Below, in pieces: positions 1 to 64,000 of a stretch of DNA of 64,000 nucleotides. Position numbers and translations under genes: made by a program. A model generated the notes under the pieces. That model saw nothing but the letters and a program-made list of their open reading frames with translations. It searched no databases and was not told where the DNA came from. Where the stretch lies: positions 1 to 64,000 of the IMG/VR virus record IMGVR_UViG_3300036985_005808. One strand, given 5' to 3'. Source of the DNA: a virus. Position 1 is the stretch's first letter, and every line of letters begins with the position of its first letter.

Positions 1-1855
1 GAATACCGGTAATACCTTGAGTACCTGTAATACCTTGAGTACCAGTAGTGCCTTGAGTACCTGTGGTGCCCTGAGTACCTGTGGTGCCCTGAGTACCTGT
101 GGTGCCCTGAGTACCTGTGGTGCCCTGAGTACCAGTAGCACCCTGAGCACCTGTAATACCTTGAGTACCTGTGGTGCCCTGAGTACCAGTAATACCTTGA
201 GTACCTGTAATACCCTGAGTACCGGTTGTGCCCTGAGTACCTGTAATACCTTGAATACCTGTAATACCTTGAATACCTGTAATACCTTGAGAACCTGTTG
301 TGCCTTGAGAACCTGTTGTGCCTGTTGTGCCCTGAGTACCTGTAATACCTTGAATACCTGTAATACCTTGAGTGCCTGTAATACCTTGAGTACCAGTTGT
401 GCCCTGAGTACCTGTGGTACCTTGTGCTCCTGAACCTGCAACTGGTGAGCCGTTTCCGTAGTAATAATTGCCGCCAACAATGTTGCCAGTTACACTGACC
501 GTAGTGCCTGTGTGTGTGGTGGCATTGACATTGGCACCACCTAGTACATTGCCTGCTGTGACATTGCCAGTCACACTAATTAACCCAGCTGTGAGTATAT
601 TTCCGCCTGTAACATTACCTGTAACCGAATTAACACCAATTATATACACTCCGGTGGTGGTAAGCAATTGTACATTGGCAACTCCCATAACTGTGGAGTA
701 GATATTGCCGCCGACCCCAGCAGTATTTTGCACAATAACACTGGTGGTGCCCACAAGCAATTGTTGACTTGCAATATTTCCTGTATAAGTGAGATTTGTT
801 AACAATTGGCCGTCGCCAATAACAAACCCGGACGTAACCACGTTGCCAGCGGCGCTGACAATTCCAGCGGTAGTTATATTGCCACCACTGATGGTTCCCA
901 CTGCGGTCACTGCGGAAGTGGCAATTAAGTTTGCCCCGGTAACATTGGCTGTGGCAACAATATTGCCAGTTGAGCTTACCAATGCACCATTGACCTGCCC
1001 AGCAGTGTTTATGTTGGCGCCTGTGACGTTGCCGGCAGCCGAAATCAACCCGCTTGTAAGTACATTGCCACCAGTCACATTGCCAGTAGCTACCACTTGA
1101 GCACCGGTGTTAAGATTGCCGCCCGTGACATTGCCAGTAGCGGATATCAATCCACCTGTGAGAATATTGCCACCAGTGACATTGCCACTCAAGCTGGCTG
1201 TGGTTCCTGTGTGTGTGGTAGCGTTGACATTGGCTCCGCCTAGTACGTTGCCACCTGTAATATTGCCAGTAGCAGAAATCAAGCCAGCTGTTGTTATATT
1301 GCCACCAATTACGTTACCGGTTGCTACCACTTGAGCACCGGTGTTGAGATTGCCACCTGTGATATTGCCTGTAGCAGTAACTAATCCACCTGTAGTTAAG
1401 TTGCCACCAGTAACATTGGCTGTGGCAACAATATTGCCAGTTGCAACCACTCTACCGGCTGTGACTATATTTCCGCCTGACACATTGGCTGTGGACACTA
1501 TATTTCCAGTGGCTGATATCAGGCCACCTGTGTTGAGATTGGCACCAATAATATTGCCAGTGGCCGAAATTAATCCGGTTATATACTCGCCAGTGGTGGC
1601 AAAAACTGCCACATTTGATGTGCCACTTATTCCTACTGTGACATTACCGCCGGCAGCGGCAGTATCAACGTTGCTGGTCGATGTAAAAATTTTGGCAACC
1701 GATACTCCACTGATGCTGGTATTTCCAGTAACTGTTAAATTTCCCGAAATTACTAGATCAACGTTGCTACCACCCAATGCACTGTTAAGCGTGATGGTAT
1801 TTGCCCCCAGGGTTTGAATTGTGTAATCACCGTTAACACGCTTGTAAGTAGCCAT
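1..1855 (-). CDS. Tail fibre protein with TGN-type repeats and collagen-like stalk (partial, 3' end off the window)
   Basis: Reading the minus strand from ATG at 1855 ([17 protein letters not shown]) gives one frame that stays open to the left edge; the start is clear and the C-terminus is missing. The N-terminal three quarters is a chain of short beta-type repeats built on ATGNI/VTGGN/TAGLI motifs, with a DGQLLTNL segment typical of phage fibre stalks. From about 440 leftwards it becomes collagen-like Gly-X-Y triplets ([15 protein letters not shown]). An AAAGGA ribosome site and a TATAAATA late promoter precede it. The module GGANVNAT plus GTTVSVTG recurs in the fibre gene at 54391-57120. 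Role inferred: trimeric distal or side tail fibre for host recognition. The receptor-binding tip lies outside the window. Confidence 0.8.
2..440 (-). repeat. Collagen-like triplet-coding tandem repeat
   Basis: Degenerate 9/18-base units encode Gly-Thr-Gln / Gly-Ile-Thr / Gly-Thr-Thr triplets on the minus strand inside the fibre gene. Collagen-like stretches in phage fibres form triple-helical stalks. The near-identical units are prone to copy-number change. Confidence 0.85.
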
Positions 1856-1858
1856 TTA

Positions 1859-2443
1859 TTAGAGATCCTTTGTGTTATTTATACGGTTTAAAAAGTCTGA
1901 CATGGTCGTGGTTTTGAAATTTTTAACTGCTGATAACTCTTTTATCTCTGCTGTGGTGTGGCCTATTACACGTACAAATGCGGTTTTAGGAAAATCTTTC
2001 ATCACAGTCACTAGCTGTCGAACCCAGTTTCCGGTAAATGTAGGGGTTGCTGAGCTTTTTTTGTAGAACTCTGTATTGGCATACACATTGTTAAAATGAT
2101 TGTTTACTGGCCCCATGTCAAATCCCACCAGATACATGATCACACACCCATCCAGGGCTGCTATACTGGCTGCCAACGGACCAGAACTATAACCAAAATA
2201 CTTTTGTGGCACTGGTCGAGCCCCAGACCCAGATTCTGGACGACGAGTGTAAAACTTGTGTTTGAGTGCATAGCCTGAATCTTGTATGCGTCGGCTGATG
2301 GGACTATCTGTGCTGATCAACACTGTGGGAGTGAAATCTCTGTACAATGCATTACATCCGTAGATGGGTCCAAAATGTTTTAGATTGTTTAGATCCACAT
2401 CCTGACGGCTCACTCCATTGCCCAATACAAATGCTCTGCTCAT
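1859..2443 (-). CDS. Conserved phage protein of unknown function, Rossmann-like N-terminus
   Basis: 194 residues starting MSRAFVLGNGVSR. The hydrophobic strand followed by GNGVSR looks like a nucleotide-binding turn, and a second strand-turn (YLVGFDMG) lies near residue 107. This pattern recalls the DUF115-like group, in which an initial GNG loop binds a sugar nucleotide, but I cannot assign it firmly. No signal peptide or membrane segment is seen. It lies 3 bases upstream of the fibre gene, so fibre maturation or decoration is possible. The ATG directly follows the T-run of the preceding terminator, and its only Shine-Dalgarno-like element (GGGGGGA) is part of that hairpin. Function unknown. 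Confidence 0.7.
   Translation of the reverse strand: MSRAFVLGNGVSRQDVDLNNLKHFGPIYGCNALYRDFTPTVLISTDSPISRRIQDSGYALKHKFYTRRPESGSGARPVPQKYFGYSSGPLAASIAALDGCVIMYLVGFDMGPVNNHFNNVYANTEFYKKSSATPTFTGNWVRQLVTVMKDFPKTAFVRVIGHTTAEIKELSAVKNFKTTTMSDFLNRINNTKDL
1876..1883 (-). promoter_or_regulatory. T4-type late promoter octamer for the fibre gene
   Basis: TATAAATA on the minus strand, 20 bases upstream of the ATG at 1855, with an AAAGGA ribosome site between. It overlaps the end of the gene at 1859-2443. Confidence 0.55.
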
Positions 2444-2476
2444 AAAAAAATCCCCCCAGTATGTATCTGAGGGGAT
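2444..2476 (-). terminator. Rho-independent terminator after the 2495-3265 gene
   Basis: On the minus strand ATCCCCTCA, a 9-base loop and TGGGGGGAT (one mismatch) form a stem followed immediately by seven T. The T-run touches the ATG of the next gene at 2443. Confidence 0.7.
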
Positions 2477-2494
2477 GTAAACTAGTTACAAATA

Positions 2495-3265
2495 TCAAGA
2501 AGTAACGTTGGCAATCTGTGCCAATTGTACCGAGCCGTTGGCAGCATCTGCTCCGGCAATAATTTCGGCGCCAGACCAGGTCACTGTGCCTTCATCTGTG
2601 AAGAAGTTGGTCACATAGTAATTCTCACTGCTTTGAACATTCACACCAGTATTGGAATCACTGTAGTTGCCGTAGGTCATGCCGTTCCAATCACGTACCC
2701 ACTTGTTGGTGATATAGCTGGCATATACTGCACTACTATCACCCACTGAGTACTCAATACTCATGAAGCCAGCACCCGGAGTTGCGCTATTTTCCAGCAC
2801 ACATTGTCCTACTGGATATGCAGTGCCTGTACCAGACCCCACCCCAGTTGCTGTGAAAATGTCGCCGGCGCCGGCATTTGTAGGAGCACCAATGGCAGCC
2901 CAATCGGTTGAGCCAGCTGAGGCAATTTGATAGGCTTGTCCAGTAATTAGACTTTCGTCAGCAGTGGTGCTGGCGGTGTATGCCACCAAAAATTTGTGTG
3001 AACCTTTTTGGCGTATGATGCGTCCTGCACCTGCTGTGGTATCGGTACCATCTGCCAGTGATATATTGACCACTGCTGCAATTTCTGGATTGGTTGCAGT
3101 GGCTGTACTGGTGGCCGGCGAACCACCCACCACACCTAGGTAATCGGCAGCACTGAGTGTGTCGGCACTGTTGACCACTGGGTTGGTTAATGATCCAAAG
3201 TTAGGATATCCAGCATCAGTCAAAATGCTGTTGTTTGTTTTTTGAATTTTAAGAGCTCGTCCCAT
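2495..3265 (-). CDS. Putative virion structural protein
   Basis: 256 residues, start MGRALKIQKTN with a good AAAGGA site. Composition is Ala/Thr/Ser/Gly-rich with few charged residues, as in decoration or tail proteins. Residues about 105-150 carry a compact module (YQIASAGSTDWAAIGAP followed by FTATGVGSGTGTA) that also occurs, diverged, near the C-terminus of the giant baseplate protein at 38774-53584. It stands alone between a late-promoter-like TATAAACA element and a terminator, so it is probably a single late transcription unit. Its precise place in the virion is not visible from sequence; neck, decoration and tail roles are all possible. Confidence 0.6.
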   Translation of the reverse strand: MGRALKIQKTNNSILTDAGYPNFGSLTNPVVNSADTLSAADYLGVVGGSPATSTATATNPEIAAVVNISLADGTDTTAGAGRIIRQKGSHKFLVAYTASTTADESLITGQAYQIASAGSTDWAAIGAPTNAGAGDIFTATGVGSGTGTAYPVGQCVLENSATPGAGFMSIEYSVGDSSAVYASYITNKWVRDWNGMTYGNYSDSNTGVNVQSSENYYVTNFFTDEGTVTWSGAEIIAGADAANGSVQLAQIANVTS

Positions 3266-3279
3266 TTGTTTTTCCTTTA

Positions 3280-3287
3280 TGTTTATA
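3280..3287 (-). promoter_or_regulatory. Variant late promoter TATAAACA
   Basis: One base off TATAAATA, 14 bases before the ATG at 3265 on the minus strand and just ahead of the AAAGGA site. A perfect TATAAATA on the same strand at 3349-3356 is an alternative. Confidence 0.35.
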
Positions 3288-3348
3288 AGGCGTTCTAGGC
3301 CTACGCGGTGGGTTACCGCATAAATTCTCCCAATGAGAATGTATTGAC

Positions 3349-3356
3349 TATTTATA
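3349..3356 (-). promoter_or_regulatory. Possible late promoter octamer in the divergent gap
   Basis: Perfect TATAAATA on the minus strand, about 84 bases upstream of the ATG at 3265. It could start a longer-leader transcript for the 2495-3265 gene. Confidence 0.35.
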
Positions 3357-3390
3357 GATATGTTAAAATTATATCACCTCACACGATCAT

Positions 3391-3398
3391 TGTAAATA
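3391..3398 (+). promoter_or_regulatory. Late-promoter-like octamer 5 bases before an ATG
   Basis: TGTAAATA followed by ctatc and the ATG at 3404. It has the same spacing as the octamers before the genes starting at 8708 and 34877. Confidence 0.35.
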
Positions 3399-3403
3399 CT
3401 ATC

Positions 3404-4552
3404 ATGAACGCATCAGATCTTATAGAGCAGGGCAATCAACACCGTGCTAACAATCAACCAGAAAAAGCATTAGAATGTTATGCATTGGCATTTAGTCGTG
3501 ATCGTAATCAGACATCTGCATTCAATAACTATGGCAATGTACTACGTGAAGTAGGAGAGCCCCAAGCTGCTATTCCATTTTTGCAACGAGCAATTCAACT
3601 GCACCCAACTGGTGTTGTGGCTAAATTTAATCTTGCTGTGGCCCAATTGTTAAGTGGGGACTACAAAAATGGCTGGGCCAATTATGAAATACGCTGGGAT
3701 TACGAACATTTGGCCGGCACACTACCCAAGTTTCCTCAACCCAGATGGCGTGGAGAGGATCTCAAAGGCAAAACTATTTTGGTGATGGGCGAACAAGGTC
3801 ACGGCGATAACATACAGTTTGTTAGATTTCTGTACAATTTACATGTGATGGGTGCGGAAATTATTCTTCAAGTTACTGATGGGTTGGTTCCATTATTATC
3901 ACCTAGTAATATTATCAAACGTGTTACCATGTACGATTTCACAGTGACAGATTTTGATTACTGGATTCCTATCATGAGTATTGCCGGAGTGTTGGGTATT
4001 ACTGTGGAAAACTTGCCAAAGACTACAAATTATTTAAATGCCGACACAGCGTTACAACAACAATGGCTTGCTCGGTTGGGTCCAAAAAAACGCATGCGGG
4101 TGGGTTTTAGTTGGAGTGGCCGGCGTGATGCGTGGCTTAACATTCACAAAGGTATGCCTTTTGCAGACATGTTGGACATGATTAAATCGTGTCCTAACTA
4201 TGAATGGGTAAATTTACAAATTGATGCCACCGCTGAAGAACTAGCCGAATTGGCCGCGGCCGGAGTGTCTCTATATCCTGGTTCTATAACCAGTTTTGCA
4301 GATACTGCTGCATTGGTCATGGCCATGGATGTGGTAGTAAGTGTAGATACTGCAATTGCTCACTTGGCCGGGGCATTGGGACGACCATCTTGGATCATGC
4401 TCAATTGGTTTGCTACCGATTGGCGGTGGCTATTAAATCGTGATTCAAGCCCATGGTATTCAAATGCAAGATTATTCCGTCAACCGTCAATGGGTGACTG
4501 GAAATCAGTCACAAAGAAAATTTCACAATACCTGTCATGGTTTAAAGTGTAA
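3404..4552 (+). CDS. TPR plus glycosyltransferase-like protein
   Basis: 382 residues from the ATG at 3404; an in-frame GTG at 3308 would add 32 residues but has less support. Residues 1-100 form two to three tetratricopeptide units (EKALECYALAF, NYGNVLREVG, AIPFLQRAIQLHP, AKFNLAVAQL), followed by WANYEIRW. The C-terminal part resembles the GT-B nucleotide-binding half of heptosyltransferase/O-GlcNAc-transferase-like proteins: RVGFSWSGR, then VVSVDTAIAHLAGALG, a loop typical of GT9 enzymes. Such TPR-GT proteins are common in aquatic phages and bacteria. Glycosylation of a virion or host surface component is inferred; acceptor and donor are unknown. It is a single gene on its own strand, ended by a strong terminator. 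Confidence 0.7.
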   Translation: MNASDLIEQGNQHRANNQPEKALECYALAFSRDRNQTSAFNNYGNVLREVGEPQAAIPFLQRAIQLHPTGVVAKFNLAVAQLLSGDYKNGWANYEIRWDYEHLAGTLPKFPQPRWRGEDLKGKTILVMGEQGHGDNIQFVRFLYNLHVMGAEIILQVTDGLVPLLSPSNIIKRVTMYDFTVTDFDYWIPIMSIAGVLGITVENLPKTTNYLNADTALQQQWLARLGPKKRMRVGFSWSGRRDAWLNIHKGMPFADMLDMIKSCPNYEWVNLQIDATAEELAELAAAGVSLYPGSITSFADTAALVMAMDVVVSVDTAIAHLAGALGRPSWIMLNWFATDWRWLLNRDSSPWYSNARLFRQPSMGDWKSVTKKISQYLSWFKV

Positions 4553-4558
4553 GTCAAT

Positions 4559-4584
4559 AAAAAACGCCCCGAAGGGCGTTTTTG
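4559..4584. terminator. Bidirectional rho-independent terminator
   Basis: AACGCCC-CGAA-GGGCGTT stem with an A-run on the left and a T-run on the right, between the convergent genes ending at 4552 (+) and 4609 (-). It can act on both strands. Confidence 0.85.
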
Positions 4585-4608
4585 TTGTCCAAATAAATGG
4601 ATTTTGGA

Positions 4609-5805
4609 TCAGCTGAACGATAAATTGCTGACTGCGATTTCTCCCAAATAGTCTCCGGCATTGCCGAACGAACTTGCAGTATTAGTGAGCTCTATGTACC
4701 CGTAGCGAGTCATAAAGCTAACCACTGGTTCAAATGTTGTTGGATCAAGAACAACGCCACTGCTCATCAGGGGAATGTATGGGCAATAGAACGCTGGAGC
4801 GTCAGCTTCTGACGAACCTTTGTAACCAACCAATACAGGTGTTGTATCGCTAGCGTAGCTATCAACAAACACACGCATTGCACCGTTCAATGTACCCACA
4901 AACTTGGTGTTTGTAGGTGCTTCGAAGGTACCTTCTGTAGTGCGAGCAAAAGCACTAGTAGTTGCACTTTGCAATACTGTGAGTGCAGCCGAACTAACAA
5001 CAGCGTAGTTACCAGCGCCACGACGTGTACGTTGGGCGATCAAGTTAGCAACACGATTGATTAGAACTGCCAATGCGGCATGTTCGTCACCAACGAATGT
5101 AGCTGTACCACTAACGGTAGCTTGGTTGTATGTGAACTCAGTAGCAGCCAATGAGCGCAGACTCAACAGAATCTCTTGGTCAATCTCAGCGGTAATCTCT
5201 TGAGCCAGTGCAGCCATAATTTCTGCTTCAACGTCAATACCATGCATGGCTTGTGCGTCTTGTGCAGATTCAAATGTCCAACGAGCTTGCAACTTACGAG
5301 TTTTAGCTTCAACAGCTTGTTTCAAGATTTGCACAGAAATTTGCTTACCGCCGTTACCTTCCAGGGTAGCTGTGTTAGCACCAGTGTAAGATGTAGCTGT
5401 ACTTGTGGCGTTAGGCACAGTAGAGTAAGCAGTGGCAATTGTGAATGGACTCAATGCTTCCTGGCCAGCTGCAACGCTGGTTGCGGCAGCTGAGTTATCA
5501 GTCAATGCCTGGGCATAACGCACACGCAGAGTGTGAATTTGACCAACAGGACCTGTCATTGGTTGCACACCAACCAACTCGTTAGCGATAACAGTTGGCA
5601 TGACACGTCGAATCACTGGCAGAATCACACGGTTTAATGTAGCGATGTTACCAGCACTTGTGGAACCTGCTGACGCATTTTCTTTCAAGTACTTACGGGT
5701 GTTCTCAAGGATAACACCCATGCTGTTGCGCCGATTACCGTTCAGACCTTCAAGCAATGCTTCTTTGGTCTCGTTCCAGCGACTTTCTAATAATTGTTCC
5801 GACAT
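4609..5805 (-). CDS. 23: Major capsid protein, T4 gp23 type
   Basis: 398 residues, shorter than T4 gp23 (521). The N-terminal segment (SRWNETKEALLEGLNG) is followed by ILENTRKYLKE and ASAG. LKE at residues 40-42 and ILE at 32-34 fit the hydrophobic-X-Glu cleavage rule of the gp21 protease, so maturation probably removes about 40 residues. The motifs NRVILPVIRRVMPTVIANEL and GVQPMTGPVGQI are hallmarks of gp23 in T4-like phages. It forms the hexamers of the capsid shell. A strong TTAGGAGA ribosome site precedes the ATG. It is the last gene of the minus-strand head operon, directly after its scaffold (gp22) and protease (gp21), and is followed by a terminator. Confidence 0.95.
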   Translation of the reverse strand: MSEQLLESRWNETKEALLEGLNGNRRNSMGVILENTRKYLKENASAGSTSAGNIATLNRVILPVIRRVMPTVIANELVGVQPMTGPVGQIHTLRVRYAQALTDNSAAATSVAAGQEALSPFTIATAYSTVPNATSTATSYTGANTATLEGNGGKQISVQILKQAVEAKTRKLQARWTFESAQDAQAMHGIDVEAEIMAALAQEITAEIDQEILLSLRSLAATEFTYNQATVSGTATFVGDEHAALAVLINRVANLIAQRTRRGAGNYAVVSSAALTVLQSATTSAFARTTEGTFEAPTNTKFVGTLNGAMRVFVDSYASDTTPVLVGYKGSSEADAPAFYCPYIPLMSSGVVLDPTTFEPVVSFMTRYGYIELTNTASSFGNAGDYLGEIAVSNLSFS

Positions 5806-5827
5806 TTAAGTCTCCTAAAAATTTAAA

Positions 5828-6922
5828 TTATAGTCCAGCCAGACGTTTAAGGTCAATCACATTGCTGCGATCTTCTTGATCAACGTGTTGGGCATGAACT
5901 GTTTTATCACCAGTGACTGAGGACACCGTTTCTTTGAGAACTTTTTGAGCTTTCATTGAGCGGTCTTCCAACACTGCTGGTAGATACTTTTCGAATGCGT
6001 TTTTCAAACGATTGGTTTGTACGCTTTCGAGCAAATTACGCATGATATCTTGCTTTTCCCGATTTAGGGGACGCAATAATTCACCCATTGTGCTGTCACG
6101 CTCATTGGATTCTTTAATCATACGCAGTTCGCGTTCTTTTGACTCCACAACAACTTTTGCTCGTTGTGTGAGTTTGATGGCTTCCGACAATTGCCGATCT
6201 TTTCTTGCGATTAAGTTATGCAAATTACGAATATCTTGCTTCTCATTCAAGTGAGTTGCTCCAAATTCTGTTGCATATGCTTCAAAGATCCGACGACCAA
6301 AATTGTTCTCTCGAGCAACTTTGATATCTTCTTGCAATTGGGTAAGTTCAGCCTTCAAGTGACGGCTAACAGCTTGACTCATTTTATTTGCACTTTCTTT
6401 TACGAAACGTGTTTTGAGACTTTCTAGTTTGCTACGTGCTTCACGGACCAAGCGGACTTTAGTTTCCACCACATCACGTTTGTCTTTTGCAAACTCTTGG
6501 ATCTCACGAGCCAATGCATGCACCATAAACGACTCAAGTTTTTCAAGTCCTTCTGTGTGCATTTTACGATCTTTACGCAGTTCGCCAATTTCTTCAGCAA
6601 GTTTTGTCACTAAAAAGCTATTAAACTTTGTAGCAGACTCTTTCATCTTGCGTTGGAATCGAACACGATCTTCGGCCAATGATTGCTTTTCAGCAGCCAC
6701 GCCTTGGATCTCTGTGGTAAGACCATCTGTTACCATCTTGTCTAGGGCTTCCACCATTACTGACTTATCGTGCTCATAGCGTTGTGCAAACTCTTCTCTC
6801 AGTTCCACACGAGCCTGTTCACGAGCTTCCGTCAACTTGATTTCCCAAGCTTCGGTAATCTCTTTACGAGTTTCCTCGGTGATCAGGTCACTATCTAGCA
6901 ATGGTTTGATAGCATCTAACAT
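5828..6922 (-). CDS. 22: Prohead core scaffold protein, T4 gp22 type
   Basis: 364 residues, almost entirely charged alpha-helix/coiled coil (EEIGELRKDRKMHTEGLEKL and similar heptad-like stretches), with no cysteine-rich or membrane segment. Its place between the gp21 protease and gp23 is the T4 order 20-21-22-23. The family forms the inner core on which the gp23 shell assembles and is then degraded by gp21. It is longer than T4 gp22 (269). AAGGAGAA precedes the ATG. Assignment rests mainly on position and coiled-coil character. Confidence 0.85.
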   Translation of the reverse strand: MLDAIKPLLDSDLITEETRKEITEAWEIKLTEAREQARVELREEFAQRYEHDKSVMVEALDKMVTDGLTTEIQGVAAEKQSLAEDRVRFQRKMKESATKFNSFLVTKLAEEIGELRKDRKMHTEGLEKLESFMVHALAREIQEFAKDKRDVVETKVRLVREARSKLESLKTRFVKESANKMSQAVSRHLKAELTQLQEDIKVARENNFGRRIFEAYATEFGATHLNEKQDIRNLHNLIARKDRQLSEAIKLTQRAKVVVESKERELRMIKESNERDSTMGELLRPLNREKQDIMRNLLESVQTNRLKNAFEKYLPAVLEDRSMKAQKVLKETVSSVTGDKTVHAQHVDQEDRSNVIDLKRLAGL

Positions 6923-6934
6923 GCCTAGTTCTCC

Positions 6935-7570
6935 TTATATTTTGAGATCTCTAATGAGTTTTACAACTTCATTTTTTAGAGATCTCTTCGCTTTGTTGTC
7001 TTGCCCGGCGTCTTTTGCTATTTCCAAAAGTCTATGTCCGTACTTCATATTCATGAGGCCTTCGTAGATTGCTTTGGGGTAAGCATTTGGAGCACTGGGT
7101 TGAGCAACTACATCTATAGTGACTATTTCAAAGTCACTTACATGTCCTGTTCTGTCGTCTACGTTGCCGCTGCCGCGGCTGGATACTCCTAATTTTACTC
7201 CCGATGTCAACAAAGTTTTGATCAACTCACCCATGGGGGTTGGTAAAATCTTCATTTTGCCACATCCTGCATCACCTTCCATCCACATGCCTTCAACATT
7301 GGTACACACACGATCTAAATTAATTTTGAGATCATCTGGATGATCCACTTCACCTAGTACCGAATTACCTTCTTTGATCTGCTGATTTATAGTGCTTACT
7401 GCTTTGCTAATTTCATGCAATGGATATATTCTATCATTGGCATTGCGTTTGTTACCTTCAATGCATATGCCTTTGAGGTAGAGACTCTTACCGTGACCAT
7501 CTGGTCCAGCTTCTTCTAACAGCTGAATTTTGGCTTGGTTAAAAGTAAGATGTTCTCTCAGCGTTTTCAT
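6935..7570 (-). CDS. 21: Prohead maturation protease, T4 gp21 type
   Basis: 211 residues, matching T4 gp21 (212). Serine-protease signatures of this family are visible: GEVDHP with the putative catalytic His77, KLGVSSRG with Ser130/131, and VTIDVVAQPSAPNAYP. The enzyme is packaged in the prohead and cleaves capsid and core proteins after hydrophobic-X-Glu, a motif present in the neighbouring gp23. The N-terminal GICIEGNKRNANDRIYP is also typical. It sits between the acidic core protein and gp22 with very short gaps, so the operon is probably co-translated. Confidence 0.93.
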   Translation of the reverse strand: MKTLREHLTFNQAKIQLLEEAGPDGHGKSLYLKGICIEGNKRNANDRIYPLHEISKAVSTINQQIKEGNSVLGEVDHPDDLKINLDRVCTNVEGMWMEGDAGCGKMKILPTPMGELIKTLLTSGVKLGVSSRGSGNVDDRTGHVSDFEIVTIDVVAQPSAPNAYPKAIYEGLMNMKYGHRLLEIAKDAGQDNKAKRSLKNEVVKLIRDLKI

Positions 7571-7573
7571 TGT

Positions 7574-8401
7574 TTAACCACGTGCCAACGGACTTTTTGT
7601 ATTAACCCCAGTGGCCTGAGATAAATGGGGTTTGTTAGCTGGCTTTAAATTTTGCGTGGCTTGTGCTGGCGAATTGCCTACTTTACCAATCAAATCTTTA
7701 GTTTGATTGCTGTAAGCACCGGCTGCATCATGCTTGCCACCTTCGGCTGCTCCAGTACGCACTGGCTTCACACTGTTACCAATTGGTCCTTTTGCACCAG
7801 CATTAGCTGCCACAGTGGACTTTTTATTAACACCGCCTTCTTCCGAAGTAACTGGTTTAGGTGCGGCTTTCAATGTCACGGCTTCCATCATGCCCATGTT
7901 GTCCATCTCTCCAGTATCATCCATTTCAATGGCATCACCACCTTCTTCTGGACCAAAATCATCGCCATTGCCACCCATGTCATCACCACCACCCATGAGG
8001 TCTTCAAACTCGGCCATTAACTGGTCCAGTTTGTCTTCTAAATTCATAATATCATCTTTAGTGGCTGGTTCAGTTCCACCTTCGTCACCACCCATGGAGA
8101 ATTCATCGCCGCCATCATCTGTGGCAAATTCGTCATCAACGGGTTCTTCGTCTCCCATTTCTTCATCATCTTCCATATTCATGTCGTCTTGCTCTTCAGT
8201 TTCGACATCGCTGATAAGTTGACCAGAGGCACCGGCGTCATCAAACCCTTCGTCAATTTCTTCTTCGACTTCTTCATCTGCGGCCATGATGTCTTCGTAG
8301 ATTTTACGACTTTTTTCCACAACAATGTCATGGAAAAGTTCACGAGCTTTTTGCTCTTCATCATTGATCACATATTCAATCAATTGTTCAAAACGGTTCA
8401 T
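7574..8401 (-). CDS. Acidic prohead core protein
   Basis: 275 residues. Residues 1-40 form a helix (NRFEQLIEYVINDEEQKARELF) like the start of T4-like gp67/gp68 prohead core proteins. A very acidic, Gly/Met-rich middle follows (runs of E and D to about residue 160), then a basic, low-complexity tail. The position between gp20 and gp21 is that of the minor core genes 67 and 68 in T4. It contains several hydrophobic-X-Glu motifs as possible gp21 sites. Role inferred: internal scaffold component, proteolysed during maturation. TAGGAG lies upstream of the ATG and a TGTAAATA late-promoter-like element lies 30 bases upstream. Confidence 0.75.
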   Translation of the reverse strand: MNRFEQLIEYVINDEEQKARELFHDIVVEKSRKIYEDIMAADEEVEEEIDEGFDDAGASGQLISDVETEEQDDMNMEDDEEMGDEEPVDDEFATDDGGDEFSMGGDEGGTEPATKDDIMNLEDKLDQLMAEFEDLMGGGDDMGGNGDDFGPEEGGDAIEMDDTGEMDNMGMMEAVTLKAAPKPVTSEEGGVNKKSTVAANAGAKGPIGNSVKPVRTGAAEGGKHDAAGAYSNQTKDLIGKVGNSPAQATQNLKPANKPHLSQATGVNTKSPLARG

Positions 8402-8431
8402 ATGGAAACTCCTATAGGTAAAGTGTAATGT

Positions 8432-8439
8432 TATTTACA
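8432..8439 (-). promoter_or_regulatory. Late-promoter-like octamer TGTAAATA
   Basis: Minus strand, about 30 bases upstream of the ATG at 8401, with TAGGAG between. It lies in a partly self-complementary context (GTGTAAATAACATTACAC). Confidence 0.35.
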
Positions 8440-8492
8440 CATGATAGGAAATATTAGCGGTTTAAGACATCAAAACGATGATAAATGCTAAC

Positions 8493-8708
8493 TTAGATTG
8501 GAGCAGCGGGGATTGCGTATTGTTGTCGTACCAATTTGAGTTTTTCTTTAAACTCATAGGTACGTACATCATTCATCTTGCGTAACTTGTTCAGTTGACG
8601 CAAGGTGAGGCGACTCTTACGCAGGTCGCCCAATTGTGGTTGGCTGTTGTCTTGTGGCAAATCCTGATAAGCTTCAGGTTCTTTGTGCCAAAATTCTGTT
8701 AGTAACAT
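8493..8708 (-). CDS. Small conserved head-cluster protein
   Basis: 71 residues: MLLTEFWHKEPEAYQDLP, then a basic helix-rich part (RKSRLTLRQLNKLRKMNDV, KEKLKLVRQQY). Small basic proteins with the LTEFW start and the RLTLxQLNxLRxMNDV pattern sit between portal and protease genes in many aquatic T4-like phages. The location is that of T4 gene 67, and a prohead-core role is plausible but not shown. A perfect late octamer ends exactly 5 bases before the ATG, leaving no room for a ribosome-binding site if transcription starts at the usual distance. Confidence 0.75.
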   Translation of the reverse strand: MLLTEFWHKEPEAYQDLPQDNSQPQLGDLRKSRLTLRQLNKLRKMNDVRTYEFKEKLKLVRQQYAIPAAPI

Positions 8709-8713
8709 ATTGA

Positions 8714-8721
8714 TATTTATA
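8714..8721 (-). promoter_or_regulatory. Late promoter TATAAATA, 5 bases from ATG
   Basis: Minus strand TATAAATA-tcaat-ATG (ATG at 8708). By T4 late promoter geometry the transcript would start at or next to the A of the ATG. Confidence 0.55.
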
Positions 8722-10495
8722 CAGGTGGTGGTGCAACTGCACCTGGGCCCACAGCAGCCGGTGGTGGTCCGCCAAGTTCAGGACCACCTGGCTCTGCCGG
8801 AGTCATCCCGGCTATGTCTTCACCTGTGCCAATGTCTGTTTCCAAATTAGCCGGCGTAATTCCCACTGAACGTAAATCTTGTCCTGTTGCAGGCTGCATG
8901 TCAGGATCATCTCGTTCTTCTCTCCATAACTTTTCGTTCTTACTAATTTCGTCTTCAGTCAGTCCCAGGAACCGTTCTAACATAAATCGCTTGCTCATGT
9001 ATGGCAACGGTTCCATGCTAGTAAATGCTTGAATACGAGTGTTGTCCAATTCACTTTGACGATAACTAGCAAAGTTTTGAGGTGCATTAAACTTGATTGA
9101 AAACAAACCAGAATCTATGTTGAACCCACGCCATTTCATAAACATCTTGAATTCGTCGTCTAATTTCTGACATACCAATGCTTGTAACCGTTCACAATAC
9201 TGGTTAAATCTATACTCTTGTATGAGTGCTGTGCCTACTTTTCCGTCGGTCATTGTACGATCAGAGTCGTCCGGACCAGTGGGCAAGTAGCTGGATGGCA
9301 CACGCAAACCACGGGCCATCTTGTTGTTAAAATACTTTAAATCGTCAATTTCGCCCAAGTTTTGACCACCTGGAAGTGTATCAACTGAGCTGCCACGACC
9401 ATCTGCTGTCTGAGGAAAAAAGTAGTCTTCATTTATACTGAGTGGATTGTAGCTGGCATCCATCATGTTTGCACCGCCGCCATTCACTGTGGGAATTCTG
9501 CGTTGATGCATTTCATTTTTGATACGCTCAACAAACTGCATGGCCAAATGGCTGGGCATGTTGCCCACATCAATCTTGAAAATTCTACGTTCCGGGGCAC
9601 GACTTACCCGATAGATCAATATACTGTCTTCCAACAGTTCTTTTTGCTTGAACACTTTGTAAATGTTTTCTAGAATACTCTTGCCAAATGGCCAGAACAC
9701 ATCAAGCCCTTCATTCAAACTCATATGCACCACATGCTTGGAATCCAAACAAACTTCATTCATGGCCTGCATGAAACGACTGTTACCGGTGCCGCCCCCA
9801 CCTCCACCTGAGCCGGGCATGGTATAATTTGTGTTACCGGCTACTGATCCAGTTGTAGGATTGGTCAAGTAATCAGTTGTGGTTTTTGCTGCTACAGTCA
9901 TGTTTTGAAAATTTGGATTGATATCACGAATTATGTACTGCTCAGGCCGTTTGCCTTCACTCTCGTTCACAATCACACGAGCAACTTTTGTCATGTCCAC
10001 CCACATCATTTCAAATGTTTCTGGATCACGTACAAACACTTGATCACCGTACTTGATTGTGTTTCGGAACAGTTTGAAAATACGTTGATCTAATTTGTTC
10101 AGCTTGACCCACTGTTGCAGTTGTTTTTTGACAATGTCAATTTCGTGATCAGTGGGAGTGTCGTTGTATTTGATTTCAAACGGAGTTGAATTTTGTTCGT
10201 TCATCTGCGTGGAAAATTCAGCAATAATATCCAAACATGCATTAATTTCAGAATCCATATCCATAGCTTCGTATTGGTTATAACGTTCAATACGATTGGG
10301 ATGACCAGAGTATACTTCTGGCAATCGACTGGCATAGTTGCGATACACCATATCTGCCGGGTAGTTGTCGGCCCCGTTGTTCTTTCCGTATTTAGGAAAG
10401 CCGTCGGCATTGCGTCCAGAAATAGGACTCAGTTGTCCTGACGTATCAGCGACCTTGAAATACTTACGCCATCCAGGGGATTGTTTTTCTGCCAT
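8717..10495 (-). CDS. 20: Portal vertex protein, T4 gp20 type
   Basis: 592 residues (T4 gp20 is 524). Family features: PNRIERYNQYEAMDMDSEIN, the segment KYGDQVFVRD, and LLEDSILIYRVSRAPERR with FKIDVGNMP and YFFPQTADGRGSS, all characteristic of gp20. It forms the dodecameric DNA entry portal and the nucleus for prohead assembly. A Gly-rich insert (residues about 225-240) and a Pro/Gly-rich C-terminus (residues about 565-592) are extensions not in T4. It is followed closely by the small basic gene, and a GGTAAATA element precedes it. Confidence 0.95.
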   Translation of the reverse strand: MAEKQSPGWRKYFKVADTSGQLSPISGRNADGFPKYGKNNGADNYPADMVYRNYASRLPEVYSGHPNRIERYNQYEAMDMDSEINACLDIIAEFSTQMNEQNSTPFEIKYNDTPTDHEIDIVKKQLQQWVKLNKLDQRIFKLFRNTIKYGDQVFVRDPETFEMMWVDMTKVARVIVNESEGKRPEQYIIRDINPNFQNMTVAAKTTTDYLTNPTTGSVAGNTNYTMPGSGGGGGGTGNSRFMQAMNEVCLDSKHVVHMSLNEGLDVFWPFGKSILENIYKVFKQKELLEDSILIYRVSRAPERRIFKIDVGNMPSHLAMQFVERIKNEMHQRRIPTVNGGGANMMDASYNPLSINEDYFFPQTADGRGSSVDTLPGGQNLGEIDDLKYFNNKMARGLRVPSSYLPTGPDDSDRTMTDGKVGTALIQEYRFNQYCERLQALVCQKLDDEFKMFMKWRGFNIDSGLFSIKFNAPQNFASYRQSELDNTRIQAFTSMEPLPYMSKRFMLERFLGLTEDEISKNEKLWREERDDPDMQPATGQDLRSVGITPANLETDIGTGEDIAGMTPAEPGGPELGGPPPAAVGPGAVAPPPV

Positions 10496-10502
10496 AGTGA
10501 GT

Positions 10503-10510
10503 TATTTACC
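10503..10510 (-). promoter_or_regulatory. Late-promoter-like octamer GGTAAATA
   Basis: Minus strand, 7 bases before the portal ATG at 10495. The same GGTAAATAAC core occurs upstream of the baseplate gene at 25778. Confidence 0.3.
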
Positions 10511-10514
10511 GGGA

Positions 10515-13500
10515 TTACATTGCATTGCTCAGTATTTTCTGTTGTATATCATTGGATGTTTGTTGCAATCTGGTCATCTGTCCCATAAAATTCGCCATGG
10601 TTACCATCTGGTCGGCAAACTGCTGATCGGCGGCATCGCCCTTCTCAGTGATGCCACCGGCTGTAATACGTTTGAAGGCTTCTGCCATGGTTGCTTGTAA
10701 TTCAGCCACAACATCTTTGAGAGCAGTTGCGGTGTCAACCCCACTTGATTCTTTAAGTTCCTTGACCATTCTACCTATTTCTTCACCAGGAATTGATGCT
10801 TTGGCACCAGGAATGCCTGCTGCCTCTAAAGTGGTAACTCCAACTTTTGCCGCTCCTAAGTCATATGTTGTTCCCACGCCTGAATTTAAGATTTGTTTCC
10901 AGGTAGCTGGATCCGTTATTATTTGAGTTGCTTTGTCAAATGCTCCCAATTCAGCTGCAATATCTTTAAGTACCTTTAGATTAGTGGTCAACGGCCCCTG
11001 ATTAATACCAGTCCACTCGTTGGCTCCGAAGGCTGTCATCCCCATGCCTCCTTCACCAGCACCCATACCATTGGCAAATTTGCCGCCTTCGTTATAGTCT
11101 GCATTATTTAAACTTATTGTTTGCACAACTTTATCTATTGCAGATGTATAACCAGACACTCCATCAACTAAATTCCCAGTTGACTCTGCCATATCTTTAA
11201 ACATTTTTACAAAATCGCCAGACCCGTTTTGCATAGGGATAACTGCTTCTTTACCATGTAAGGTTGCAGGATATCCAGTTTCAGGACCATCAACTTGTAT
11301 TCCTTCTTTGGCCGTAATTCGGCCACCTTCATTCTTGGCTGCACTAAAATGCATGGCATCCTTGATACTATTCCAGTCACCGCCCCACCCTAACCCTAGA
11401 GATGATGCTACTTGTCTAATACCTTCAGGCATATCAGTAACTAATGTACTTCCCATTGGATTTGCCGCTGGGTTAATATCAATGGCACTACCCTTGGCAT
11501 GCGCACTCTTGACCCCCGGTTGCCCACGAACATCACGATCAACATAGCCACCTAAACTTTGTATATCATACCCAACGCTGTCAAGGTAATCAATTAATTT
11601 TTGAAACGCTGGTACTGTGTCAGCGGCAACTGATGCACTCTTGCCACTCTTACTTGAAATTGTTCCTAATTTAGGTTTACTATCTCCGCCACCAACATTG
11701 ATATCTCCCGATCCTAGCGGTGCACTTTTACTTTGACTTCCACCGCCAAAGAAGCTTTTGATCTTGTCCGTAAAGCCACCACCCGCACCACCACCCGCAC
11801 CACCACCCGCACCACCACCTACACCACCAGCTATGTTACCATTGGCCAGTTCGTCCATCTGTTTCTGCAGCATTGGAGTCTCAATCTCCATCAGTTGAGT
11901 CTTTATCTCCATATAACTCTTGAATGCCAAGCTGTATTTGTCAGCAAGATTGGCATCAATTTTTGTTGCTTTTTCTATTCTTTTGGCATCTTTCAGTGTG
12001 TTGTCCTGTAGCGTGGTATTGTCGGCAACCAACTGTTTGTAACGCACGCTGTAATCGCCGGCACGATCCACGTCCAACGCAGTGATTTTTGACAATTGTT
12101 CAAACTTTTTCACAATACCAGCATTGATATTACCAATGGTAGTGTCTGTGCTTGAAGTTTTATTCACGTTGCTACCAAGAGCATCCAGAGATGAATTAAT
12201 TCCATCCATTACAGATTTCATTTTTGGATTGGATAATATATTACCAGCGGCTGAAGGAATGAATAATTCTGGACCTTTTTCACCCACCAGGTAAGGACTT
12301 TTTGCAGTAACGGGACCTCCTTCTGCCCTAGCCGGTGGTGCTGCTTTGTCAAAGATTGACTTTTGCCACCAGGCTTTCTCCGGTGCTGGTGCTGCTGCCG
12401 GTGCTTCTGGTGCTGCTGCCGGTGGTGGCAGCATGAAATAGGAACCAATACTTTTCATAAAATTACCAATGCCGCCATTTTCTGGTGCTGCTGCTGGTGG
12501 TGCAGGTGGTGGTGGTACAGGTGGTGGTGCAGGTGGTGGTGCAAGTTGTGCTGCTTCTACCGCCCGTGCCCGTGCCGCAGCTAGTGCATCTGACACTGGT
12601 GCCGGTGCTCCCGGTGCTGCCGGTGCTCCCGGTGCTGGTTGTGCTGCTGGTGCTGCTGGTGCTGGTTGTGCTGCTGGTGCTGCTGGTGCTGCTGGTGCTG
12701 CTGGTGCTCCCGGTGCTCCCGGTGCTGCTGGTGCTGCTGGTGCTGCTGGTGCTGCCGGTGCTCCCGGTGCTGGTTGTGCTGCTGGTGCTGCTGGTGCTGC
12801 TGGTGCTGGTTGTGCTGCTGGTGCTGCTGGTGCTGCTGGTGCTGCTGGTGCTGCTGGTGCTCCCGGTGCTGGTCGTGCTGCTGGTGCTGGTCGTGCTGCT
12901 GGTGCTGCTGGTGCTGGCAGCATGAAAAAGGATAGAGCGTCATCCATGAATGTTTTCTGACGCTCCAGTACGTTGTCTTGTCCATGCAGCATCTTGCCTA
13001 CCGAATCAGCAGATTGACCAATAATTTTGCCGCCTACATATCCCGCAGCGACACCTATTGCTCCACCAATAATCGCGGTTAGCGGAGCGGCAGGGCCGCC
13101 CAGGGCCGCACCTACGGCCAGGCCTTTAGCTCCTCCTACCACAGCTGCACCAATTTGCCCCGTTGCTTCAAAGCCGCCGGCTTTTACAAAACCTTTACTA
13201 CCATCCTCTGCGGCCCCAGTAACTGCGCCTGCCACAGTGGGTCCGGTTTTTAAAAAGTCTGGTATCATTTCATAGAGCTTTTTAAAGGCCTTCCACAATT
13301 CTATTGACATCTTTTGTAGTCCTTCAAACGCCAGGCCTGCCAGGCGAGCAAACTCCATCAACTCGTGGTTCAGGTCAATTGAACCACCAAGTCGGGCCAG
13401 AGCAGCTGTTTGCTCAGCCTGAAATGCTGTAATCTGCGCATCCATCAAACCAGCATAGTAGTCTGTGGTCTTACCGCCGCTCGTCATCAGCCTGTCTTGC

Positions 13501-14783
13501 TCTGCTTTGATCTCGATATATTTTGCCTGGACATCACCCATTGCAAAAATTCCCAGTTTAAGCCCGTCAGCGTAGGATGTAGAAAAATTTTCCAGCTGAC
13601 CTAACTGTGCCGAGAAGTTAAAGTCCTTGACAAACTGTCCTGCTGCTTTTCCAATTTGGGTAACTGCCTGAAACTGATCAATTTGCCCATCAAGTAACTG
13701 TTGACCGCTTTTCACAATCTCGCCGTTTGTACCTATGTAGGCTTTTTGTGCAGCTTCTGTACCTATAAATCCAGTAATGGTATCCCGAAAGCCCTGCCCC
13801 ATTTCTTTGCTTTGGCTAGTGAGCATCGCATTGACATCTATCAGTTTCTGGGCAGCAGCTTCACCTTTTGTTGCTCGCACTTCTTCAACCTTGGCACGGA
13901 ATCGTTGTTCGCTGAGAGCAGATTCCCTTATTTCTTCCGCTTCTTTGCGTGTTAATCCAGTGAGTTTGGTCAATGCATCTTGTTCAAGCAAATAGGCTCT
14001 TGCACCAGCGGTCAACTGTGCCGTGGTCATTTTTTGACTGTTGCCCAGGCGAGTTTGTAATTGTAAATAGCCCAGCGTGCCTTCAGAGACGTCAGTCATG
14101 GTCATGCCCAGACGTAAAAATTCTTGTCTATTTCCTTGAAGGGATTGATTAAAATCAGCCATTCGGTCAAAGCCTTTACTAACCGATCCTCCAAACAATG
14201 CTAAATCTTTGCTGTTGGCCGCCACGGCTGTGACCATGCTGCCCATTTCGTCCATGGTCAGACCTAATTTTTTAGAGTTGTTGTACAATCCGTCCAGTCC
14301 AGATGCACTCAGAGCACCTGCTTTTGCTATGTCGTTGCCGCTTTTGTATAGTTTGTCGCCCAATTCATTGGCCATTTTTTGCAGTTCAACTGACGTTTCA
14401 AACGCTGACACCGCTAAGGCCGACATTCCGCCCACTACAAGTTTGATCAGTGGACCACCGGGAACCAGCAGCGTCAATGCCACTGCTGCGAATTTTGCCG
14501 CTTGTACCACGCTGTCCATTGCACCATTCATGGCAGACGCACCTTTTGCTCCCAGCGTCATGGCCTTGGTTGCTGCCATGGCTGCGGCTTTCAAGGATAT
14601 CAATACGCCACCCAGCGCATCCAAGCCAGCCGTGGCATTTTCAAATCCAAGGGTATTTTTTACCTGAGCATCAAAAGACCTTTGTTGAGTTGATGCACTG
14701 ATTTCGCCATTTCTTGCCATTTCCTCGTTAACTCGCCGAGTGATCTCAGCCAATTCTTCAAGTTCACGATTTGCATCAGTCAT
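10515..14783 (-). CDS. Tape-measure-like tail protein with M15-type peptidase domain
   Basis: 1422 residues. The N-terminal 480 residues are helical with a hydrophobic stretch at about 90-125 (VALTLLVPGGPLIKLVVGG), as in tape measure proteins. Residues about 620-735 are Ala-Pro repeats, and a Gly-rich linker lies near 985-1000. Two GEKGPELFIPS/HGKEAVIPM motifs are typical of tape measures. Between them, at about 1050-1150, lies a D,D/L,D-peptidase-like M15 domain: GGYVDRDVRGQPG, SAHAKGSAIDIN (zinc ligands His and Asp) and DAMHFS (third ligand His). Role inferred: sets tail length and opens peptidoglycan during DNA entry. T4's own tape measure is gp29; this gene is placed beside the portal and transcribed with it. 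Confidence 0.8.
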   Translation of the reverse strand: MTDANRELEELAEITRRVNEEMARNGEISASTQQRSFDAQVKNTLGFENATAGLDALGGVLISLKAAAMAATKAMTLGAKGASAMNGAMDSVVQAAKFAAVALTLLVPGGPLIKLVVGGMSALAVSAFETSVELQKMANELGDKLYKSGNDIAKAGALSASGLDGLYNNSKKLGLTMDEMGSMVTAVAANSKDLALFGGSVSKGFDRMADFNQSLQGNRQEFLRLGMTMTDVSEGTLGYLQLQTRLGNSQKMTTAQLTAGARAYLLEQDALTKLTGLTRKEAEEIRESALSEQRFRAKVEEVRATKGEAAAQKLIDVNAMLTSQSKEMGQGFRDTITGFIGTEAAQKAYIGTNGEIVKSGQQLLDGQIDQFQAVTQIGKAAGQFVKDFNFSAQLGQLENFSTSYADGLKLGIFAMGDVQAKYIEIKAEQDRLMTSGGKTTDYYAGLMDAQITAFQAEQTAALARLGGSIDLNHELMEFARLAGLAFEGLQKMSIELWKAFKKLYEMIPDFLKTGPTVAGAVTGAAEDGSKGFVKAGGFEATGQIGAAVVGGAKGLAVGAALGGPAAPLTAIIGGAIGVAAGYVGGKIIGQSADSVGKMLHGQDNVLERQKTFMDDALSFFMLPAPAAPAARPAPAARPAPGAPAAPAAPAAPAAPAAQPAPAAPAAPAAQPAPGAPAAPAAPAAPAAPGAPGAPAAPAAPAAPAAQPAPAAPAAQPAPGAPAAPGAPAPVSDALAAARARAVEAAQLAPPPAPPPVPPPPAPPAAAPENGGIGNFMKSIGSYFMLPPPAAAPEAPAAAPAPEKAWWQKSIFDKAAPPARAEGGPVTAKSPYLVGEKGPELFIPSAAGNILSNPKMKSVMDGINSSLDALGSNVNKTSSTDTTIGNINAGIVKKFEQLSKITALDVDRAGDYSVRYKQLVADNTTLQDNTLKDAKRIEKATKIDANLADKYSLAFKSYMEIKTQLMEIETPMLQKQMDELANGNIAGGVGGGAGGGAGGGAGGGFTDKIKSFFGGGSQSKSAPLGSGDINVGGGDSKPKLGTISSKSGKSASVAADTVPAFQKLIDYLDSVGYDIQSLGGYVDRDVRGQPGVKSAHAKGSAIDINPAANPMGSTLVTDMPEGIRQVASSLGLGWGGDWNSIKDAMHFSAAKNEGGRITAKEGIQVDGPETGYPATLHGKEAVIPMQNGSGDFVKMFKDMAESTGNLVDGVSGYTSAIDKVVQTISLNNADYNEGGKFANGMGAGEGGMGMTAFGANEWTGINQGPLTTNLKVLKDIAAELGAFDKATQIITDPATWKQILNSGVGTTYDLGAAKVGVTTLEAAGIPGAKASIPGEEIGRMVKELKESSGVDTATALKDVVAELQATMAEAFKRITAGGITEKGDAADQQFADQMVTMANFMGQMTRLQQTSNDIQQKILSNAM
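12590..12920 (-). repeat. Ala-Pro-coding tandem repeat in the tape measure gene
   Basis: About 330 bases of near-perfect 9-15 base units (minus strand GCACCAGCAGCA type) encode PAAPAAPAAQPAP-like sequence. A second, shorter block lies near 12370-12430. It is probably a rigid extended linker. Confidence 0.9.
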
Positions 14784-14807
14784 AATTATTTCCCATAAGT
14801 AAACATA

Positions 14808-14815
14808 TATTTATA
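14808..14815 (-). promoter_or_regulatory. Late promoter TATAAATA for the tape-measure/head operon
   Basis: Minus strand TATAAATA, 24 bases upstream of the ATG at 14783 with GGGAAA as a weak ribosome site. It lies in the 40-base gap to the divergent gene at 14824. Confidence 0.55.
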
Positions 14816-14823
14816 GGTATAAT

Positions 14824-15666
14824 ATGTCCCAAACTTCCAATCCACTTCGTCAATTTTTTAGACAACCTGCAGTTTATATCAAATTGCCGTCTGATGGTCA
14901 ATTCTGGCCTGAAAAATCTATCAGTATGACAGAAAATCGAGAATTGCCAGTTTTGCCAATGACTGCCATTGACGAAATAACCTATCGAACCCCTGACGCA
15001 TTGTTCAATGGACAAGCTGTGATATCGGTCATACAAAGTTGTATACCTGCTATCAAGAATGCATGGGATATGCCTGGCATGGATACAAACGCAGTGCTGG
15101 TGGCCATTCGTATTGCCAGTTACGGGCATGGCCTGCCTATTGTCTGCACTTGCCCTGCTTGTAAAACAGAACAACAGTATGAAATTGATCTTCGATCAGT
15201 ACTGGAATCTATTCAAGCGCCAGACTACACATTCATACTCACACATGGCGATTTGGAAATTGCATTCAAACCGGCTAACTATCAAAATCAAAACACAGCA
15301 AATCAACTGCAATTTGAAGAACAACGCAATATTCGGTCCATACCTGAATTAGATATTCCAGACAGTGAAAAAATAAAAAAACTCAATGCTTCATTGTCAA
15401 GAATCACCGAACTCACAGTGGATGCAATGAAGTTTAACATTGACAGCATCCGCACACCTCATGCTCTGGTTACCGAATCAGAGCATATTCAAGAATTTTT
15501 AACCAACTGCGATCGAAAATTATTTGGACAGATTCGTGATCGCGTGATTGCATTCCGAGTACAATCTGAACTTGCCCCAATCAAATTGGTGTGTGACAAT
15601 TGTGCCAACGAATACGAACAAACTGTGAACTTAGATCAAACAAGTTTTTTCGAAGCCGCCTCCTAA
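14824..15666 (+). CDS. 26: Baseplate hub protein, T4 gp26-like (zero-frame product)
   Basis: 280 residues. NPLRQFFRQPAVYIKLPSDG, LPVLPMTAIDEITYRTPDAL and AVISVIQSCIPAIKNAWDMP are strongly characteristic of the T4 gp26/baseplate family of T4-like phages. Cysteines at 108/110/113 (CTCPAC) and a C-terminal CDNC pair (about 257-260) form a probable zinc ribbon. In T4, gp26 and gp51 take part in baseplate hub assembly. The last codons read Thr-Ser-Phe-Phe-Glu-Ala-Ala-Ser-stop across a T TTT TTC heptamer at 15645-15651, followed by a GC-rich stem, so part of the ribosomes may shift to frame -1 and make a 352-residue extended form. It is divergent from the tape-measure gene. Confidence 0.85.
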   Translation: MSQTSNPLRQFFRQPAVYIKLPSDGQFWPEKSISMTENRELPVLPMTAIDEITYRTPDALFNGQAVISVIQSCIPAIKNAWDMPGMDTNAVLVAIRIASYGHGLPIVCTCPACKTEQQYEIDLRSVLESIQAPDYTFILTHGDLEIAFKPANYQNQNTANQLQFEEQRNIRSIPELDIPDSEKIKKLNASLSRITELTVDAMKFNIDSIRTPHALVTESEHIQEFLTNCDRKLFGQIRDRVIAFRVQSELAPIKLVCDNCANEYEQTVNLDQTSFFEAAS

Positions 15667-15720
15667 TCTCAAGTCGACAAGACGTTTCTGACTTGGTTGA
15701 CCAAATGGATCAGGAGGCGG
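15645..15720 (+). promoter_or_regulatory. Putative programmed -1 frameshift signal
   Basis: The heptamer T TTT TTC (15645-15651) is in the correct X XXY YYZ register of the gp26-like frame. Four bases later CCGCCTCC (15656-15663) is perfectly complementary to GGAGGCGG (15713-15720). An inner stem CAAGTC (15670-15675) / GACTTG (15690-15695) can form in the loop. The -1 frame is open from the heptamer to 15881 and reads as a sensible helical protein from the slip site, while no ATG occurs before 15705. Confidence 0.65.
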
Positions 15721-15881
15721 ACAATCTACGTCGGCAAGGTTTACGTATGTCTTGGTACATGCGAGGTGGTGCAACATATGATGATATCATGAACATGAGT
15801 CACAGTGAACGCACCATGATTGGTGAACTGATCAAAGACAATCTAGAAACAACCAAAACCAGCAGACTTCCATTCTTCTAA
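15651..15881 (+). CDS. gp51-like segment, probably made as a -1 frameshift extension of the gp26-like protein
   Basis: After the slip the frame reads RSRLLISSRQDVSDLV, then DQMDQEADNLRRQG, then MSWYMRGGATYDDIMNMS and ends TKTSRLPFF: 76 residues, helical, like the short gp51-type hub assembly proteins that follow gp26 in T4-like phages. Independent initiation is possible at ATG 15705 (58 residues) or ATG 15747 (44 residues), but neither has a well-placed ribosome site. The only AGGAGG (15712-15717) is about 30 bases before 15747 and is part of the frameshift stem. The stop overlaps the ATG of the next gene by one base. Confidence 0.65.
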   Translation, partial: RSRLLISSRQDVSDLVDQMDQEADNLRRQGLRMSWYMRGGATYDDIMNMSHSERTMIGELIKDNLETTKTSRLPFF

Positions 15882-16384
15882 TGAATCAAACCCAAGTACA
15901 TAAAGATATACTATGTTGGATTGAGACTTTTGTTGAGGTTCCTCATCTAGCACTGGGTGGGTGGCCTCCGTGTCCATTTGCCAGATCAGCTAGACTTAAA
16001 AATACAATAGCTGTGTTAGTGGGCACAGATCCATACGAAGATTTAAAAAATCGCAGCGAGCAAGGTATGGAGAATTACGAAGTTGTGGTATATGCATATG
16101 ATCCTGTGGTATGGCCATATGAAATGTTTAGCAAAAGTTTAGAATCAGCCAATCATGAGTTTTTAAATCACCGTGACTTAATTGCGCTAGAAGATCATCC
16201 CAGTGACATAGAAATAGTAAACGGTATTACAATGAATCAAGGAACATATGCTCTTGCATTGGTGCAACCACTGGCTGATCTCAATCACAAGGCAGTATCT
16301 ATGGCTGCAAAAGGATTTTACAACACATGGCCTGAAGAATATTTGAAAGTGTTATTTAAACATAGAATAGATCCCAGAGCATGA
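15881..16384 (+). CDS. Conserved hypothetical protein
   Basis: 167 residues with no family I can name. Noticeable features are CWIETFVEVPHLALGGWPPCPFARSARL, an N-terminal motif with two cysteines (Cys12, Cys31) and an aromatic-rich loop, and a later VNGITMNQGTYALALVQPL. No signal peptide or membrane helix. The ATG overlaps the preceding stop (TAATG) and its stop overlaps the next start (ATGA), so it is translationally coupled in a five-gene unit between the baseplate gene and the nucleoside phosphorylase. A metabolic or accessory role fits its neighbours better than a structural one, but this is only context. Confidence 0.65.
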   Translation: MNQTQVHKDILCWIETFVEVPHLALGGWPPCPFARSARLKNTIAVLVGTDPYEDLKNRSEQGMENYEVVVYAYDPVVWPYEMFSKSLESANHEFLNHRDLIALEDHPSDIEIVNGITMNQGTYALALVQPLADLNHKAVSMAAKGFYNTWPEEYLKVLFKHRIDPRA

Positions 16385-16812
16385 GTTATGAATACGCTAG
16401 AATTAATCTTGCTCAAACAACCTACACAGCAACATGTGACTGGTACTATATCACTCAGCCAGATATTGCAGAGCTAAACGACATCTACCGAACGTATTGT
16501 ATCTACAAACACTTTGCCAGTGTAATGCCAATATTTGACAGTCAGTATCTTGATCCCAATACAGATGTCATTGGCTATCGTGATCAAAACAAACTTGCGG
16601 CATTTTCGTTGATTCATCGGTACGATAACAACAATGCATTGTGTGCTCAATTTGCTTGGAACTATAAAAAGCCAAAACTACGGCTAGGAATTTCCAGTCT
16701 ACAGACTGAATGCGCTATATATCGTGAGCGTGGATTTAAGTACCTATATTTAGATCAAGCACACTTATACAAACAAGGCATACAAGGCTTTGAACTACTG
16801 GGACCAATATAA
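16381..16812 (+). CDS. Possible GNAT-like acyltransferase
   Basis: 143 residues. The central part (DVIGYRDQNKLAAFSLIHRY) and the C-terminal part (LGISSLQTECAIYRERGFKYLYL) follow the beta-bulge and helix-strand order of GNAT N-acetyltransferases, the latter like the YERxGF segment that often ends that fold. The acetyl-CoA P-loop (Q/RxxGxG/A) is not clearly present, so the call is tentative. Coupled by ATGA overlap to the gene before, and one base from the next. Substrate unknown. Confidence 0.5.
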   Translation: MSYEYARINLAQTTYTATCDWYYITQPDIAELNDIYRTYCIYKHFASVMPIFDSQYLDPNTDVIGYRDQNKLAAFSLIHRYDNNNALCAQFAWNYKKPKLRLGISSLQTECAIYRERGFKYLYLDQAHLYKQGIQGFELLGPI

Positions 16813-16813
16813 C

Positions 16814-17155
16814 ATGGCAGACTTATACACAATTTGGGCGGACAAAGAAGGTGACCTCACTGACTTAGAATGGGTCAACGGAATGAAAAGTTTCTTTGAC
16901 CATTTGAAATCTGAAGGTAAAATGGAAGACTATCGTATCACCCGATGTAAACTGGGTTTTAGATCTATTGCAGCCATGCCTGAATGGATGATCATAATGG
17001 AATTTAAAAACATGGCTCAAATGGATGACGCATTCAAACGTGTGGCTCCACTAGAAGGTGAACTCGAAGTCAAACACAAAAGCTTCAACCAGTTTGTTGA
17101 TTGCTCAACGATTCAGCACGCCTTGTTTAGGGACTGGCCCGACACGTTCATATGA
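16814..17155 (+). CDS. Small alpha/beta protein, DUF6614-like
   Basis: 113 residues from ATG 16814; an in-frame ATG at 16790 overlaps the previous gene and is less likely. The pattern MADLYTIWADKEGDL, a helix MKSFFDHLKSEGKMEDYRITR, RITRCKLGF, WMIIMEFKNMAQMDDAF and the ending ALFRDWPD resembles a small ferredoxin-like (dimeric alpha-beta barrel) family known from alphaproteobacteria as DUF6614. I recognise the pattern from memory and could not verify it. No catalytic residues are evident. Coupled by ATGA to the nucleoside phosphorylase. Confidence 0.55.
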   Translation: MADLYTIWADKEGDLTDLEWVNGMKSFFDHLKSEGKMEDYRITRCKLGFRSIAAMPEWMIIMEFKNMAQMDDAFKRVAPLEGELEVKHKSFNQFVDCSTIQHALFRDWPDTFI

Positions 17156-17694
17156 ACACCATTATCCTGTTGGCATTGCCGGATGAGGCACCGTTGTTAC
17201 GACTTCATCCACTGGTGTACTACACAGGAGTTGGCAAAGTCAATGCCGCTATTCGTACCGCTCAATTGATCGAACGATATAAACCTCAACGCATTATTAA
17301 TTTTGGTACTGCCGGCGGTATCACAGTGGCCTCGGGATTACACGAATGCACAAAATTTGTACAGAGAGATATCACATGTCAAGCATTGGGATGTCGTGAC
17401 GGACAAACGCCATTTGAAGATGACATTATATTACATACCGGAGTCCGCGGCCTCACATGCAGTACTGGAGATAACTTTGTTATGAACCCAGAACTTGCCA
17501 TTCCAGCAGATGTTGTGGATATGGAAGCATATTCTATTGCCAAGGCCTGTATTCGATCAGGGGTAGATTTTATGTGTTTCAAGTATGTGACTGATAGAGC
17601 AAATGAAACGGCACATGATGATTGGCATAATTCTGTTGATTTGGGAGAAAAGTTTTTTATTTCCAAGCTGCAATCATTTGGTATTGCTGTTTGA
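17152..17694 (+). CDS. Nucleoside phosphorylase / MTA-SAH nucleosidase-like enzyme
   Basis: 180 residues, shorter than E. coli MTA/SAH nucleosidase (232). PNP/UDP family motifs are present in order: GVGKVNAA (26-33), INFGTAGG (49-56), CSTGDNFV (103-110), VVDMEAYSIAKAC (121-133, with Met124 and Glu125 for the ribose) and KYVTDRANE (144-152, Asp148 in the place of the catalytic Asp). The family cleaves the N-glycosidic bond of purine nucleosides, including methylthioadenosine and S-adenosylhomocysteine. As a phage auxiliary gene it could feed purine salvage or remove products of SAM-using reactions, which fits the radical SAM gene at 61938. Substrate cannot be set from sequence. Last gene of the unit, followed by hairpins. 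Confidence 0.8.
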   Translation: MNTIILLALPDEAPLLRLHPLVYYTGVGKVNAAIRTAQLIERYKPQRIINFGTAGGITVASGLHECTKFVQRDITCQALGCRDGQTPFEDDIILHTGVRGLTCSTGDNFVMNPELAIPADVVDMEAYSIAKACIRSGVDFMCFKYVTDRANETAHDDWHNSVDLGEKFFISKLQSFGIAV

Positions 17695-17747
17695 GAACTT
17701 CTACGAAGTTCTATTGATTCGCTTGCGCTCATCAATTTATTTTTTTT
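17694..17747 (+). terminator. Tandem hairpins ending in a T-run
   Basis: A perfect stem AGAACTTC-TAC-GAAGTTCT (17694-17712) overlaps the stop codon. A second imperfect stem ATTGAT/ATCAAT (17713-17736) runs into TTTATTTTTTTT. Probable end of the 14824-17694 transcription unit. Confidence 0.6.
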
Positions 17748-18096
17748 AGTTAATTAAGAGATGTTTAGTATTATCTAGATTACTGTGGTCATAATTCACC
17801 GTATGCACGGTGAATTGAATGCATTATCTGAGTGACAGCAGTCATCTATTCTAATGAGATTGTAGTTTTCTACGCGGAGGCGGTTGACCGGTACCCCCTA
17901 CTCAAGCTTCACATATCAACGGAACCCTAGTAACCCGGTATAGATCCAAGTCCTATGAGCCGGGGGTGTATCTTTTTCACAGAGCCCCGACCATTTGTTG
18001 CCTTAAGTTAGCAATTGTCTTTGACACCCAAGTCCAGACCGGGTATCTCACCGTTCTTCAATGGGGTTGAGCCAAATGCTCAACACACAGTCGTAA
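17748..18096. ncRNA. Candidate structured non-coding RNA or element between convergent genes
   Basis: About 350 bases without a convincing ORF. Visible elements: a perfect 10-bp inverted repeat AATTCACCGT/ACGGTGAATT with a 4-base loop (17793-17816); GTAG-TTTT-CTAC (17862-17873); ACCCCC (17893-17898) pairing with GGGGGT (17962-17967), extended by CTC/GAG; ACCCGGT (17933-17939) pairing with ACCGGGT (18038-18044), which crosses the previous helix and would make a pseudoknot; TTGC/GCAA near 18000; and GTTGAGC-CAAAT-GCTCAAC (18066-18084). The block CCAAGTCC...CCGGG...TATCT...CAC occurs twice (17946 and 18028). No tRNA T-loop motif was found. Strand and function are unknown. Confidence 0.45.
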
Positions 18097-18525
18097 TTAA
18101 ATTTTGTTTAGGATTTGGCGGCCATGTACCCTTACCTGTATATGGCCGTTGTAATAATCTGCTGATTCCAATACCTTTCTACTGAACTGCTCGCGTGCCT
18201 CAATGTATGAGCATTCACTTTTGCTGTTGCAATAAAAAAGTATCTCTCTGGTGAAATTGTCGGTGCCTAGTTTTTCAATGTCTGTGGATAGTTCTGCGCT
18301 GGATCCATAATATTGTTGCCAATCAGAATCAATTTTGCTTCGTATGCGTTTTTTCTTCTTGATGCCGTTTTTTTGTTTGACTGTTCTGTAAGCGGTTTTT
18401 GAGAACTTTGCCAGTTTTTTGCCTATGTATTTGCGTCCAGTGAGATTATTTGTGATCAAGTAAACGAATCCTACACATGAGTTGGGCAATGTCTCCACTG
18501 GGGTGTTTTGATATAGCCATGTCAT
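18097..18525 (-). CDS. GIY-YIG family nuclease
   Basis: 142 residues. GIY-YIG features: GFVYLITNN (19-27), GRKYIGKK (30-37), then a basic stretch, SDWQQYYGSS (67-76), REQF (111-114, with the metal-binding Glu) and YYNG (124-127, Asn). The layout SDWxxYYGSS...YYNGxIQVRV is seen in a family of short putative endonucleases widespread in T4-like phages, often annotated as homing (Seg-like) enzymes. No separate DNA-binding domain is visible. It sits between the structured intergenic region and the PLP-enzyme-like genes. Being free-standing, it might promote spread of its neighbourhood, or nick host DNA; neither can be told from sequence. Confidence 0.75.
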   Translation of the reverse strand: MTWLYQNTPVETLPNSCVGFVYLITNNLTGRKYIGKKLAKFSKTAYRTVKQKNGIKKKKRIRSKIDSDWQQYYGSSAELSTDIEKLGTDNFTREILFYCNSKSECSYIEAREQFSRKVLESADYYNGHIQVRVHGRQILNKI

Positions 18526-18558
18526 GATGCGTTACCTGTATTATATAGTTATGCTGCC

Positions 18559-19620
18559 TTAGTATAGTTGAAGTTTTTTTAGTAGAGTTTGGTTTTCAAA
18601 CAACATACCCAGATTGTATCTGTTGTGTTGTTGGTTAAATGGGCTACACCATGCCGTGGACCCAGACTTTCCAAAATTGGTATAGTCTGTGCCTAACCCA
18701 AAATGCACAACTTTGGTTTGTTTTAACCCTAGTTTATCGCACCAATAAGTTTGCTGGTTGTAGTATTTGTTCACATTGTAATCTATGGGAAACTGATTTA
18801 TAATGTCCAATGCTAACCCAGCGCTCAATCGATTGCAGATATTCTCATCGTTGCTCATCTGCATTGGGTCACTGGGTTTTGTTTTGCACATGCGAACTGC
18901 AATTTTAGCACATTGCACTGGAAATGTCTTGCTAAAACTAAATGTAATCTGTTTGATACAGTCTGCGCTGAGGTCTATATCAACTGCACCACTGCTGTTT
19001 GGCAAATAGATAAAATCGACCAAGAGATCAATATTTTTACGATTGCATTCGTCCACTAGCCAATCAAAATGTTCGTGCTTGTCACCTATCAATGCAAAAG
19101 GATAACTGCAAATACAAATGTCCCCGGGTGCAAGATCTTCATCTTCGATATAAGCCCAGTTAGCGTTGATCTTGTTCCATATGTCCATGTGCCACCAGTA
19201 GTCTCCACGGAACACTCTGAATCTTTTGTTTTTATTAAACAAATAAAAATTTATAAAACTTTCCTGAGTCCCGGCACTGAACCCAACATACTTGAACTGA
19301 TCAAAATTATGCAATTTAAATTTGGTTCCTTGCATGACCCATGAAGGAAACTGTTGTTCAAATTGTTGAACCACCCAGGGGTTAAGCAAATGCCGGGACA
19401 AGTGTAAGACTTGTACATAATCAATCACATCGGGGTCTTTGATGCTGTTGCCGCTGCTGAAGATACTTCGTGCTCTTGACCGTACAGATTCAAATTTATT
19501 GTTGTCCGGAAACGCCCATACATATTCCCCAGGCACATCCAGCACACGATCAGCACTGGCTTTGGCCAAAGACCATGCAATGGTTCTGATCTGATTTATA
19601 TCTGTGTTAAAATCTTGCAT
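18559..19620 (-). CDS. PLP-dependent aminotransferase-fold protein, paralogue A
   Basis: 353 residues from ATG 19620; an in-frame ATG at 19653 adds 11 residues, but the later start matches the paralogue. Fold-type I PLP-enzyme features: FSAGTQESF (about 114-122) as the phosphate-binding turn, LLVDFIYLPNSSG with Asp202 in the place that contacts the pyridine nitrogen, and SFSKTFPVQCAKIAVRM with Lys231 as the likely Schiff-base lysine. It is clearly related to the gene at 20056-21066 (IRxxAxxxxxA, KDPxV, FSAGTxxSF, FRxxxGxYxxHxxxW). The reaction is unknown; amino transfer to a sugar, nucleotide or amino acid derivative is possible. Overlaps the gene upstream by about 25 bases. Confidence 0.65.
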   Translation of the reverse strand: MQDFNTDINQIRTIAWSLAKASADRVLDVPGEYVWAFPDNNKFESVRSRARSIFSSGNSIKDPDVIDYVQVLHLSRHLLNPWVVQQFEQQFPSWVMQGTKFKLHNFDQFKYVGFSAGTQESFINFYLFNKNKRFRVFRGDYWWHMDIWNKINANWAYIEDEDLAPGDICICSYPFALIGDKHEHFDWLVDECNRKNIDLLVDFIYLPNSSGAVDIDLSADCIKQITFSFSKTFPVQCAKIAVRMCKTKPSDPMQMSNDENICNRLSAGLALDIINQFPIDYNVNKYYNQQTYWCDKLGLKQTKVVHFGLGTDYTNFGKSGSTAWCSPFNQQHNRYNLGMLFENQTLLKKLQLY

Positions 19621-20066
19621 GCCTGTTGATAGTAGTTGTAATCTTCTTCCCATTGTGGGTCATTGTTGTTTTTTTCGTGTCTGATTTTTAGTATCCAGTA
19701 AAGCACAGGATTATGAAAATTTAAAATAAACTTTCCATTTGGACCAAAGAACAAACAACTAGGATATCGTTGGCCACCCTGATCTAAAAATTCGCTGTTC
19801 CAGATGAGTTCTTCTACGTCGTAGTCATCAATGACGATAGAGTCTATTTCAAAACTTCTATCTCTAACAATTTTTCCATCCTGCACAATTGTGTCTGACG
19901 GTAGTTTGTCCCAGTGCTCGATCACCAAGCAACAGTGCCCGGTGACACTATCATGATCGTACTCAAAATTATCAAGCACTGGACCAGAATATAGTTCATG
20001 GTTGTTCACTAAAATTTTACATTTTGGAGCATCAACAATGTTTTTGAATTTTAATTTAAGTTTCAT
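19596..20066 (-). CDS. Small beta-rich protein between two PLP-fold paralogues
   Basis: 156 residues from ATG 20066 (a TTG at 20081 would add five). Strand-rich with alternating hydrophobic residues (MKLKLKFKNIVDAPKCKILV, NNHELYSGPVLDNFEY, GHCCLVIEHWDKLPSD) and an acidic stretch IDSIVIDDYDVEELIW, then RYPSCLFFGPNGKFILNFHNP. The pattern suggests a beta-sandwich of carbohydrate-binding or jelly-roll type, but no named family is recognised. It overlaps both PLP-like genes (8-25 bases), so the three are almost certainly co-translated and probably work together. Confidence 0.6.
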   Translation of the reverse strand: MKLKLKFKNIVDAPKCKILVNNHELYSGPVLDNFEYDHDSVTGHCCLVIEHWDKLPSDTIVQDGKIVRDRSFEIDSIVIDDYDVEELIWNSEFLDQGGQRYPSCLFFGPNGKFILNFHNPVLYWILKIRHEKNNNDPQWEEDYNYYQQACKILTQI

Positions 20067-21066
20067 TTTTGATTGTTTCAAACAAGTTCCAGTTTTCGAA
20101 TATGCTCACTAGACTCACTCGATTGTTAAACTTTGACGGATCTATATTTAACTGATACACTTGTAATAGATTACGTCTACTGTATTGATTCCAGTCTGCA
20201 TTGCCCACTGCAAACGTAACACAATTACCCGGCACCAAGTCAAAATATTCACATACAGACTGTTGTTTGGCTCGATACTTGTTGTACATGTAGTTGCTGG
20301 GGAATTTATCAATAATTTTCAACCCAATGTATGCTGATAAATGGTTGTTGTAATTTATATCATCATGTAGTTTTTGTCCATCAACTACGTTTCTAGTATA
20401 TCGTATTCCTATGCGCAAATTGGCAATGGGAAATGCCTTGCTGAGACTGAACGACACTGTATCTATACACGGTGACGACACATCAATTTTTACATTTCCG
20501 CTGATGGGATAGTAACAACAATCCACAAGCACCGGTACACCCAGCTGTTCACAAGTTGCAATCAAGTTATCATATTCAGGATGCACAGATCCTGAATCAC
20601 AAAAGGGCATACTGATCACAACTGCATCATTGGCACTTATAGGATCATGATCAGTGATAAAACTCCAATCAATTTGATTGCTGATCCAAGTTTTTAGATG
20701 ATAAAAGTATTCACCTGTGTAGCATCTAAATTTTCTATTTCTATGTCTTAGGTAAAAACTGTCAAACGATTGAGTAGTACCAGCACTGAAATCCATCTGA
20801 TATTGATCCAGACCAATCACGGTGTTTGATTGATGGGTTTGCAACCAGTTAGTGAACGAATTTTTAAATTTAGACAAGTTGTCCCACTTGTTCAACCCGT
20901 TGTCCAACAGATTATCTTGGAATATATTTTTGATAAAATAAGCTACTTCAGGATCTTTAACTGCACGAGATCCTTGAAATATGTGATTGGCTGTTGATCT
21001 AGCGTCAAAAAAGTTTTTAGAATTTGCCGCTGAGATCAAATAAGCAAGTTTGCGTATGTTATGCAA
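20056..21066 (-). CDS. PLP-dependent aminotransferase-fold protein, paralogue B (TTG start)
   Basis: 336 residues. The first in-frame start is TTG at 21066, overlapping the end of gp46 by 8 bases; no ATG occurs before residue 91, so TTG is the probable start. Motifs parallel paralogue A and are closer to the classical class I/II pattern: FSAGTTQSF (93-101), VPVLVDCCYYPISG with Asp182, and SFSLSKAFPIANLRIGIRY with Lys210 and Arg218. All residues expected for Schiff-base chemistry are therefore present. The pair probably arose by duplication and has diverged strongly. The substrate is unknown. Confidence 0.68.
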   Translation of the reverse strand: MHNIRKLAYLISAANSKNFFDARSTANHIFQGSRAVKDPEVAYFIKNIFQDNLLDNGLNKWDNLSKFKNSFTNWLQTHQSNTVIGLDQYQMDFSAGTTQSFDSFYLRHRNRKFRCYTGEYFYHLKTWISNQIDWSFITDHDPISANDAVVISMPFCDSGSVHPEYDNLIATCEQLGVPVLVDCCYYPISGNVKIDVSSPCIDTVSFSLSKAFPIANLRIGIRYTRNVVDGQKLHDDINYNNHLSAYIGLKIIDKFPSNYMYNKYRAKQQSVCEYFDLVPGNCVTFAVGNADWNQYSRRNLLQVYQLNIDPSKFNNRVSLVSIFENWNLFETIKNET

Positions 21067-22822
21067 GTTCTATATCCGTGCTGTAACTGGTAAACCCATT
21101 TTCTTTTACCACTTTGAGTATGTTCTCCACACGCCCTGCTAGTTCATCTCTATGACTTACTAACCAAATTGATTTGTGGCGTTCGCGACTCATCTTCTTG
21201 AGCAAGGCCAGTGCGTTCTCTACACCTTGTGTGTCCAGCCCGTTGTCAATCAACTCGTCGATAAACAACAAGTTGATCGGTGAGTACAAACTTTCCCATA
21301 CATCGCGGAATGCCCAACTCATTGATAATATCAATCGGTTGCGTTCGCCACGGCTTAGATTATCAAAGTCTAACTCTCGACCCAATTCCTCAATCATCAC
21401 AGTTAGATCATTTTGGAACTTCACAGTATGTGGCAATCCAATTCTATCCAAGTAGTGTGTTAGCCTCTGATTTAAATAACTCAAATTTTGATCAATAATT
21501 TTCTTTCGAACAAAGCTGTCCTTACTGGTCAGCAGTTTTAATAAAAATTCTTGATGTTCTTGTAATCGGGTAAGTTCATTCAGAGCATCGTATGTTACCA
21601 CTTGCAAGGCCTGCCCTTGCATGTCATCAATTTGTTCTGTGTACGGGTCCATATCTGTTTGCCTTGTCACAAGATCTTTGCGTAATGTTTCTACAGTATT
21701 ACGATGATTTAATGCTTGTTCAAGTGTATCATAGAATACCGCAGGAGCAGCACCAGACACTCCTAGATTTTTTAGTGTATCAGTATGCTCCATCCATTGT
21801 GTATTATTGGCCAACAACTGTAAAGCATGTTCTTTTAGCTGTTCCTGTTTGGCTTGTTTAAGTTCGTCTTGTTTGGTATCATGAATATCTTGTCCACAAC
21901 TATGACACTTGTGATTTTCTAACAAGTCAATCTCTGTTTTTAATTTCTTAATTAACTTTTGTTGTTTCTCATTGTCAGACTCTATGCTACGAATCCACTT
22001 GTTAGCATCATCCATGGCTTTTTTCTTGATGTAGAATGTTTCTAAATCTCTGTGAGATTGCACCTCAACCTCAATATCAATATGCTCCAGGTCTGCAATA
22101 GCCTGGACTAGTTTAGCCACATCCTCGGCTTGTTTCACACACCAAAGTCGATGTCGTTTACGCAAACTTTCAATCTGCTCTTCGATACGTTTGTTAGCTT
22201 CAATAACTGCACGTATTCTAAACTCTTCCTGTGAGATAGAATCTTTAGTCTCTCGGTTGAGTTCTTTGATCCGGTCAGCTCGTTCACTTAGTAATGTGAT
22301 TCCCAATAACTGTTCAATTATATTTCTTTGATCATTTGCTTTTAGACTTAAGAACGGTTCTGTATAAGTGTTCAAGGCCAACACATGTTTAAACATGTCG
22401 TGGCTCATGTTCATGATACGTTCTATCTCGTTCTGTGTTTCGCGACTATCGCCTTGGGCCTCGTCTGTTGCTTGTTGTTCTTTGTGATTTACATAAAACT
22501 TGAGAACATTGGGTTTACGGCCTCGTTCAATTCTGTAATCCTGTCCACTAACAGCAAAATCCAGGCTTACCATCATGCCTTTGCTGTTGGTTTTGTTCAC
22601 AAGGTTATCTTTGCGAATGTTGCTTAATGCTTGACCATACAATGCATAACTTAATGCATTGATAATTGTGGTCTTGCCGGTACCGTTGCGGCTACCATCT
22701 CCACCAAGGTCTAGATTTTCGCCTAGAACTAACGTGAGATCCTTGCGATCAAAGTCAATACCCTGTGTGGCATTGCCCACACTCATGAAATTTCGAACGG
22801 TGAGATTGCGTATTTCGATCAT
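21059..22822 (-). CDS. 46: Recombination endonuclease ATPase subunit, T4 gp46 (SbcC/Rad50-like)
   Basis: 587 residues (T4 gp46 560). Walker A is at 43-52 (GSRNGTGKTT). Long coiled-coil arms flank a zinc hook CHSC near residue 303. The ABC signature LSRGERNRL and Walker B LLFIDELIDNGLD lie near the C-terminus. With gp47 it forms the Mre11/Rad50-type complex that resects DNA ends for recombination-dependent replication and helps degrade host DNA. Start overlaps the gp47 stop (ATGA), as expected for a coupled pair. Confidence 0.95.
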   Translation of the reverse strand: MIEIRNLTVRNFMSVGNATQGIDFDRKDLTLVLGENLDLGGDGSRNGTGKTTIINALSYALYGQALSNIRKDNLVNKTNSKGMMVSLDFAVSGQDYRIERGRKPNVLKFYVNHKEQQATDEAQGDSRETQNEIERIMNMSHDMFKHVLALNTYTEPFLSLKANDQRNIIEQLLGITLLSERADRIKELNRETKDSISQEEFRIRAVIEANKRIEEQIESLRKRHRLWCVKQAEDVAKLVQAIADLEHIDIEVEVQSHRDLETFYIKKKAMDDANKWIRSIESDNEKQQKLIKKLKTEIDLLENHKCHSCGQDIHDTKQDELKQAKQEQLKEHALQLLANNTQWMEHTDTLKNLGVSGAAPAVFYDTLEQALNHRNTVETLRKDLVTRQTDMDPYTEQIDDMQGQALQVVTYDALNELTRLQEHQEFLLKLLTSKDSFVRKKIIDQNLSYLNQRLTHYLDRIGLPHTVKFQNDLTVMIEELGRELDFDNLSRGERNRLILSMSWAFRDVWESLYSPINLLFIDELIDNGLDTQGVENALALLKKMSRERHKSIWLVSHRDELAGRVENILKVVKENGFTSYSTDIELA

Positions 22823-23832
22823 AAGTTTTGGTAAATCTTTAGCAATAGTTTTGGATCGTAGAATTTACTGTCAATGTTGGTAAGTTGATCTGTGACAATC
22901 TGATCTACTGATTCAAACTTGATCTCACCGGGCGCCATATCAGTATCCACCGACGAGTTCTTATTTGGTATCAAGGCCATTTCTCTCAACTGATAGTCTT
23001 TGATATATGTTTCTTTAATAAAGTTGGCCTCTTCGTATGATATCTCAATGTCCAATTGCACACGCACATGCATACCAGGTGCAAGTAATGTGGTAGCATT
23101 GTCAATAACATTAGATAACCCTAACACACGATATCTAGGTTGATCTGGCCATGCGTAATGCACTGGATCTTGCCCCCATTCTAGAATCATCAACCCACGA
23201 TCGTCGTCACCGGCGTCGGCATAGTTGTGTGGAAAGCAATTGCCAATATATGTGATGTTTTTCTTGGTCTGACGTTTGTGAAAGTGTCCAGTAAACACAT
23301 GCTCAAAGTTTGTGAAGTCTTCTCTACGCACTTGGCCATGGTCTGGCATCTCAACCATGGCATTCATTAGATATCCGGGCAATTCAAAATGCCCAAACAT
23401 GTACCTGCCTGTTAGTTTGGGTATGCGTTTATAATCATCTCCACACAGCCAGGGCGCAATAACTACATCTCCACTACTAAACCAATCGTTGCAAATTTCA
23501 ACATTTGGGAGATGCCGGGCCCATTCCACACTTTGTATATCACGCTTGTCTCGATAGTATAGATCGTGATTACCGGGAATAAAATAAACCTTTTCAAAGT
23601 TGGCATTCATGTGTTCCAGGGCCCGCAGGCTGTAGTTTAATGTAACAATATTTAAACTTGCACGAGAATTATGCCAATCACCCAAGAACAAACAGGTTTC
23701 ACACCCTTCTGACTTTGCTTTGGCAGTGGCCCACTTGACAAAGGCCAAACAGTCTTCGTTGTGTAACGTACTGTTTGATTTGAGTCCAAAATGTATGTCT
23801 GTGAAGACCGCGGCTTTGCGAAATAAGGTCAT
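22819..23832 (-). CDS. 47: Recombination endonuclease nuclease subunit, T4 gp47 (SbcD/Mre11-like)
   Basis: 337 residues (T4 gp47 339). Calcineurin-like metallophosphatase motifs are complete: TDIHFG (Asp12, His14), GDWH (51-54), GNHD (87-90), GHFE (147-150) and GHFHKR (182-187). It supplies the exo/endonuclease activity of the gp46/47 complex. Placed between the sulfotransferase-like gene and gp46 with 4-base overlaps on both sides. Confidence 0.95.
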   Translation of the reverse strand: MTLFRKAAVFTDIHFGLKSNSTLHNEDCLAFVKWATAKAKSEGCETCLFLGDWHNSRASLNIVTLNYSLRALEHMNANFEKVYFIPGNHDLYYRDKRDIQSVEWARHLPNVEICNDWFSSGDVVIAPWLCGDDYKRIPKLTGRYMFGHFELPGYLMNAMVEMPDHGQVRREDFTNFEHVFTGHFHKRQTKKNITYIGNCFPHNYADAGDDDRGLMILEWGQDPVHYAWPDQPRYRVLGLSNVIDNATTLLAPGMHVRVQLDIEISYEEANFIKETYIKDYQLREMALIPNKNSSVDTDMAPGEIKFESVDQIVTDQLTNIDSKFYDPKLLLKIYQNL

Positions 23833-24731
23833 ATAGAATGAGATTTGTACAGTAACTTATGTAATTGTACACTATTTGTTGGGAACTTGTCAAGCTCGTG
23901 ACACTGAATTTCATACCCAAGGTTTCTCAATTGCCATTGAATCCAGGCCTCACTGGGCAACGTCAACTGTTCCCATGCTAAATTTTGATTGTTGATTACT
24001 GCTGTTATAATATTGTTACACAGCACATCATGATGCAGATATTTTTGATTTTTTAAATTTTGTTCATGAAATGGTAACAAATCTCGAATAGGGCGTACAT
24101 ACTCTAGGTCACAAAACACCCTTATTTTTTGTAAGATTTCTTCAAAATTATTCAGCAGTTCTCTAACAGTGATTATGCAACATTTAGGATTTTGCCAGCA
24201 ATCGGGATGATACCATTCAACTTGATCATACCAGGCGGGCATAAGATAAAAGCTCAGAAACTCTCGACGAATCCAGTTGGGTATATGTTGTATTGCGGTA
24301 CCGGGCACAGTCGGCCAATATTGATAAAGTTTTTTTGCATCAGTAAAATTCATAATCAACAAGTTATCGGACCACCAGTTGTTCCAAATTTTGGTAAAAA
24401 AATTGTTAATAGTTAACAATACAGAATCGCGATCGGGGTATATATAGATCATGTGTTGTGCGTTTGCACAAGTTTGATCTAATCTGTCAGATATTGAATG
24501 TTGCTGTTGGGTTTTAGGATGAAAACGTGCAAATTGACAATTTGAACTTAAAAATTCAAAAATCTCACTAAACTCAATCCACTTGCTTTTTAATTTATGG
24601 CTATTACCTACAGCAGTAAATGGTGAAATTAATTGATCAGTGCTAGTAAGACTAGTCAAACACCATTCAAGATAGGTACCGTATGTTCCCCCGGAGTATG
24701 CAATAGGTATGTTACTACTCAGTTTATGCAT
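23829..24731 (-). CDS. Sulfotransferase-like protein (tentative)
   Basis: 300 residues from ATG 24731; a GTG at 24737 is an alternative. The N-terminus IPIAYSGGTYGTYLEWCL places a Gly-rich turn between a strand and a helix, where sulfotransferases hold their 5'-phosphosulfate loop. A strand-arginine near CCIITVRELLNNFEE resembles the 3'-phosphate-binding region. No exact PAPS motif can be claimed, so other P-loop-like transferases remain possible. Rich in aromatic residues, no membrane segment. Coupled between the sigma factor and gp47, so it is probably expressed early or mid infection. Target unknown. Confidence 0.45.
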   Translation of the reverse strand: MHKLSSNIPIAYSGGTYGTYLEWCLTSLTSTDQLISPFTAVGNSHKLKSKWIEFSEIFEFLSSNCQFARFHPKTQQQHSISDRLDQTCANAQHMIYIYPDRDSVLLTINNFFTKIWNNWWSDNLLIMNFTDAKKLYQYWPTVPGTAIQHIPNWIRREFLSFYLMPAWYDQVEWYHPDCWQNPKCCIITVRELLNNFEEILQKIRVFCDLEYVRPIRDLLPFHEQNLKNQKYLHHDVLCNNIITAVINNQNLAWEQLTLPSEAWIQWQLRNLGYEIQCHELDKFPTNSVQLHKLLYKSHSI

Positions 24732-25650
24732 CTTCACGTTGTGTTTCTGCAGGATAGGTGGTAATAGTAACCGGTCCGGACAAGGCTTTCATCGAATGTT
24801 TGCCGGCATTTTGCCGAGTCCATGAGGGATTGAGACCGTTCATCTCCAAGATGTCATCACGAATGTTTTGACTTTTCTTTTCAATATTTAGGATACGAGT
24901 AAAGCTATTGGTAATAGCGGCAGTATAATACGCAAAAGGGTTCTGCGATTTTGATTCGTCGAATTGCAATCCAATTTGACTGAGCTGTAACAAGGCTTGG
25001 CCTCGCATTTCTTCGTTGTATGTGTATCCACGCCAATTACTCCTGGTAGCATATCTCTCGCATAATTTCATAAACATCATGGCCAATTTTCGAGTTATAT
25101 CACCATGCTCACGGCAAAACTCGCCAGTAGCTAAATCTCCCCTCCAATGGCTACGTCCCACTATAAATGTTGTTTTATCATCGGCCAATCGATAGTGTTC
25201 AAACGGAGGAAAGTTCAACCTTACATAATTCATATTCAACACAGGTATATCTAAAATATCTGCCAATGGATCATCTTCGGACACATCATCAAGATCCAAC
25301 ATCTCTTCCAATTTGCTTAGTTTTTTAGCTTCGGCTTTGGTAATCTTCTTGGGTGCTTTGGGAATGTGATCCCAGCAGGTGATTCTAAACACAAGATCAG
25401 TGTTGGGGATTTTCTTTTGATCAACAATCTCGCCAGTTTCACGCTTGATACGGTCAGCACGGGTTTTACGTGCTTCTACTACAGTGCGCTGATTAATTTT
25501 ATCTATGCTGGGCAAGATCAAATCATATTGATGATCCAACGCACGATCCTGATACCAGCAGTAGGTGTTTTTGCTGTGATGTATTTCTTTTAAAATATCT
25601 CTGTTGTTGAGATAATTGACCTTGGCTGCGGGTTTGGGTAATAAAGACAT
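24724..25650 (-). CDS. 55: Late-transcription sigma factor, T4 gp55-like
   Basis: 308 residues versus 185 in T4. The conserved part is in the C-terminal half: a helix MMFMKLCERYATRSNWRGYT, YNEEMRGQALLQLSQIG, then SQNPFAYYTAAITNSFTRIL and NIEKKSQNIRDD. This is the sigma region 2-like unit of gp55, with the NPFAYFT-type signature. The N-terminal 170 residues (YCWYQDRALDHQYD, IPKAPKKITKAEAKKL) are an extension of unknown role. gp55-type factors direct host RNA polymerase to TATAAATA late promoters, which are present before many structural genes here. It is the first gene of the minus-strand operon, with TTAGGAGA and a good host-type promoter upstream. Confidence 0.85.
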   Translation of the reverse strand: MSLLPKPAAKVNYLNNRDILKEIHHSKNTYCWYQDRALDHQYDLILPSIDKINQRTVVEARKTRADRIKRETGEIVDQKKIPNTDLVFRITCWDHIPKAPKKITKAEAKKLSKLEEMLDLDDVSEDDPLADILDIPVLNMNYVRLNFPPFEHYRLADDKTTFIVGRSHWRGDLATGEFCREHGDITRKLAMMFMKLCERYATRSNWRGYTYNEEMRGQALLQLSQIGLQFDESKSQNPFAYYTAAITNSFTRILNIEKKSQNIRDDILEMNGLNPSWTRQNAGKHSMKALSGPVTITTYPAETQREDA

Positions 25651-25680
25651 GTGATGTATGGTCTCCTAACAATCTACTTT

Positions 25681-25708
25681 AGTGTAGCATATTTACAACA
25701 AATGTCAA
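25681..25708 (-). promoter_or_regulatory. Host sigma70-type promoter for the gp55-gp47-gp46 operon
   Basis: Minus strand TTGACA (25708-25703), a 16-base spacer and TACACT (25686-25681), about 30 bases upstream of the ATG at 25650, with TTAGGAGA between. It would let the host polymerase express the late sigma factor and recombination genes before late transcription begins. Confidence 0.6.
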
Positions 25709-25752
25709 CCTCTTTTTATAATATTTTTATAAACTACTCAGTTTTTATTACC

Positions 25753-25760
25753 GGTAAATA
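25753..25760 (+). promoter_or_regulatory. Late-promoter-like octamer GGTAAATA
   Basis: 17 bases upstream of the ATG at 25778, with CAGGAA as ribosome site. It opens the plus-strand baseplate operon. Confidence 0.35.
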
Positions 25761-25777
25761 ACATACAGGAACTCACA

Positions 25778-28558
25778 ATGGCCACAACCAACAATCCATT
25801 AACCGCTGCTGCCAAAGCAATTGCTGCGGCGCAGGCAAAAGTTGCGTCAGCCCAAAAAGTACAACGCACTGCAACCAACAGTTATAAAGCTTCTGTCAAT
25901 GCCCTGTCCACGGCACAAAAAGCAGTCAAAACTCTAACATCATTAAAGGGTGGCCTCACGCTGAAGAACGCACAAACTGCATTGGCGGCAGCACAGCGGG
26001 TGGTAGGAGCAGCACAGACCATAGTCAAGAGCACACAGATGGCGGTAAACACCACCACAAACACTGTGAAAAAACTAACTGGTCAAGGCGGTTCTGCTGG
26101 AAATCCAGCAATTGACAATGCAATAAGACAACGAAAACCATACACCGCACAAACCAATACTGGCACTGGACCTACCATGAGCAGTGGCCAAGGTCTGTTG
26201 AATATTCCGGGCGCCACGCAGATAGCAAGAAATCAGGCTGATCCTGAAGGCAATGTCAATGCAGCAAGACCTCAATCACGGCCAGAAGAATTCAGTTCAG
26301 ATGCTGATCGACTGGGAGTATCATCCATTGAAAATACACCAGTTACTGCCGCGGTGGCTGATGCCAGCGGCGGCAGCAATGCAGTGGCCTCTAGTAACCC
26401 AATAGTTCAACCAGCAACTGGTACACAAGTCACTCAAGAAACCACCACAGTCAGTGGCGGCGGCACAACTTATGTGACTGCCGGTATCCCAAAAGCAAAT
26501 GCTGCCAGTAATGCTGTGCAGCCAGCAATTGATGTTAAACAAGCCGAAATTGATCAATTTAACAAAGACAATCCCAGCAACTTTTCTAGAAAAAAACAAG
26601 GTCTGCCACCTTTAACACCTGAAGAGTCACAACAACGTCAAGAAAAACTTCTTGCACTGAACCAGGAAAAAAGCAGTCTAGTTGACAAACAAAACGATCT
26701 CAAGACTCCAGAGTCAACACCACCTGTAGTGGTGCCTAATACCACCACCACTACTTCTACCACAGTGACCAGCAAGGCTGCGGTTCAAGCGGAAGTTGAC
26801 CCAGAAGATGATGAAAGTCTTGGCCAGCAAGTATCAGAACAGAGCCGCTTCAGAGTTCCTGAATTTGGTTCAGGGGGTCTTACTGATGTAGAACAAGTAG
26901 ATCTAACAGCTGCCGCAGCAGGTGGTGGCAGCCAACGAATAGATCGACAAGAAGATGGGCCACAACCAGTTATAGCAGCGCCGGTTGTTGCCGATGTTGC
27001 CGCAGCAGGTGGTGGCAGCCAACGAATAGATCGACAAGAAGATGGGCCACAACCAGTAACTCGCAACCTAGTTGTCACCAATGCTGCCGAAGCAGGCACT
27101 GGCCAAAAACTAGATCGAGCAGAAGATGGGCCAGTTGCCAACAGCACCTCAGTTAATGGAGGCGCTGCCATAGCAGGTGGCGGCGGATCCAGCACTAGTA
27201 CAGTATCAGGTACTTTTAAAATGGGCCAGCCGTCAGGTCCTATTACATTCAATGGCCAAGTGGTGAATCCTGGAGATCCAGACTATCCCGCAGCGTCTGC
27301 GGCATTGATTGAGTCTAGAAACAGATTACGGCCAAATCCACCAGTTGTCAAGAAAACCGTTGCTCCGGCCACAGCCGCAGCAGGCAGTGGTGAAAGAGAT
27401 ACTACAAATAACGAATTGGGTGGAGATGTTCCAGACCCAACGCCCATTATATCTCCAGCACCAGTTGGTGTGGTTGATACCAATGCTGGAGAACTTGGCG
27501 ATCGGCCACCCATTATATCTCCGGCACCAGTTGGTGATCCTGAAGGTACAGCAAATATACAAGACCAAAATGCTGCTGCAAATGCTGAAGCAATACGCAA
27601 TGCCGGAGAACTAGGCAATCGGCCAGTAGTTTCTGATCCAGCACCAGTTGGTGTGGTTGATACCAATGCCGGAGAACTTGGCGATCGGACGCCAAGAACT
27701 ATTGATCAAGACCTCATACAAGGTCTTCGAGCCCGAACAGTACTGCAACCCACGCTACAAGCTCGTAACAAACAACCTGCCAGTGCAGACTGGCGTGTTC
27801 GACTGCAATTGGCACCGGGAGCAACATATCTTTACAATGCACCTGATGCAGATATTTTACAACCACTAGCAGCAACGGACGGAGTGATATTTCCCTACAC
27901 CCCGTCAATCGAAACATCATATGATGCCAATTACGATAAATATGATCTAACACATTCTAACTTCCGTGGATATTTTTACAAAGGTAGTAAAGTAAACGAC
28001 ATCAATATTCGTGCAATATTCACTGCTCAGGATACCAGGGAAGCAGGATATATGTTGGCAGTGATACATTTCTTTAGGTCCGTGACCAAAATGTTCTATG
28101 GAGCCAATGATCCCTTGCGTGGTGCACCGCCACCACTGACATATTTAACCGGACTAGGACCATATCAATTCAACCAACATCCGTGTGTGGTACAAAGTTT
28201 TAATTACAGCCTGCCTAGCGAAGTTGACTATATAAGAACAGAAGCACCAAATAACAACGGCACAAACTTGGGTATTCGAAGAAGCCCCGGCGGCCGACAA
28301 CCTCCGTCGACCACTCGACTAGGTGGTACTGAGACCAAACCGCCAGCAGGAGCTCAATTTAACCCTGGAGAAACTTCTGCCGCTGCTGCTGCTGCGATAG
28401 CACAGAACGTTAACAATTTATTACAAGCCACATATGTGCCAACAAAAATCGAAATCAGTCTGGTATTGTTGCCCATCAACACACGCAGCCAAGTCAGCCA
28501 ACAGTTTAACATGCAAGGGTTTGCCAATGGCCGGTTACTTAGAGCAGGATTCTGGTAA
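25778..28558 (+). CDS. Baseplate tail-tube cap/initiator protein (gp48/gp54-like) with long low-complexity N-terminus
   Basis: 926 residues, against 320-364 for T4 gp54 and gp48. Residues 1-110 are Ala-rich helix (AQAKVASAQKVQ and alike). Residues 110-650 are low complexity (Ala, Gly, Pro, Thr, Asn), with repeats GGGSQRIDRQEDGPQPV and NAGELGDRPPIISPAPVG. The conserved part is at about 665-926: DWRVRLQLAPGATYLYN, IFPYTPSIETSYDANYD, VIHFFRSVTKMFYG, PPLTYLTGLGPYQFNQHPCVVQSFNYSLPSEVDYIR, typical of the baseplate tail-tube junction family. It would connect the hub to the tail tube. The extended N-terminus has no counterpart in T4. Stop overlaps the next ATG (TAATG). Confidence 0.75.
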   Translation: MATTNNPLTAAAKAIAAAQAKVASAQKVQRTATNSYKASVNALSTAQKAVKTLTSLKGGLTLKNAQTALAAAQRVVGAAQTIVKSTQMAVNTTTNTVKKLTGQGGSAGNPAIDNAIRQRKPYTAQTNTGTGPTMSSGQGLLNIPGATQIARNQADPEGNVNAARPQSRPEEFSSDADRLGVSSIENTPVTAAVADASGGSNAVASSNPIVQPATGTQVTQETTTVSGGGTTYVTAGIPKANAASNAVQPAIDVKQAEIDQFNKDNPSNFSRKKQGLPPLTPEESQQRQEKLLALNQEKSSLVDKQNDLKTPESTPPVVVPNTTTTTSTTVTSKAAVQAEVDPEDDESLGQQVSEQSRFRVPEFGSGGLTDVEQVDLTAAAAGGGSQRIDRQEDGPQPVIAAPVVADVAAAGGGSQRIDRQEDGPQPVTRNLVVTNAAEAGTGQKLDRAEDGPVANSTSVNGGAAIAGGGGSSTSTVSGTFKMGQPSGPITFNGQVVNPGDPDYPAASAALIESRNRLRPNPPVVKKTVAPATAAAGSGERDTTNNELGGDVPDPTPIISPAPVGVVDTNAGELGDRPPIISPAPVGDPEGTANIQDQNAAANAEAIRNAGELGNRPVVSDPAPVGVVDTNAGELGDRTPRTIDQDLIQGLRARTVLQPTLQARNKQPASADWRVRLQLAPGATYLYNAPDADILQPLAATDGVIFPYTPSIETSYDANYDKYDLTHSNFRGYFYKGSKVNDINIRAIFTAQDTREAGYMLAVIHFFRSVTKMFYGANDPLRGAPPPLTYLTGLGPYQFNQHPCVVQSFNYSLPSEVDYIRTEAPNNNGTNLGIRRSPGGRQPPSTTRLGGTETKPPAGAQFNPGETSAAAAAAIAQNVNNLLQATYVPTKIEISLVLLPINTRSQVSQQFNMQGFANGRLLRAGFW
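26911..27057 (+). repeat. Exact 60-base direct repeat inside the baseplate gene
   Basis: Positions 26911-26970 and 26998-27057 appear identical. A third, diverged copy lies near 27084-27133. It encodes the AAAGGGSQRIDRQEDG unit. Confidence 0.85.
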
Positions 28559-28857
28559 TGTCTAACTACGTTGCAACCAGCCCATACTATCAAACTGGAT
28601 ACAGTCAGTTTTTTCTTGATGTCATGGTCAATCGGCCCATACCCAAAGAATCTGACGATTTAGAATTTATTATCAACCAAACGTATCAGTACCGCCCAGA
28701 CTTACTTGCGTTTGATTTGTATCAAGATTCAGCCCTTTGGTGGGTATTTTATCAACGCAATCCCAATACATTAACTGCACCCCCATTGGATTTTGCATCT
28801 GGTGTGACAATATTTTTACCAAAACTCAACACGCTGAAAGCCTCACTGGGATTCTGA
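28558..28857 (+). CDS. 53: Baseplate wedge protein, T4 gp53-like
   Basis: 99 residues, shorter than T4 gp53 (196). The core signature is YRPDLLAFDLYQDSALWWVFYQRNP followed by PPLDFASGVTIFLPKL, the LysM-like segment found in gp53 of T4-like phages. In T4 gp53 joins wedges to the hub in the inner baseplate. It lies directly between the gp48/54-like and hub genes, in keeping with the T4 order near gene 5. Coupled by a TAATG overlap. Confidence 0.8.
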   Translation: MSNYVATSPYYQTGYSQFFLDVMVNRPIPKESDDLEFIINQTYQYRPDLLAFDLYQDSALWWVFYQRNPNTLTAPPLDFASGVTIFLPKLNTLKASLGF

Positions 28858-28860
28858 TAG

Positions 28861-31830
28861 ATGGCAACTAACCCTAATACTCCTCCGCCAAAAAAAGTCA
28901 CGCGATCTGGCCAGATAAAAAAAGACCCGCCAAAAACTCTGCCAACCAATGCTGTGCTAGCAAACGCACCGGCCCTGGCTCCTGCTGCTGCGCCAGCAAA
29001 AGCACCGGCCAATGATCGAAGAATGAATGATGTGGCTTCAACAGTCACAACTGGAGATTTTGCCCGCCGTGACCGAGAAGACTTTAAAAATCCACGTGCG
29101 CCAACCACTTCCACAGAAATCAACAATGGCTTCAACAAAACAGTCAAGATAACACCACAGCCCAACATACTTGATCAATATCCAAGCTATACTTATAATG
29201 TATCAGTTTATCTAACAAGTCCTGCACAATACCGACAACTGGTCGGACTGAAACAGCGCAACGTAAATGGCTACAATCTATTGTTTCAAAGTGGTGGCGC
29301 ACCTACCAATATAGGAGGGCCGCAGGGTGCATTAGGTCCCGACGCCCCGTCGAATGATCGAAAACTAAATGATTTTAAAACAACACCCCAGACACCAACC
29401 GCCGATGCGCCAGACGCCGGCCGCAACCCATTTTTTCCCAACGATTTTTATATTGATAGTGTTACCATTGAAAATCAGTTTCCTGGCAAACAAACCAATG
29501 CAGCACACATGGTCACTGATATAAAATTTACAGTGATGGAGCCGGGCGGAATCACATTACTTGATAGACTGTATGAGGCGGTACAAGATTTTGCACCCCT
29601 TGACGCCACGGGTGCAGTGAACTATACCGCAGCACAATACCTCATGATTGTTCGATGGTATGGGTTTGACCTAAATGGAAATATGGTAAAACCAGGAGTC
29701 AGAGACGCTGCAGGGCTGAGCGACCCAACGGCCCTCGTCGAAAAATACATTCCATTCATTATCCAAAAAATCAATTGGCAAGTGAACAACAAACTGGTAT
29801 CATATGATTTTGAATGTGCCCCAATAGGACAGCAAACTGGAGGTAGTACTGCTCGTGGCACCATACCCTATGACATTGAATTGACAGATTCTAATGTGGC
29901 AGGATTGTTAGACGGTCCTACCACGTATGGAGCAATTTTGCCCAACAACGCAGCAGCCGCGGCACCAGAAGCCAATGATCGAAGAAGGAATGATGTGGCT
30001 TCAAAAGTCACAACTGGAGATTTTGCCCGAGCTGACCGAGCCGCACAAGCCAAGGCCACAGCCGCACCAGCCAAGGCCACAGCCGCACCCACACCAAAAA
30101 AAACTATCAAGGCCGGGCTTATGGGTGCTATGAATAAATTTCAACAAGAATTGGTTGAAAAAGGAATTTATCAGTATGCAGATGAATACTCAATTGCATT
30201 TCCGCCAGGACTCCCGGGAGCACCAAACATTGGTGAGGGTAAAATTACCAAACCAGATGCTGTGGTAAACAAAAGTTCCACGGCCATGTCGACGACGGCT
30301 ACCACCGATCCCAAAATGATAGATCCCGCTCGAACACGCACAGACAGGTCCACACGAAATTTTAGTATCACAGCAGGACAACAAATTTTACAAGCCATTG
30401 AATTGGCCATACGCAATAGCAGTTACATATACAATCAGGCTGCCATACAAAGATCAGAAGAAACACAGCCAGACCCTGCTAAAGAAGCAGCTGGCACCCA
30501 GGACGATAATCAAATAGACCAGGCACAACCAACAGAAACCAACATATGGTGGTATTTGATCAGTATGGAATGTATCCCCACCAAGTACGACGAAAAACGC
30601 AATGACTATGCCTACCAAATTAATTACAAAGTGACACCTTACCAAGTTCAAAATTTCAACAGTAAATATTACCCAATACCAAAATTCTTAGGCATACACA
30701 AAGAGTATAGATATTGGTTCACAGGAGAGAATATTGCGGTATTGGATTATCAGGCCACATTCAATTATCTTTATAATATGACAGTCAACGGCTCTGAACC
30801 TGGCAATAATAATTTGAGTAAACTGAGAAAAATACGGGCCAGCAGCATGCGAGAATTAACCAAATATGTTTATCAGGCAGCCAGTAGTGAAAGTTGGGCA
30901 GGAGCACAGGTCAATTCCAACGATATTGGGGCCAACGCTGCCGAATCATTGTATAGCCCGGGCGATCTTGCCAGAGGAAAAATAAAAATTATAGGAGACC
31001 CTGCCTGGATACAGCAAGGCAGTGTGTTCGGAGTGATTGGGCAACAAGTGGCCGGCGCAGCCGAAGGATTTTTACCTGACGGTACTATAAATTTTGATTC
31101 ACAACAGGTCCTGTTTGCTATTGAATGGCAACGTCCACAAGACTACAATTTAAACACCGGCCTGGCTGACCCATACGACACAGGGGATACGCAAAGAAAA
31201 CCAGTCAACAGTTATGTGTATCTAGCTACCAAGTGTGTTTCAGAATTCCGTCAAGGAAAATTTGAACAAACAATTGATGGAATATTGTATTATTATCCAA
31301 CAGAAAATTTAAAAAATACAGTGGCCGGGGCGTCGGCAGCTGATGCCGATGCCGAAGCAGCCGCCAACGGTGAACGTACAACACCAAGTGAGAGACGATT
31401 GGCTGAATCTAACCGAGCGGCAGCATCACCATCCAGTACCACTCAACTGGCAACATCACGAGTTGCTAAACCACAAGCAGGCGCAGGCCGTGGTTTTGTA
31501 AATCCTCCTTTTGTAAGACCAGCTGCTACCAAGATTGTCCCGCCACTCCCGGCAGTACTCCCAAAACCTTCTAGTACTAGCAGAAACACATCTAGTACCG
31601 TGGGCAATTTGAAAAATAAGCCAGCCACTGATACCACTGGTCAACAGTTGCCTGTACCTGCTGTAACAAGTCCTACTAAATTAGCAGCAGGTCAGCAACC
31701 AGGTCAACGTTACATGGTCAACGATCGACCAGCAACCAAGGAGGAATACGACGCTGCACAAAAACGTATGAGCACAATGCAGATCAATCTCCAGAAGCTA
31801 AACCTTGGCGCCGTAAACCTTCCAGGATAA
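28861..31830 (+). CDS. Large baseplate hub-associated structural protein
   Basis: 989 residues. Folded-looking blocks include LDQYPSYTYNVSVYLTSP, NDFYIDSVTIENQFPG, VTDIKFTVMEPGGITLLDRL and RWYGFDLNGN at about 100-290, and a second at about 540-830 (WWYLISMECIPTKYDEKRNDYAY, YPIPKFLGIHKEYRYWFTGEN). These alternate with Ala/Pro/Thr linkers. The motif NDRRxNDVASxVTTGDFAR appears twice (residues about 50 and 371), with a shorter NDRKLNDF copy at about 164. It lies between gp53 and the gp5-like spike, where T4-like phages keep hub proteins such as gp27, but I cannot confirm homology to gp27. Confidence 0.65.
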   Translation: MATNPNTPPPKKVTRSGQIKKDPPKTLPTNAVLANAPALAPAAAPAKAPANDRRMNDVASTVTTGDFARRDREDFKNPRAPTTSTEINNGFNKTVKITPQPNILDQYPSYTYNVSVYLTSPAQYRQLVGLKQRNVNGYNLLFQSGGAPTNIGGPQGALGPDAPSNDRKLNDFKTTPQTPTADAPDAGRNPFFPNDFYIDSVTIENQFPGKQTNAAHMVTDIKFTVMEPGGITLLDRLYEAVQDFAPLDATGAVNYTAAQYLMIVRWYGFDLNGNMVKPGVRDAAGLSDPTALVEKYIPFIIQKINWQVNNKLVSYDFECAPIGQQTGGSTARGTIPYDIELTDSNVAGLLDGPTTYGAILPNNAAAAAPEANDRRRNDVASKVTTGDFARADRAAQAKATAAPAKATAAPTPKKTIKAGLMGAMNKFQQELVEKGIYQYADEYSIAFPPGLPGAPNIGEGKITKPDAVVNKSSTAMSTTATTDPKMIDPARTRTDRSTRNFSITAGQQILQAIELAIRNSSYIYNQAAIQRSEETQPDPAKEAAGTQDDNQIDQAQPTETNIWWYLISMECIPTKYDEKRNDYAYQINYKVTPYQVQNFNSKYYPIPKFLGIHKEYRYWFTGENIAVLDYQATFNYLYNMTVNGSEPGNNNLSKLRKIRASSMRELTKYVYQAASSESWAGAQVNSNDIGANAAESLYSPGDLARGKIKIIGDPAWIQQGSVFGVIGQQVAGAAEGFLPDGTINFDSQQVLFAIEWQRPQDYNLNTGLADPYDTGDTQRKPVNSYVYLATKCVSEFRQGKFEQTIDGILYYYPTENLKNTVAGASAADADAEAAANGERTTPSERRLAESNRAAASPSSTTQLATSRVAKPQAGAGRGFVNPPFVRPAATKIVPPLPAVLPKPSSTSRNTSSTVGNLKNKPATDTTGQQLPVPAVTSPTKLAAGQQPGQRYMVNDRPATKEEYDAAQKRMSTMQINLQKLNLGAVNLPG
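29011..30040 (+). repeat. Dispersed 67-base repeat encoding a linear motif
   Basis: 29011-29077 and 29974-30040 match at about 62 of 67 bases by eye. They encode NDRRxNDVASxVTTGDFAR in two linkers of the same protein. Confidence 0.8.
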
Positions 31831-31833
31831 CTC

Positions 31834-33333
31834 ATGTCAGAAAATACTCAGAGAAGCCGCGGTCGTCCCGGCAATTATAAATTAAACCGCGGAGGAGTAC
31901 CATCCGAAGGCGGACCCTTCTTGGGCACTGTGATGAACAATATTGATCCTGTGCGCAGCGGCCGATTGCAAGTGTTCTTGACCAATTTCAACGACGGTGA
32001 CATGAACGATACCAGCAAATGGACCACAGTGGATTACCTTCCCAGTTTTTACGGTGCCACGCCAAAATCAGGAACCGGCGAAGGTGCCGGAACATATCCT
32101 GGCAATCGCAACAGCTACGGCATGTGGTTTACCACACCAGATGTTGGTGTGGATGTGGTGTGTATATTCATCAATGGCGATAGAGATCAAGGATACTACA
32201 TTGGAGTGGTGCCCGAACAAGGTATCAATCATATGATACCGGCAATTGGCGCCGCTGCCAATTATGTCACGCAAAATATCAATCAACAAGCATATCTTGA
32301 CAAGGCCACACAGGCTCCAGTGACTGAAATAAATGATTCAAATCTTGCGGTGTCAAACAATCCACGATTTTTTGATCAGCCAAAACCAGTACACAGTGTG
32401 CTGGCTGCCACAATGTTTCAACAAGGACTAATCAACGACACCGAACGTGGGCCAATTGGCAGCAGCAGTCAACGTGAATCCCCCAGTGCAGTGTTTGGCA
32501 TAAGCACTCCAGGAATTGCAGTATATCAAGGTGGTGCCAGCCCCGGTGACATTCGTAGTAAAATCAACGACGGCAGTCTAAAACCAAAAGATGTGCAAAT
32601 AATTGGACGCATGGGAGGACATACTCTGGTAATGGACGATGGCAATATTGATGGCAACAATGCATTATTTCGATTGCGCTCCGCCAAAGGCCATCAAATA
32701 ACCATGAGTGATTCAGGAGACTTTTTTTACATCACGCATGCCAATGGGCAAACATGGTTGGAGTTTGGAGCACAAGGCACAGTTGATATATTCAGCACCA
32801 ACTCAGTCAACCTTCGCACGCAAGGTGATATAAATCTTCAGGCGGATAGAGATATCAACATGCAAGCTGGTCGCAACATCAATATCAAATCTCTAGCAGA
32901 TACTGTAATAGAATCTGGAGCAAATTTCACTACCACAGCACAAAAAACTCTGCAACTGTACAGTAAAACTGCTATCACAGTGCTGTCAGATGGCACGTTG
33001 GCCTTGGACAGTTCTACTGGCAGTTGGAACGGCGGTAGCACATTGATATTTTCTGCAGGCGGTATAGATCTCAATGGGCCACAAGCAAACTCAGTTGAAC
33101 AACCACTGCCATTACTAACAACTAAATTTGACAGCACAGAATTTAATACCAGCACAGGATGGAAAGTCATTACCGATGGAATGGAAAGCATTGTGAGTCG
33201 TGCTCCTACTCACGAACCATATCCCTATCACAACAAAGGAGTAGATGTCAAAATCTCTCTTGAACAAGGCAAGCCGCCGCCACCTCCAGGCGCGGTGCCG
33301 GTGCCTCCGGGCGTCACCCTCACCGCGGTGTAA
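31834..33333 (+). CDS. 5: Baseplate central spike protein, gp5/VgrG-like, without lysozyme domain
   Basis: 499 residues (T4 gp5 575). Residues about 25-150 are the OB-fold of the gp5/VgrG family: GPFLGTVMNNIDPVRSGRLQVFL, WTTVDYLPSFYGATP, GMWFTTPDVGVDVVCIFINGD, GYYIGVVPEQ. Residues about 265-420 are the beta-helix spike, with short repeats (GDINLQADRDINMQAGRNI). T4 gp5 has a lysozyme domain between these parts; here the intervening 110 residues lack its ExxxGxT-type motif. A proline-rich tail ends the protein. It forms the trimeric membrane-piercing needle. Wall-degrading activity may instead come from the M15 domain of the tape-measure-like protein. Confidence 0.85.
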   Translation: MSENTQRSRGRPGNYKLNRGGVPSEGGPFLGTVMNNIDPVRSGRLQVFLTNFNDGDMNDTSKWTTVDYLPSFYGATPKSGTGEGAGTYPGNRNSYGMWFTTPDVGVDVVCIFINGDRDQGYYIGVVPEQGINHMIPAIGAAANYVTQNINQQAYLDKATQAPVTEINDSNLAVSNNPRFFDQPKPVHSVLAATMFQQGLINDTERGPIGSSSQRESPSAVFGISTPGIAVYQGGASPGDIRSKINDGSLKPKDVQIIGRMGGHTLVMDDGNIDGNNALFRLRSAKGHQITMSDSGDFFYITHANGQTWLEFGAQGTVDIFSTNSVNLRTQGDINLQADRDINMQAGRNINIKSLADTVIESGANFTTTAQKTLQLYSKTAITVLSDGTLALDSSTGSWNGGSTLIFSAGGIDLNGPQANSVEQPLPLLTTKFDSTEFNTSTGWKVITDGMESIVSRAPTHEPYPYHNKGVDVKISLEQGKPPPPPGAVPVPPGVTLTAV

Positions 33334-33334
33334 T

Positions 33335-34855
33335 ATGGCATCTTTTTCATTCAACATAGATCAATTCCGTAAACAGGCTGAGACAATTGAGGCAAATCTG
33401 TATGCCAGTACCCCTGACGAAAAATTAACATACACTGGCACAGATTCTGGGGTGTGGGACAGAGTAAATTCTGAACGGCAACGCAGAAATCTGCCAGGTC
33501 TAGCTGCCATTGGCAGCCCACGGCCGCCAGAGGACACTACCACTCCTGCTGCATCTGGCGGCGGCACAGACCAAGACGGCAATGCAAAGCAATTCATAGT
33601 AGATGGTCCGGCCACGCTGACTAGAGAACAAGCACAGGCCATATTTGAAAAGCAAGTTAACACTGGTGGGCTGGTTGGATTCAAACCAGGGGATGTGCTT
33701 AGTTCGCTCACTCAGGCTGCTGGTGGTCTAAAATCAGCACCGGCCATAGCAGTGACCAACAACCCACTGTCCACCATTGCACCAACTTCAAATATTCCTA
33801 CTGGTATCAGTGGTATAACATCTTCAGTGGTAAAAATACCAGTTACCAATGGTATCAATCCGGCTGATTTTGTAAAAGCAATACCAGCAGTGGCAAGTAT
33901 AGGCAAATTGACCCCAGATCAAGTGACTGGCAGTCTGGCTCAACTTAGTAAATTGGTAAATCAACCGTCACATGTGATGAGCAACACCAGCAGTATAGGA
34001 AATTTTGGAATGGACGCCACGCAGCTGGAAAATGCTGGATATGTCAAACCAGGCACAGCAGCCAAATATCTAGCCAGCGGGCAAAATGCCTTGACCAATG
34101 TGTTGGCCAGCCCGTCGGTATGGACTGGCAAGAATGGCATAAATCAAGTTGAAAACTTGCTGAACAATCCATCAGCACAGAGCAGTATTCAACAGGGATT
34201 GATGGCCAAAGGAGTCACACAACTCAACGGACTAGGACTGCCAGTAGACAAATTGCCATCACAATTGTTGAGTGGAGTGGCACTGAACTCCAGTCAAGAT
34301 GTCACTGGCACATTGAACTGGGCTCAAGGCAAAATAGCACAACTGCCACAAGGCACAGCCACACAATACACGCAAACAGCCAAAGATTCTGCATTTGCAG
34401 TCAATCTAGTGAATGAAAAAATCAGTCAAGAATCTCTCAATCAACAACCGGTAAGCAACCCTACCAACACTGTGGATCGAGCCACATTGACTGCTGCGGT
34501 CAGCCGTGTGGTGGGCAATGAAAAAATACCAAAATTAAATTTTGGAGGCATCTCGTTTGACAGTGTGGCAGAGTTAGCATTTAAAAATCTCAGTCAACAG
34601 GCAGCAACTGCGGAAACAAAAACAAACAATATTTTCAATGAAAGTATAACTGTAGAAAATGCAGAAATTAGACAGGCCAAACTAAACGCATTGACAGCAG
34701 ATATTACCAGGATTCAAACTGAATTTGGCAATCTAAAAATGATCAGCAGTGCACCGGCGTTTGTTACCAAAGTTGACCAGGCAATTGCCAATGCAACATT
34801 ATTATTAGAATTAATTGCAACTGATATTGCAAATATTCAACGATACTTGGCATAA
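33335..34855 (+). CDS. Baseplate-region structural protein, unknown
   Basis: 506 residues from ATG 33335 (MASFSFNIDQFRKQAETIEANL), one base after the gp5 stop; an upstream in-frame start at 33245 lies inside gp5 and is rejected. The middle is rich in Ala, Gly, Asn, Thr and Gln with amphipathic helices (TPDQVTGSLAQLSKLV, AKYLASGQNALTNVLA). The end is a coiled coil (IRQAKLNALTADITRIQTEF). No family recognised. Placement between gp5 and gp25, and a composition like its neighbours, suggest a virion protein of the hub or inner wedge. Confidence 0.6.
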   Translation: MASFSFNIDQFRKQAETIEANLYASTPDEKLTYTGTDSGVWDRVNSERQRRNLPGLAAIGSPRPPEDTTTPAASGGGTDQDGNAKQFIVDGPATLTREQAQAIFEKQVNTGGLVGFKPGDVLSSLTQAAGGLKSAPAIAVTNNPLSTIAPTSNIPTGISGITSSVVKIPVTNGINPADFVKAIPAVASIGKLTPDQVTGSLAQLSKLVNQPSHVMSNTSSIGNFGMDATQLENAGYVKPGTAAKYLASGQNALTNVLASPSVWTGKNGINQVENLLNNPSAQSSIQQGLMAKGVTQLNGLGLPVDKLPSQLLSGVALNSSQDVTGTLNWAQGKIAQLPQGTATQYTQTAKDSAFAVNLVNEKISQESLNQQPVSNPTNTVDRATLTAAVSRVVGNEKIPKLNFGGISFDSVAELAFKNLSQQAATAETKTNNIFNESITVENAEIRQAKLNALTADITRIQTEFGNLKMISSAPAFVTKVDQAIANATLLLELIATDIANIQRYLA

Positions 34856-34863
34856 TTTGTTGG

Positions 34864-34871
34864 TATAAATA
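34864..34871 (+). promoter_or_regulatory. Late promoter TATAAATA, 5 bases from ATG
   Basis: TATAAATA-tcagc-ATG (34877), nearly the same sequence and spacing as at 8721-8708 on the minus strand. Confidence 0.55.
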
Positions 34872-34876
34872 TCAGC

Positions 34877-35251
34877 ATGGCAACATTCATCGGCTTCAAC
34901 ACCATCGATCAGTACAAAACTTTTACATTGACTGATTTTGATTTGATCAAACGTGATCTATTGAATGCATTTAACATACGGCAAGGACAGGTGCCCGGCC
35001 GACCACAAGTGGGTACTACAATTTGGGATTTTGTGTTTGAACCGCAGGTGATACAGACTCAGAATCAATTGCAGGCCGAAATACAACGAGTGGTGGCCGG
35101 AGATCCTAGACTGGTTGTGAGTGATGTACAGGCCTATCCACAGGAAAATGGAATTTTGATTCAAATAGCACTCACTGTAATCCCATCTCAAAATGCTGAA
35201 CTATTGAGTATTTTCTTTGATCAGCAACAACGCAAAGCTTCATATCAATAA
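34877..35251 (+). CDS. 25: Baseplate wedge protein, T4 gp25-like
   Basis: 124 residues (T4 gp25 132). Typical gp25/GPW order: FTLTDFDLIKRDLLNAFNIRQGQVPGRPQVGTTIWDFVFEP with the central R-P-x-x-G-T element, then RVVAGDPRLVVSDVQAY and IQIALTVIPSQNAELLSIFF. It contributes the EPR-type core that initiates sheath assembly on the baseplate and binds gp6. Directly upstream of the gp6-like gene, as in T4. Confidence 0.9.
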   Translation: MATFIGFNTIDQYKTFTLTDFDLIKRDLLNAFNIRQGQVPGRPQVGTTIWDFVFEPQVIQTQNQLQAEIQRVVAGDPRLVVSDVQAYPQENGILIQIALTVIPSQNAELLSIFFDQQQRKASYQ

Positions 35252-35270
35252 GTACGCTGTTTTTATTAAC

Positions 35271-35278
35271 CATAAATA
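35271..35278 (+). promoter_or_regulatory. Late promoter variant CATAAATA
   Basis: Ends 28 bases upstream of the ATG at 35307, in the 55-base gap after gp25. ACAGGG lies between. Confidence 0.5.
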
Positions 35279-35306
35279 CTTCTAATGACAACAGGGTTAT
35301 ATAATA

Positions 35307-38300
35307 ATGGCAACAACCACTAGACAAACAGCAATCTTTGGTGTGGAGGATTGGAAGCAGATCTATCAAACGTATAGAGAAGCAGACTTTCAAAGTTATG
35401 ATTTTGAAACGCTACGCAAGAGTTTTGTTGATTATCTACGATTGTACTATCCTGAGACATTCAATGATTATATAGAATCAAGTGAATTTATTGCCTTGCT
35501 CGATGTCATGGCGTTCATGGGACAAGCACTGGCATTCCGCACAGACTTAAACACCAGAGAAAATTATCTCGACACTGCTGAACGTAGAGATTCGGTAGTA
35601 CGTTTGGCCAATCTAGTGAGCTATACTGCCAAACGCAACACCGCGGCTGAAGGCATGCTCAAGGTATTTGACGTGACCACAACCGAAAATGTGGTAGACT
35701 ACAATGGTGTAAATTTATCCAACGTCACAGTAAACTGGGCAGATCCCACCAATCCAGACTGGCAAGAACAATTCACAGCCATTGTAAATGCTGCATTGGT
35801 AGACACTCAACGAGTTGGTCGTCCAGGAAACCGGCAAACTATTTTGGGTGTGCGGACTGATGAATATGCAGTGAATCTAGTTCCTGGATTTTTACCAGTA
35901 ATTCCTTATACAGCCACCATTGACGGTGTGAACATGCCGTTTGAAGCAGTAACTGCTACCAGTATAGGTAGAGATTACGTGTACGAACCCAGTCCAGTAC
36001 CTAGCACAGCATTTAACGTGTTGTTTCGCAGTGATCAGTTGGGGTTTAGTTCTGCAAACACAGGCTATTTCTTTTTGTTCAAACAAGGCATACTGACCAA
36101 TACTGATTTTAATTTAGCCGAACGCATTAGCAATCGCACAGTGAACATCAATGTTGACGGTGTAAACAACACAGATAGATGGGTGTTTCAGTTGGATAAC
36201 CTGGGCAACATCAATCGTGAATGGACATATGTGGAAAGCGTGTATGCCGCAGCGGCTGAACAAACAGTGGCTCTGCGACCTATTTACAGCACTACCAGCA
36301 GAAGTAATGATCAAATAACATTGGTATTTGGTGACGGAGTGTTTTCTGAAATCCCAACAGGCATTTTTAGATGTTACACTCGTGCATCAAATGGTCTTCA
36401 GTATATTATCAATCCAGCAGACATGCAAAACGTGGCCATTCCAATCAGTTATACTGACCGCAATGGTAATCTTCAAACCATTACGTTCACATGTGGTATT
36501 ACTCAACCAGTAACCAATTCACAAGCACGTGAGTCAATTGATGCAATCAAACAACGTGCGCCAGCTCGTTATTACACACAAAATCGCATGGTCAACGGCG
36601 AAGACTATAATTTGTTTCCGTATACTGAATACAATTCTATTGTGAAATCAAAGGCATTGAATCGCAGTTCAATTGGTACCAGTAGATACCTTGATCTAGT
36701 TGACAACACCGGCAAGTACAGTTCAACCAACACATTCAGTAGTGATGGTGCTGTGTGGGAACAAAATATCCTTCCAACTGAGTTATTCACCTACATCAAT
36801 CGCAATGATATTGCAGACTTTGTGACCAACACTGCACAACCGCAGTTGGATCAAGCCACAATGAAGCAGTTTTATTATGCAAATTTTCCCAGAGTGACCA
36901 TAAACACTGGTACCACTGCTCTCAGCACCTGGAATCAAAGCACAACTCTAGCCAACGAAACCACAGGCTATTTTAGAAATGCAATAGTCTCGGCCACCTG
37001 GCCCAATGGAACACCAATACCAGTTGGAACCAGCACCACTAGCAATTTTAAATATGTACAAGTGGGAAGTTTAATACAGTTTGTTGCGCCCACAATAAAT
37101 GGTGTCACATACTATTTTGACCGTAATAACAAATTGCAACCCGGAACTCCCAGCAAACCTGACGAACGCACAGAGATTTGGGCGTCGGCACAGGCCATCA
37201 TAGGTGATGGCTACAATGGCGGTGTTGGTAATTTGTTGTCAGGGTCAGGACCAATTACCATCAACAATTTTGTGCCCACTGGTGCAGTGGTACAAGAAAT
37301 TATACCATTGTTTGTTACAGATTTGCCAACAATTTTAGAACAACAGATAGCCGAACAAATGCTATTGTTTCGCAATTTTGGATTGGGGTATGACAGTTTA
37401 GGAACAATCACCGGCACCATTGGCAATTGGTACTTGATTACCAGTACCAATCTTGACACATCAGCTGCCTGGAGTCAAACAACACCAGGTGCTGCCGGTA
37501 ATACCAGTGGTATAAATTCTGATGCCAGTTGGCTGGCACAATTTGTGGTGCAAAATCAAAACTACACTGTGACTTTTCGCGGACTTGCCTACTACTTTGG
37601 TAGTGTGTTGCAAACAAGATTTTTCTTTTACGATGATCAATTGGTATACGACAGTCGCACCGGCACAGTGATCAAAGACTTTATCAATGTGTTGGCCATG
37701 AACACCAAACCCAATAGTACGTTGCCATTGGAAGGTGATGTGTATATGAATATTATTGGTCAGCCGGTGGAGTCTGACGGATACGTGGATGACTTTCAAG
37801 TGTTGGTCAGCTATCGAGATGCTGACAACGATGGGGTACCAGACGATCCAGATTTCTTTGATACCATTGTGGGAACAACCTCCACATCTGGTCCATTTGT
37901 ATTTTTCCAACAAACAGTGGATTTTGACAATCTACAAAGATATCTGCTGGTAGAACAAGACGTGGTCAACTATGACTATGCTACCATTGATGATCTTGAA
38001 TTGGTAAAAAGTGAATGGTCACCGGGACAGGTGTTTTATACCTACAACGATGATGCATTTTATTTGCTCAGTGTCAGTATTACCGGAGCAAGAACTTTGG
38101 TTGAACAAACAGGATGGATTGCTCAATCTGGTCGTCAACAGTTGTATTTTCAATATCGACATAATTCTCCGTTGACCAATCGAATTGATCCAGGCACCAC
38201 AAATATCATTGATTTGTATGTGGTCACACTGAGTTATTATACTGCCTATCAAAATTGGATACGAGACACCACCGGCACGGTGATACAACCTGATACACCA

Positions 38301-38774
38301 ACCATTGACGAATTATCAACAGCGTATCAAGGGTTACAAGATTATAAAATGATTTCAGACAACATTGTGTTGAATTCTGTAAATTTTAAACCGTTGTTTG
38401 GGGCAAAAGCCGCACAACAATTGAAAGCAACCATCAAGGTAATCAAGGCGCAAAATTCCACAGCCAGCACTAGCGAAATCAAAAGCAGTGTGGTAACCGA
38501 AATGAACAGTTATTTTTCCATTGACAAATGGAATTTTGGCGATACATTTTATTTTTCAGAGTTGGCAGCATATCTACACCGCCAACTGGGAACCATTATA
38601 AGTTCAGTGGTGTTGGTGCCATTGGATACCCAGAAGAGTTTTGGAGACCTTTATGAAATCAGGTCTCAACCCAATGAAATTTTTGTCAACGCAGCTGATA
38701 TAACTAACATTGATGTAATAGACGCATTGACCAGTACCAATCTACGAACAGCACCGGGCAGCGGAGTTATCTAA
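35307..38774 (+). CDS. 6: Baseplate wedge protein, T4 gp6-like (J family)
   Basis: 1155 residues, nearly twice T4 gp6 (660). The N-terminal part is diagnostic: DYLRLYYPETFNDYIESSEFIALLDVMAFMGQALAFRTDLNTRENYLDTAERRDSVVRLANLVSY-type sequence, the gp6 signature. Then QRAPARYYTQNRMVNGEDYNLFP and a C-terminal part with FSIDKWNFGDTFYFSELAAYLHRQLG. Inserted segments at about 580-800 account for the extra length. gp6 dimers form the inner ring of the baseplate with gp25 and gp53. Stop overlaps the ATG of the giant gene (TAATG). Confidence 0.9.
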   Translation: MATTTRQTAIFGVEDWKQIYQTYREADFQSYDFETLRKSFVDYLRLYYPETFNDYIESSEFIALLDVMAFMGQALAFRTDLNTRENYLDTAERRDSVVRLANLVSYTAKRNTAAEGMLKVFDVTTTENVVDYNGVNLSNVTVNWADPTNPDWQEQFTAIVNAALVDTQRVGRPGNRQTILGVRTDEYAVNLVPGFLPVIPYTATIDGVNMPFEAVTATSIGRDYVYEPSPVPSTAFNVLFRSDQLGFSSANTGYFFLFKQGILTNTDFNLAERISNRTVNINVDGVNNTDRWVFQLDNLGNINREWTYVESVYAAAAEQTVALRPIYSTTSRSNDQITLVFGDGVFSEIPTGIFRCYTRASNGLQYIINPADMQNVAIPISYTDRNGNLQTITFTCGITQPVTNSQARESIDAIKQRAPARYYTQNRMVNGEDYNLFPYTEYNSIVKSKALNRSSIGTSRYLDLVDNTGKYSSTNTFSSDGAVWEQNILPTELFTYINRNDIADFVTNTAQPQLDQATMKQFYYANFPRVTINTGTTALSTWNQSTTLANETTGYFRNAIVSATWPNGTPIPVGTSTTSNFKYVQVGSLIQFVAPTINGVTYYFDRNNKLQPGTPSKPDERTEIWASAQAIIGDGYNGGVGNLLSGSGPITINNFVPTGAVVQEIIPLFVTDLPTILEQQIAEQMLLFRNFGLGYDSLGTITGTIGNWYLITSTNLDTSAAWSQTTPGAAGNTSGINSDASWLAQFVVQNQNYTVTFRGLAYYFGSVLQTRFFFYDDQLVYDSRTGTVIKDFINVLAMNTKPNSTLPLEGDVYMNIIGQPVESDGYVDDFQVLVSYRDADNDGVPDDPDFFDTIVGTTSTSGPFVFFQQTVDFDNLQRYLLVEQDVVNYDYATIDDLELVKSEWSPGQVFYTYNDDAFYLLSVSITGARTLVEQTGWIAQSGRQQLYFQYRHNSPLTNRIDPGTTNIIDLYVVTLSYYTAYQNWIRDTTGTVIQPDTPTIDELSTAYQGLQDYKMISDNIVLNSVNFKPLFGAKAAQQLKATIKVIKAQNSTASTSEIKSSVVTEMNSYFSIDKWNFGDTFYFSELAAYLHRQLGTIISSVVLVPLDTQKSFGDLYEIRSQPNEIFVNAADITNIDVIDALTSTNLRTAPGSGVI

Positions 38775-41700
38775 TGGCAAAAATACGCAGCGTAGATTTT
38801 TTACCTGAAATTTTTCAGACTGACGTCAACAAGCAGTTCCTAGCAGCCACTCTGGACCAGTTGATTCAAGAACCCAAGTTTAAAAAGACTCAAGGATTTA
38901 TTGGACGCACAGTTGGCCCTGGAGTTAATCCCAACGACAAATACGTGATTGAGCCAACTGTGGCTCGCACTGTTTATCAGCTGGAACCAGGCATTATCAG
39001 TCTCAAACCAGATACCAACATTGTTGACGATGCAATCACTTATCCCGGTTTACTAGATAGTATTGATTATCAAGGTGGCGACAGTACCAGACCTGATAGA
39101 CTATTTTCCAGCGAATATTATACTTGGGATCCGTTTGTCAATTGGGATGCCTTTATCAATTTCAGTCAATATTTTTGGTTGCCAAATGGTCCGGATGCAG
39201 TGGAGGTAAACGCCACCGGTGTGCCATTAACCAATGAGTTTGTAGTTGATCGTGCCAATGGTGTTTACACCATGTCTGACTTGCAAGGAAATAACCCCAC
39301 AGTAGAGTTAGTGCGTGGTGGCAACTATACTTTTCAAGTGGCACAGAATGACAAAGAAACTGTAAATTATCGAGTTACCAATCAAGGAACCACTGCGTAT
39401 GTAATTGATTTTGCCAACAACCCCACGTTGACGTTGACTCGAGGTAATACATATGTGTTTAATCTCAATCTCACTGGAGTTTATCCTTTTTACATCAAAA
39501 CATTGCCCACCACTGGATTGACCAACATCTATAGTTCGGGCGTGACCAATAATGGTGCTGCCACTGGCTTAATAACGTTTGTTGTGCCGCAAGATGCTCC
39601 CGATATTTTGTACTATGCAGCGTCTACACAATCAAACATGCAAGGACAAATCATTGTGATAGATGGTACTCCTGGCACAGGGCCAGGATTTTGGATTCAG
39701 GCTGCTCCTGGAATTTCCGGAACCTTACCAGCCACACCCAACATCAGCTCGCGTGATGTGTATGGAGTTACCAACAACGGCGAAGATCTTGGCACAGTCG
39801 AGTTCAATGTGCCAGTTAAAACTGCACAAGATTTTTATTATCAATTGCCCAGCGTTAGCGGAGTTGATCTAGTTACTGATTTAAAATTCAACCAGATTAA
39901 CAATATTCAAGTGTCTACTTTCTTAAACACTTACGGAGGCATAGACGGAATAACGGCGCTTGACGGAAGAACATTGATATTTAATTTGCCAGCCGATGAC
40001 ACCGAGTCCGGCGGCTGGTTGAGAACCACATATTTTGATCCGCTGACAGCTGCCACTGCCAATAACGATTTGCCAGGCAGTTATGACAGTTTGATTTTTG
40101 ATCAAGTATCAGTAATACCACCCACTGACTGGTATGATGTGTGGAGAATTTCTTATATCAACAGCAACGGATTTGAATACATCCGGTTGAACAAGATAAC
40201 TGTGATTGCAGAATTAACAAAGTTTTCTATTCTATACGGCAATACATACGCCAGTACCGGATGGTTTAAAAATGCAACAGGAATATTGGAACAAATTCCA
40301 TTGTTGACCGCAGCACAAGATACATTGTATTATCAAGACGGAACCGATCCAGAGATATTTGGCCGAATCAGATTGATTGAACAAACCCAAAGTTCTACAT
40401 TATACATTGAAGAAATATTGGGCAAAGAAAATTACACCAGCCCCAATGGAGTGGCCTTCTCTAATGGGCTAAAAGTTAAATTTGTAGGTGATATATCTCC
40501 CTCTAGTTACGACAACCAAGAATATTATATCAATGGGGTAGGCGCTGCTATTGAATTACTTCCAGTAACAAATTTTGTAACTCCTGAAACATATGTGGTC
40601 AACAATAATGACAGCAGTTTGCCCATTCCCGAAGACTCTGACTACTTGACTATCAGTCGTGCCAGCCCTGACCTTAACGCCTGGACACGCAGTAACCGGT
40701 GGTTTCATATTGATGTTATCAATGCCACAGCTGAATATAACAACATTCAAGTTACTGTTGACAATATCTATCGAGCAAAACGTCCTATCATTGAATTTCG
40801 TGCCGGGCTACGATTGTATAATATGGGTACCCAAGGTAAACAACCGGTCAACGTGATTGATTTTGAAGAGACTGATGCATTTAGCAATGTAGAAGGAAGT
40901 ACCAGTTATTCAGTTGATGGGTATGAATTAGTCAACGGCAGTCGAGTTATTTTTGCAGCCGACGAAGACGCAAATGTTCGTAACAAAATTTGGTCAGTTG
41001 CCTTTGTCGTGCCAGACTCAATACCTCCATTGATTGCACAACCAATCATCAATTTAACACTGGCACAAGATGGTGATGTATTATATGATCAAAGCACTGT
41101 GTGTCTTGACGGCAGTGACCTAGTGGGATTGACATTTTGGTATGACGGAATTGACTGGACCCAAGCACAACTCAAAACAAAAATACAACAAGCACCGTTG
41201 TTCAATGTGTATAACTCAGACGAAGTGAGTTTTGGTAATGCTGTTACATATCCGTCGAGTACATTTGTTGGCAGCAAGTTGTTTTCATATGCACAAGGCA
41301 CCACTGGCATACTAGATACTGTATTGCAATTTCCGTTGCAATATCTCAATCTAAATAATGTTGGCGATATTGTGTTTGAAAATAACATGTATAAAGATAC
41401 ATTTTTGTATGTGCGTGACAATGTCAGCACGTCAGAAAACATAAGTTCAGGATTTGCAAGAGAATACACAACCAGAACAATCTACAATCAACAGTTGGGA
41501 TGGAATACTGCTGCAACAGCATCACAGATTCGACAACAGTTTAAATTCATATATGATGGCCAGCCATTAAAACTGGACATACAATCGCAAAGTGATGGTA
41601 TTGTACCAGCAGTCAAAATATATGTTGGCAGCAAGTTTAAAGACCCAGGCACCTATGTTGTACAAACTGGATCAGACACTACCACAATCACGCTGGACAA

Positions 41701-44700
41701 CACCTATGCTCTAGATGACATAATTGAAGTGTTGGCGCTGAGTGATCAAACCAGTCAGGTGGCATTTTATCAAGTGCCTATCAATTTAGAAAATAATCCA
41801 CTGAATGGCAATTCTGAACAGTTCACGTTGGGTACCATTCGCACACATTACGAAAGTATATGCGAAAATTTAATCTTGCTGAATGGGCCAATAAATGGTT
41901 CTAACAACACTAGAGATCTTGGAAATATTGGACCATACGGGCTGATTATTTTACAACAAAGTGCGCCATTAACCTTGGCAGGATACTTCAATCGCAGCAA
42001 AGACTATAATATCTTTGCCAGCTTGCAATACAATGCAAGAGAATATCAAAAGTTTAAAAATTTAATGTTGAACGAAATTACCACATTAAGTTTGCAAAAC
42101 TACGAAACCCCAGCAGAAATTTTAACACTGGCAACTACTAATATAACCAGCGGACGGACCGAGACCAATCCATTCTATTGGTCAGATATGCTGCCCTCCG
42201 GATCAGTTTACACTCAAACCCAGTATACAGTGAGTTTGATCACCACCAATGTGTTTGACACTGTGCAAACATATAACTATACTTCTGCCAACTATCTTGG
42301 ACTACTGGTATACAAAGGACAAGTGCTACTGACTCGAGGAGTTGACTATGTGGTGGCAACAGATGGTCCACGTATCACAATATCCACAGCATTAGCAGTG
42401 GGGGATGTCATTACTATCCAGGAATTTTCCGCCACCTATGGTAATTTTGTTCCCAACACTCCAACTAAATTGGGATTGTATCCGTCCTTCTTGCCAGAGA
42501 TTCGATTGATAAAAACTACCACGGGGCAGTCTGAGGTTATTGTAGGGCACGATGGTAGCCAAACTCCAGTGTTTGGCGATGTGAGAGATCAAGTGCTGCT
42601 GGAATTTGAAACAAGAATTTATAACAATATAAAATTAGATGGCAATCCTGTGCCAATCAACGTGACCGACGTTATTCCGGGACAGTTTCGTGACACTGGA
42701 TATACCTCGGCAGAAGTCAATGCTATTTTAAACACAGATTTTTTAAGTTATGTTGGGTGGAACAAATTAGATTTCAACACACAAAGTTACAAAGCAAACA
42801 ATGAATTCTCTTGGAATTACAGCGGAAGTCAAAATAAATTAACAGCAACACAAAATTTGTTAGGTGCCTGGCGCGGCATCTATAGATACTTTTATGACAC
42901 ACAAGATCCAGCAGCCACCCCTTGGGAAATGTTAGGATTTGCAATTGAACCTACTTGGTGGCAAACGGTATATGGAGCAACACCGTATACCAGCGATAAC
43001 CTTGTGCTTTGGGATGATCTAGAAGCAGGAATTGTAGCAGATCCGGCTGGCAGTTATGTACTACCAGCATATGTTCGACCAGGATTGAGTCAAGTGATTC
43101 CTGTGGACTCACAAGGCAATTTACTAAGCCCGTTCAACTGTGTGGTCGGCAATTACAATGACACTACTTTTCAGAAAAGTTGGTCCGTAGGAGATGGCAG
43201 CCCAGTTGAGTCATCCTGGTGGAATAGCAGTGCATATCCGTTTGCAGTCATGAGATTGTTGGCGCTGACTGTGCCGGCTAAATTTTACACATTGTTTGCA
43301 GACCGAGACTTGTATCGTTATCAATCAGAATTTGGGCAATACTTGTACAACGATCGCTATCGATTGGATGCCAATGGTATTGAAGTGTATGGCAATGGCA
43401 CAAGCAAGGCCAGTTATGTTGATTGGATTGTGGATTACAACCGAGTTTCGGGGCTTGATAGCACTCAAAATCTCACTGCTGCCCTGTCCAGCATTGATGT
43501 GAGATTATGCTATCGGTTGGCATCTTTTTCTGACAAACAATATATCAAACTTTATACTGAAAAGTCCAGCCCTAACAGTGTGAACTCCACGTTGCAAATT
43601 CCTGACGAAAGTTATGATCTACTGTTGTATAAAAATCAACCGTTTGATCGAGTAATTTACAGCTCAGTGGTGATACAGCAAGTGCAAGGCGGCTATACAG
43701 TATATGGATATTCAACCACCCAACCTTATTTTAATATATTAGTAAGTCAGTTGACTGGCCGACTAAAACCATACACAGTGGGAGACGTTACTATTCGGGT
43801 ACCCACTGTCTACACTCAAAACGTGGCCACTGTACCGTATGGATACGTGTTTACCAATCAAACCAGTGTGGCAGATTTTTTATTGAGTTATGGACAACTG
43901 TTGAGTCAACAAGGGCTGGAATTTACTGATCGTGTGAATGGATATCAACTGGACTGGAATCAGATGGTTGGTGAATTTCTATATTGGAGTCAACAAGGGT
44001 GGGGTATAAATTCATTGATCAATTTGAATCCACTGGCTGGGGCATTGACCATAACCAAAACCGGGGCTGTGGTAGACAGTGTGGTTGCACAAACAAGCGA
44101 AAATGTTTTGCTAGATCAAAACAAAAAAGAGTTGTCAACTCGCAATATCAATATTGTTCGTCTTGATAATACCATGGTTTTACAACCACTGACTGATCAA
44201 AGTTTAAGTTTTGCTGATTTGCGATTTACAAATTTTGAACACATGATTGTGTTGAACAATAAAAGTGTGTTTGGCGATTTGATATATCAACCTATTACCG
44301 GGGCTCGGCAAAGCAGATTGTCATTTACAGGAACCACAACCACTGAGTGGAATGGCACTGTGGATGCCCAAGGTTTTATTCTCAATCAAGACAATGTTGA
44401 AGAATGGACTGGCCTTAAAAAATATACCAAAGGACAGATTGTCAAATATAAAAATCAATATTGGTCGGCGCTGACAATTGTCAACCCAGCAACAAAATTT
44501 GATTTCAATCAATGGGTCAAGAGCGATTACTCACAGATTGAGTTGGGGTTGTTGCCTAATATTGCCAACAAAGCCAATCAATTGCAAAACTCATACAGTG
44601 TTAACACTGCCAATTTGGAAAACGACAACGACATATTAAGTTATGGGCTGATTGGATTTAGGCCACGCGAATACATGGCAGCATTAAACCTTGACGATGT

Positions 44701-47700
44701 GAGTCAGGTAAATGTGTATTCACAATTCCTGGGGAGCAAAGGCACAATTTTATCTGCAGAACTACTGAGTCAGGCCAATCTAGGCAAAGAATCTGCTGAC
44801 TATGACATTTATGAAAACTGGGCAGTACAACGTGCAGTATATGGGGCAAATGCCAATCGCAGTTTTGTTGAATTGAGATTAGATCGTGCTTTGCTAAGTT
44901 CTAACCCCAGCTTGGTTCAAGTGATACAGCCATTGCAAACAAGTCAAGCAGATCAACCCATTTTGCTGTCAGATGTTTGGAGACAAAGCTATAAATTGTC
45001 GTCCACACAATTCTTACCTACCACACTGACACAGGTAACTGATATTGCATTGCCCACAGCCGGCTATGTAAATTTGGAAGATGCAGATATCACAACATTT
45101 GACTTGGGTGCTCGCAGTACCATTGCTGCCAATTTGAATGCAGTACAAGTTGGAGCCACTGTGTGGGTGGCAAAGGTCAACAACTATGATTGGGATATCT
45201 ATCGTTGTGTCAGTATACCGGGGTTTATCGACCATATCTGTGACAATCTTGACGGCACAAGTATTGTGAACTTTACCAAACCACACAACTTGACTGTGGG
45301 ACAACGATTGATAATCAAACAATTCAGCATGAATGTTGATGGAATATATCGTGTGTTGACCATTGACACTGTGAATCGAATTACCATAGCGTATTCGTTT
45401 GTGGCCGGACAACAGACTGTGGTCACCGGAACAGGTATTGGATTTATTCTGCAAACGCAACGAGTGTCGCAGGCCAGTAATATTGTAGATCTTCCTTATA
45501 CCAATGACATACAAACTGGTGCTAGAGTATGGGTAGACAATGCCGGCGACGGCTTGTGGACAGTTTTAGAAAAACAAAATCAGTTCACTGATGTGATTGA
45601 GCTGGCCCCTGAACTATTGGATGCCACTGAACAATACGGTCAAAGTGTCACCCAGGCCAGAAACCGATTTGCTGCCTTGGTTGGCAGTCCACGATACGGA
45701 TTCCCCACAGGCTCAGAAAAAGGTGGCGTGTATGTTTATGTTAAAAATTATGCTGATCAGTATGCACCAGTAAGTCCAATTGTTGGGGATGCTGTGTTGA
45801 CATTAGATATCAGCGGTGTTCGCGGATATGGTAATGCTGTGGATTTTGGCAATCAATCCTGGGCTGCTGCCGGAGCCAGTAAAAGTTTAGGTCCCGCAGG
45901 TGAATCTGATGTTGGATATGCCGCAGTTATCTTTAGAGACCCGGTGTTGGGAGCACCAGGATCAATTCCTTATGTACAATGGCAGTTGTTGGTGCCGCCG
46001 GAACTGCCTAACACTGTGGTGGCAGGTGAATTTGGATACAGTGTGGCGGTCAGCAGTGACGAACGATGGATGTACATTGGAGCCCCGGGTGCAAACAAAG
46101 TATATGCGTATGGACAAGTGGATTGGCAAAATCAATATGTCCGAGCAGCCGGCGACGGCATCACAACAACATACAACATAGCCGACACTATACAAATTGG
46201 TCAGGCCACCCAACTGAATGTTACTATAGACGGAGCCAGTCAACTAATAAATGTTGACTACACTGTGGCTGGTGATTTATCGTTGGTGACATTTACCACG
46301 GCGCCAACAGCAGCAGCCGTGATTAATATTGCTAGAATTAGCAAGAAGAATATTGATGCTAATTATTATTATAGTGTAACTCAAACAACCACTTCAGGCA
46401 GTGGCAGCGGTGCTGAATTTACCATCTATAGACAACGTAACGAAGTTGGCCAACCAGGAGCCACTTATGGTGAAGTTGGAGTGACTTCTGGCGGCAGTGG
46501 ATATGTTGTGACAGACACCATAACATTTGCATCTAGTAAATTTGGGGGTACTGCCAATTTAGTACTCACCGTGGCCAGCATTGGCCCTGGCGGAGCAGTA
46601 GTGACATTTACTATTGCGTACTCTCCAGCTGGTCTAACATCAACCTTTTCGTTGAATGAATATTTCTTCACTGCCACAGACATCTACTCATTCTCAGTGT
46701 ATGTGGATGGGGTGTTATATCGTCCAATATTAGATTATGATTTTGATGCTGACTCCAGCTCAATAGCTGATCTTGACCTGACATTTGTTCTGCCTGATGG
46801 TACAACTCCTATAAATGCCACCACTTATCCAGCGGCAGGCACACTGATCACAATTCAAGCCAAGGCCTATTACGAATATGTTGACACATTAACTGTGTCT
46901 GGACTGGCAGTGGATGCACGATTTGGACATAGCATAACAACAACAACTGATGGACGCCAAGTACTAATTGGGTGCAAAGACGAAGATATTGATACTAATG
47001 TGGATGCCGGTAGTGTGTATGTGTTTGATAGAAATGTTCAACGATTTATATACGGATCAGACCCAATCTCCACTACATTTACTGTGCTAGGAACTGTTGC
47101 CGACCCAGTTAGTGTTATTGTGAACAATGTATTTTTGATCAATCAAACCAATGCAGTGATTGATGCCCCAGACAGTTTTACAGTGAGCGGTAATGATGTC
47201 ACAATTAATTCAGATTTACAAGTGGGTGACGTGATAGAGATTGAAACCAATCAATTCTCGCAGATGCAACAAATTAACAAAGATACAGTGACAGAATTTA
47301 CTAACTTTGGCCAGTCGGTTGACATATGTGTTTACAATTGCAGTTTGTATGTTGGCGCCCCACAGGATAGCACAGATGGATGGAAGTCAGGATCAGTGCA
47401 ACGCAGCGTGAATCAAAGCAGAGTATATGGCATCATTACCAGCACCGTGGTTGACCCTGTGTTGGATAACGGTGATACAATCCGAGTAAACAATATTGAT
47501 GTTGCTGTGCCTGTTGCTCCCAATCAAAATATAACTGGGTTAGCTGCTGCAATAAATGCCACTGTGCCAAATGTCACAGCCACCGTAAGTGCGGGCCTAT
47601 TGACCATTAGAGTGACAAATTTTGATTCAGCTGCGCCGGGTAACAAACTACAAGTTGCACCAGGCAGTATTGGCACAACATTTGAAGATCTAGGGTTTGA

Positions 47701-50700
47701 TACATTTGTATATACTCAAAGTATATACAGTCCGTATCCTGTGGATTTTGCTGGGTTTGGATCAAGTATTAGTATCAATGACACTGCTGATAATTTGGTT
47801 GTTGGTGCACCACGCGGCACACTGTATTCAGTTACTGAGTTTGATGACGACACCACATTCTTTGATGACAAGAGCACAATATTTTTCTCTATTGTCACGC
47901 AGAGTGGGGCAGTTTACACATATGATTATTTGCACAGTGCCGACGAAAGTGTCAGCAATCCAGGTATGTTTGCATTTGGGTTGCAAATATACGACACAAA
48001 CATATATCCCTATGACACATATGGCACAGCAGTAAGTTATGTGGATGGAGTGCTAATGGTGGGTGCACCGGGCAATGACGCAACTGCCGATGACAGTTCG
48101 GGATCCAATTATGGTCGTGTGTTTGTGTCTGAGAATCCCACAAGAACGCCAGCCTGGGTGCCAATTAGAGTTCAACAACCGGTGGTTGACATTAGATTGT
48201 TGAATTCTGTGTTTATGTATGATCGATTGACCTCCGCAAGAACTGAGCAATTTGATTTCTTTGATCCATTGCAAGGAAAAATATTAGGGGCTGCCAGACA
48301 AAATATTGATTATATCAGTGGCATTGATCCAGCAGCATACAATGTGGGATCAAACAGCAGCACTGGTAATAGATGGACTGCCGAACATGTGGGAGAAATA
48401 TGGTGGAACATCGGCATGGTGCGATTCATTGATCCCAATCAAGATGATATTGTGTATGCCAGTCGCCGATGGGGGCAAGTGTTTCCGGGCAGTTCAATTG
48501 ACATGTATCAATGGACACAATCATCTGTGCCGCCAGGCCTGTATACTGGTCCAGGTACTCCGCAGAACATATTGTCATACACAGTGAATTCTCAATTGGG
48601 AATTGACGGAGTGTTTAATACATATTATTATTTCTGGGTGCGAGGACTGCTCACGGTATCTAGCAAGCAAGGAAAAACACTGGCCGCACAAACAGTGGCC
48701 AACTATATTGAAAATCCCAAAGCTTCGGGTATACCATATATTGCACCGGTCAACGCCAGTACAGTTGCAATATACAATGCTACTGATGTAATTCAAGCAT
48801 CAGATACTATTATTAATATTGAATTTGATCGAGAATATACTGACAGCAATGTTCATGTGGAATACGAACTAATTGCACAAGACAAAGCAGACGGATTTTT
48901 AAGCAACAATCTCTATCGCAAGTTGCAAGACAGTCTGTGCGGCATTGACACTGCTGGTAATATTGTGCCAGATCCAAACTTAAATCCAGCAGAACGTTAT
49001 GGGGTGCAGTTCCGCCCAAGACAAAGTATGTTTGTGGATCGATATGAAGCATTGAAAAATTATATCACTCGTGCAAATACTGTATTTGCCCGGTATCCAA
49101 TGGCAGAAAACAAGAATTTTGCCTTGTTAAACAGCAGTGAATTAGAACCATCATCGTCCACTGGCTCGCAGGTCAATTGGAATTTGCGAGTGGCAAATTT
49201 AGAAATCCTGGGATTCCAAAACATTGATATTGTGCCACTTGGCTACAAATATCTGGTAGCCAGTGACAGCCTCAACAACGGGTTATGGACCATCTATGTG
49301 GTTCAATACGGCCAAGGTGTGTTGTCTGCGGTGAGAGAATTGGCATTGATTCAAGTACAAAACTACGATACCAAGAGATATTGGAGTTACGTCAATTGGT
49401 ACTTGCCTGGGTACAATTCCAGCACTGCTGTGATTGCGGAAGTTCCTAACTACAGTGCATTGGCCACGTTGTCGCTGGCTGTGGGATCAAGTGTGCGAGT
49501 CACTGCCAATGCTCAAGGCAAATTTGAAATTTATTTGCTCACTGATATAAGATGGGAACGAGTTGGCTTAGAAAGTGGTACCATTGAACTTTCTGCAGAA
49601 CTATATAACTATTCTCTAGGACGATTTGGGTTTGATGTTGAAGTATTCGATGCACAATACTTTGATCAAGAACCTGTGATTGAAACACGAAAAATTATTC
49701 AAGCCATTAACGAAGAATTGTTCGTGGGAGAATTATTAATTGAACGCAACAAATCATTAATGTTGATGTTTAATTTTGTATTGAGTGAGTTTTCGGCTCC
49801 AGAATGGTTGGTCAAAACTTCATTGATTGATGTTGATCACCGAATTCGTAATCTAGAACCGTTCCAAAATTATCGACAGGACAATCAAGAATTTGTGTTG
49901 GATTATATTAAAGAAGTAAAACCATATCATGTGCAGATACGTGAATTTAACTTGTTGTACAACGGGCAAGATTCATATGCTGGTGATATGAGTGACTTTG
50001 ATGTACCTGCATACTACAATACCAATTTGGTCGTACCGCAATATACCAGCCCAATTTTAAATATTGACGACACAACTGATCCTCGGTATCAACAGCCATA
50101 TTTGCATGCCACAGCACAGCAAGATAATATTTCCAGTGACACCTCGCCCAACAGCCTGGTATGGCAAGCATGGCCATACAGTCAATGGTATAACAACTAC
50201 CTGCTGACTTTGCAGAGTATTCGGGTTGTCAATGCTGGATCAGGATATACAGAAGCGCCTACTGTGACCATTGTGGGTGATGCTGAAACCCCAGCCACAG
50301 CCACAGCATTTTTAAATAGCCAAGGACAACTGTCGTTTATCACTGTGATCGATGCTGGATCAGGATATTATGCCACTCCCACCGTGGAGTTCAGTGGTGG
50401 TAACGGATCAGCAGCTCAAGCATATGCTGTGATGGGCAATGATCTTGTGCGCAGTTTCAAAACAGTTATCAAGTACGATAGATATCAATATCAAACCAAT
50501 ATTCAATCGTGGAGTGCCGACGGTACTTACCAGGACGGCATGCGTGTGAGATATGACAATCGAGTATGGCAAGCAACCAGTTCAGACTCTACCGCAGTGA
50601 TTGGACCAACATTTGACTTGGAAGATTGGGTGTTGGTGCCAGCCGGTGAATTGAGTGGTGTTGATCGTACCATGGGTTATTATACACCGGGCGTGAATGA

Positions 50701-53584
50701 ACCAGGCCTGGATTTGCCATTGTTGATTGATGGAATCGGCTATCCTGGAGTTCAAGTGTGGGGAGAATATTTTCTTGGAAATGGCCCAGACGTTGTTGAA
50801 TTTCAGTGTACCAATACCAGCAGCACTAACAATCAAATCACTTGCACAAACACCCTGGGATTGCAAGCAAATTCACCTGTGAGATTTTCTGGAACTGTGA
50901 TTGGCGGCATTGTGCAGTCAACTGATTATTTTATAAAAACCGTGGTGGATCAAACACAGTTTACCATATCAACTGAGATTGGTGGATTTGATCTGGTACT
51001 GACCACTGCCAGTGGATCCATGCAAGCAATTTCTTTGCCACCCATAGATGCCACCTATGCCAGCAGTTTTGCCGATGTGTATCTTGGCACCCGCTACAGT
51101 GATATCAACATAGACGGTGGTGAATTTATAGGGACTTACGAAGGACATGCTCCGGAAGAATTGATAAATGGCGCAGAATTTGACACTCTTGACATGCGAG
51201 TGTACACACGCCCAGGGTCAGACTGGTCGTTGTTTGATAACACTGCCGGATATGATGGACACGGATTTCAAATAACAAGCAACAGATACACTTATTCCAT
51301 ACTGTTTCCTCTGTTGTCTTGGGCCGGGTTAGTTGAAAATCCTGTGCAAATCCAAGTGAGTGATGTGTCTACCGGATTGTCATTGGCAGTTGATGTGGAT
51401 TACACTGTTGATTGGGTTGCTCGTACTGTTAGTATAGTTGACTCTGGGCGTGATGGTCATGTTATAAACATCTCAGTGTACGAAGTTGGCGGCGGCAGCC
51501 AATTGTATCGGCAAAATTACATTGGTAATGATGTAGGCAATATATTGATTGTACCTGTGTCATCCGTTGAGATTTACGATCCAGTGCTATTTGTCAACGG
51601 AGTTTATACTGAGATTGACAGCTGGGAAGCATACTATCCCGCAGACCAATGGAATCAATTGGTTGCATATACCAAATTGACAGTGGTGTATACCACTGGA
51701 CCTGTGAGTTATTATCGTGCATTACAAAATGTAATTGCTGGTATAGCAATCACAAACACAGATTATTGGCAAGCATTTGTACCAACCACATTAAGCAAGA
51801 TATCACTTGCTGCTACCTATATCAGCACCGATGCGTTGAACTTGACAGTGTTGGGGTTTACAACACCCATACAATATTCATGGAGTACTCCGCAAACTGA
51901 AAACTTTGTGGTAACTCCAACTATCAATGTTAGTAAAACAGTTACTCTTGCCAACTCATTATCGGGTACCAATATTCCCAATTTAGTTGTGACTCTAGAT
52001 GGAATTAGATTACGGCCATATGAAGGTATTGAATGGACAGGCGACGGCACAACCGTTAGTTTTGGATTGCCACAACGTGGTGGATACCAACAAAGTCAAA
52101 TCAATGCTGCAACTGACGTAACAGTGTATATTGACACTGTATTGCAAACTCCTGGAGTTGCATACGGGGTAACCAATTGGGACGGAAGCAACACACCAGG
52201 GCGACAAGTTGTGTTTGTAACCGCACCAGCCATTGGCGCACAAATTTTAATTTCAGTTAGCACAGTGGCAGCATATCTTGTGGTTGGCAATCAGTTGCAG
52301 TTGGTCAGTCAGCCATTGGTTGGTGCAATTTTATCAGTCACAAGTTTCAATGATACAAGTCAGCAGTTGATCCTAACACAAGTATATCAAGGTCCAGTGG
52401 TTGCTGGTGGTATACTGATTGAGGAAGCATATGATAGCACAGTGTTTGATGCCGGGGCAGTTGATGATGCTGCTGGGTCGTATGATTATTCTGTTGGTGT
52501 GGTCCAATTGACAAATGATTTTGATCTTGGAACAACAGGTGTTGATTCCAGTCGACTGATAGTCACATTAAATGGTAACCAACTGTTTGACGGGGCCAAT
52601 TTCACCGTGCAAGGTCAATATGTTATACTAGCGTCTGGTACTATTGGCGCAAGTGACATTGTGGTAATTGAACAGTTTACCAACAGTGTGGTACCCGAAG
52701 CTATGACATTCCGTATATTCCAAGACATGCGAGGCATACAAGCTACTTACAGAATTACAGACAGTACCACCACCACTGTGTTACAAGATTTTACAGCCAC
52801 TGCCAATGTTGCATACATGGCTGATGTTAGCAAATTGCCCACACCAGATTTGCCAAACGGAATATTTGGGATATGCACAATTGGCGGAGAACGCATCATG
52901 TATCGAGTGCTGGATACAGCAACAAACACCATTTCGGGATTGTTAAGAGGCACTGCGGGCACCGCTGCTGACAATCATTATGTTGGACAAGCAGTGTATG
53001 ACATGTCTCGCAGTAACTTGTTGCCTGAAAATTATCAAAACTATGTGGTTAAAAACTCCACTTTAGGTGACGGCACAACCAGTGTGTTTTATGCTCCTGA
53101 CATTGATGTTGCTGATTTTGCCGATAGTTCAACGGAGAATCAATCCATTGAAGTGTACGTAGGCGGAGTAAAACAATACAAATACAGCGACACATCAGCA
53201 ACCAGTCAATATCGTTGGATTTTAGGGCAATTTGATCCAGTGACCATTGAATTTATAGTAGAAGATATGCCACAAACACACGCTGGTTCTTTTGTAATAG
53301 GTACTGAATATAGGATCACTTACGTAGGAACTACTAACTTTGTTGCTATTGGTGCGCCAAGTAATACTGTAGGAGCAACATTTAACACAACAGGCGCTGG
53401 ATCAGGAACAGGCACAGCAACTACTGGTTATCCTGAATTACAAGCCCCTGTAGCCGGAGCAGATGTGACTATTCTTGTGCGGCAAGGAGTAACGTGGTAT
53501 CAGCAAGCAGCAACCACTGCCAGCAACGGAATAGCCTTACAAGAAACTACTACTAATGCTGCAAGGTTTCTTCAAGGCAATTGA
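38774..53584 (+). CDS. Giant baseplate/tail structural protein (4936 residues), gp7 position
   Basis: A single uninterrupted frame of 14.8 kb. The N-terminus IRSVDFLPEIFQTDVNKQFLAATLDQLIQEPKF is characteristic of very large structural proteins of aquatic T4-like phages, and its place after gp6 is that of T4 gene 7 (gp7, about 1030 residues). At about 2290-3120 there are at least six FG-GAP/beta-propeller-like blades (FGYSVAVSSDERWMYIGAPG, FGHSITTTTDG, FGQSVDICV, FGSSISIND, YGTAVSYVDGVLMVGAPG). GSGY-APTV type motifs lie near 2570, 3818 and 3859, and a GTTNFVAIGAP module near 4836-4885. No membrane segment seen. Probably a baseplate wedge arm that also carries adhesin-like domains; exact role unknown. 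Confidence 0.8.
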   Translation: MAKIRSVDFLPEIFQTDVNKQFLAATLDQLIQEPKFKKTQGFIGRTVGPGVNPNDKYVIEPTVARTVYQLEPGIISLKPDTNIVDDAITYPGLLDSIDYQGGDSTRPDRLFSSEYYTWDPFVNWDAFINFSQYFWLPNGPDAVEVNATGVPLTNEFVVDRANGVYTMSDLQGNNPTVELVRGGNYTFQVAQNDKETVNYRVTNQGTTAYVIDFANNPTLTLTRGNTYVFNLNLTGVYPFYIKTLPTTGLTNIYSSGVTNNGAATGLITFVVPQDAPDILYYAASTQSNMQGQIIVIDGTPGTGPGFWIQAAPGISGTLPATPNISSRDVYGVTNNGEDLGTVEFNVPVKTAQDFYYQLPSVSGVDLVTDLKFNQINNIQVSTFLNTYGGIDGITALDGRTLIFNLPADDTESGGWLRTTYFDPLTAATANNDLPGSYDSLIFDQVSVIPPTDWYDVWRISYINSNGFEYIRLNKITVIAELTKFSILYGNTYASTGWFKNATGILEQIPLLTAAQDTLYYQDGTDPEIFGRIRLIEQTQSSTLYIEEILGKENYTSPNGVAFSNGLKVKFVGDISPSSYDNQEYYINGVGAAIELLPVTNFVTPETYVVNNNDSSLPIPEDSDYLTISRASPDLNAWTRSNRWFHIDVINATAEYNNIQVTVDNIYRAKRPIIEFRAGLRLYNMGTQGKQPVNVIDFEETDAFSNVEGSTSYSVDGYELVNGSRVIFAADEDANVRNKIWSVAFVVPDSIPPLIAQPIINLTLAQDGDVLYDQSTVCLDGSDLVGLTFWYDGIDWTQAQLKTKIQQAPLFNVYNSDEVSFGNAVTYPSSTFVGSKLFSYAQGTTGILDTVLQFPLQYLNLNNVGDIVFENNMYKDTFLYVRDNVSTSENISSGFAREYTTRTIYNQQLGWNTAATASQIRQQFKFIYDGQPLKLDIQSQSDGIVPAVKIYVGSKFKDPGTYVVQTGSDTTTITLDNTYALDDIIEVLALSDQTSQVAFYQVPINLENNPLNGNSEQFTLGTIRTHYESICENLILLNGPINGSNNTRDLGNIGPYGLIILQQSAPLTLAGYFNRSKDYNIFASLQYNAREYQKFKNLMLNEITTLSLQNYETPAEILTLATTNITSGRTETNPFYWSDMLPSGSVYTQTQYTVSLITTNVFDTVQTYNYTSANYLGLLVYKGQVLLTRGVDYVVATDGPRITISTALAVGDVITIQEFSATYGNFVPNTPTKLGLYPSFLPEIRLIKTTTGQSEVIVGHDGSQTPVFGDVRDQVLLEFETRIYNNIKLDGNPVPINVTDVIPGQFRDTGYTSAEVNAILNTDFLSYVGWNKLDFNTQSYKANNEFSWNYSGSQNKLTATQNLLGAWRGIYRYFYDTQDPAATPWEMLGFAIEPTWWQTVYGATPYTSDNLVLWDDLEAGIVADPAGSYVLPAYVRPGLSQVIPVDSQGNLLSPFNCVVGNYNDTTFQKSWSVGDGSPVESSWWNSSAYPFAVMRLLALTVPAKFYTLFADRDLYRYQSEFGQYLYNDRYRLDANGIEVYGNGTSKASYVDWIVDYNRVSGLDSTQNLTAALSSIDVRLCYRLASFSDKQYIKLYTEKSSPNSVNSTLQIPDESYDLLLYKNQPFDRVIYSSVVIQQVQGGYTVYGYSTTQPYFNILVSQLTGRLKPYTVGDVTIRVPTVYTQNVATVPYGYVFTNQTSVADFLLSYGQLLSQQGLEFTDRVNGYQLDWNQMVGEFLYWSQQGWGINSLINLNPLAGALTITKTGAVVDSVVAQTSENVLLDQNKKELSTRNINIVRLDNTMVLQPLTDQSLSFADLRFTNFEHMIVLNNKSVFGDLIYQPITGARQSRLSFTGTTTTEWNGTVDAQGFILNQDNVEEWTGLKKYTKGQIVKYKNQYWSALTIVNPATKFDFNQWVKSDYSQIELGLLPNIANKANQLQNSYSVNTANLENDNDILSYGLIGFRPREYMAALNLDDVSQVNVYSQFLGSKGTILSAELLSQANLGKESADYDIYENWAVQRAVYGANANRSFVELRLDRALLSSNPSLVQVIQPLQTSQADQPILLSDVWRQSYKLSSTQFLPTTLTQVTDIALPTAGYVNLEDADITTFDLGARSTIAANLNAVQVGATVWVAKVNNYDWDIYRCVSIPGFIDHICDNLDGTSIVNFTKPHNLTVGQRLIIKQFSMNVDGIYRVLTIDTVNRITIAYSFVAGQQTVVTGTGIGFILQTQRVSQASNIVDLPYTNDIQTGARVWVDNAGDGLWTVLEKQNQFTDVIELAPELLDATEQYGQSVTQARNRFAALVGSPRYGFPTGSEKGGVYVYVKNYADQYAPVSPIVGDAVLTLDISGVRGYGNAVDFGNQSWAAAGASKSLGPAGESDVGYAAVIFRDPVLGAPGSIPYVQWQLLVPPELPNTVVAGEFGYSVAVSSDERWMYIGAPGANKVYAYGQVDWQNQYVRAAGDGITTTYNIADTIQIGQATQLNVTIDGASQLINVDYTVAGDLSLVTFTTAPTAAAVINIARISKKNIDANYYYSVTQTTTSGSGSGAEFTIYRQRNEVGQPGATYGEVGVTSGGSGYVVTDTITFASSKFGGTANLVLTVASIGPGGAVVTFTIAYSPAGLTSTFSLNEYFFTATDIYSFSVYVDGVLYRPILDYDFDADSSSIADLDLTFVLPDGTTPINATTYPAAGTLITIQAKAYYEYVDTLTVSGLAVDARFGHSITTTTDGRQVLIGCKDEDIDTNVDAGSVYVFDRNVQRFIYGSDPISTTFTVLGTVADPVSVIVNNVFLINQTNAVIDAPDSFTVSGNDVTINSDLQVGDVIEIETNQFSQMQQINKDTVTEFTNFGQSVDICVYNCSLYVGAPQDSTDGWKSGSVQRSVNQSRVYGIITSTVVDPVLDNGDTIRVNNIDVAVPVAPNQNITGLAAAINATVPNVTATVSAGLLTIRVTNFDSAAPGNKLQVAPGSIGTTFEDLGFDTFVYTQSIYSPYPVDFAGFGSSISINDTADNLVVGAPRGTLYSVTEFDDDTTFFDDKSTIFFSIVTQSGAVYTYDYLHSADESVSNPGMFAFGLQIYDTNIYPYDTYGTAVSYVDGVLMVGAPGNDATADDSSGSNYGRVFVSENPTRTPAWVPIRVQQPVVDIRLLNSVFMYDRLTSARTEQFDFFDPLQGKILGAARQNIDYISGIDPAAYNVGSNSSTGNRWTAEHVGEIWWNIGMVRFIDPNQDDIVYASRRWGQVFPGSSIDMYQWTQSSVPPGLYTGPGTPQNILSYTVNSQLGIDGVFNTYYYFWVRGLLTVSSKQGKTLAAQTVANYIENPKASGIPYIAPVNASTVAIYNATDVIQASDTIINIEFDREYTDSNVHVEYELIAQDKADGFLSNNLYRKLQDSLCGIDTAGNIVPDPNLNPAERYGVQFRPRQSMFVDRYEALKNYITRANTVFARYPMAENKNFALLNSSELEPSSSTGSQVNWNLRVANLEILGFQNIDIVPLGYKYLVASDSLNNGLWTIYVVQYGQGVLSAVRELALIQVQNYDTKRYWSYVNWYLPGYNSSTAVIAEVPNYSALATLSLAVGSSVRVTANAQGKFEIYLLTDIRWERVGLESGTIELSAELYNYSLGRFGFDVEVFDAQYFDQEPVIETRKIIQAINEELFVGELLIERNKSLMLMFNFVLSEFSAPEWLVKTSLIDVDHRIRNLEPFQNYRQDNQEFVLDYIKEVKPYHVQIREFNLLYNGQDSYAGDMSDFDVPAYYNTNLVVPQYTSPILNIDDTTDPRYQQPYLHATAQQDNISSDTSPNSLVWQAWPYSQWYNNYLLTLQSIRVVNAGSGYTEAPTVTIVGDAETPATATAFLNSQGQLSFITVIDAGSGYYATPTVEFSGGNGSAAQAYAVMGNDLVRSFKTVIKYDRYQYQTNIQSWSADGTYQDGMRVRYDNRVWQATSSDSTAVIGPTFDLEDWVLVPAGELSGVDRTMGYYTPGVNEPGLDLPLLIDGIGYPGVQVWGEYFLGNGPDVVEFQCTNTSSTNNQITCTNTLGLQANSPVRFSGTVIGGIVQSTDYFIKTVVDQTQFTISTEIGGFDLVLTTASGSMQAISLPPIDATYASSFADVYLGTRYSDINIDGGEFIGTYEGHAPEELINGAEFDTLDMRVYTRPGSDWSLFDNTAGYDGHGFQITSNRYTYSILFPLLSWAGLVENPVQIQVSDVSTGLSLAVDVDYTVDWVARTVSIVDSGRDGHVINISVYEVGGGSQLYRQNYIGNDVGNILIVPVSSVEIYDPVLFVNGVYTEIDSWEAYYPADQWNQLVAYTKLTVVYTTGPVSYYRALQNVIAGIAITNTDYWQAFVPTTLSKISLAATYISTDALNLTVLGFTTPIQYSWSTPQTENFVVTPTINVSKTVTLANSLSGTNIPNLVVTLDGIRLRPYEGIEWTGDGTTVSFGLPQRGGYQQSQINAATDVTVYIDTVLQTPGVAYGVTNWDGSNTPGRQVVFVTAPAIGAQILISVSTVAAYLVVGNQLQLVSQPLVGAILSVTSFNDTSQQLILTQVYQGPVVAGGILIEEAYDSTVFDAGAVDDAAGSYDYSVGVVQLTNDFDLGTTGVDSSRLIVTLNGNQLFDGANFTVQGQYVILASGTIGASDIVVIEQFTNSVVPEAMTFRIFQDMRGIQATYRITDSTTTTVLQDFTATANVAYMADVSKLPTPDLPNGIFGICTIGGERIMYRVLDTATNTISGLLRGTAGTAADNHYVGQAVYDMSRSNLLPENYQNYVVKNSTLGDGTTSVFYAPDIDVADFADSSTENQSIEVYVGGVKQYKYSDTSATSQYRWILGQFDPVTIEFIVEDMPQTHAGSFVIGTEYRITYVGTTNFVAIGAPSNTVGATFNTTGAGSGTGTATTGYPELQAPVAGADVTILVRQGVTWYQQAATTASNGIALQETTTNAARFLQGN

Positions 53585-53588
53585 CACA

Positions 53589-53596
53589 GATAAATA
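53589..53596 (+). promoter_or_regulatory. Late promoter variant GATAAATA
   Basis: 7 bases before the ATG at 53604, just after the stop of the giant gene. Confidence 0.4.
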
Positions 53597-53603
53597 AAAG
53601 ACC

Positions 53604-53759
53604 ATGCCAAATATTGTAAATCCGCCAAAAGTTGTATCACAGATACCGTTGCCATCTCTGCCAAAAAAGCCCAATGAAACTGGGACAATTTCAGTGCAAT
53701 CTTATTTTAGAATTTCTGACCCAGCAACCGAAAAAACCATTGTGGAGGGGCGAGGATGA
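53604..53759 (+). CDS. Small protein coupled to the next virion gene
   Basis: 51 residues: proline-rich start MPNIVNPPKVVSQIPLPSLP, then VQSYFRISDPATEKTIVEGRG. The second part resembles the start of the following gene product (FVKIYDPVTGEILVNKKN), as if both share a short beta-hairpin. The stop overlaps the next ATG (ATGA), and a late-promoter-like element lies upstream, which supports it as a real gene. Function unknown; virion-associated by context. Confidence 0.6.
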   Translation: MPNIVNPPKVVSQIPLPSLPKKPNETGTISVQSYFRISDPATEKTIVEGRG

Positions 53760-54361
53760 TAACTCCAGGATTCTGTAAAATTGAAGGGTTTGTAAAAATA
53801 TATGACCCAGTTACTGGTGAGATTCTTGTGAATAAAAAGAATGCAATCCATTACGAAAATATCTCAATTGCCATGGCGCAAACATTGGCAGATCGAAACA
53901 CTGGGTATATCTATCTAATGGCGTTTGGCAACGGAGGATCAAGTGTGGATCCAACTGGCGTTATTACATATTTGCCCCCAAATACCACCGGTCAAAATGC
54001 TGATCTGTACAATGAAACCTATGCCAAAGTGGTCAACGATAATTCAGCAGCTGACACAGATCCCGAAAACAACAAAATGACAGTGTTACACACATCGGGC
54101 AATGTATATACAGATATTCTAGTTCAGTGTTTGTTGGATTACGGTGAACCACCTGAACAGCAAGCGTTTGATAACAGTACAAATTTCAACGGAGAGTTTG
54201 TGTTTGACGAATTGGGACTAAAATCGTGGAATGGCAGTGTGGATGACCTACGTTTGATCACGCATGTGATTTTTCATCCAGTACAAAAGAGTTTGAATCG
54301 ACAGATTCAAATTGACTATACATTACGTATACAGACTTTGAGCAATATCAATGCTGTATAA
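53756..54361 (+). CDS. Putative virion structural protein
   Basis: 201 residues. The N-terminal half has GFVKIYDPVTGEILVNKKNAIHYENISIAMAQTLADRNTGYIYLMAFGNGG, a pattern found in conserved structural proteins next to fibre genes in aquatic T4-like phages. The C-terminal half (FNGEFVFDELGLKSWNGSVDDLRLITHVIFHPVQKS) is strand-rich. No enzyme motif. Position between the giant baseplate protein and the fibre suggests a connector or wedge tip protein. Its stop codon lies within the late promoter of the next gene. Confidence 0.65.
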   Translation: MITPGFCKIEGFVKIYDPVTGEILVNKKNAIHYENISIAMAQTLADRNTGYIYLMAFGNGGSSVDPTGVITYLPPNTTGQNADLYNETYAKVVNDNSAADTDPENNKMTVLHTSGNVYTDILVQCLLDYGEPPEQQAFDNSTNFNGEFVFDELGLKSWNGSVDDLRLITHVIFHPVQKSLNRQIQIDYTLRIQTLSNINAV

Positions 54362-54364
54362 ATA
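54357..54364 (+). promoter_or_regulatory. Late promoter TATAAATA for the fibre gene
   Basis: 26 bases upstream of the ATG at 54391, with ACAGGGAACAGG between. It overlaps the stop codon of the previous gene. Confidence 0.55.
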
Positions 54365-54390
54365 TTGAAAACAGGGAACAGGTAACTGAC

Positions 54391-57120
54391 ATGGCATATA
54401 CAATCAATCTCACCGACGGAACGGTTTTTGCAACAATTCCAGATGGTACCACCAACAATGCAACCAGTGCATTGGTATTGGTAGGTAAAAACTACGCTGG
54501 TTACGGCGAATTTCTTGACGAAAACTTTGTGCATGTGCTGGAAAATTCAGCAAATACCACAGCACCAACGTCACCATTGACTGGACAACTTTGGTGGGAC
54601 AAAACAAATTTCCTACTTAAAGTTTATAATGGTACTATCTGGAAAACAATTTCAGCTGCCACTGCCAGCAGCTCTCAACCCACATCAAACGTCACCGGCG
54701 ATCTATGGTATGATACCACTAACCAGCAATTAAAAGTATACACAGGCAGCAGTTTTATCGTGGTAGGACCTGCTTATACCAGTAGTGAAGGTACTGCTGG
54801 TGCAATTCCAGGATCGGTAAATGATTCGGGTGGCTCACCACATTTTATTACCAGTCTGTATGTAAACAACACACAAATAGCCATTGTGAGTGTGGACGCT
54901 GCATTTACTCCAGCTGCTCCTACCAATACCAATTTTCCCACAATCTACCCGGGTATCACAGTTACTAAATCTGCAGCAAGTACCTTGGCTGGCAATGTGG
55001 TCAACACAGGTAACTTGACACTCACTGCTGCCGGCGCAACCACAGTCACAGTCACATCAACCGGAGCCAATATTGCTGGATACATGAACAGTACTGGAAA
55101 TATTACCGGAGCCAATGTTTTAGGTGGCGCCAATGTCAATGCCACATTGCATTCGGGTACCACAGTCAGTGTAACTGGAGTCATTACAGGTGCAAGTGTA
55201 GTTGGTGGAGTCATCACCGGCACAAGTAGCAGTGTGAGTGGTATCGTAACTGGTGCAAGTGTAGTTGGTGGGGTTATCACCGGTGCCAGTTCCAGTGTTA
55301 CGGGTATCGTAACTGGTGCAAGCGTTGTGGGTGGAGTCATCACTGGATCTAGTGTTAGTTTGAGTGGAAATGTACAAGCTGGCAATGTACGCACTGGAGG
55401 ATTGCTCAGTACCACTGGTAATATTACAAGTGCTGGTAATGTGGATGCTGGGTTTTATTTAGGAAATGGAAGTCTGTTAACTGGACTTAGTTCTGCAGTT
55501 TCGGTAACTAAAATTGTCAACGGAACAACCGAAGCCAACGCAGTGAGTTCAGGAGGCAATATTGCCTTTACTGTTGGTGGCACATCCAACGTCATGGTCG
55601 TGGCAACCACTGGTATTGCAGTAACTGGATTTAGCACACCTGCTATTGTAAAAACTGGCACCAATGCAGTTGGTAATATTGGTGCTGTGGGATCTTATTT
55701 TAACGCAGTATTTGCCGATAATTATAATGGTGCAAGTGTTGTTGGTGGAGTTATTACAGGAACCAGCGTTAGTGTCAGTGGATCGGTAAGTGCTCCTTCC
55801 CATCTAGGAACATCGGTAAGTGTAACTGGTACCATAACAGGTGCAAGTGTAGTCGGCGGAGTTATCACAGGAAGCAGTAGCAGTGTTACAGGTATTGTAA
55901 CCGGTGCAAGTGTTGTGGGTGGAGTTATTACTGGCACAAGTTCCAGTGTTACAGGTATTGTGACAGGTGCAAGTGTGGTTGGTGGAGTTATTACTGGCAC
56001 AAGTTCAAGCGTTACAGGTATTGTGACAGGTGCAAGTGTGGTTGGTGGAGTTATCACAGGATCGAGTTCCAGCGTTACAGGTATCGTAACCGGTGCGTCA
56101 GTAGTGGGTGGAGTGATTACTGGAAGCAGTAGCAGTGTTACAGGTATCGTTACAGGTGCAAGTGTGGTAGGTGGAGTTATCACCGGCACCACTGTCAGTG
56201 TCACTGGAAACATTACTGGCAATTACATCTTGGGCAACGGCAGCCAATTGACTGGCGTAACAGCATCAGGTGTTGCTGCAAGTGCGTTGACAGGCAGCAC
56301 AATGAGTTCTAATGTAACTATTTCTAGCTTGACCACAGTTGGCACATTGGGATCATTGGCCGTAACTGGAAATATCACCAGTGGCAATGTGCAAGGCACA
56401 TTGCATTCAGGTACCACAGTCAGCGTGACTGGTGTCATTACAGGTGCAAGTGTTGTGGGTGGAGTTATCACAGGATCGAGTTCCAGTGTTACAGGTATCG
56501 TAACCGGTGCAAGTGTTGTGGGTGGAGTTATCACAGGAACCAGCGTCAGTGTCAGTGGATCGGTAAGTGCTCCTTCCCATCTGGGAACATCGGTAAGTGT
56601 AACTGGTACCATAATCAGCGATGGTGCAGCGTCGTTTCCAAGCATTACACATACTGGAACCAACGCCGTGGGTAATATTGGCAGTAGTAGTAGTTATTTC
56701 AACCAAGTTTTTGCCACTGCTACCACAGCATTGTACGCCGACGTTGCAGAACGGTTTGAAGCAGACGAACAATTGGAATCAGGTACCGTGGTTGAACTGG
56801 GCGGATTAAAAGAAATAACCAAATCAATGAACGAATTAAGTGAAAATGTATTTGGAGTCATAAGTACAAGACCGGCATACACCATGAATGGTGGTGCTGG
56901 CGAAAATGATACCCACCCTCCCGTTGCAATGACTGGGCGTGTGCCTGTAAAAGTTACAGGACGCATCAACAAAGGTGACAGATTGGTAAGTGCTGGCTCG
57001 GGCTTGGCTCGTGCCGCCCAACCAGGCGAAGCAACTAGTTTTAACGTGATTGGGAGATCTTTAGTAAATAAACCAACTATGGGTCTCGGGGTTGTTGAAG
57101 CTATCGTTACCATAACTTAA
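54391..57120 (+). CDS. Tail fibre protein with 21-residue repeats and a peptidase G2-like C-terminal domain
   Basis: 909 residues. N-terminus MAYTINLTDGTVFATI and VLVGKNYAGYGEFLDENFVHVLENSANTT-type sequence, then TGQLWWDKTN and TGDLWYDTTN repeats, common to aquatic myovirus fibres. The shaft has twelve copies of GASVVGGVITG within mostly 21-residue units, and a duplicated SVSAPSHLGTSVSVTG segment. The C-terminal about 130 residues (LYADVAERFEADEQLESGTVVELGG, FGVISTRPAYTMN, MTGRVPVKVTGRINKGDRLV) form the widespread phage fibre domain related to the autoproteolytic G2/IMC-type family. No catalytic residues were verified. Probable receptor-binding or side fibre. Shares [11 protein letters not shown] modules with the fibre at the left edge. 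Confidence 0.8.
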   Translation: MAYTINLTDGTVFATIPDGTTNNATSALVLVGKNYAGYGEFLDENFVHVLENSANTTAPTSPLTGQLWWDKTNFLLKVYNGTIWKTISAATASSSQPTSNVTGDLWYDTTNQQLKVYTGSSFIVVGPAYTSSEGTAGAIPGSVNDSGGSPHFITSLYVNNTQIAIVSVDAAFTPAAPTNTNFPTIYPGITVTKSAASTLAGNVVNTGNLTLTAAGATTVTVTSTGANIAGYMNSTGNITGANVLGGANVNATLHSGTTVSVTGVITGASVVGGVITGTSSSVSGIVTGASVVGGVITGASSSVTGIVTGASVVGGVITGSSVSLSGNVQAGNVRTGGLLSTTGNITSAGNVDAGFYLGNGSLLTGLSSAVSVTKIVNGTTEANAVSSGGNIAFTVGGTSNVMVVATTGIAVTGFSTPAIVKTGTNAVGNIGAVGSYFNAVFADNYNGASVVGGVITGTSVSVSGSVSAPSHLGTSVSVTGTITGASVVGGVITGSSSSVTGIVTGASVVGGVITGTSSSVTGIVTGASVVGGVITGTSSSVTGIVTGASVVGGVITGSSSSVTGIVTGASVVGGVITGSSSSVTGIVTGASVVGGVITGTTVSVTGNITGNYILGNGSQLTGVTASGVAASALTGSTMSSNVTISSLTTVGTLGSLAVTGNITSGNVQGTLHSGTTVSVTGVITGASVVGGVITGSSSSVTGIVTGASVVGGVITGTSVSVSGSVSAPSHLGTSVSVTGTIISDGAASFPSITHTGTNAVGNIGSSSSYFNQVFATATTALYADVAERFEADEQLESGTVVELGGLKEITKSMNELSENVFGVISTRPAYTMNGGAGENDTHPPVAMTGRVPVKVTGRINKGDRLVSAGSGLARAAQPGEATSFNVIGRSLVNKPTMGLGVVEAIVTIT
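55189..56564 (+). repeat. 63-base tandem repeats in fibre gene
   Basis: Three blocks (about 55189-55377, 55730-56200 and 56440-56564) of 63-base units encode GASVVGGVITG plus about ten variable residues, twelve copies in all. A longer duplicated unit coding SVSAPSHLGTSVSVTGTI occurs near 55765 and 56540. Neighbouring units are very similar, so recent expansion and recombination are likely. Confidence 0.9.
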
Positions 57121-57133
57121 TCAGGATTAGAAA

Positions 57134-58099
57134 ATGACATACACAGCAGGCAGTACAATTGTAGCCACAGACTACAATGGGTTTGTTAATGACACAGCAG
57201 GAGCCAATGTCAACGGCATCTGGGCTACTGGTGCAACAGATAAAGGGTGGGGGCAAACAGCAATATCCACGGTGGCAGCCACAAACACTATCACTGCCGC
57301 GCAATGGGCCAGTTTAGTCAATATATTGTCTATTATGGGCAGTCAAACCAACACTGCACTCACATCAAGATCAGCACCCACTGCTGGTACTACTATTAGT
57401 ATTTTGTCAGCACTAAACACTGACTTAACAAACTGTACTACCAATCGTGGAAATGCTGCGGGCCTTGGCTCACAGTATACCGGCTGGACCGGAACCAATA
57501 GCCAAACCGCCAACTGGGCTGGTGTCGTTCTCACTTTTACCAACACAGTGACATTTCCCAGCGCCGCGGCGGCCAGATATTTTTGGAACGCCGGAGGATT
57601 GGTCAAGATTCAGGTGAGCAAAACTTCAACCGGTAACACTGGTGACGCTGAATGGAATGACCTGGCAAACACATTGTGTGGTGCAATTTGGATTTCTGGA
57701 CGAGTCAACGGTGCCGCACAAACCATTGCTGGTACCAGTTATTCCGGCACAAAAAAAATAGGCGGAACTGGTACGCCTGACACCTTGGCCACAACCACAG
57801 GATGGTATGATTTGACAGCCGGCGGGGGTGCTACACTTGTATACAAACAATTTGCAGATACTGCTCCATACACAGCAAATTATATTAAACACACCATAGC
57901 CAAGAACTTTGGTGCAACCACATTGACAATCCAGACCCAGTGGTCCAATGGGGAAGGTGACACAGTTTCGGGCGGTACTGCTGCCAGTGGTGCCACACCC
58001 GGCACTGCGCCTTGCACAATTGTAACATACTACCCGCCAAGCACCACATATCTAACTAATAGTTGGGGCACTCCCACAGTGGGAGCAACCACAGCTTAA
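57134..58099 (+). CDS. Putative virion/tail fibre-associated protein
   Basis: 321 residues. Opening MTYTAGSTIVATDYNGFVNDTAGANVNGIW followed by GWGQTAIST and ITAAQWASLVN is a recurrent pattern in structural proteins downstream of fibres in aquatic phages. The rest is strand- and Gly/Thr/Ser-rich (WAGVVLTFTNTVTFPSAAAARYFWNAGG, ISGRVNGAAQTIAG) with few charges, as in trimeric fibre tips or decoration proteins. Followed by a strong terminator, it ends the baseplate/fibre operon. Confidence 0.7.
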   Translation: MTYTAGSTIVATDYNGFVNDTAGANVNGIWATGATDKGWGQTAISTVAATNTITAAQWASLVNILSIMGSQTNTALTSRSAPTAGTTISILSALNTDLTNCTTNRGNAAGLGSQYTGWTGTNSQTANWAGVVLTFTNTVTFPSAAAARYFWNAGGLVKIQVSKTSTGNTGDAEWNDLANTLCGAIWISGRVNGAAQTIAGTSYSGTKKIGGTGTPDTLATTTGWYDLTAGGGATLVYKQFADTAPYTANYIKHTIAKNFGATTLTIQTQWSNGEGDTVSGGTAASGATPGTAPCTIVTYYPPSTTYLTNSWGTPTVGATTA

Positions 58100-58116
58100 T
58101 CTAGCCAAGATTACCA

Positions 58117-58143
58117 AAAGGGCCTGCGGGCCCTTTACTTTTG
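58117..58143 (+). terminator. Rho-independent terminator of the baseplate/fibre operon
   Basis: AAAGGGCC-TGCG-GGCCCTTT perfect 8-bp stem (58117-58136) followed by ACTTTTG, 18 bases after the stop at 58099. Confidence 0.8.
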
Positions 58144-58168
58144 TTGCAAATACCTGTATACTATACAC

Positions 58169-58477
58169 ATGGATACCGAATCTCTTATTGCTCACGCACG
58201 AGCACGGTTTGATCACGTGGCTGCCCGCCGCGTTTTGAAAGAAAAATATCAAGCTCGAATGATGTTTGCCTACAACGGAGGCATGTGGCAGGCCGGACCA
58301 GAATTGCTAACATTGTTGTCTGCTTGCCCCGACAGAGAAAATGCAGTGATTTTAGATCTGTATGAAAACCCCATACGTATACACGTGGGAGATTTAGAAC
58401 TTGCAACAGCACAACGATGGCAAGAACAAATGAATGCATGGCTTGTGGAATTTGAACAAACCCAGTCTCACAGATGA
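58169..58477 (+). CDS. Small conserved phage protein
   Basis: 102 residues, helical and charged at both ends: MDTESLIAHARARFDHVAARRVLKEKY, then MFAYNGGMWQAGPELLTLL, then ILDLYENPIRIHVGDLE and AQRWQEQMNAWLVEFEQ. The DLYxNPI...ANAW-type ending is a pattern I have seen in conserved hypotheticals of T4-like aquatic phages. No catalytic motif. It overlaps the next gene (ATGA), so it heads the glycosyltransferase cassette. Function unknown. Confidence 0.7.
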   Translation: MDTESLIAHARARFDHVAARRVLKEKYQARMMFAYNGGMWQAGPELLTLLSACPDRENAVILDLYENPIRIHVGDLELATAQRWQEQMNAWLVEFEQTQSHR

Positions 58478-59271
58478 ATACCGGTGCATTGATATTTGCA
58501 TTTGATAACCAAGAGACTGACTACGTGGCAATGGCAGTGTGGAGTGCTCAAAATATTCGTAGGCATTTAAATATACCCACCAGCATAGTTACTGATCGGT
58601 CAATTGACCATGCAGTGTTTGATCAAGTGATTGTGACCACTGCCAAGTCCGGAGGATCACGTTATTTTGAAGACTATGCTGCCAACGTGACCTGGCATAA
58701 TGCCGGTCGTGTGGATGCGTATGACCTAACACCATACAATCAAACGCTGGTACTAGACGCCGACTACGTGGTGGCAAGTGATCAATTGAAATTTGTATTG
58801 AATTCCGCCCAGAATTTTTTATGCCACAAAGATGCCTATACATTGGCCGGTGGCACAGCACTGGACAGTTTGAATAAATTTGGAGATTATAAGCTGCCCA
58901 TGTGGTGGGCCACAGTGATGATGTTTAGAAAATCCAACCAAGCACAATACATATTTGATTGCATGCACATGATACGTGAGAATTGGCAACATTATAGAGA
59001 TGTGTATCAGATCAATAACAAGACTTATCGCAACGATTTTGCATTGAGTATTGCGCTGGGCATTGTAAACGGGCATACATTGACAGTGGATGAAATTCCG
59101 TGGCCATTAATGAGCAGTATGCCAGAACATAACTTGACCAAACTATCACAGGATAGTTTTCGATTGCAATACAAGTGCAATCAAGGTAAACCACATGAAA
59201 TTATGTTCACAGGCATGGACTTTCATGCCATGGGCAAAAAGAATCTAGGAGAAATAGTTGCAGCCGACTGA
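58474..59271 (+). CDS. Glycosyltransferase-like protein (GT-A type) 1
   Basis: 265 residues. N-terminal GALIFAFDNQETDYVAMAVWSAQNIRRHLNIPTSIVTD, a beta-alpha nucleotide-sugar binding start like GT8 or nucleotide-diphospho-sugar transferases. NQTLVLDADYVV supplies a DxD motif (Asp95, Asp97) for the metal and donor. TYRNDFALSIAL and the following IPWPLMSSMP are typical of this phage family. Paralogous in layout to the next gene. Likely modifies a virion or host glycan, or DNA sugar; target unknown. Confidence 0.65.
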   Translation: MNTGALIFAFDNQETDYVAMAVWSAQNIRRHLNIPTSIVTDRSIDHAVFDQVIVTTAKSGGSRYFEDYAANVTWHNAGRVDAYDLTPYNQTLVLDADYVVASDQLKFVLNSAQNFLCHKDAYTLAGGTALDSLNKFGDYKLPMWWATVMMFRKSNQAQYIFDCMHMIRENWQHYRDVYQINNKTYRNDFALSIALGIVNGHTLTVDEIPWPLMSSMPEHNLTKLSQDSFRLQYKCNQGKPHEIMFTGMDFHAMGKKNLGEIVAAD

Positions 59272-60043
59272 TGAACAAGGCTACTTGATAGTGGCAATTG
59301 ACACAGATAGCAGTGATTATGTGACCAATGCCACATTGTTGGCATCGAGCATTAAATATTGGCATCCTGATGCAAAAATTTGTTTGTTGACCAATGCAAC
59401 TGTGGCCAACGATACTGGATTGTTTGCCTATGTCAAACCGTTTCGGCACCCGGTGAATATGGCCAATCCCTGGGCCAATGATTGGCAAGTGTTTGATGCC
59501 ACACCGTTTAGAGAAACTATTAAATTAGAAGCAGATATGATGATTACCAGTGCAATTGATCATTGGTGGACTTTGTTGCGACATCGTGATGTGGTGGTGT
59601 CAACTGGCTGCAGAGACTGGAAAGATCAACGTGCGGTGGCTAGACAGTACAGAAAAATTTTTGATGCAAATAACTTGCCCGACGTTTACAATGCCATTAC
59701 ATATTGGAGACTGAGTCGGACCGCAAAGACATTTTTTAATACTGTTAGAAACATATTTGAAAATTGGGAACAATATAAAACTCTGTTGAAGTTTCCCGAA
59801 GATATTCCATCAACTGATGTGGTGTATGCCATGGCAGCCAACATCATTGGCCCAGAACTTTGCACCTTGCCATTTGCCACATATCCACAAATTGTACACA
59901 TGAAGCGGCACATTGCAGGATCTAAAACTGATGCATGGTTAAATGAATTTTTAATGGAAAAACACAATCATTCCGTCAGAATAAACACCGTAGCACAATG
60001 GGGAGCTGTGCATCACTCGGTTAAGAATTGGGATACTGTATGA
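59258..60043 (+). CDS. Glycosyltransferase-like protein (GT-A type) 2, probable TTG start
   Basis: 261 residues. Layout parallels the previous gene: GYLIVAIDTDSSDYVTNATLLASSIKYWHPDAKICLLTN, FRETIKLEADMMI (EAD at 91-93 in place of DxD), STDVVYAMAANIIG. No ATG is available at the expected N-terminus; TTG at 59258, overlapping the previous stop by 14 bases, gives the full fold, while the ATG at 59271 is out of frame. The acidic triplet EAD is unusual and might weaken metal binding. Coupled by ATGA to the next gene. Confidence 0.6.
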   Translation: MQPTDEQGYLIVAIDTDSSDYVTNATLLASSIKYWHPDAKICLLTNATVANDTGLFAYVKPFRHPVNMANPWANDWQVFDATPFRETIKLEADMMITSAIDHWWTLLRHRDVVVSTGCRDWKDQRAVARQYRKIFDANNLPDVYNAITYWRLSRTAKTFFNTVRNIFENWEQYKTLLKFPEDIPSTDVVYAMAANIIGPELCTLPFATYPQIVHMKRHIAGSKTDAWLNEFLMEKHNHSVRINTVAQWGAVHHSVKNWDTV

Positions 60044-60372
60044 CCGAGCAAGAATTTTGGGATATCCTGCAAGCACCGGCAATCTCACATCCAATCTTTT
60101 ATCGATTGTATCATGATAATGGTATGCCACTATTCTTCAGCATGGAGGATTTGCCAGGTACATACATAGAAATTGATCAAGAGACTTATAGTCGTAACAA
60201 TTCAAACGTGAGAATACACAACGGCCGCATGATTGAATTCTCTCAAAATATTGTTAGCAAACTAGCACCTGGCAAAACGGGCACACCATGTCATCCCAAC
60301 GATGTCTCAATTGTTGTTGCGCCTGATCAACCACACCAACGATGGAGTAAACAAACATATGAATCAAATTAA
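60040..60372 (+). CDS. Conserved T4-like aquatic phage protein, unknown
   Basis: 110 residues from ATG 60040, which overlaps the preceding stop; an in-frame alternative start at 60028 adds four residues. HPIFYRLYHDNGMPLFFSMEDLPGTYIEIDQETY, VRIHNGRMIE and the ending KLAPGKTGTPCHPNDVSIVV form a pattern present in many aquatic myoviruses next to sugar-related genes. It is compact and strand-rich. Function unknown. Confidence 0.7.
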   Translation: MTEQEFWDILQAPAISHPIFYRLYHDNGMPLFFSMEDLPGTYIEIDQETYSRNNSNVRIHNGRMIEFSQNIVSKLAPGKTGTPCHPNDVSIVVAPDQPHQRWSKQTYESN

Positions 60373-60431
60373 AAATGTTGTTGAAACAAATTGACGCTTT
60401 AGTTTTGTAAAAATTTCACTGAAAGGGCCTT

Positions 60432-61364
60432 ATGAATCACAAATCCGTAGACGTAGCAGATCTCTGTACTATTTATTTATCATACGACGAACCACAAAAG
60501 GAAGAATTCTGGGTAAAGATCCGTAACATGGTACCTTGGGCCAAGCGTGTGGATGGAGTCAAGGGATCGGATGCCGCACACAAAGCAGCCGCTGCTGCAA
60601 GCGACACCGAACGCTTTATTCTCATTGACGGCGATAATATGCCTGACCCTGCGTTCTTCAATCACACAATAAATTATGTCACACCAGAGTATGAAAAAGC
60701 TGTGTTCCGTTGGCGTGCCCGCAATCACGTCAATGGGCTGATGTATGGCAATGGCGGATTGAGTTCGTGGACAAAACAGTTTGTCATGAATATGAAAACT
60801 CACGAAGCCACAGATGGATCAGTAGAAACACAGGTTGAGTTTTGTTTTGATCCTTTGTACTGGCCCATGTATAATTGCTATTCAACAACTTATCCTAATG
60901 GGTCAGCGTTCCATGCTTGGCGTGCCGGTTTCCGTGAAGGTGTTAAAATGTGCCTGAACAAGGGCGCCAAGCCCAGTGCAGCAGAATTCAAGGAGCGTGT
61001 GCATCACCGCAATCTTGATCACTTGACCATATGGCACAACATCGGAACAGATGTTGAGTATGGAGAATGGGCCATAGCCGGAGCCAGACAAGGCACCTAT
61101 ATGACCATGCTCACAGGATGGGATCACAAGCAAGTACAATGGTTTGATGCACTGGCTGAATTATGGGAAACAGTAAAAAACGATCAACCCCGCTTGTTAA
61201 GTAACCGACTGGCAGAAGAGTTAGGCACACAACTGGACTTGCCCATGGCAATATTAGAACACAATCAAAGTGCATTCTTTAAAAAGCATTATAGATCTAA
61301 TTGGCACAATCAAGGCATTATGGTCCGTGAGATTGATGTTATCAGACAGCAAGAAGGTTGGTAA
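60432..61364 (+). CDS. Glycosyltransferase-like protein (GT2-like)
   Basis: 310 residues. CTIYLSYDEPQKEEFWVKIRNMVPWAKRVDGVKG, then DAAHKAAAAASDTERFILIDGDNM: a GT-A-like start ending in a DGD motif (Asp66, Asp68). Later FCFDPLYWPMYNCYSTTYPNGSAFHAWRAGFREGVKM and WHNIGTDVEYGEWAIAGARQG are regions shared by a family common in T4-like cyanophage genomes. AAAGGG lies 7 bases before the ATG. Role inferred as sugar transfer; acceptor unknown. Confidence 0.65.
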   Translation: MNHKSVDVADLCTIYLSYDEPQKEEFWVKIRNMVPWAKRVDGVKGSDAAHKAAAAASDTERFILIDGDNMPDPAFFNHTINYVTPEYEKAVFRWRARNHVNGLMYGNGGLSSWTKQFVMNMKTHEATDGSVETQVEFCFDPLYWPMYNCYSTTYPNGSAFHAWRAGFREGVKMCLNKGAKPSAAEFKERVHHRNLDHLTIWHNIGTDVEYGEWAIAGARQGTYMTMLTGWDHKQVQWFDALAELWETVKNDQPRLLSNRLAEELGTQLDLPMAILEHNQSAFFKKHYRSNWHNQGIMVREIDVIRQQEGW

Positions 61365-61933
61365 TGGAAAAGAAACTGTTGTTAGATGGATGCAGTTTTA
61401 CATATGGCCTTGGCTTGAAAAAAGAAGAAACCTTAGAACATCACTTTATTGAAAATGGTTATCAAGTGTTAAATTTATCTCGACCGGGCAAAAGCAATCA
61501 TGCTATTGCGTTAGATGTTTATAATCACATTGATAAAGTTGATGTTGTTGTAGTAGGCTGGACATTCAGCTCACGCTGGCATTTAAAATATCACGGCGAC
61601 AACATTGATTTGTTAGCCACACGACTGCAAATAGAATTACCTTACACCATTGATAGTGGTGCAATTGAGCAAAGCTATCAAGACCTGCATCGATCGTTGT
61701 ATAGTTTGTTTGATTCAACACATTGGGATCAGACCAGCGACATGCTAGTAGATACCACACATGCATTGGCACAGCAAAAATCAACTGTTTTTTTTAGTTG
61801 GGAGCCAAGAGATACACAATGTTCTTTATATTATCCCCATATACCAGTATCGCTTCGTTTGCCTTGCGGGCATCTCAATGCTGATGGAACCACATACTTG
61901 TTTGACAACTTAACCAACTTAATGCAAAATTAA
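61364..61933 (+). CDS. SGNH/GDSL-like hydrolase
   Basis: 189 residues from ATG 61364, which overlaps the previous stop by one base. KLLLDGCSFTYGLGL puts Ser11 in a block I-like GCSFT motif, NLSRPGKSNHAIALDV gives a GKSN block typical of phage SGNH proteins, DVVVVGWTF is the third strand, and LPCGHLNADG near the C-terminus supplies His (and possibly Asp) of the catalytic pair. These enzymes are esterases or acetyl-hydrolases; removal or transfer of O-acyl groups on glycans is a likely role given the neighbours. No signal peptide, so it acts in the cytoplasm or on the virion. Confidence 0.65.
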   Translation: MEKKLLLDGCSFTYGLGLKKEETLEHHFIENGYQVLNLSRPGKSNHAIALDVYNHIDKVDVVVVGWTFSSRWHLKYHGDNIDLLATRLQIELPYTIDSGAIEQSYQDLHRSLYSLFDSTHWDQTSDMLVDTTHALAQQKSTVFFSWEPRDTQCSLYYPHIPVSLRLPCGHLNADGTTYLFDNLTNLMQN

Positions 61934-61937
61934 CCCA

Positions 61938-63332
61938 ATGACCAAAGGCGATCAAAGCAAATTTATGAGCTCTGCAGAGCAGATGAAACAGGATCTAGGT
62001 CCTGCGCTATGCTTGGCCAAGTGGAAACAAGTTAGTTTTCACCTGCCCACCGGACTCAACAACTCATGCTACCATCCACCGTTGCATCATATATCTCTTG
62101 AAGACCTAGCAAGGCCCGGCGGCCTACATAACACCACACACAAAAAAGCACAGCGGAAGATGATGTTGGCTGGGGTTAAACCCGCAGAATGCCAATACTG
62201 TTGGAACATGGAAGACCAGGCTAAACTTAGCGATAGACATTATCGCAGCGGAGAACCCTGGGCCGCGGTGGATTTTGAAAAGATAAAAAATAGTACTGGA
62301 GATGAAGATAATATTATCCCCAGTTATGTAGAAGTCAACTTCAATCATGCTTGCAATCTTAAATGTAGCTATTGCAGTCCCCAGTTTAGTTCAAGTTGGC
62401 AAGAGGAAGTTGATCGACACGGTGCATATCCTACCAGCCAACCGCATAATGCCCCAACTCACTTTACTGGTTCTCGGAAACCTATTCCTGCTCGCGAACA
62501 CAACCCGTATGTAGAAGCATTTTGGGCTTGGTGGCCCACACTGTATCCCAAACTAGAACACTTTCGCATGACCGGCGGCGAACCACTAATGGATCGGAAT
62601 ACCTATAGAGTGTTTGACTATGTGTTGGCCACGCCCAATCCTCGACTGCATTTAAATGTCACTAGCAATTTTAGCGTGGAAGATCAACTGTTTGAAAAGT
62701 ACATGTCTTACGTAAAACGTCTTTGTACTAACAATATCGAACACTTTATGCAATATGTTAGCCTGGATTCGAGAATACCTGCACAAGCAGAGTACATAAG
62801 ACACGGTTTGGATTTTGAGCGTATGGCCAGGAATGTTGACCAGTTCCTTACTGATATTCCATCACGCAATAGTTTGACATTTATCATAACAATGAATAAC
62901 TTATCTGTGACCGGATTCCGACCTTTCATGGAATGGATACTAAAATTAAGGCAACAGCACTCAACCACATACCAAAGAGTATGGTTTGATACTCCTGTGC
63001 TTAGAGAACCGGCCTGGCAAAGTCTGCAACTACTCCCTGAGAGTTATGTTGTCATGCTGGAGCAAGCCAAAGCATACATGAAACTGCATGTGGAAACAGA
63101 TGCCAATCGTTTTCATGGATTTAAAGACTATGAAATTGCCCGCCTGGACCGTGATATAGCATGGATGCGTACTGGGCAACAAATGTCAGGCACAGAACTT
63201 GGTCAGCGTAAAGCAGACTTTTATAGGTTCTTTAATGAGCATGACCGACGACGCAGCACAGACTTTTTAAAAACTTTTCCAGAAATGAAATCCTGGTGGG
63301 CAGAATGCGAGTATCATGCTAGGGTCACATAA
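61938..63332 (+). CDS. Radical SAM protein, twitch type
   Basis: 464 residues. The 4Fe-4S motif is CNLKCSYC (Cys139, Cys143, Cys146), preceded by EVNFNHA. MTGGEPLMD is the SAM-binding GGE motif, and HLNVTSNF a later strand. Before the core, residues 25-95 carry cysteines in an ordered pattern (ALCLAKW, NNSCYHPPLHH, ECQYCWNMED) known from phage and bacterial twitch/SPASM-like radical SAM proteins. It lies at the end of a sugar-transfer cassette and overlaps the next gene by 17 bases. The reaction is unknown; peptide, nucleotide or sugar modification are all possible. Confidence 0.85.
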   Translation: MTKGDQSKFMSSAEQMKQDLGPALCLAKWKQVSFHLPTGLNNSCYHPPLHHISLEDLARPGGLHNTTHKKAQRKMMLAGVKPAECQYCWNMEDQAKLSDRHYRSGEPWAAVDFEKIKNSTGDEDNIIPSYVEVNFNHACNLKCSYCSPQFSSSWQEEVDRHGAYPTSQPHNAPTHFTGSRKPIPAREHNPYVEAFWAWWPTLYPKLEHFRMTGGEPLMDRNTYRVFDYVLATPNPRLHLNVTSNFSVEDQLFEKYMSYVKRLCTNNIEHFMQYVSLDSRIPAQAEYIRHGLDFERMARNVDQFLTDIPSRNSLTFIITMNNLSVTGFRPFMEWILKLRQQHSTTYQRVWFDTPVLREPAWQSLQLLPESYVVMLEQAKAYMKLHVETDANRFHGFKDYEIARLDRDIAWMRTGQQMSGTELGQRKADFYRFFNEHDRRRSTDFLKTFPEMKSWWAECEYHARVT

Positions 63333-64000
63333 AATTGTAATAGACGAATGGGCTGAGGTATACGACCTGTTGAAGTCGTCGGCCGACAGCACTTTTTGGC
63401 AGTGGTCCGATGTAGTGCTTGATCCGGATACAATCTATGTGATAGGGCGAGTGGTACTTAAAGAAAATTGGCAAGTGATCACCAGTTGGGCAGCACAGCA
63501 TCCTGGTCGCATTGTTTTTTGCAATCCAGCAGAGGGATCGCAGACTATTCTACTGCAATTGACTCGATTGCGTATATTGGATCATGTGCAGAATGGTAAT
63601 ATACTGTTGATTACATCTGGCAGTTTGGAACCAGGATACAATCAACTGTCCACCGATTGTTATTTTAGCAACATAGTAGAATATCTTGAAAATTTACAAG
63701 CACATGAATCGTACCCAATGGTGCATCATAAAAATCCCAAACCATACGATTTTTTATTTTTAAATGGCCGCCTGAGGCCCCATCGAAAATATCTAATAGA
63801 CAGTTTACGTGAACTCAATCTATTAGATCGTGCATTATGGACCAATTTACAAGCCACAGTGGACATGGCCTGGACTTCACAATTACCAACAGCAATGACC
63901 GAGCCCATAAGAACTTTGCCAATTGAGTATGAAATTGCTCGGGCGCACGACAATCTACCCACTGCTGTGAATCATGAGTTTGCCAAACATCATTTGTTTA
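63316..64000 (+). CDS. Unknown protein with glycosyltransferase-like NGRLRPHR motif (partial, runs off the right edge)
   Basis: An open frame starts at ATG 63316 inside the end of the radical SAM gene and continues to the window edge (228 codons seen). MLGSHKIVIDEWAEVYDLL, WQWSDVVLDPDTIYVIGR, ILLITSGSLEPGY. Then YDFLFLNGRLRPHRKYLIDSL, a motif I associate with phage and bacterial proteins of the fucosyl- or exostosin-like GT-B group (LNGRPRPHR), without proof. The C-terminus is missing. Probably the next member of the same cassette. Confidence 0.6.
   Translation, partial: MLGSHKIVIDEWAEVYDLLKSSADSTFWQWSDVVLDPDTIYVIGRVVLKENWQVITSWAAQHPGRIVFCNPAEGSQTILLQLTRLRILDHVQNGNILLITSGSLEPGYNQLSTDCYFSNIVEYLENLQAHESYPMVHHKNPKPYDFLFLNGRLRPHRKYLIDSLRELNLLDRALWTNLQATVDMAWTSQLPTAMTEPIRTLPIEYEIARAHDNLPTAVNHEFAKHHLF

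Follow-up and report, generated by a model that had tools for sequence, protein, structure and literature searches.

Does the gp26-like gene at this locus encode a single tail assembly chaperone or, by means of a programmed -1 frameshift, a short and a long one? The window, i.e., the whole stretch of 64,000 nucleotides analyzed here, is part of a 65.9-kb contig of an uncultured virus, and the gene lies at positions 14824 to 15666 on its plus strand. The following elements of the locus are considered.

10515 to 14783, minus strand: divergently oriented tape-measure-like gene, whose 1422-aa product contains an M15 peptidase domain and is presumed to be the chaperone's client (phrog_1538, PF13539)
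14824 to 15666, plus strand: predicted short form of a gp26-like tail assembly chaperone (TAC-N; 280 aa), with the stop codon TAA at 15664 to 15666 (PF12322, phrog_150, AlphaFold/BFVD)
15645 to 15651, plus strand: candidate slippery heptamer T TTT TTC, kept in lineage junctions, jumbo-phage isolates, and other T4-like phages
15651 to 15881, plus strand: -1 segment of 76 codons, which would supply the long form (TAC-NC) with a gp51-type C-terminal domain, from length, codon pattern, and profile match
15652 to 15655, plus strand: 4-nt spacer between heptamer and stem (sequence and fold)
15656 to 15664, plus strand: predicted 5' arm of the stimulatory stem, CCGCCTCCT (fold and synonymous-codon test on 72 sequences)
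15712 to 15720, plus strand: predicted 3' arm of the stimulatory stem, AGGAGGCGG (fold and synonymous-codon test; 21 nt further on in the sister group)

With a probability of about 0.9, judging from sequence comparisons, this is a T4-like tail assembly chaperone gene whose short and long products are made by programmed -1 frameshifting.

A gp26-like gene with two predicted products

Read without a shift, the gene encodes 280 aa; a shift at the heptamer would join 276 residues to 76 more, giving the 352-residue fusion of the original prediction. The predicted short and long forms have their N-terminal part in common. In profile searches, the short protein matches PF12322 (E = 4.8e-13; 49.7 bits against a gathering cut-off of 24.5) and phrog_150 (E = 4e-17). 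Its AlphaFold model has a pLDDT of 34 when built with no alignment and 84.8 when 50 relatives are included. In BFVD, the matches of the model are T4-like baseplate hub assembly proteins (best E = 4e-23). Foldseek found no match to the model in the PDB, and sequence searches of the PDB found none either, hence no solved chaperone structure was matched. The BFVD fold matches of the model of 14824 to 15663 also include uncharacterized proteins of giant phages, namely, Ralstonia phages RSF1 and RP12, Erwinia phages phiEaH2 and Special G, PaBG, and phiRSL1, with E values of about 1e-4 to 3e-7. Going by the modeled fold, these proteins might possibly be the chaperones of those phages.

A conserved candidate slip site near the end of the gene

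The site reads AGT TTT TTC GAA GCC GCC TCC TAA, which places T TTT TTC in the predicted register and leaves four sense codons ahead of the stop codon (15664 to 15666). Among the 69 window ORFs of at least 100 aa, this is the sole in-register slippery heptamer near the ORF end that is followed by a -1 extension of more than 50 codons. TTTTTTC is present in the same codons in all 8 IMG/VR relatives examined (51 to 56% identity) and in 10 of 10 jumbo-phage isolates, including 121Q, RaK2, BF, GAP32, CBB, PA5oct, and Atu_ph07, which are about 26 to 32% identical where aligned. In both sets, the zero-frame stop comes 1 to about 15 codons past the heptamer and the -1 frame always continues. A wider IMG/VR scan of the same lineage found both TTTTTTC and a four-codon zero-frame tail in 75 of 75 distinct junctions, which share ancestry and do not amount to independent trials. 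The same Phe-Phe is encoded by TTTTTTC in cyanophages S-PM2 and P-SSM2, KVP40, and phiW-14 and by TTTTTTT in HTVC008M and Cr30, and in all six the domain that follows is encoded in the -1 frame. Single-gene phages yielded no case of a broken heptamer with both ORFs retained, nor of a conserved start codon for the second ORF with its own ribosome site.

Codon choice at the site is restricted. The Phe-Phe pair is TTT TTC in all the genes compared, while other Phe-Phe pairs in the same genes use TTTTTC in 18 of 55 cases and Phe codons elsewhere in them comprise 523 TTT and 253 TTC. The codon 5' of the site specifies Ser, Asn, Ala, His, Thr, or Arg, yet its third base is T in all. This pattern points to an in-register X XXY YYZ heptamer conserved beyond the apparent needs of the amino acid sequence. 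Inheritance alone is an unlikely cause of this conservation because the divergence is so deep. S-PM2, P-SSM2, and Cr30 also carry GGAGGG about 10 bases 5' of the T run, possibly a dnaX-like upstream Shine-Dalgarno stimulator; it is absent in the window.

Protein coding in the -1 frame

The -1 frame is open from the heptamer to 15881, and the tail that it encodes is exactly 76 codons long in all 71 lineage junctions that do not run off the contig end. In each part of the segment, across 72 sequences, codon position 2 of the -1 frame has the lowest entropy and position 3 the highest, and this holds also for the codons upstream of any start that is widely shared. The remaining two frames contain means of six and five stops. 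The earliest widely shared in-frame start is codon 19, an ATG in 62 of the 72 sequences, which in the window lies at 15705 and has no ribosome site. The codon-position entropy indicates coding ahead of any shared start, in line with the original proposal of a protein-like segment that begins upstream of any ATG. The -1 frame is under protein-level constraint straight after the heptamer.

A profile of the -1 domain built from the group aligns with the C termini of T4 and cyanophage gp51 (E = 5e-5 over 34 columns), which argues for homology between the two. The window segment alone gave no direct family match in the profile search, being too divergent. The records of Atu_ph07, PA5oct, and RaK2 either carry no annotation of the -1 segment or begin it at an internal start.

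The downstream RNA stem

As predicted, CCGCCTCC (15656 to 15663) is a perfect complement of GGAGGCGG (15713 to 15720), with 49 bases between them, and the helix can be extended to 9 bp. The folding energy of the region is -29.4 kcal/mol, with z = -2.1 relative to dinucleotide shuffles. The inner CAAGTC/GACTTG stem proposed along with it fared less well: the complement is present, but the minimum-energy fold pairs these bases otherwise and no conservation was found.

Across 72 lineage sequences, the best helix formed by the 5' arm averages 20.6, compared with 14.0 (SD, 0.37) in synonymous randomizations, in which downstream codons were replaced by synonymous ones according to the group's own usage (60 sets; highest value, 15.0). 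Folding energy is lower than expected in 68 of the 72. The 5' arm is fixed. The end of the 3' arm lies at +73 to +75 in the window's group and 21 nt further on, at +94 to +97, in the sister group. In the sister group, 95% of the cells of the stem are paired, compared with 41 to 67% once the partner is slid, and a compensatory change turns one C-G pair into U-A in 9 of 25 sequences. In the window's group, RNAalifold recovers solely a near-invariant five-pair core. Alignment of homologs supports the joint conservation of the heptamer and the -1 frame, while covariation of the stem is compensatory in the sister group but weak within the window's group. The stem core varies little in the latter, and support for the stem comes from the synonymous randomization and the sister group. 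Both suggest that a downstream stimulatory structure is present in the window's lineage.

Atu_ph07 and Phosso have a different helix in nearly the same place (GGCUCUUUGU/ACAAAGAGCC and GGCUCUUGUC/GGCAAGAGCC), and the hairpins of S-PM2 and P-SSM2 sit nearer to the heptamer. A clear downstream stem was not found in BF, GAP32, or Kaldavass. It is conceivable, if rather unlikely, that the stem is tuned: the AGGAGG-like 3' arm would have moved by exactly seven codons while staying paired to the fixed 5' arm, which contains CCUCC, and the RNA element would set the ratio of short to long chaperone, possibly through anti-Shine-Dalgarno competition by the ribosome for the arm.

Alternative explanations

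The locus could instead hold two overlapping genes, with the -1 ORF translated alone from an internal start, which is how GenBank annotates gp51 in cyanophages and KVP40. The S-PM2 and KVP40 records do list a separate gp51 gene, but T4 gp51 is a single chain with a gp26-type domain attached. Candidate starts exist: 121Q and most cyanophage-type sequences have a -1-frame ATG near the gp26 stop, and in the sister group AGGAGG lies shortly 5' of an ATG deep within the -1 segment. However, the segment is already coding over its first 18 codons, ahead of any shared start, and the codon-19 ATG lacks a ribosome site in the window, which together argue against a separate gene. Such a gene would also leave the invariant heptamer unexplained, and we consider this arrangement improbable.

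Slippage of RNA polymerase on the six T residues, producing some mRNA with an extra U that joins the frames, is less probable still. It needs a run, and the T6 run is invariant; in bacteria, transcriptional slippage usually occurs on longer runs. Moreover, it would require neither the C at the seventh base nor the downstream stem, yet both are conserved. As for a heptamer and an open frame brought together by chance, no points in its favor were found, and their conservation in 75 lineage junctions and 16 isolates makes its probability negligible. The heptamer is not fortuitous because, among the 69 window ORFs, no other in-register one near an ORF end has so long a -1 extension and because it is invariant in relatives.

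One gene with a predicted frameshift and two T4 genes

Each frameshift phage searched has one PF12322 protein and T4 has two, gp26 and gp51, consistent with the original statement that T4 has separate genes for the two functions. T4 gp26 and gp51 are paralogs (BLASTP E = 2e-6). The phrog_150 match covers residues 13 to 280 of the 282 in T4 gp51 but stops at 235 in gp26. The C terminus of T4 gp51 is covered by phrog_634 ("baseplate hub assembly catalyst"), whose match in cyanophages and KVP40 is the -1 ORF; the KVP40 record notes that its own -1 ORF is similar to the T4 gp51 C terminus. T4 gene 26 ends in GAG TTC TTT GAG TTA CTA TAA, where the heptamer is lost and Phe-Phe is retained. The predicted unshifted product corresponds to T4 gp26 and the predicted shifted product to the whole of T4 gp51. 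The earlier description of a gp26-gp51 fusion is accordingly correct in its frameshift link but not in its naming, as T4 gp51 is itself a gp26 paralog with a C-terminal segment.

The two arrangements are alike in having one short and one long form, both with PF12322, and differ in that T4 has two divergent genes with no heptamer, whereas here there is one gene and a slip site. From its spread, the frameshift is likely ancestral and the T4 two-gene state derived. The locus offers a clean, checkable case in which a single gene bearing a recoding signal (here and in cyanophages, KVP40, and jumbo phages) corresponds to two duplicated T4 genes. Annotations are corrected as well: in many phages, the small ORF 3' of gp26 that is labeled "gp51" or hypothetical would be the C-terminal part of a longer protein.

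Predicted function and known chaperone systems

Hub assembly chaperones include T4 gp26 and gp51, the latter being needed for assembly and missing from the finished particle (PMC3004832). Tail assembly chaperones typically comprise a short form and a longer one that carries an additional C-terminal domain, encoded beside the tape measure gene (PMC12846349). In the window, the divergent neighbor matches the tail length tape measure family phrog_1538 (E = 3.3e-8) and PF13539 (E = 7.9e-13), as expected from its original description as tape-measure-like, and most jumbo isolates have a divergent virion structural gene beside gp26. The analogy to lambda G/GT holds for the short and long forms with a shared N-terminal part, the predicted -1 shift close to where the short form ends, the extra C-terminal domain, and the adjacent tape-measure-like gene. 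The differences are that this gene is divergent here and that the heptamer is T TTT TTC, whereas that of lambda is G GGA AAG; PDB searches found no relation to the lambda proteins in sequence or solved structure. By analogy, the window's protein would act as a chaperone. The tape-measure-like gene contains a long Ala/Pro low-complexity repeat at 12469 to 12960.

Under programmed frameshifting, most ribosomes would stop at 15664 and release the gp26-type short form (TAC-N) of 280 aa. The minority would pause at the stem 4 nt past T TTT TTC and slip one base back, with the Phe-tRNAs re-pairing on TTT TTT, to make the 352-residue gp51-type protein (TAC-NC) with its extra 76-residue C-terminal domain. 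We infer the slip itself at T TTT TTC, as well as its efficiency, from sequence features. The two forms would guide the adjacent tape measure protein in hub/tail initiation, like lambda gpG and gpGT; the T4 counterpart would be the same two proteins made from the duplicated genes 26 (short) and 51 (long).

The abstract of the 2022 study by Vladimirov and colleagues reportedly deals with T4 genes 26 and 51 and with frameshifting in other T4-like groups. As far as PMC10885494 and PMC12846349 relate its content, the chaperones of that study (Vladimirov, Gautam & Davidson 2022, Virology 566:9-15, PMID 34826709) have short and long forms and a poly-T slip site, with a two-gene state in T4. The PRFect paper (PMC10885494) cites the same work for some T4-like phages that have no frameshift and instead carry a short chaperone gene and a long fused one. 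On these accounts, frameshifted T4-like chaperones are already described, and the window is a well-supported further example; the coverage of jumbo phages and the moving stem may be additional. In Vandenendeviridae and Andersonviridae, too, the short chaperone gene has a -1 frameshift with a poly-T motif close to its end, but the invariant motif there is GTTTTT (PMC12846349).

Related loci and other window ORFs

In Salmonella phage Vi01 (at about 47505 to 47670 of its record), the -1 frame after gp26 encodes a gp51-type domain. The junction, GAA ATT TTC ATT TAA, is without a T6 run, so that the slip site of Ackermannviridae may be a different one; the record has no annotated gene at this place. 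Campylobacter phage NCTC12673 (record positions 16129 to 16794) has a second, gp51-like gene after gp26, apparently split by an in-frame TAA into two same-frame ORFs, gp022 and gp023, possibly through a sequence error, a split gene, or recoding.

Within the window, the ORF at 16381 to 16812 weakly matches the C terminus of arginyl-tRNA-protein transferase (E = 7e-4, below the family cut-off). The minus-strand neighbors at 18559 to 19653 and 20056 to 21066 look similar in sequence and possibly represent a duplicated gene; the former has AAAAAAA near its end (18580) and a -1 extension of 42 codons.
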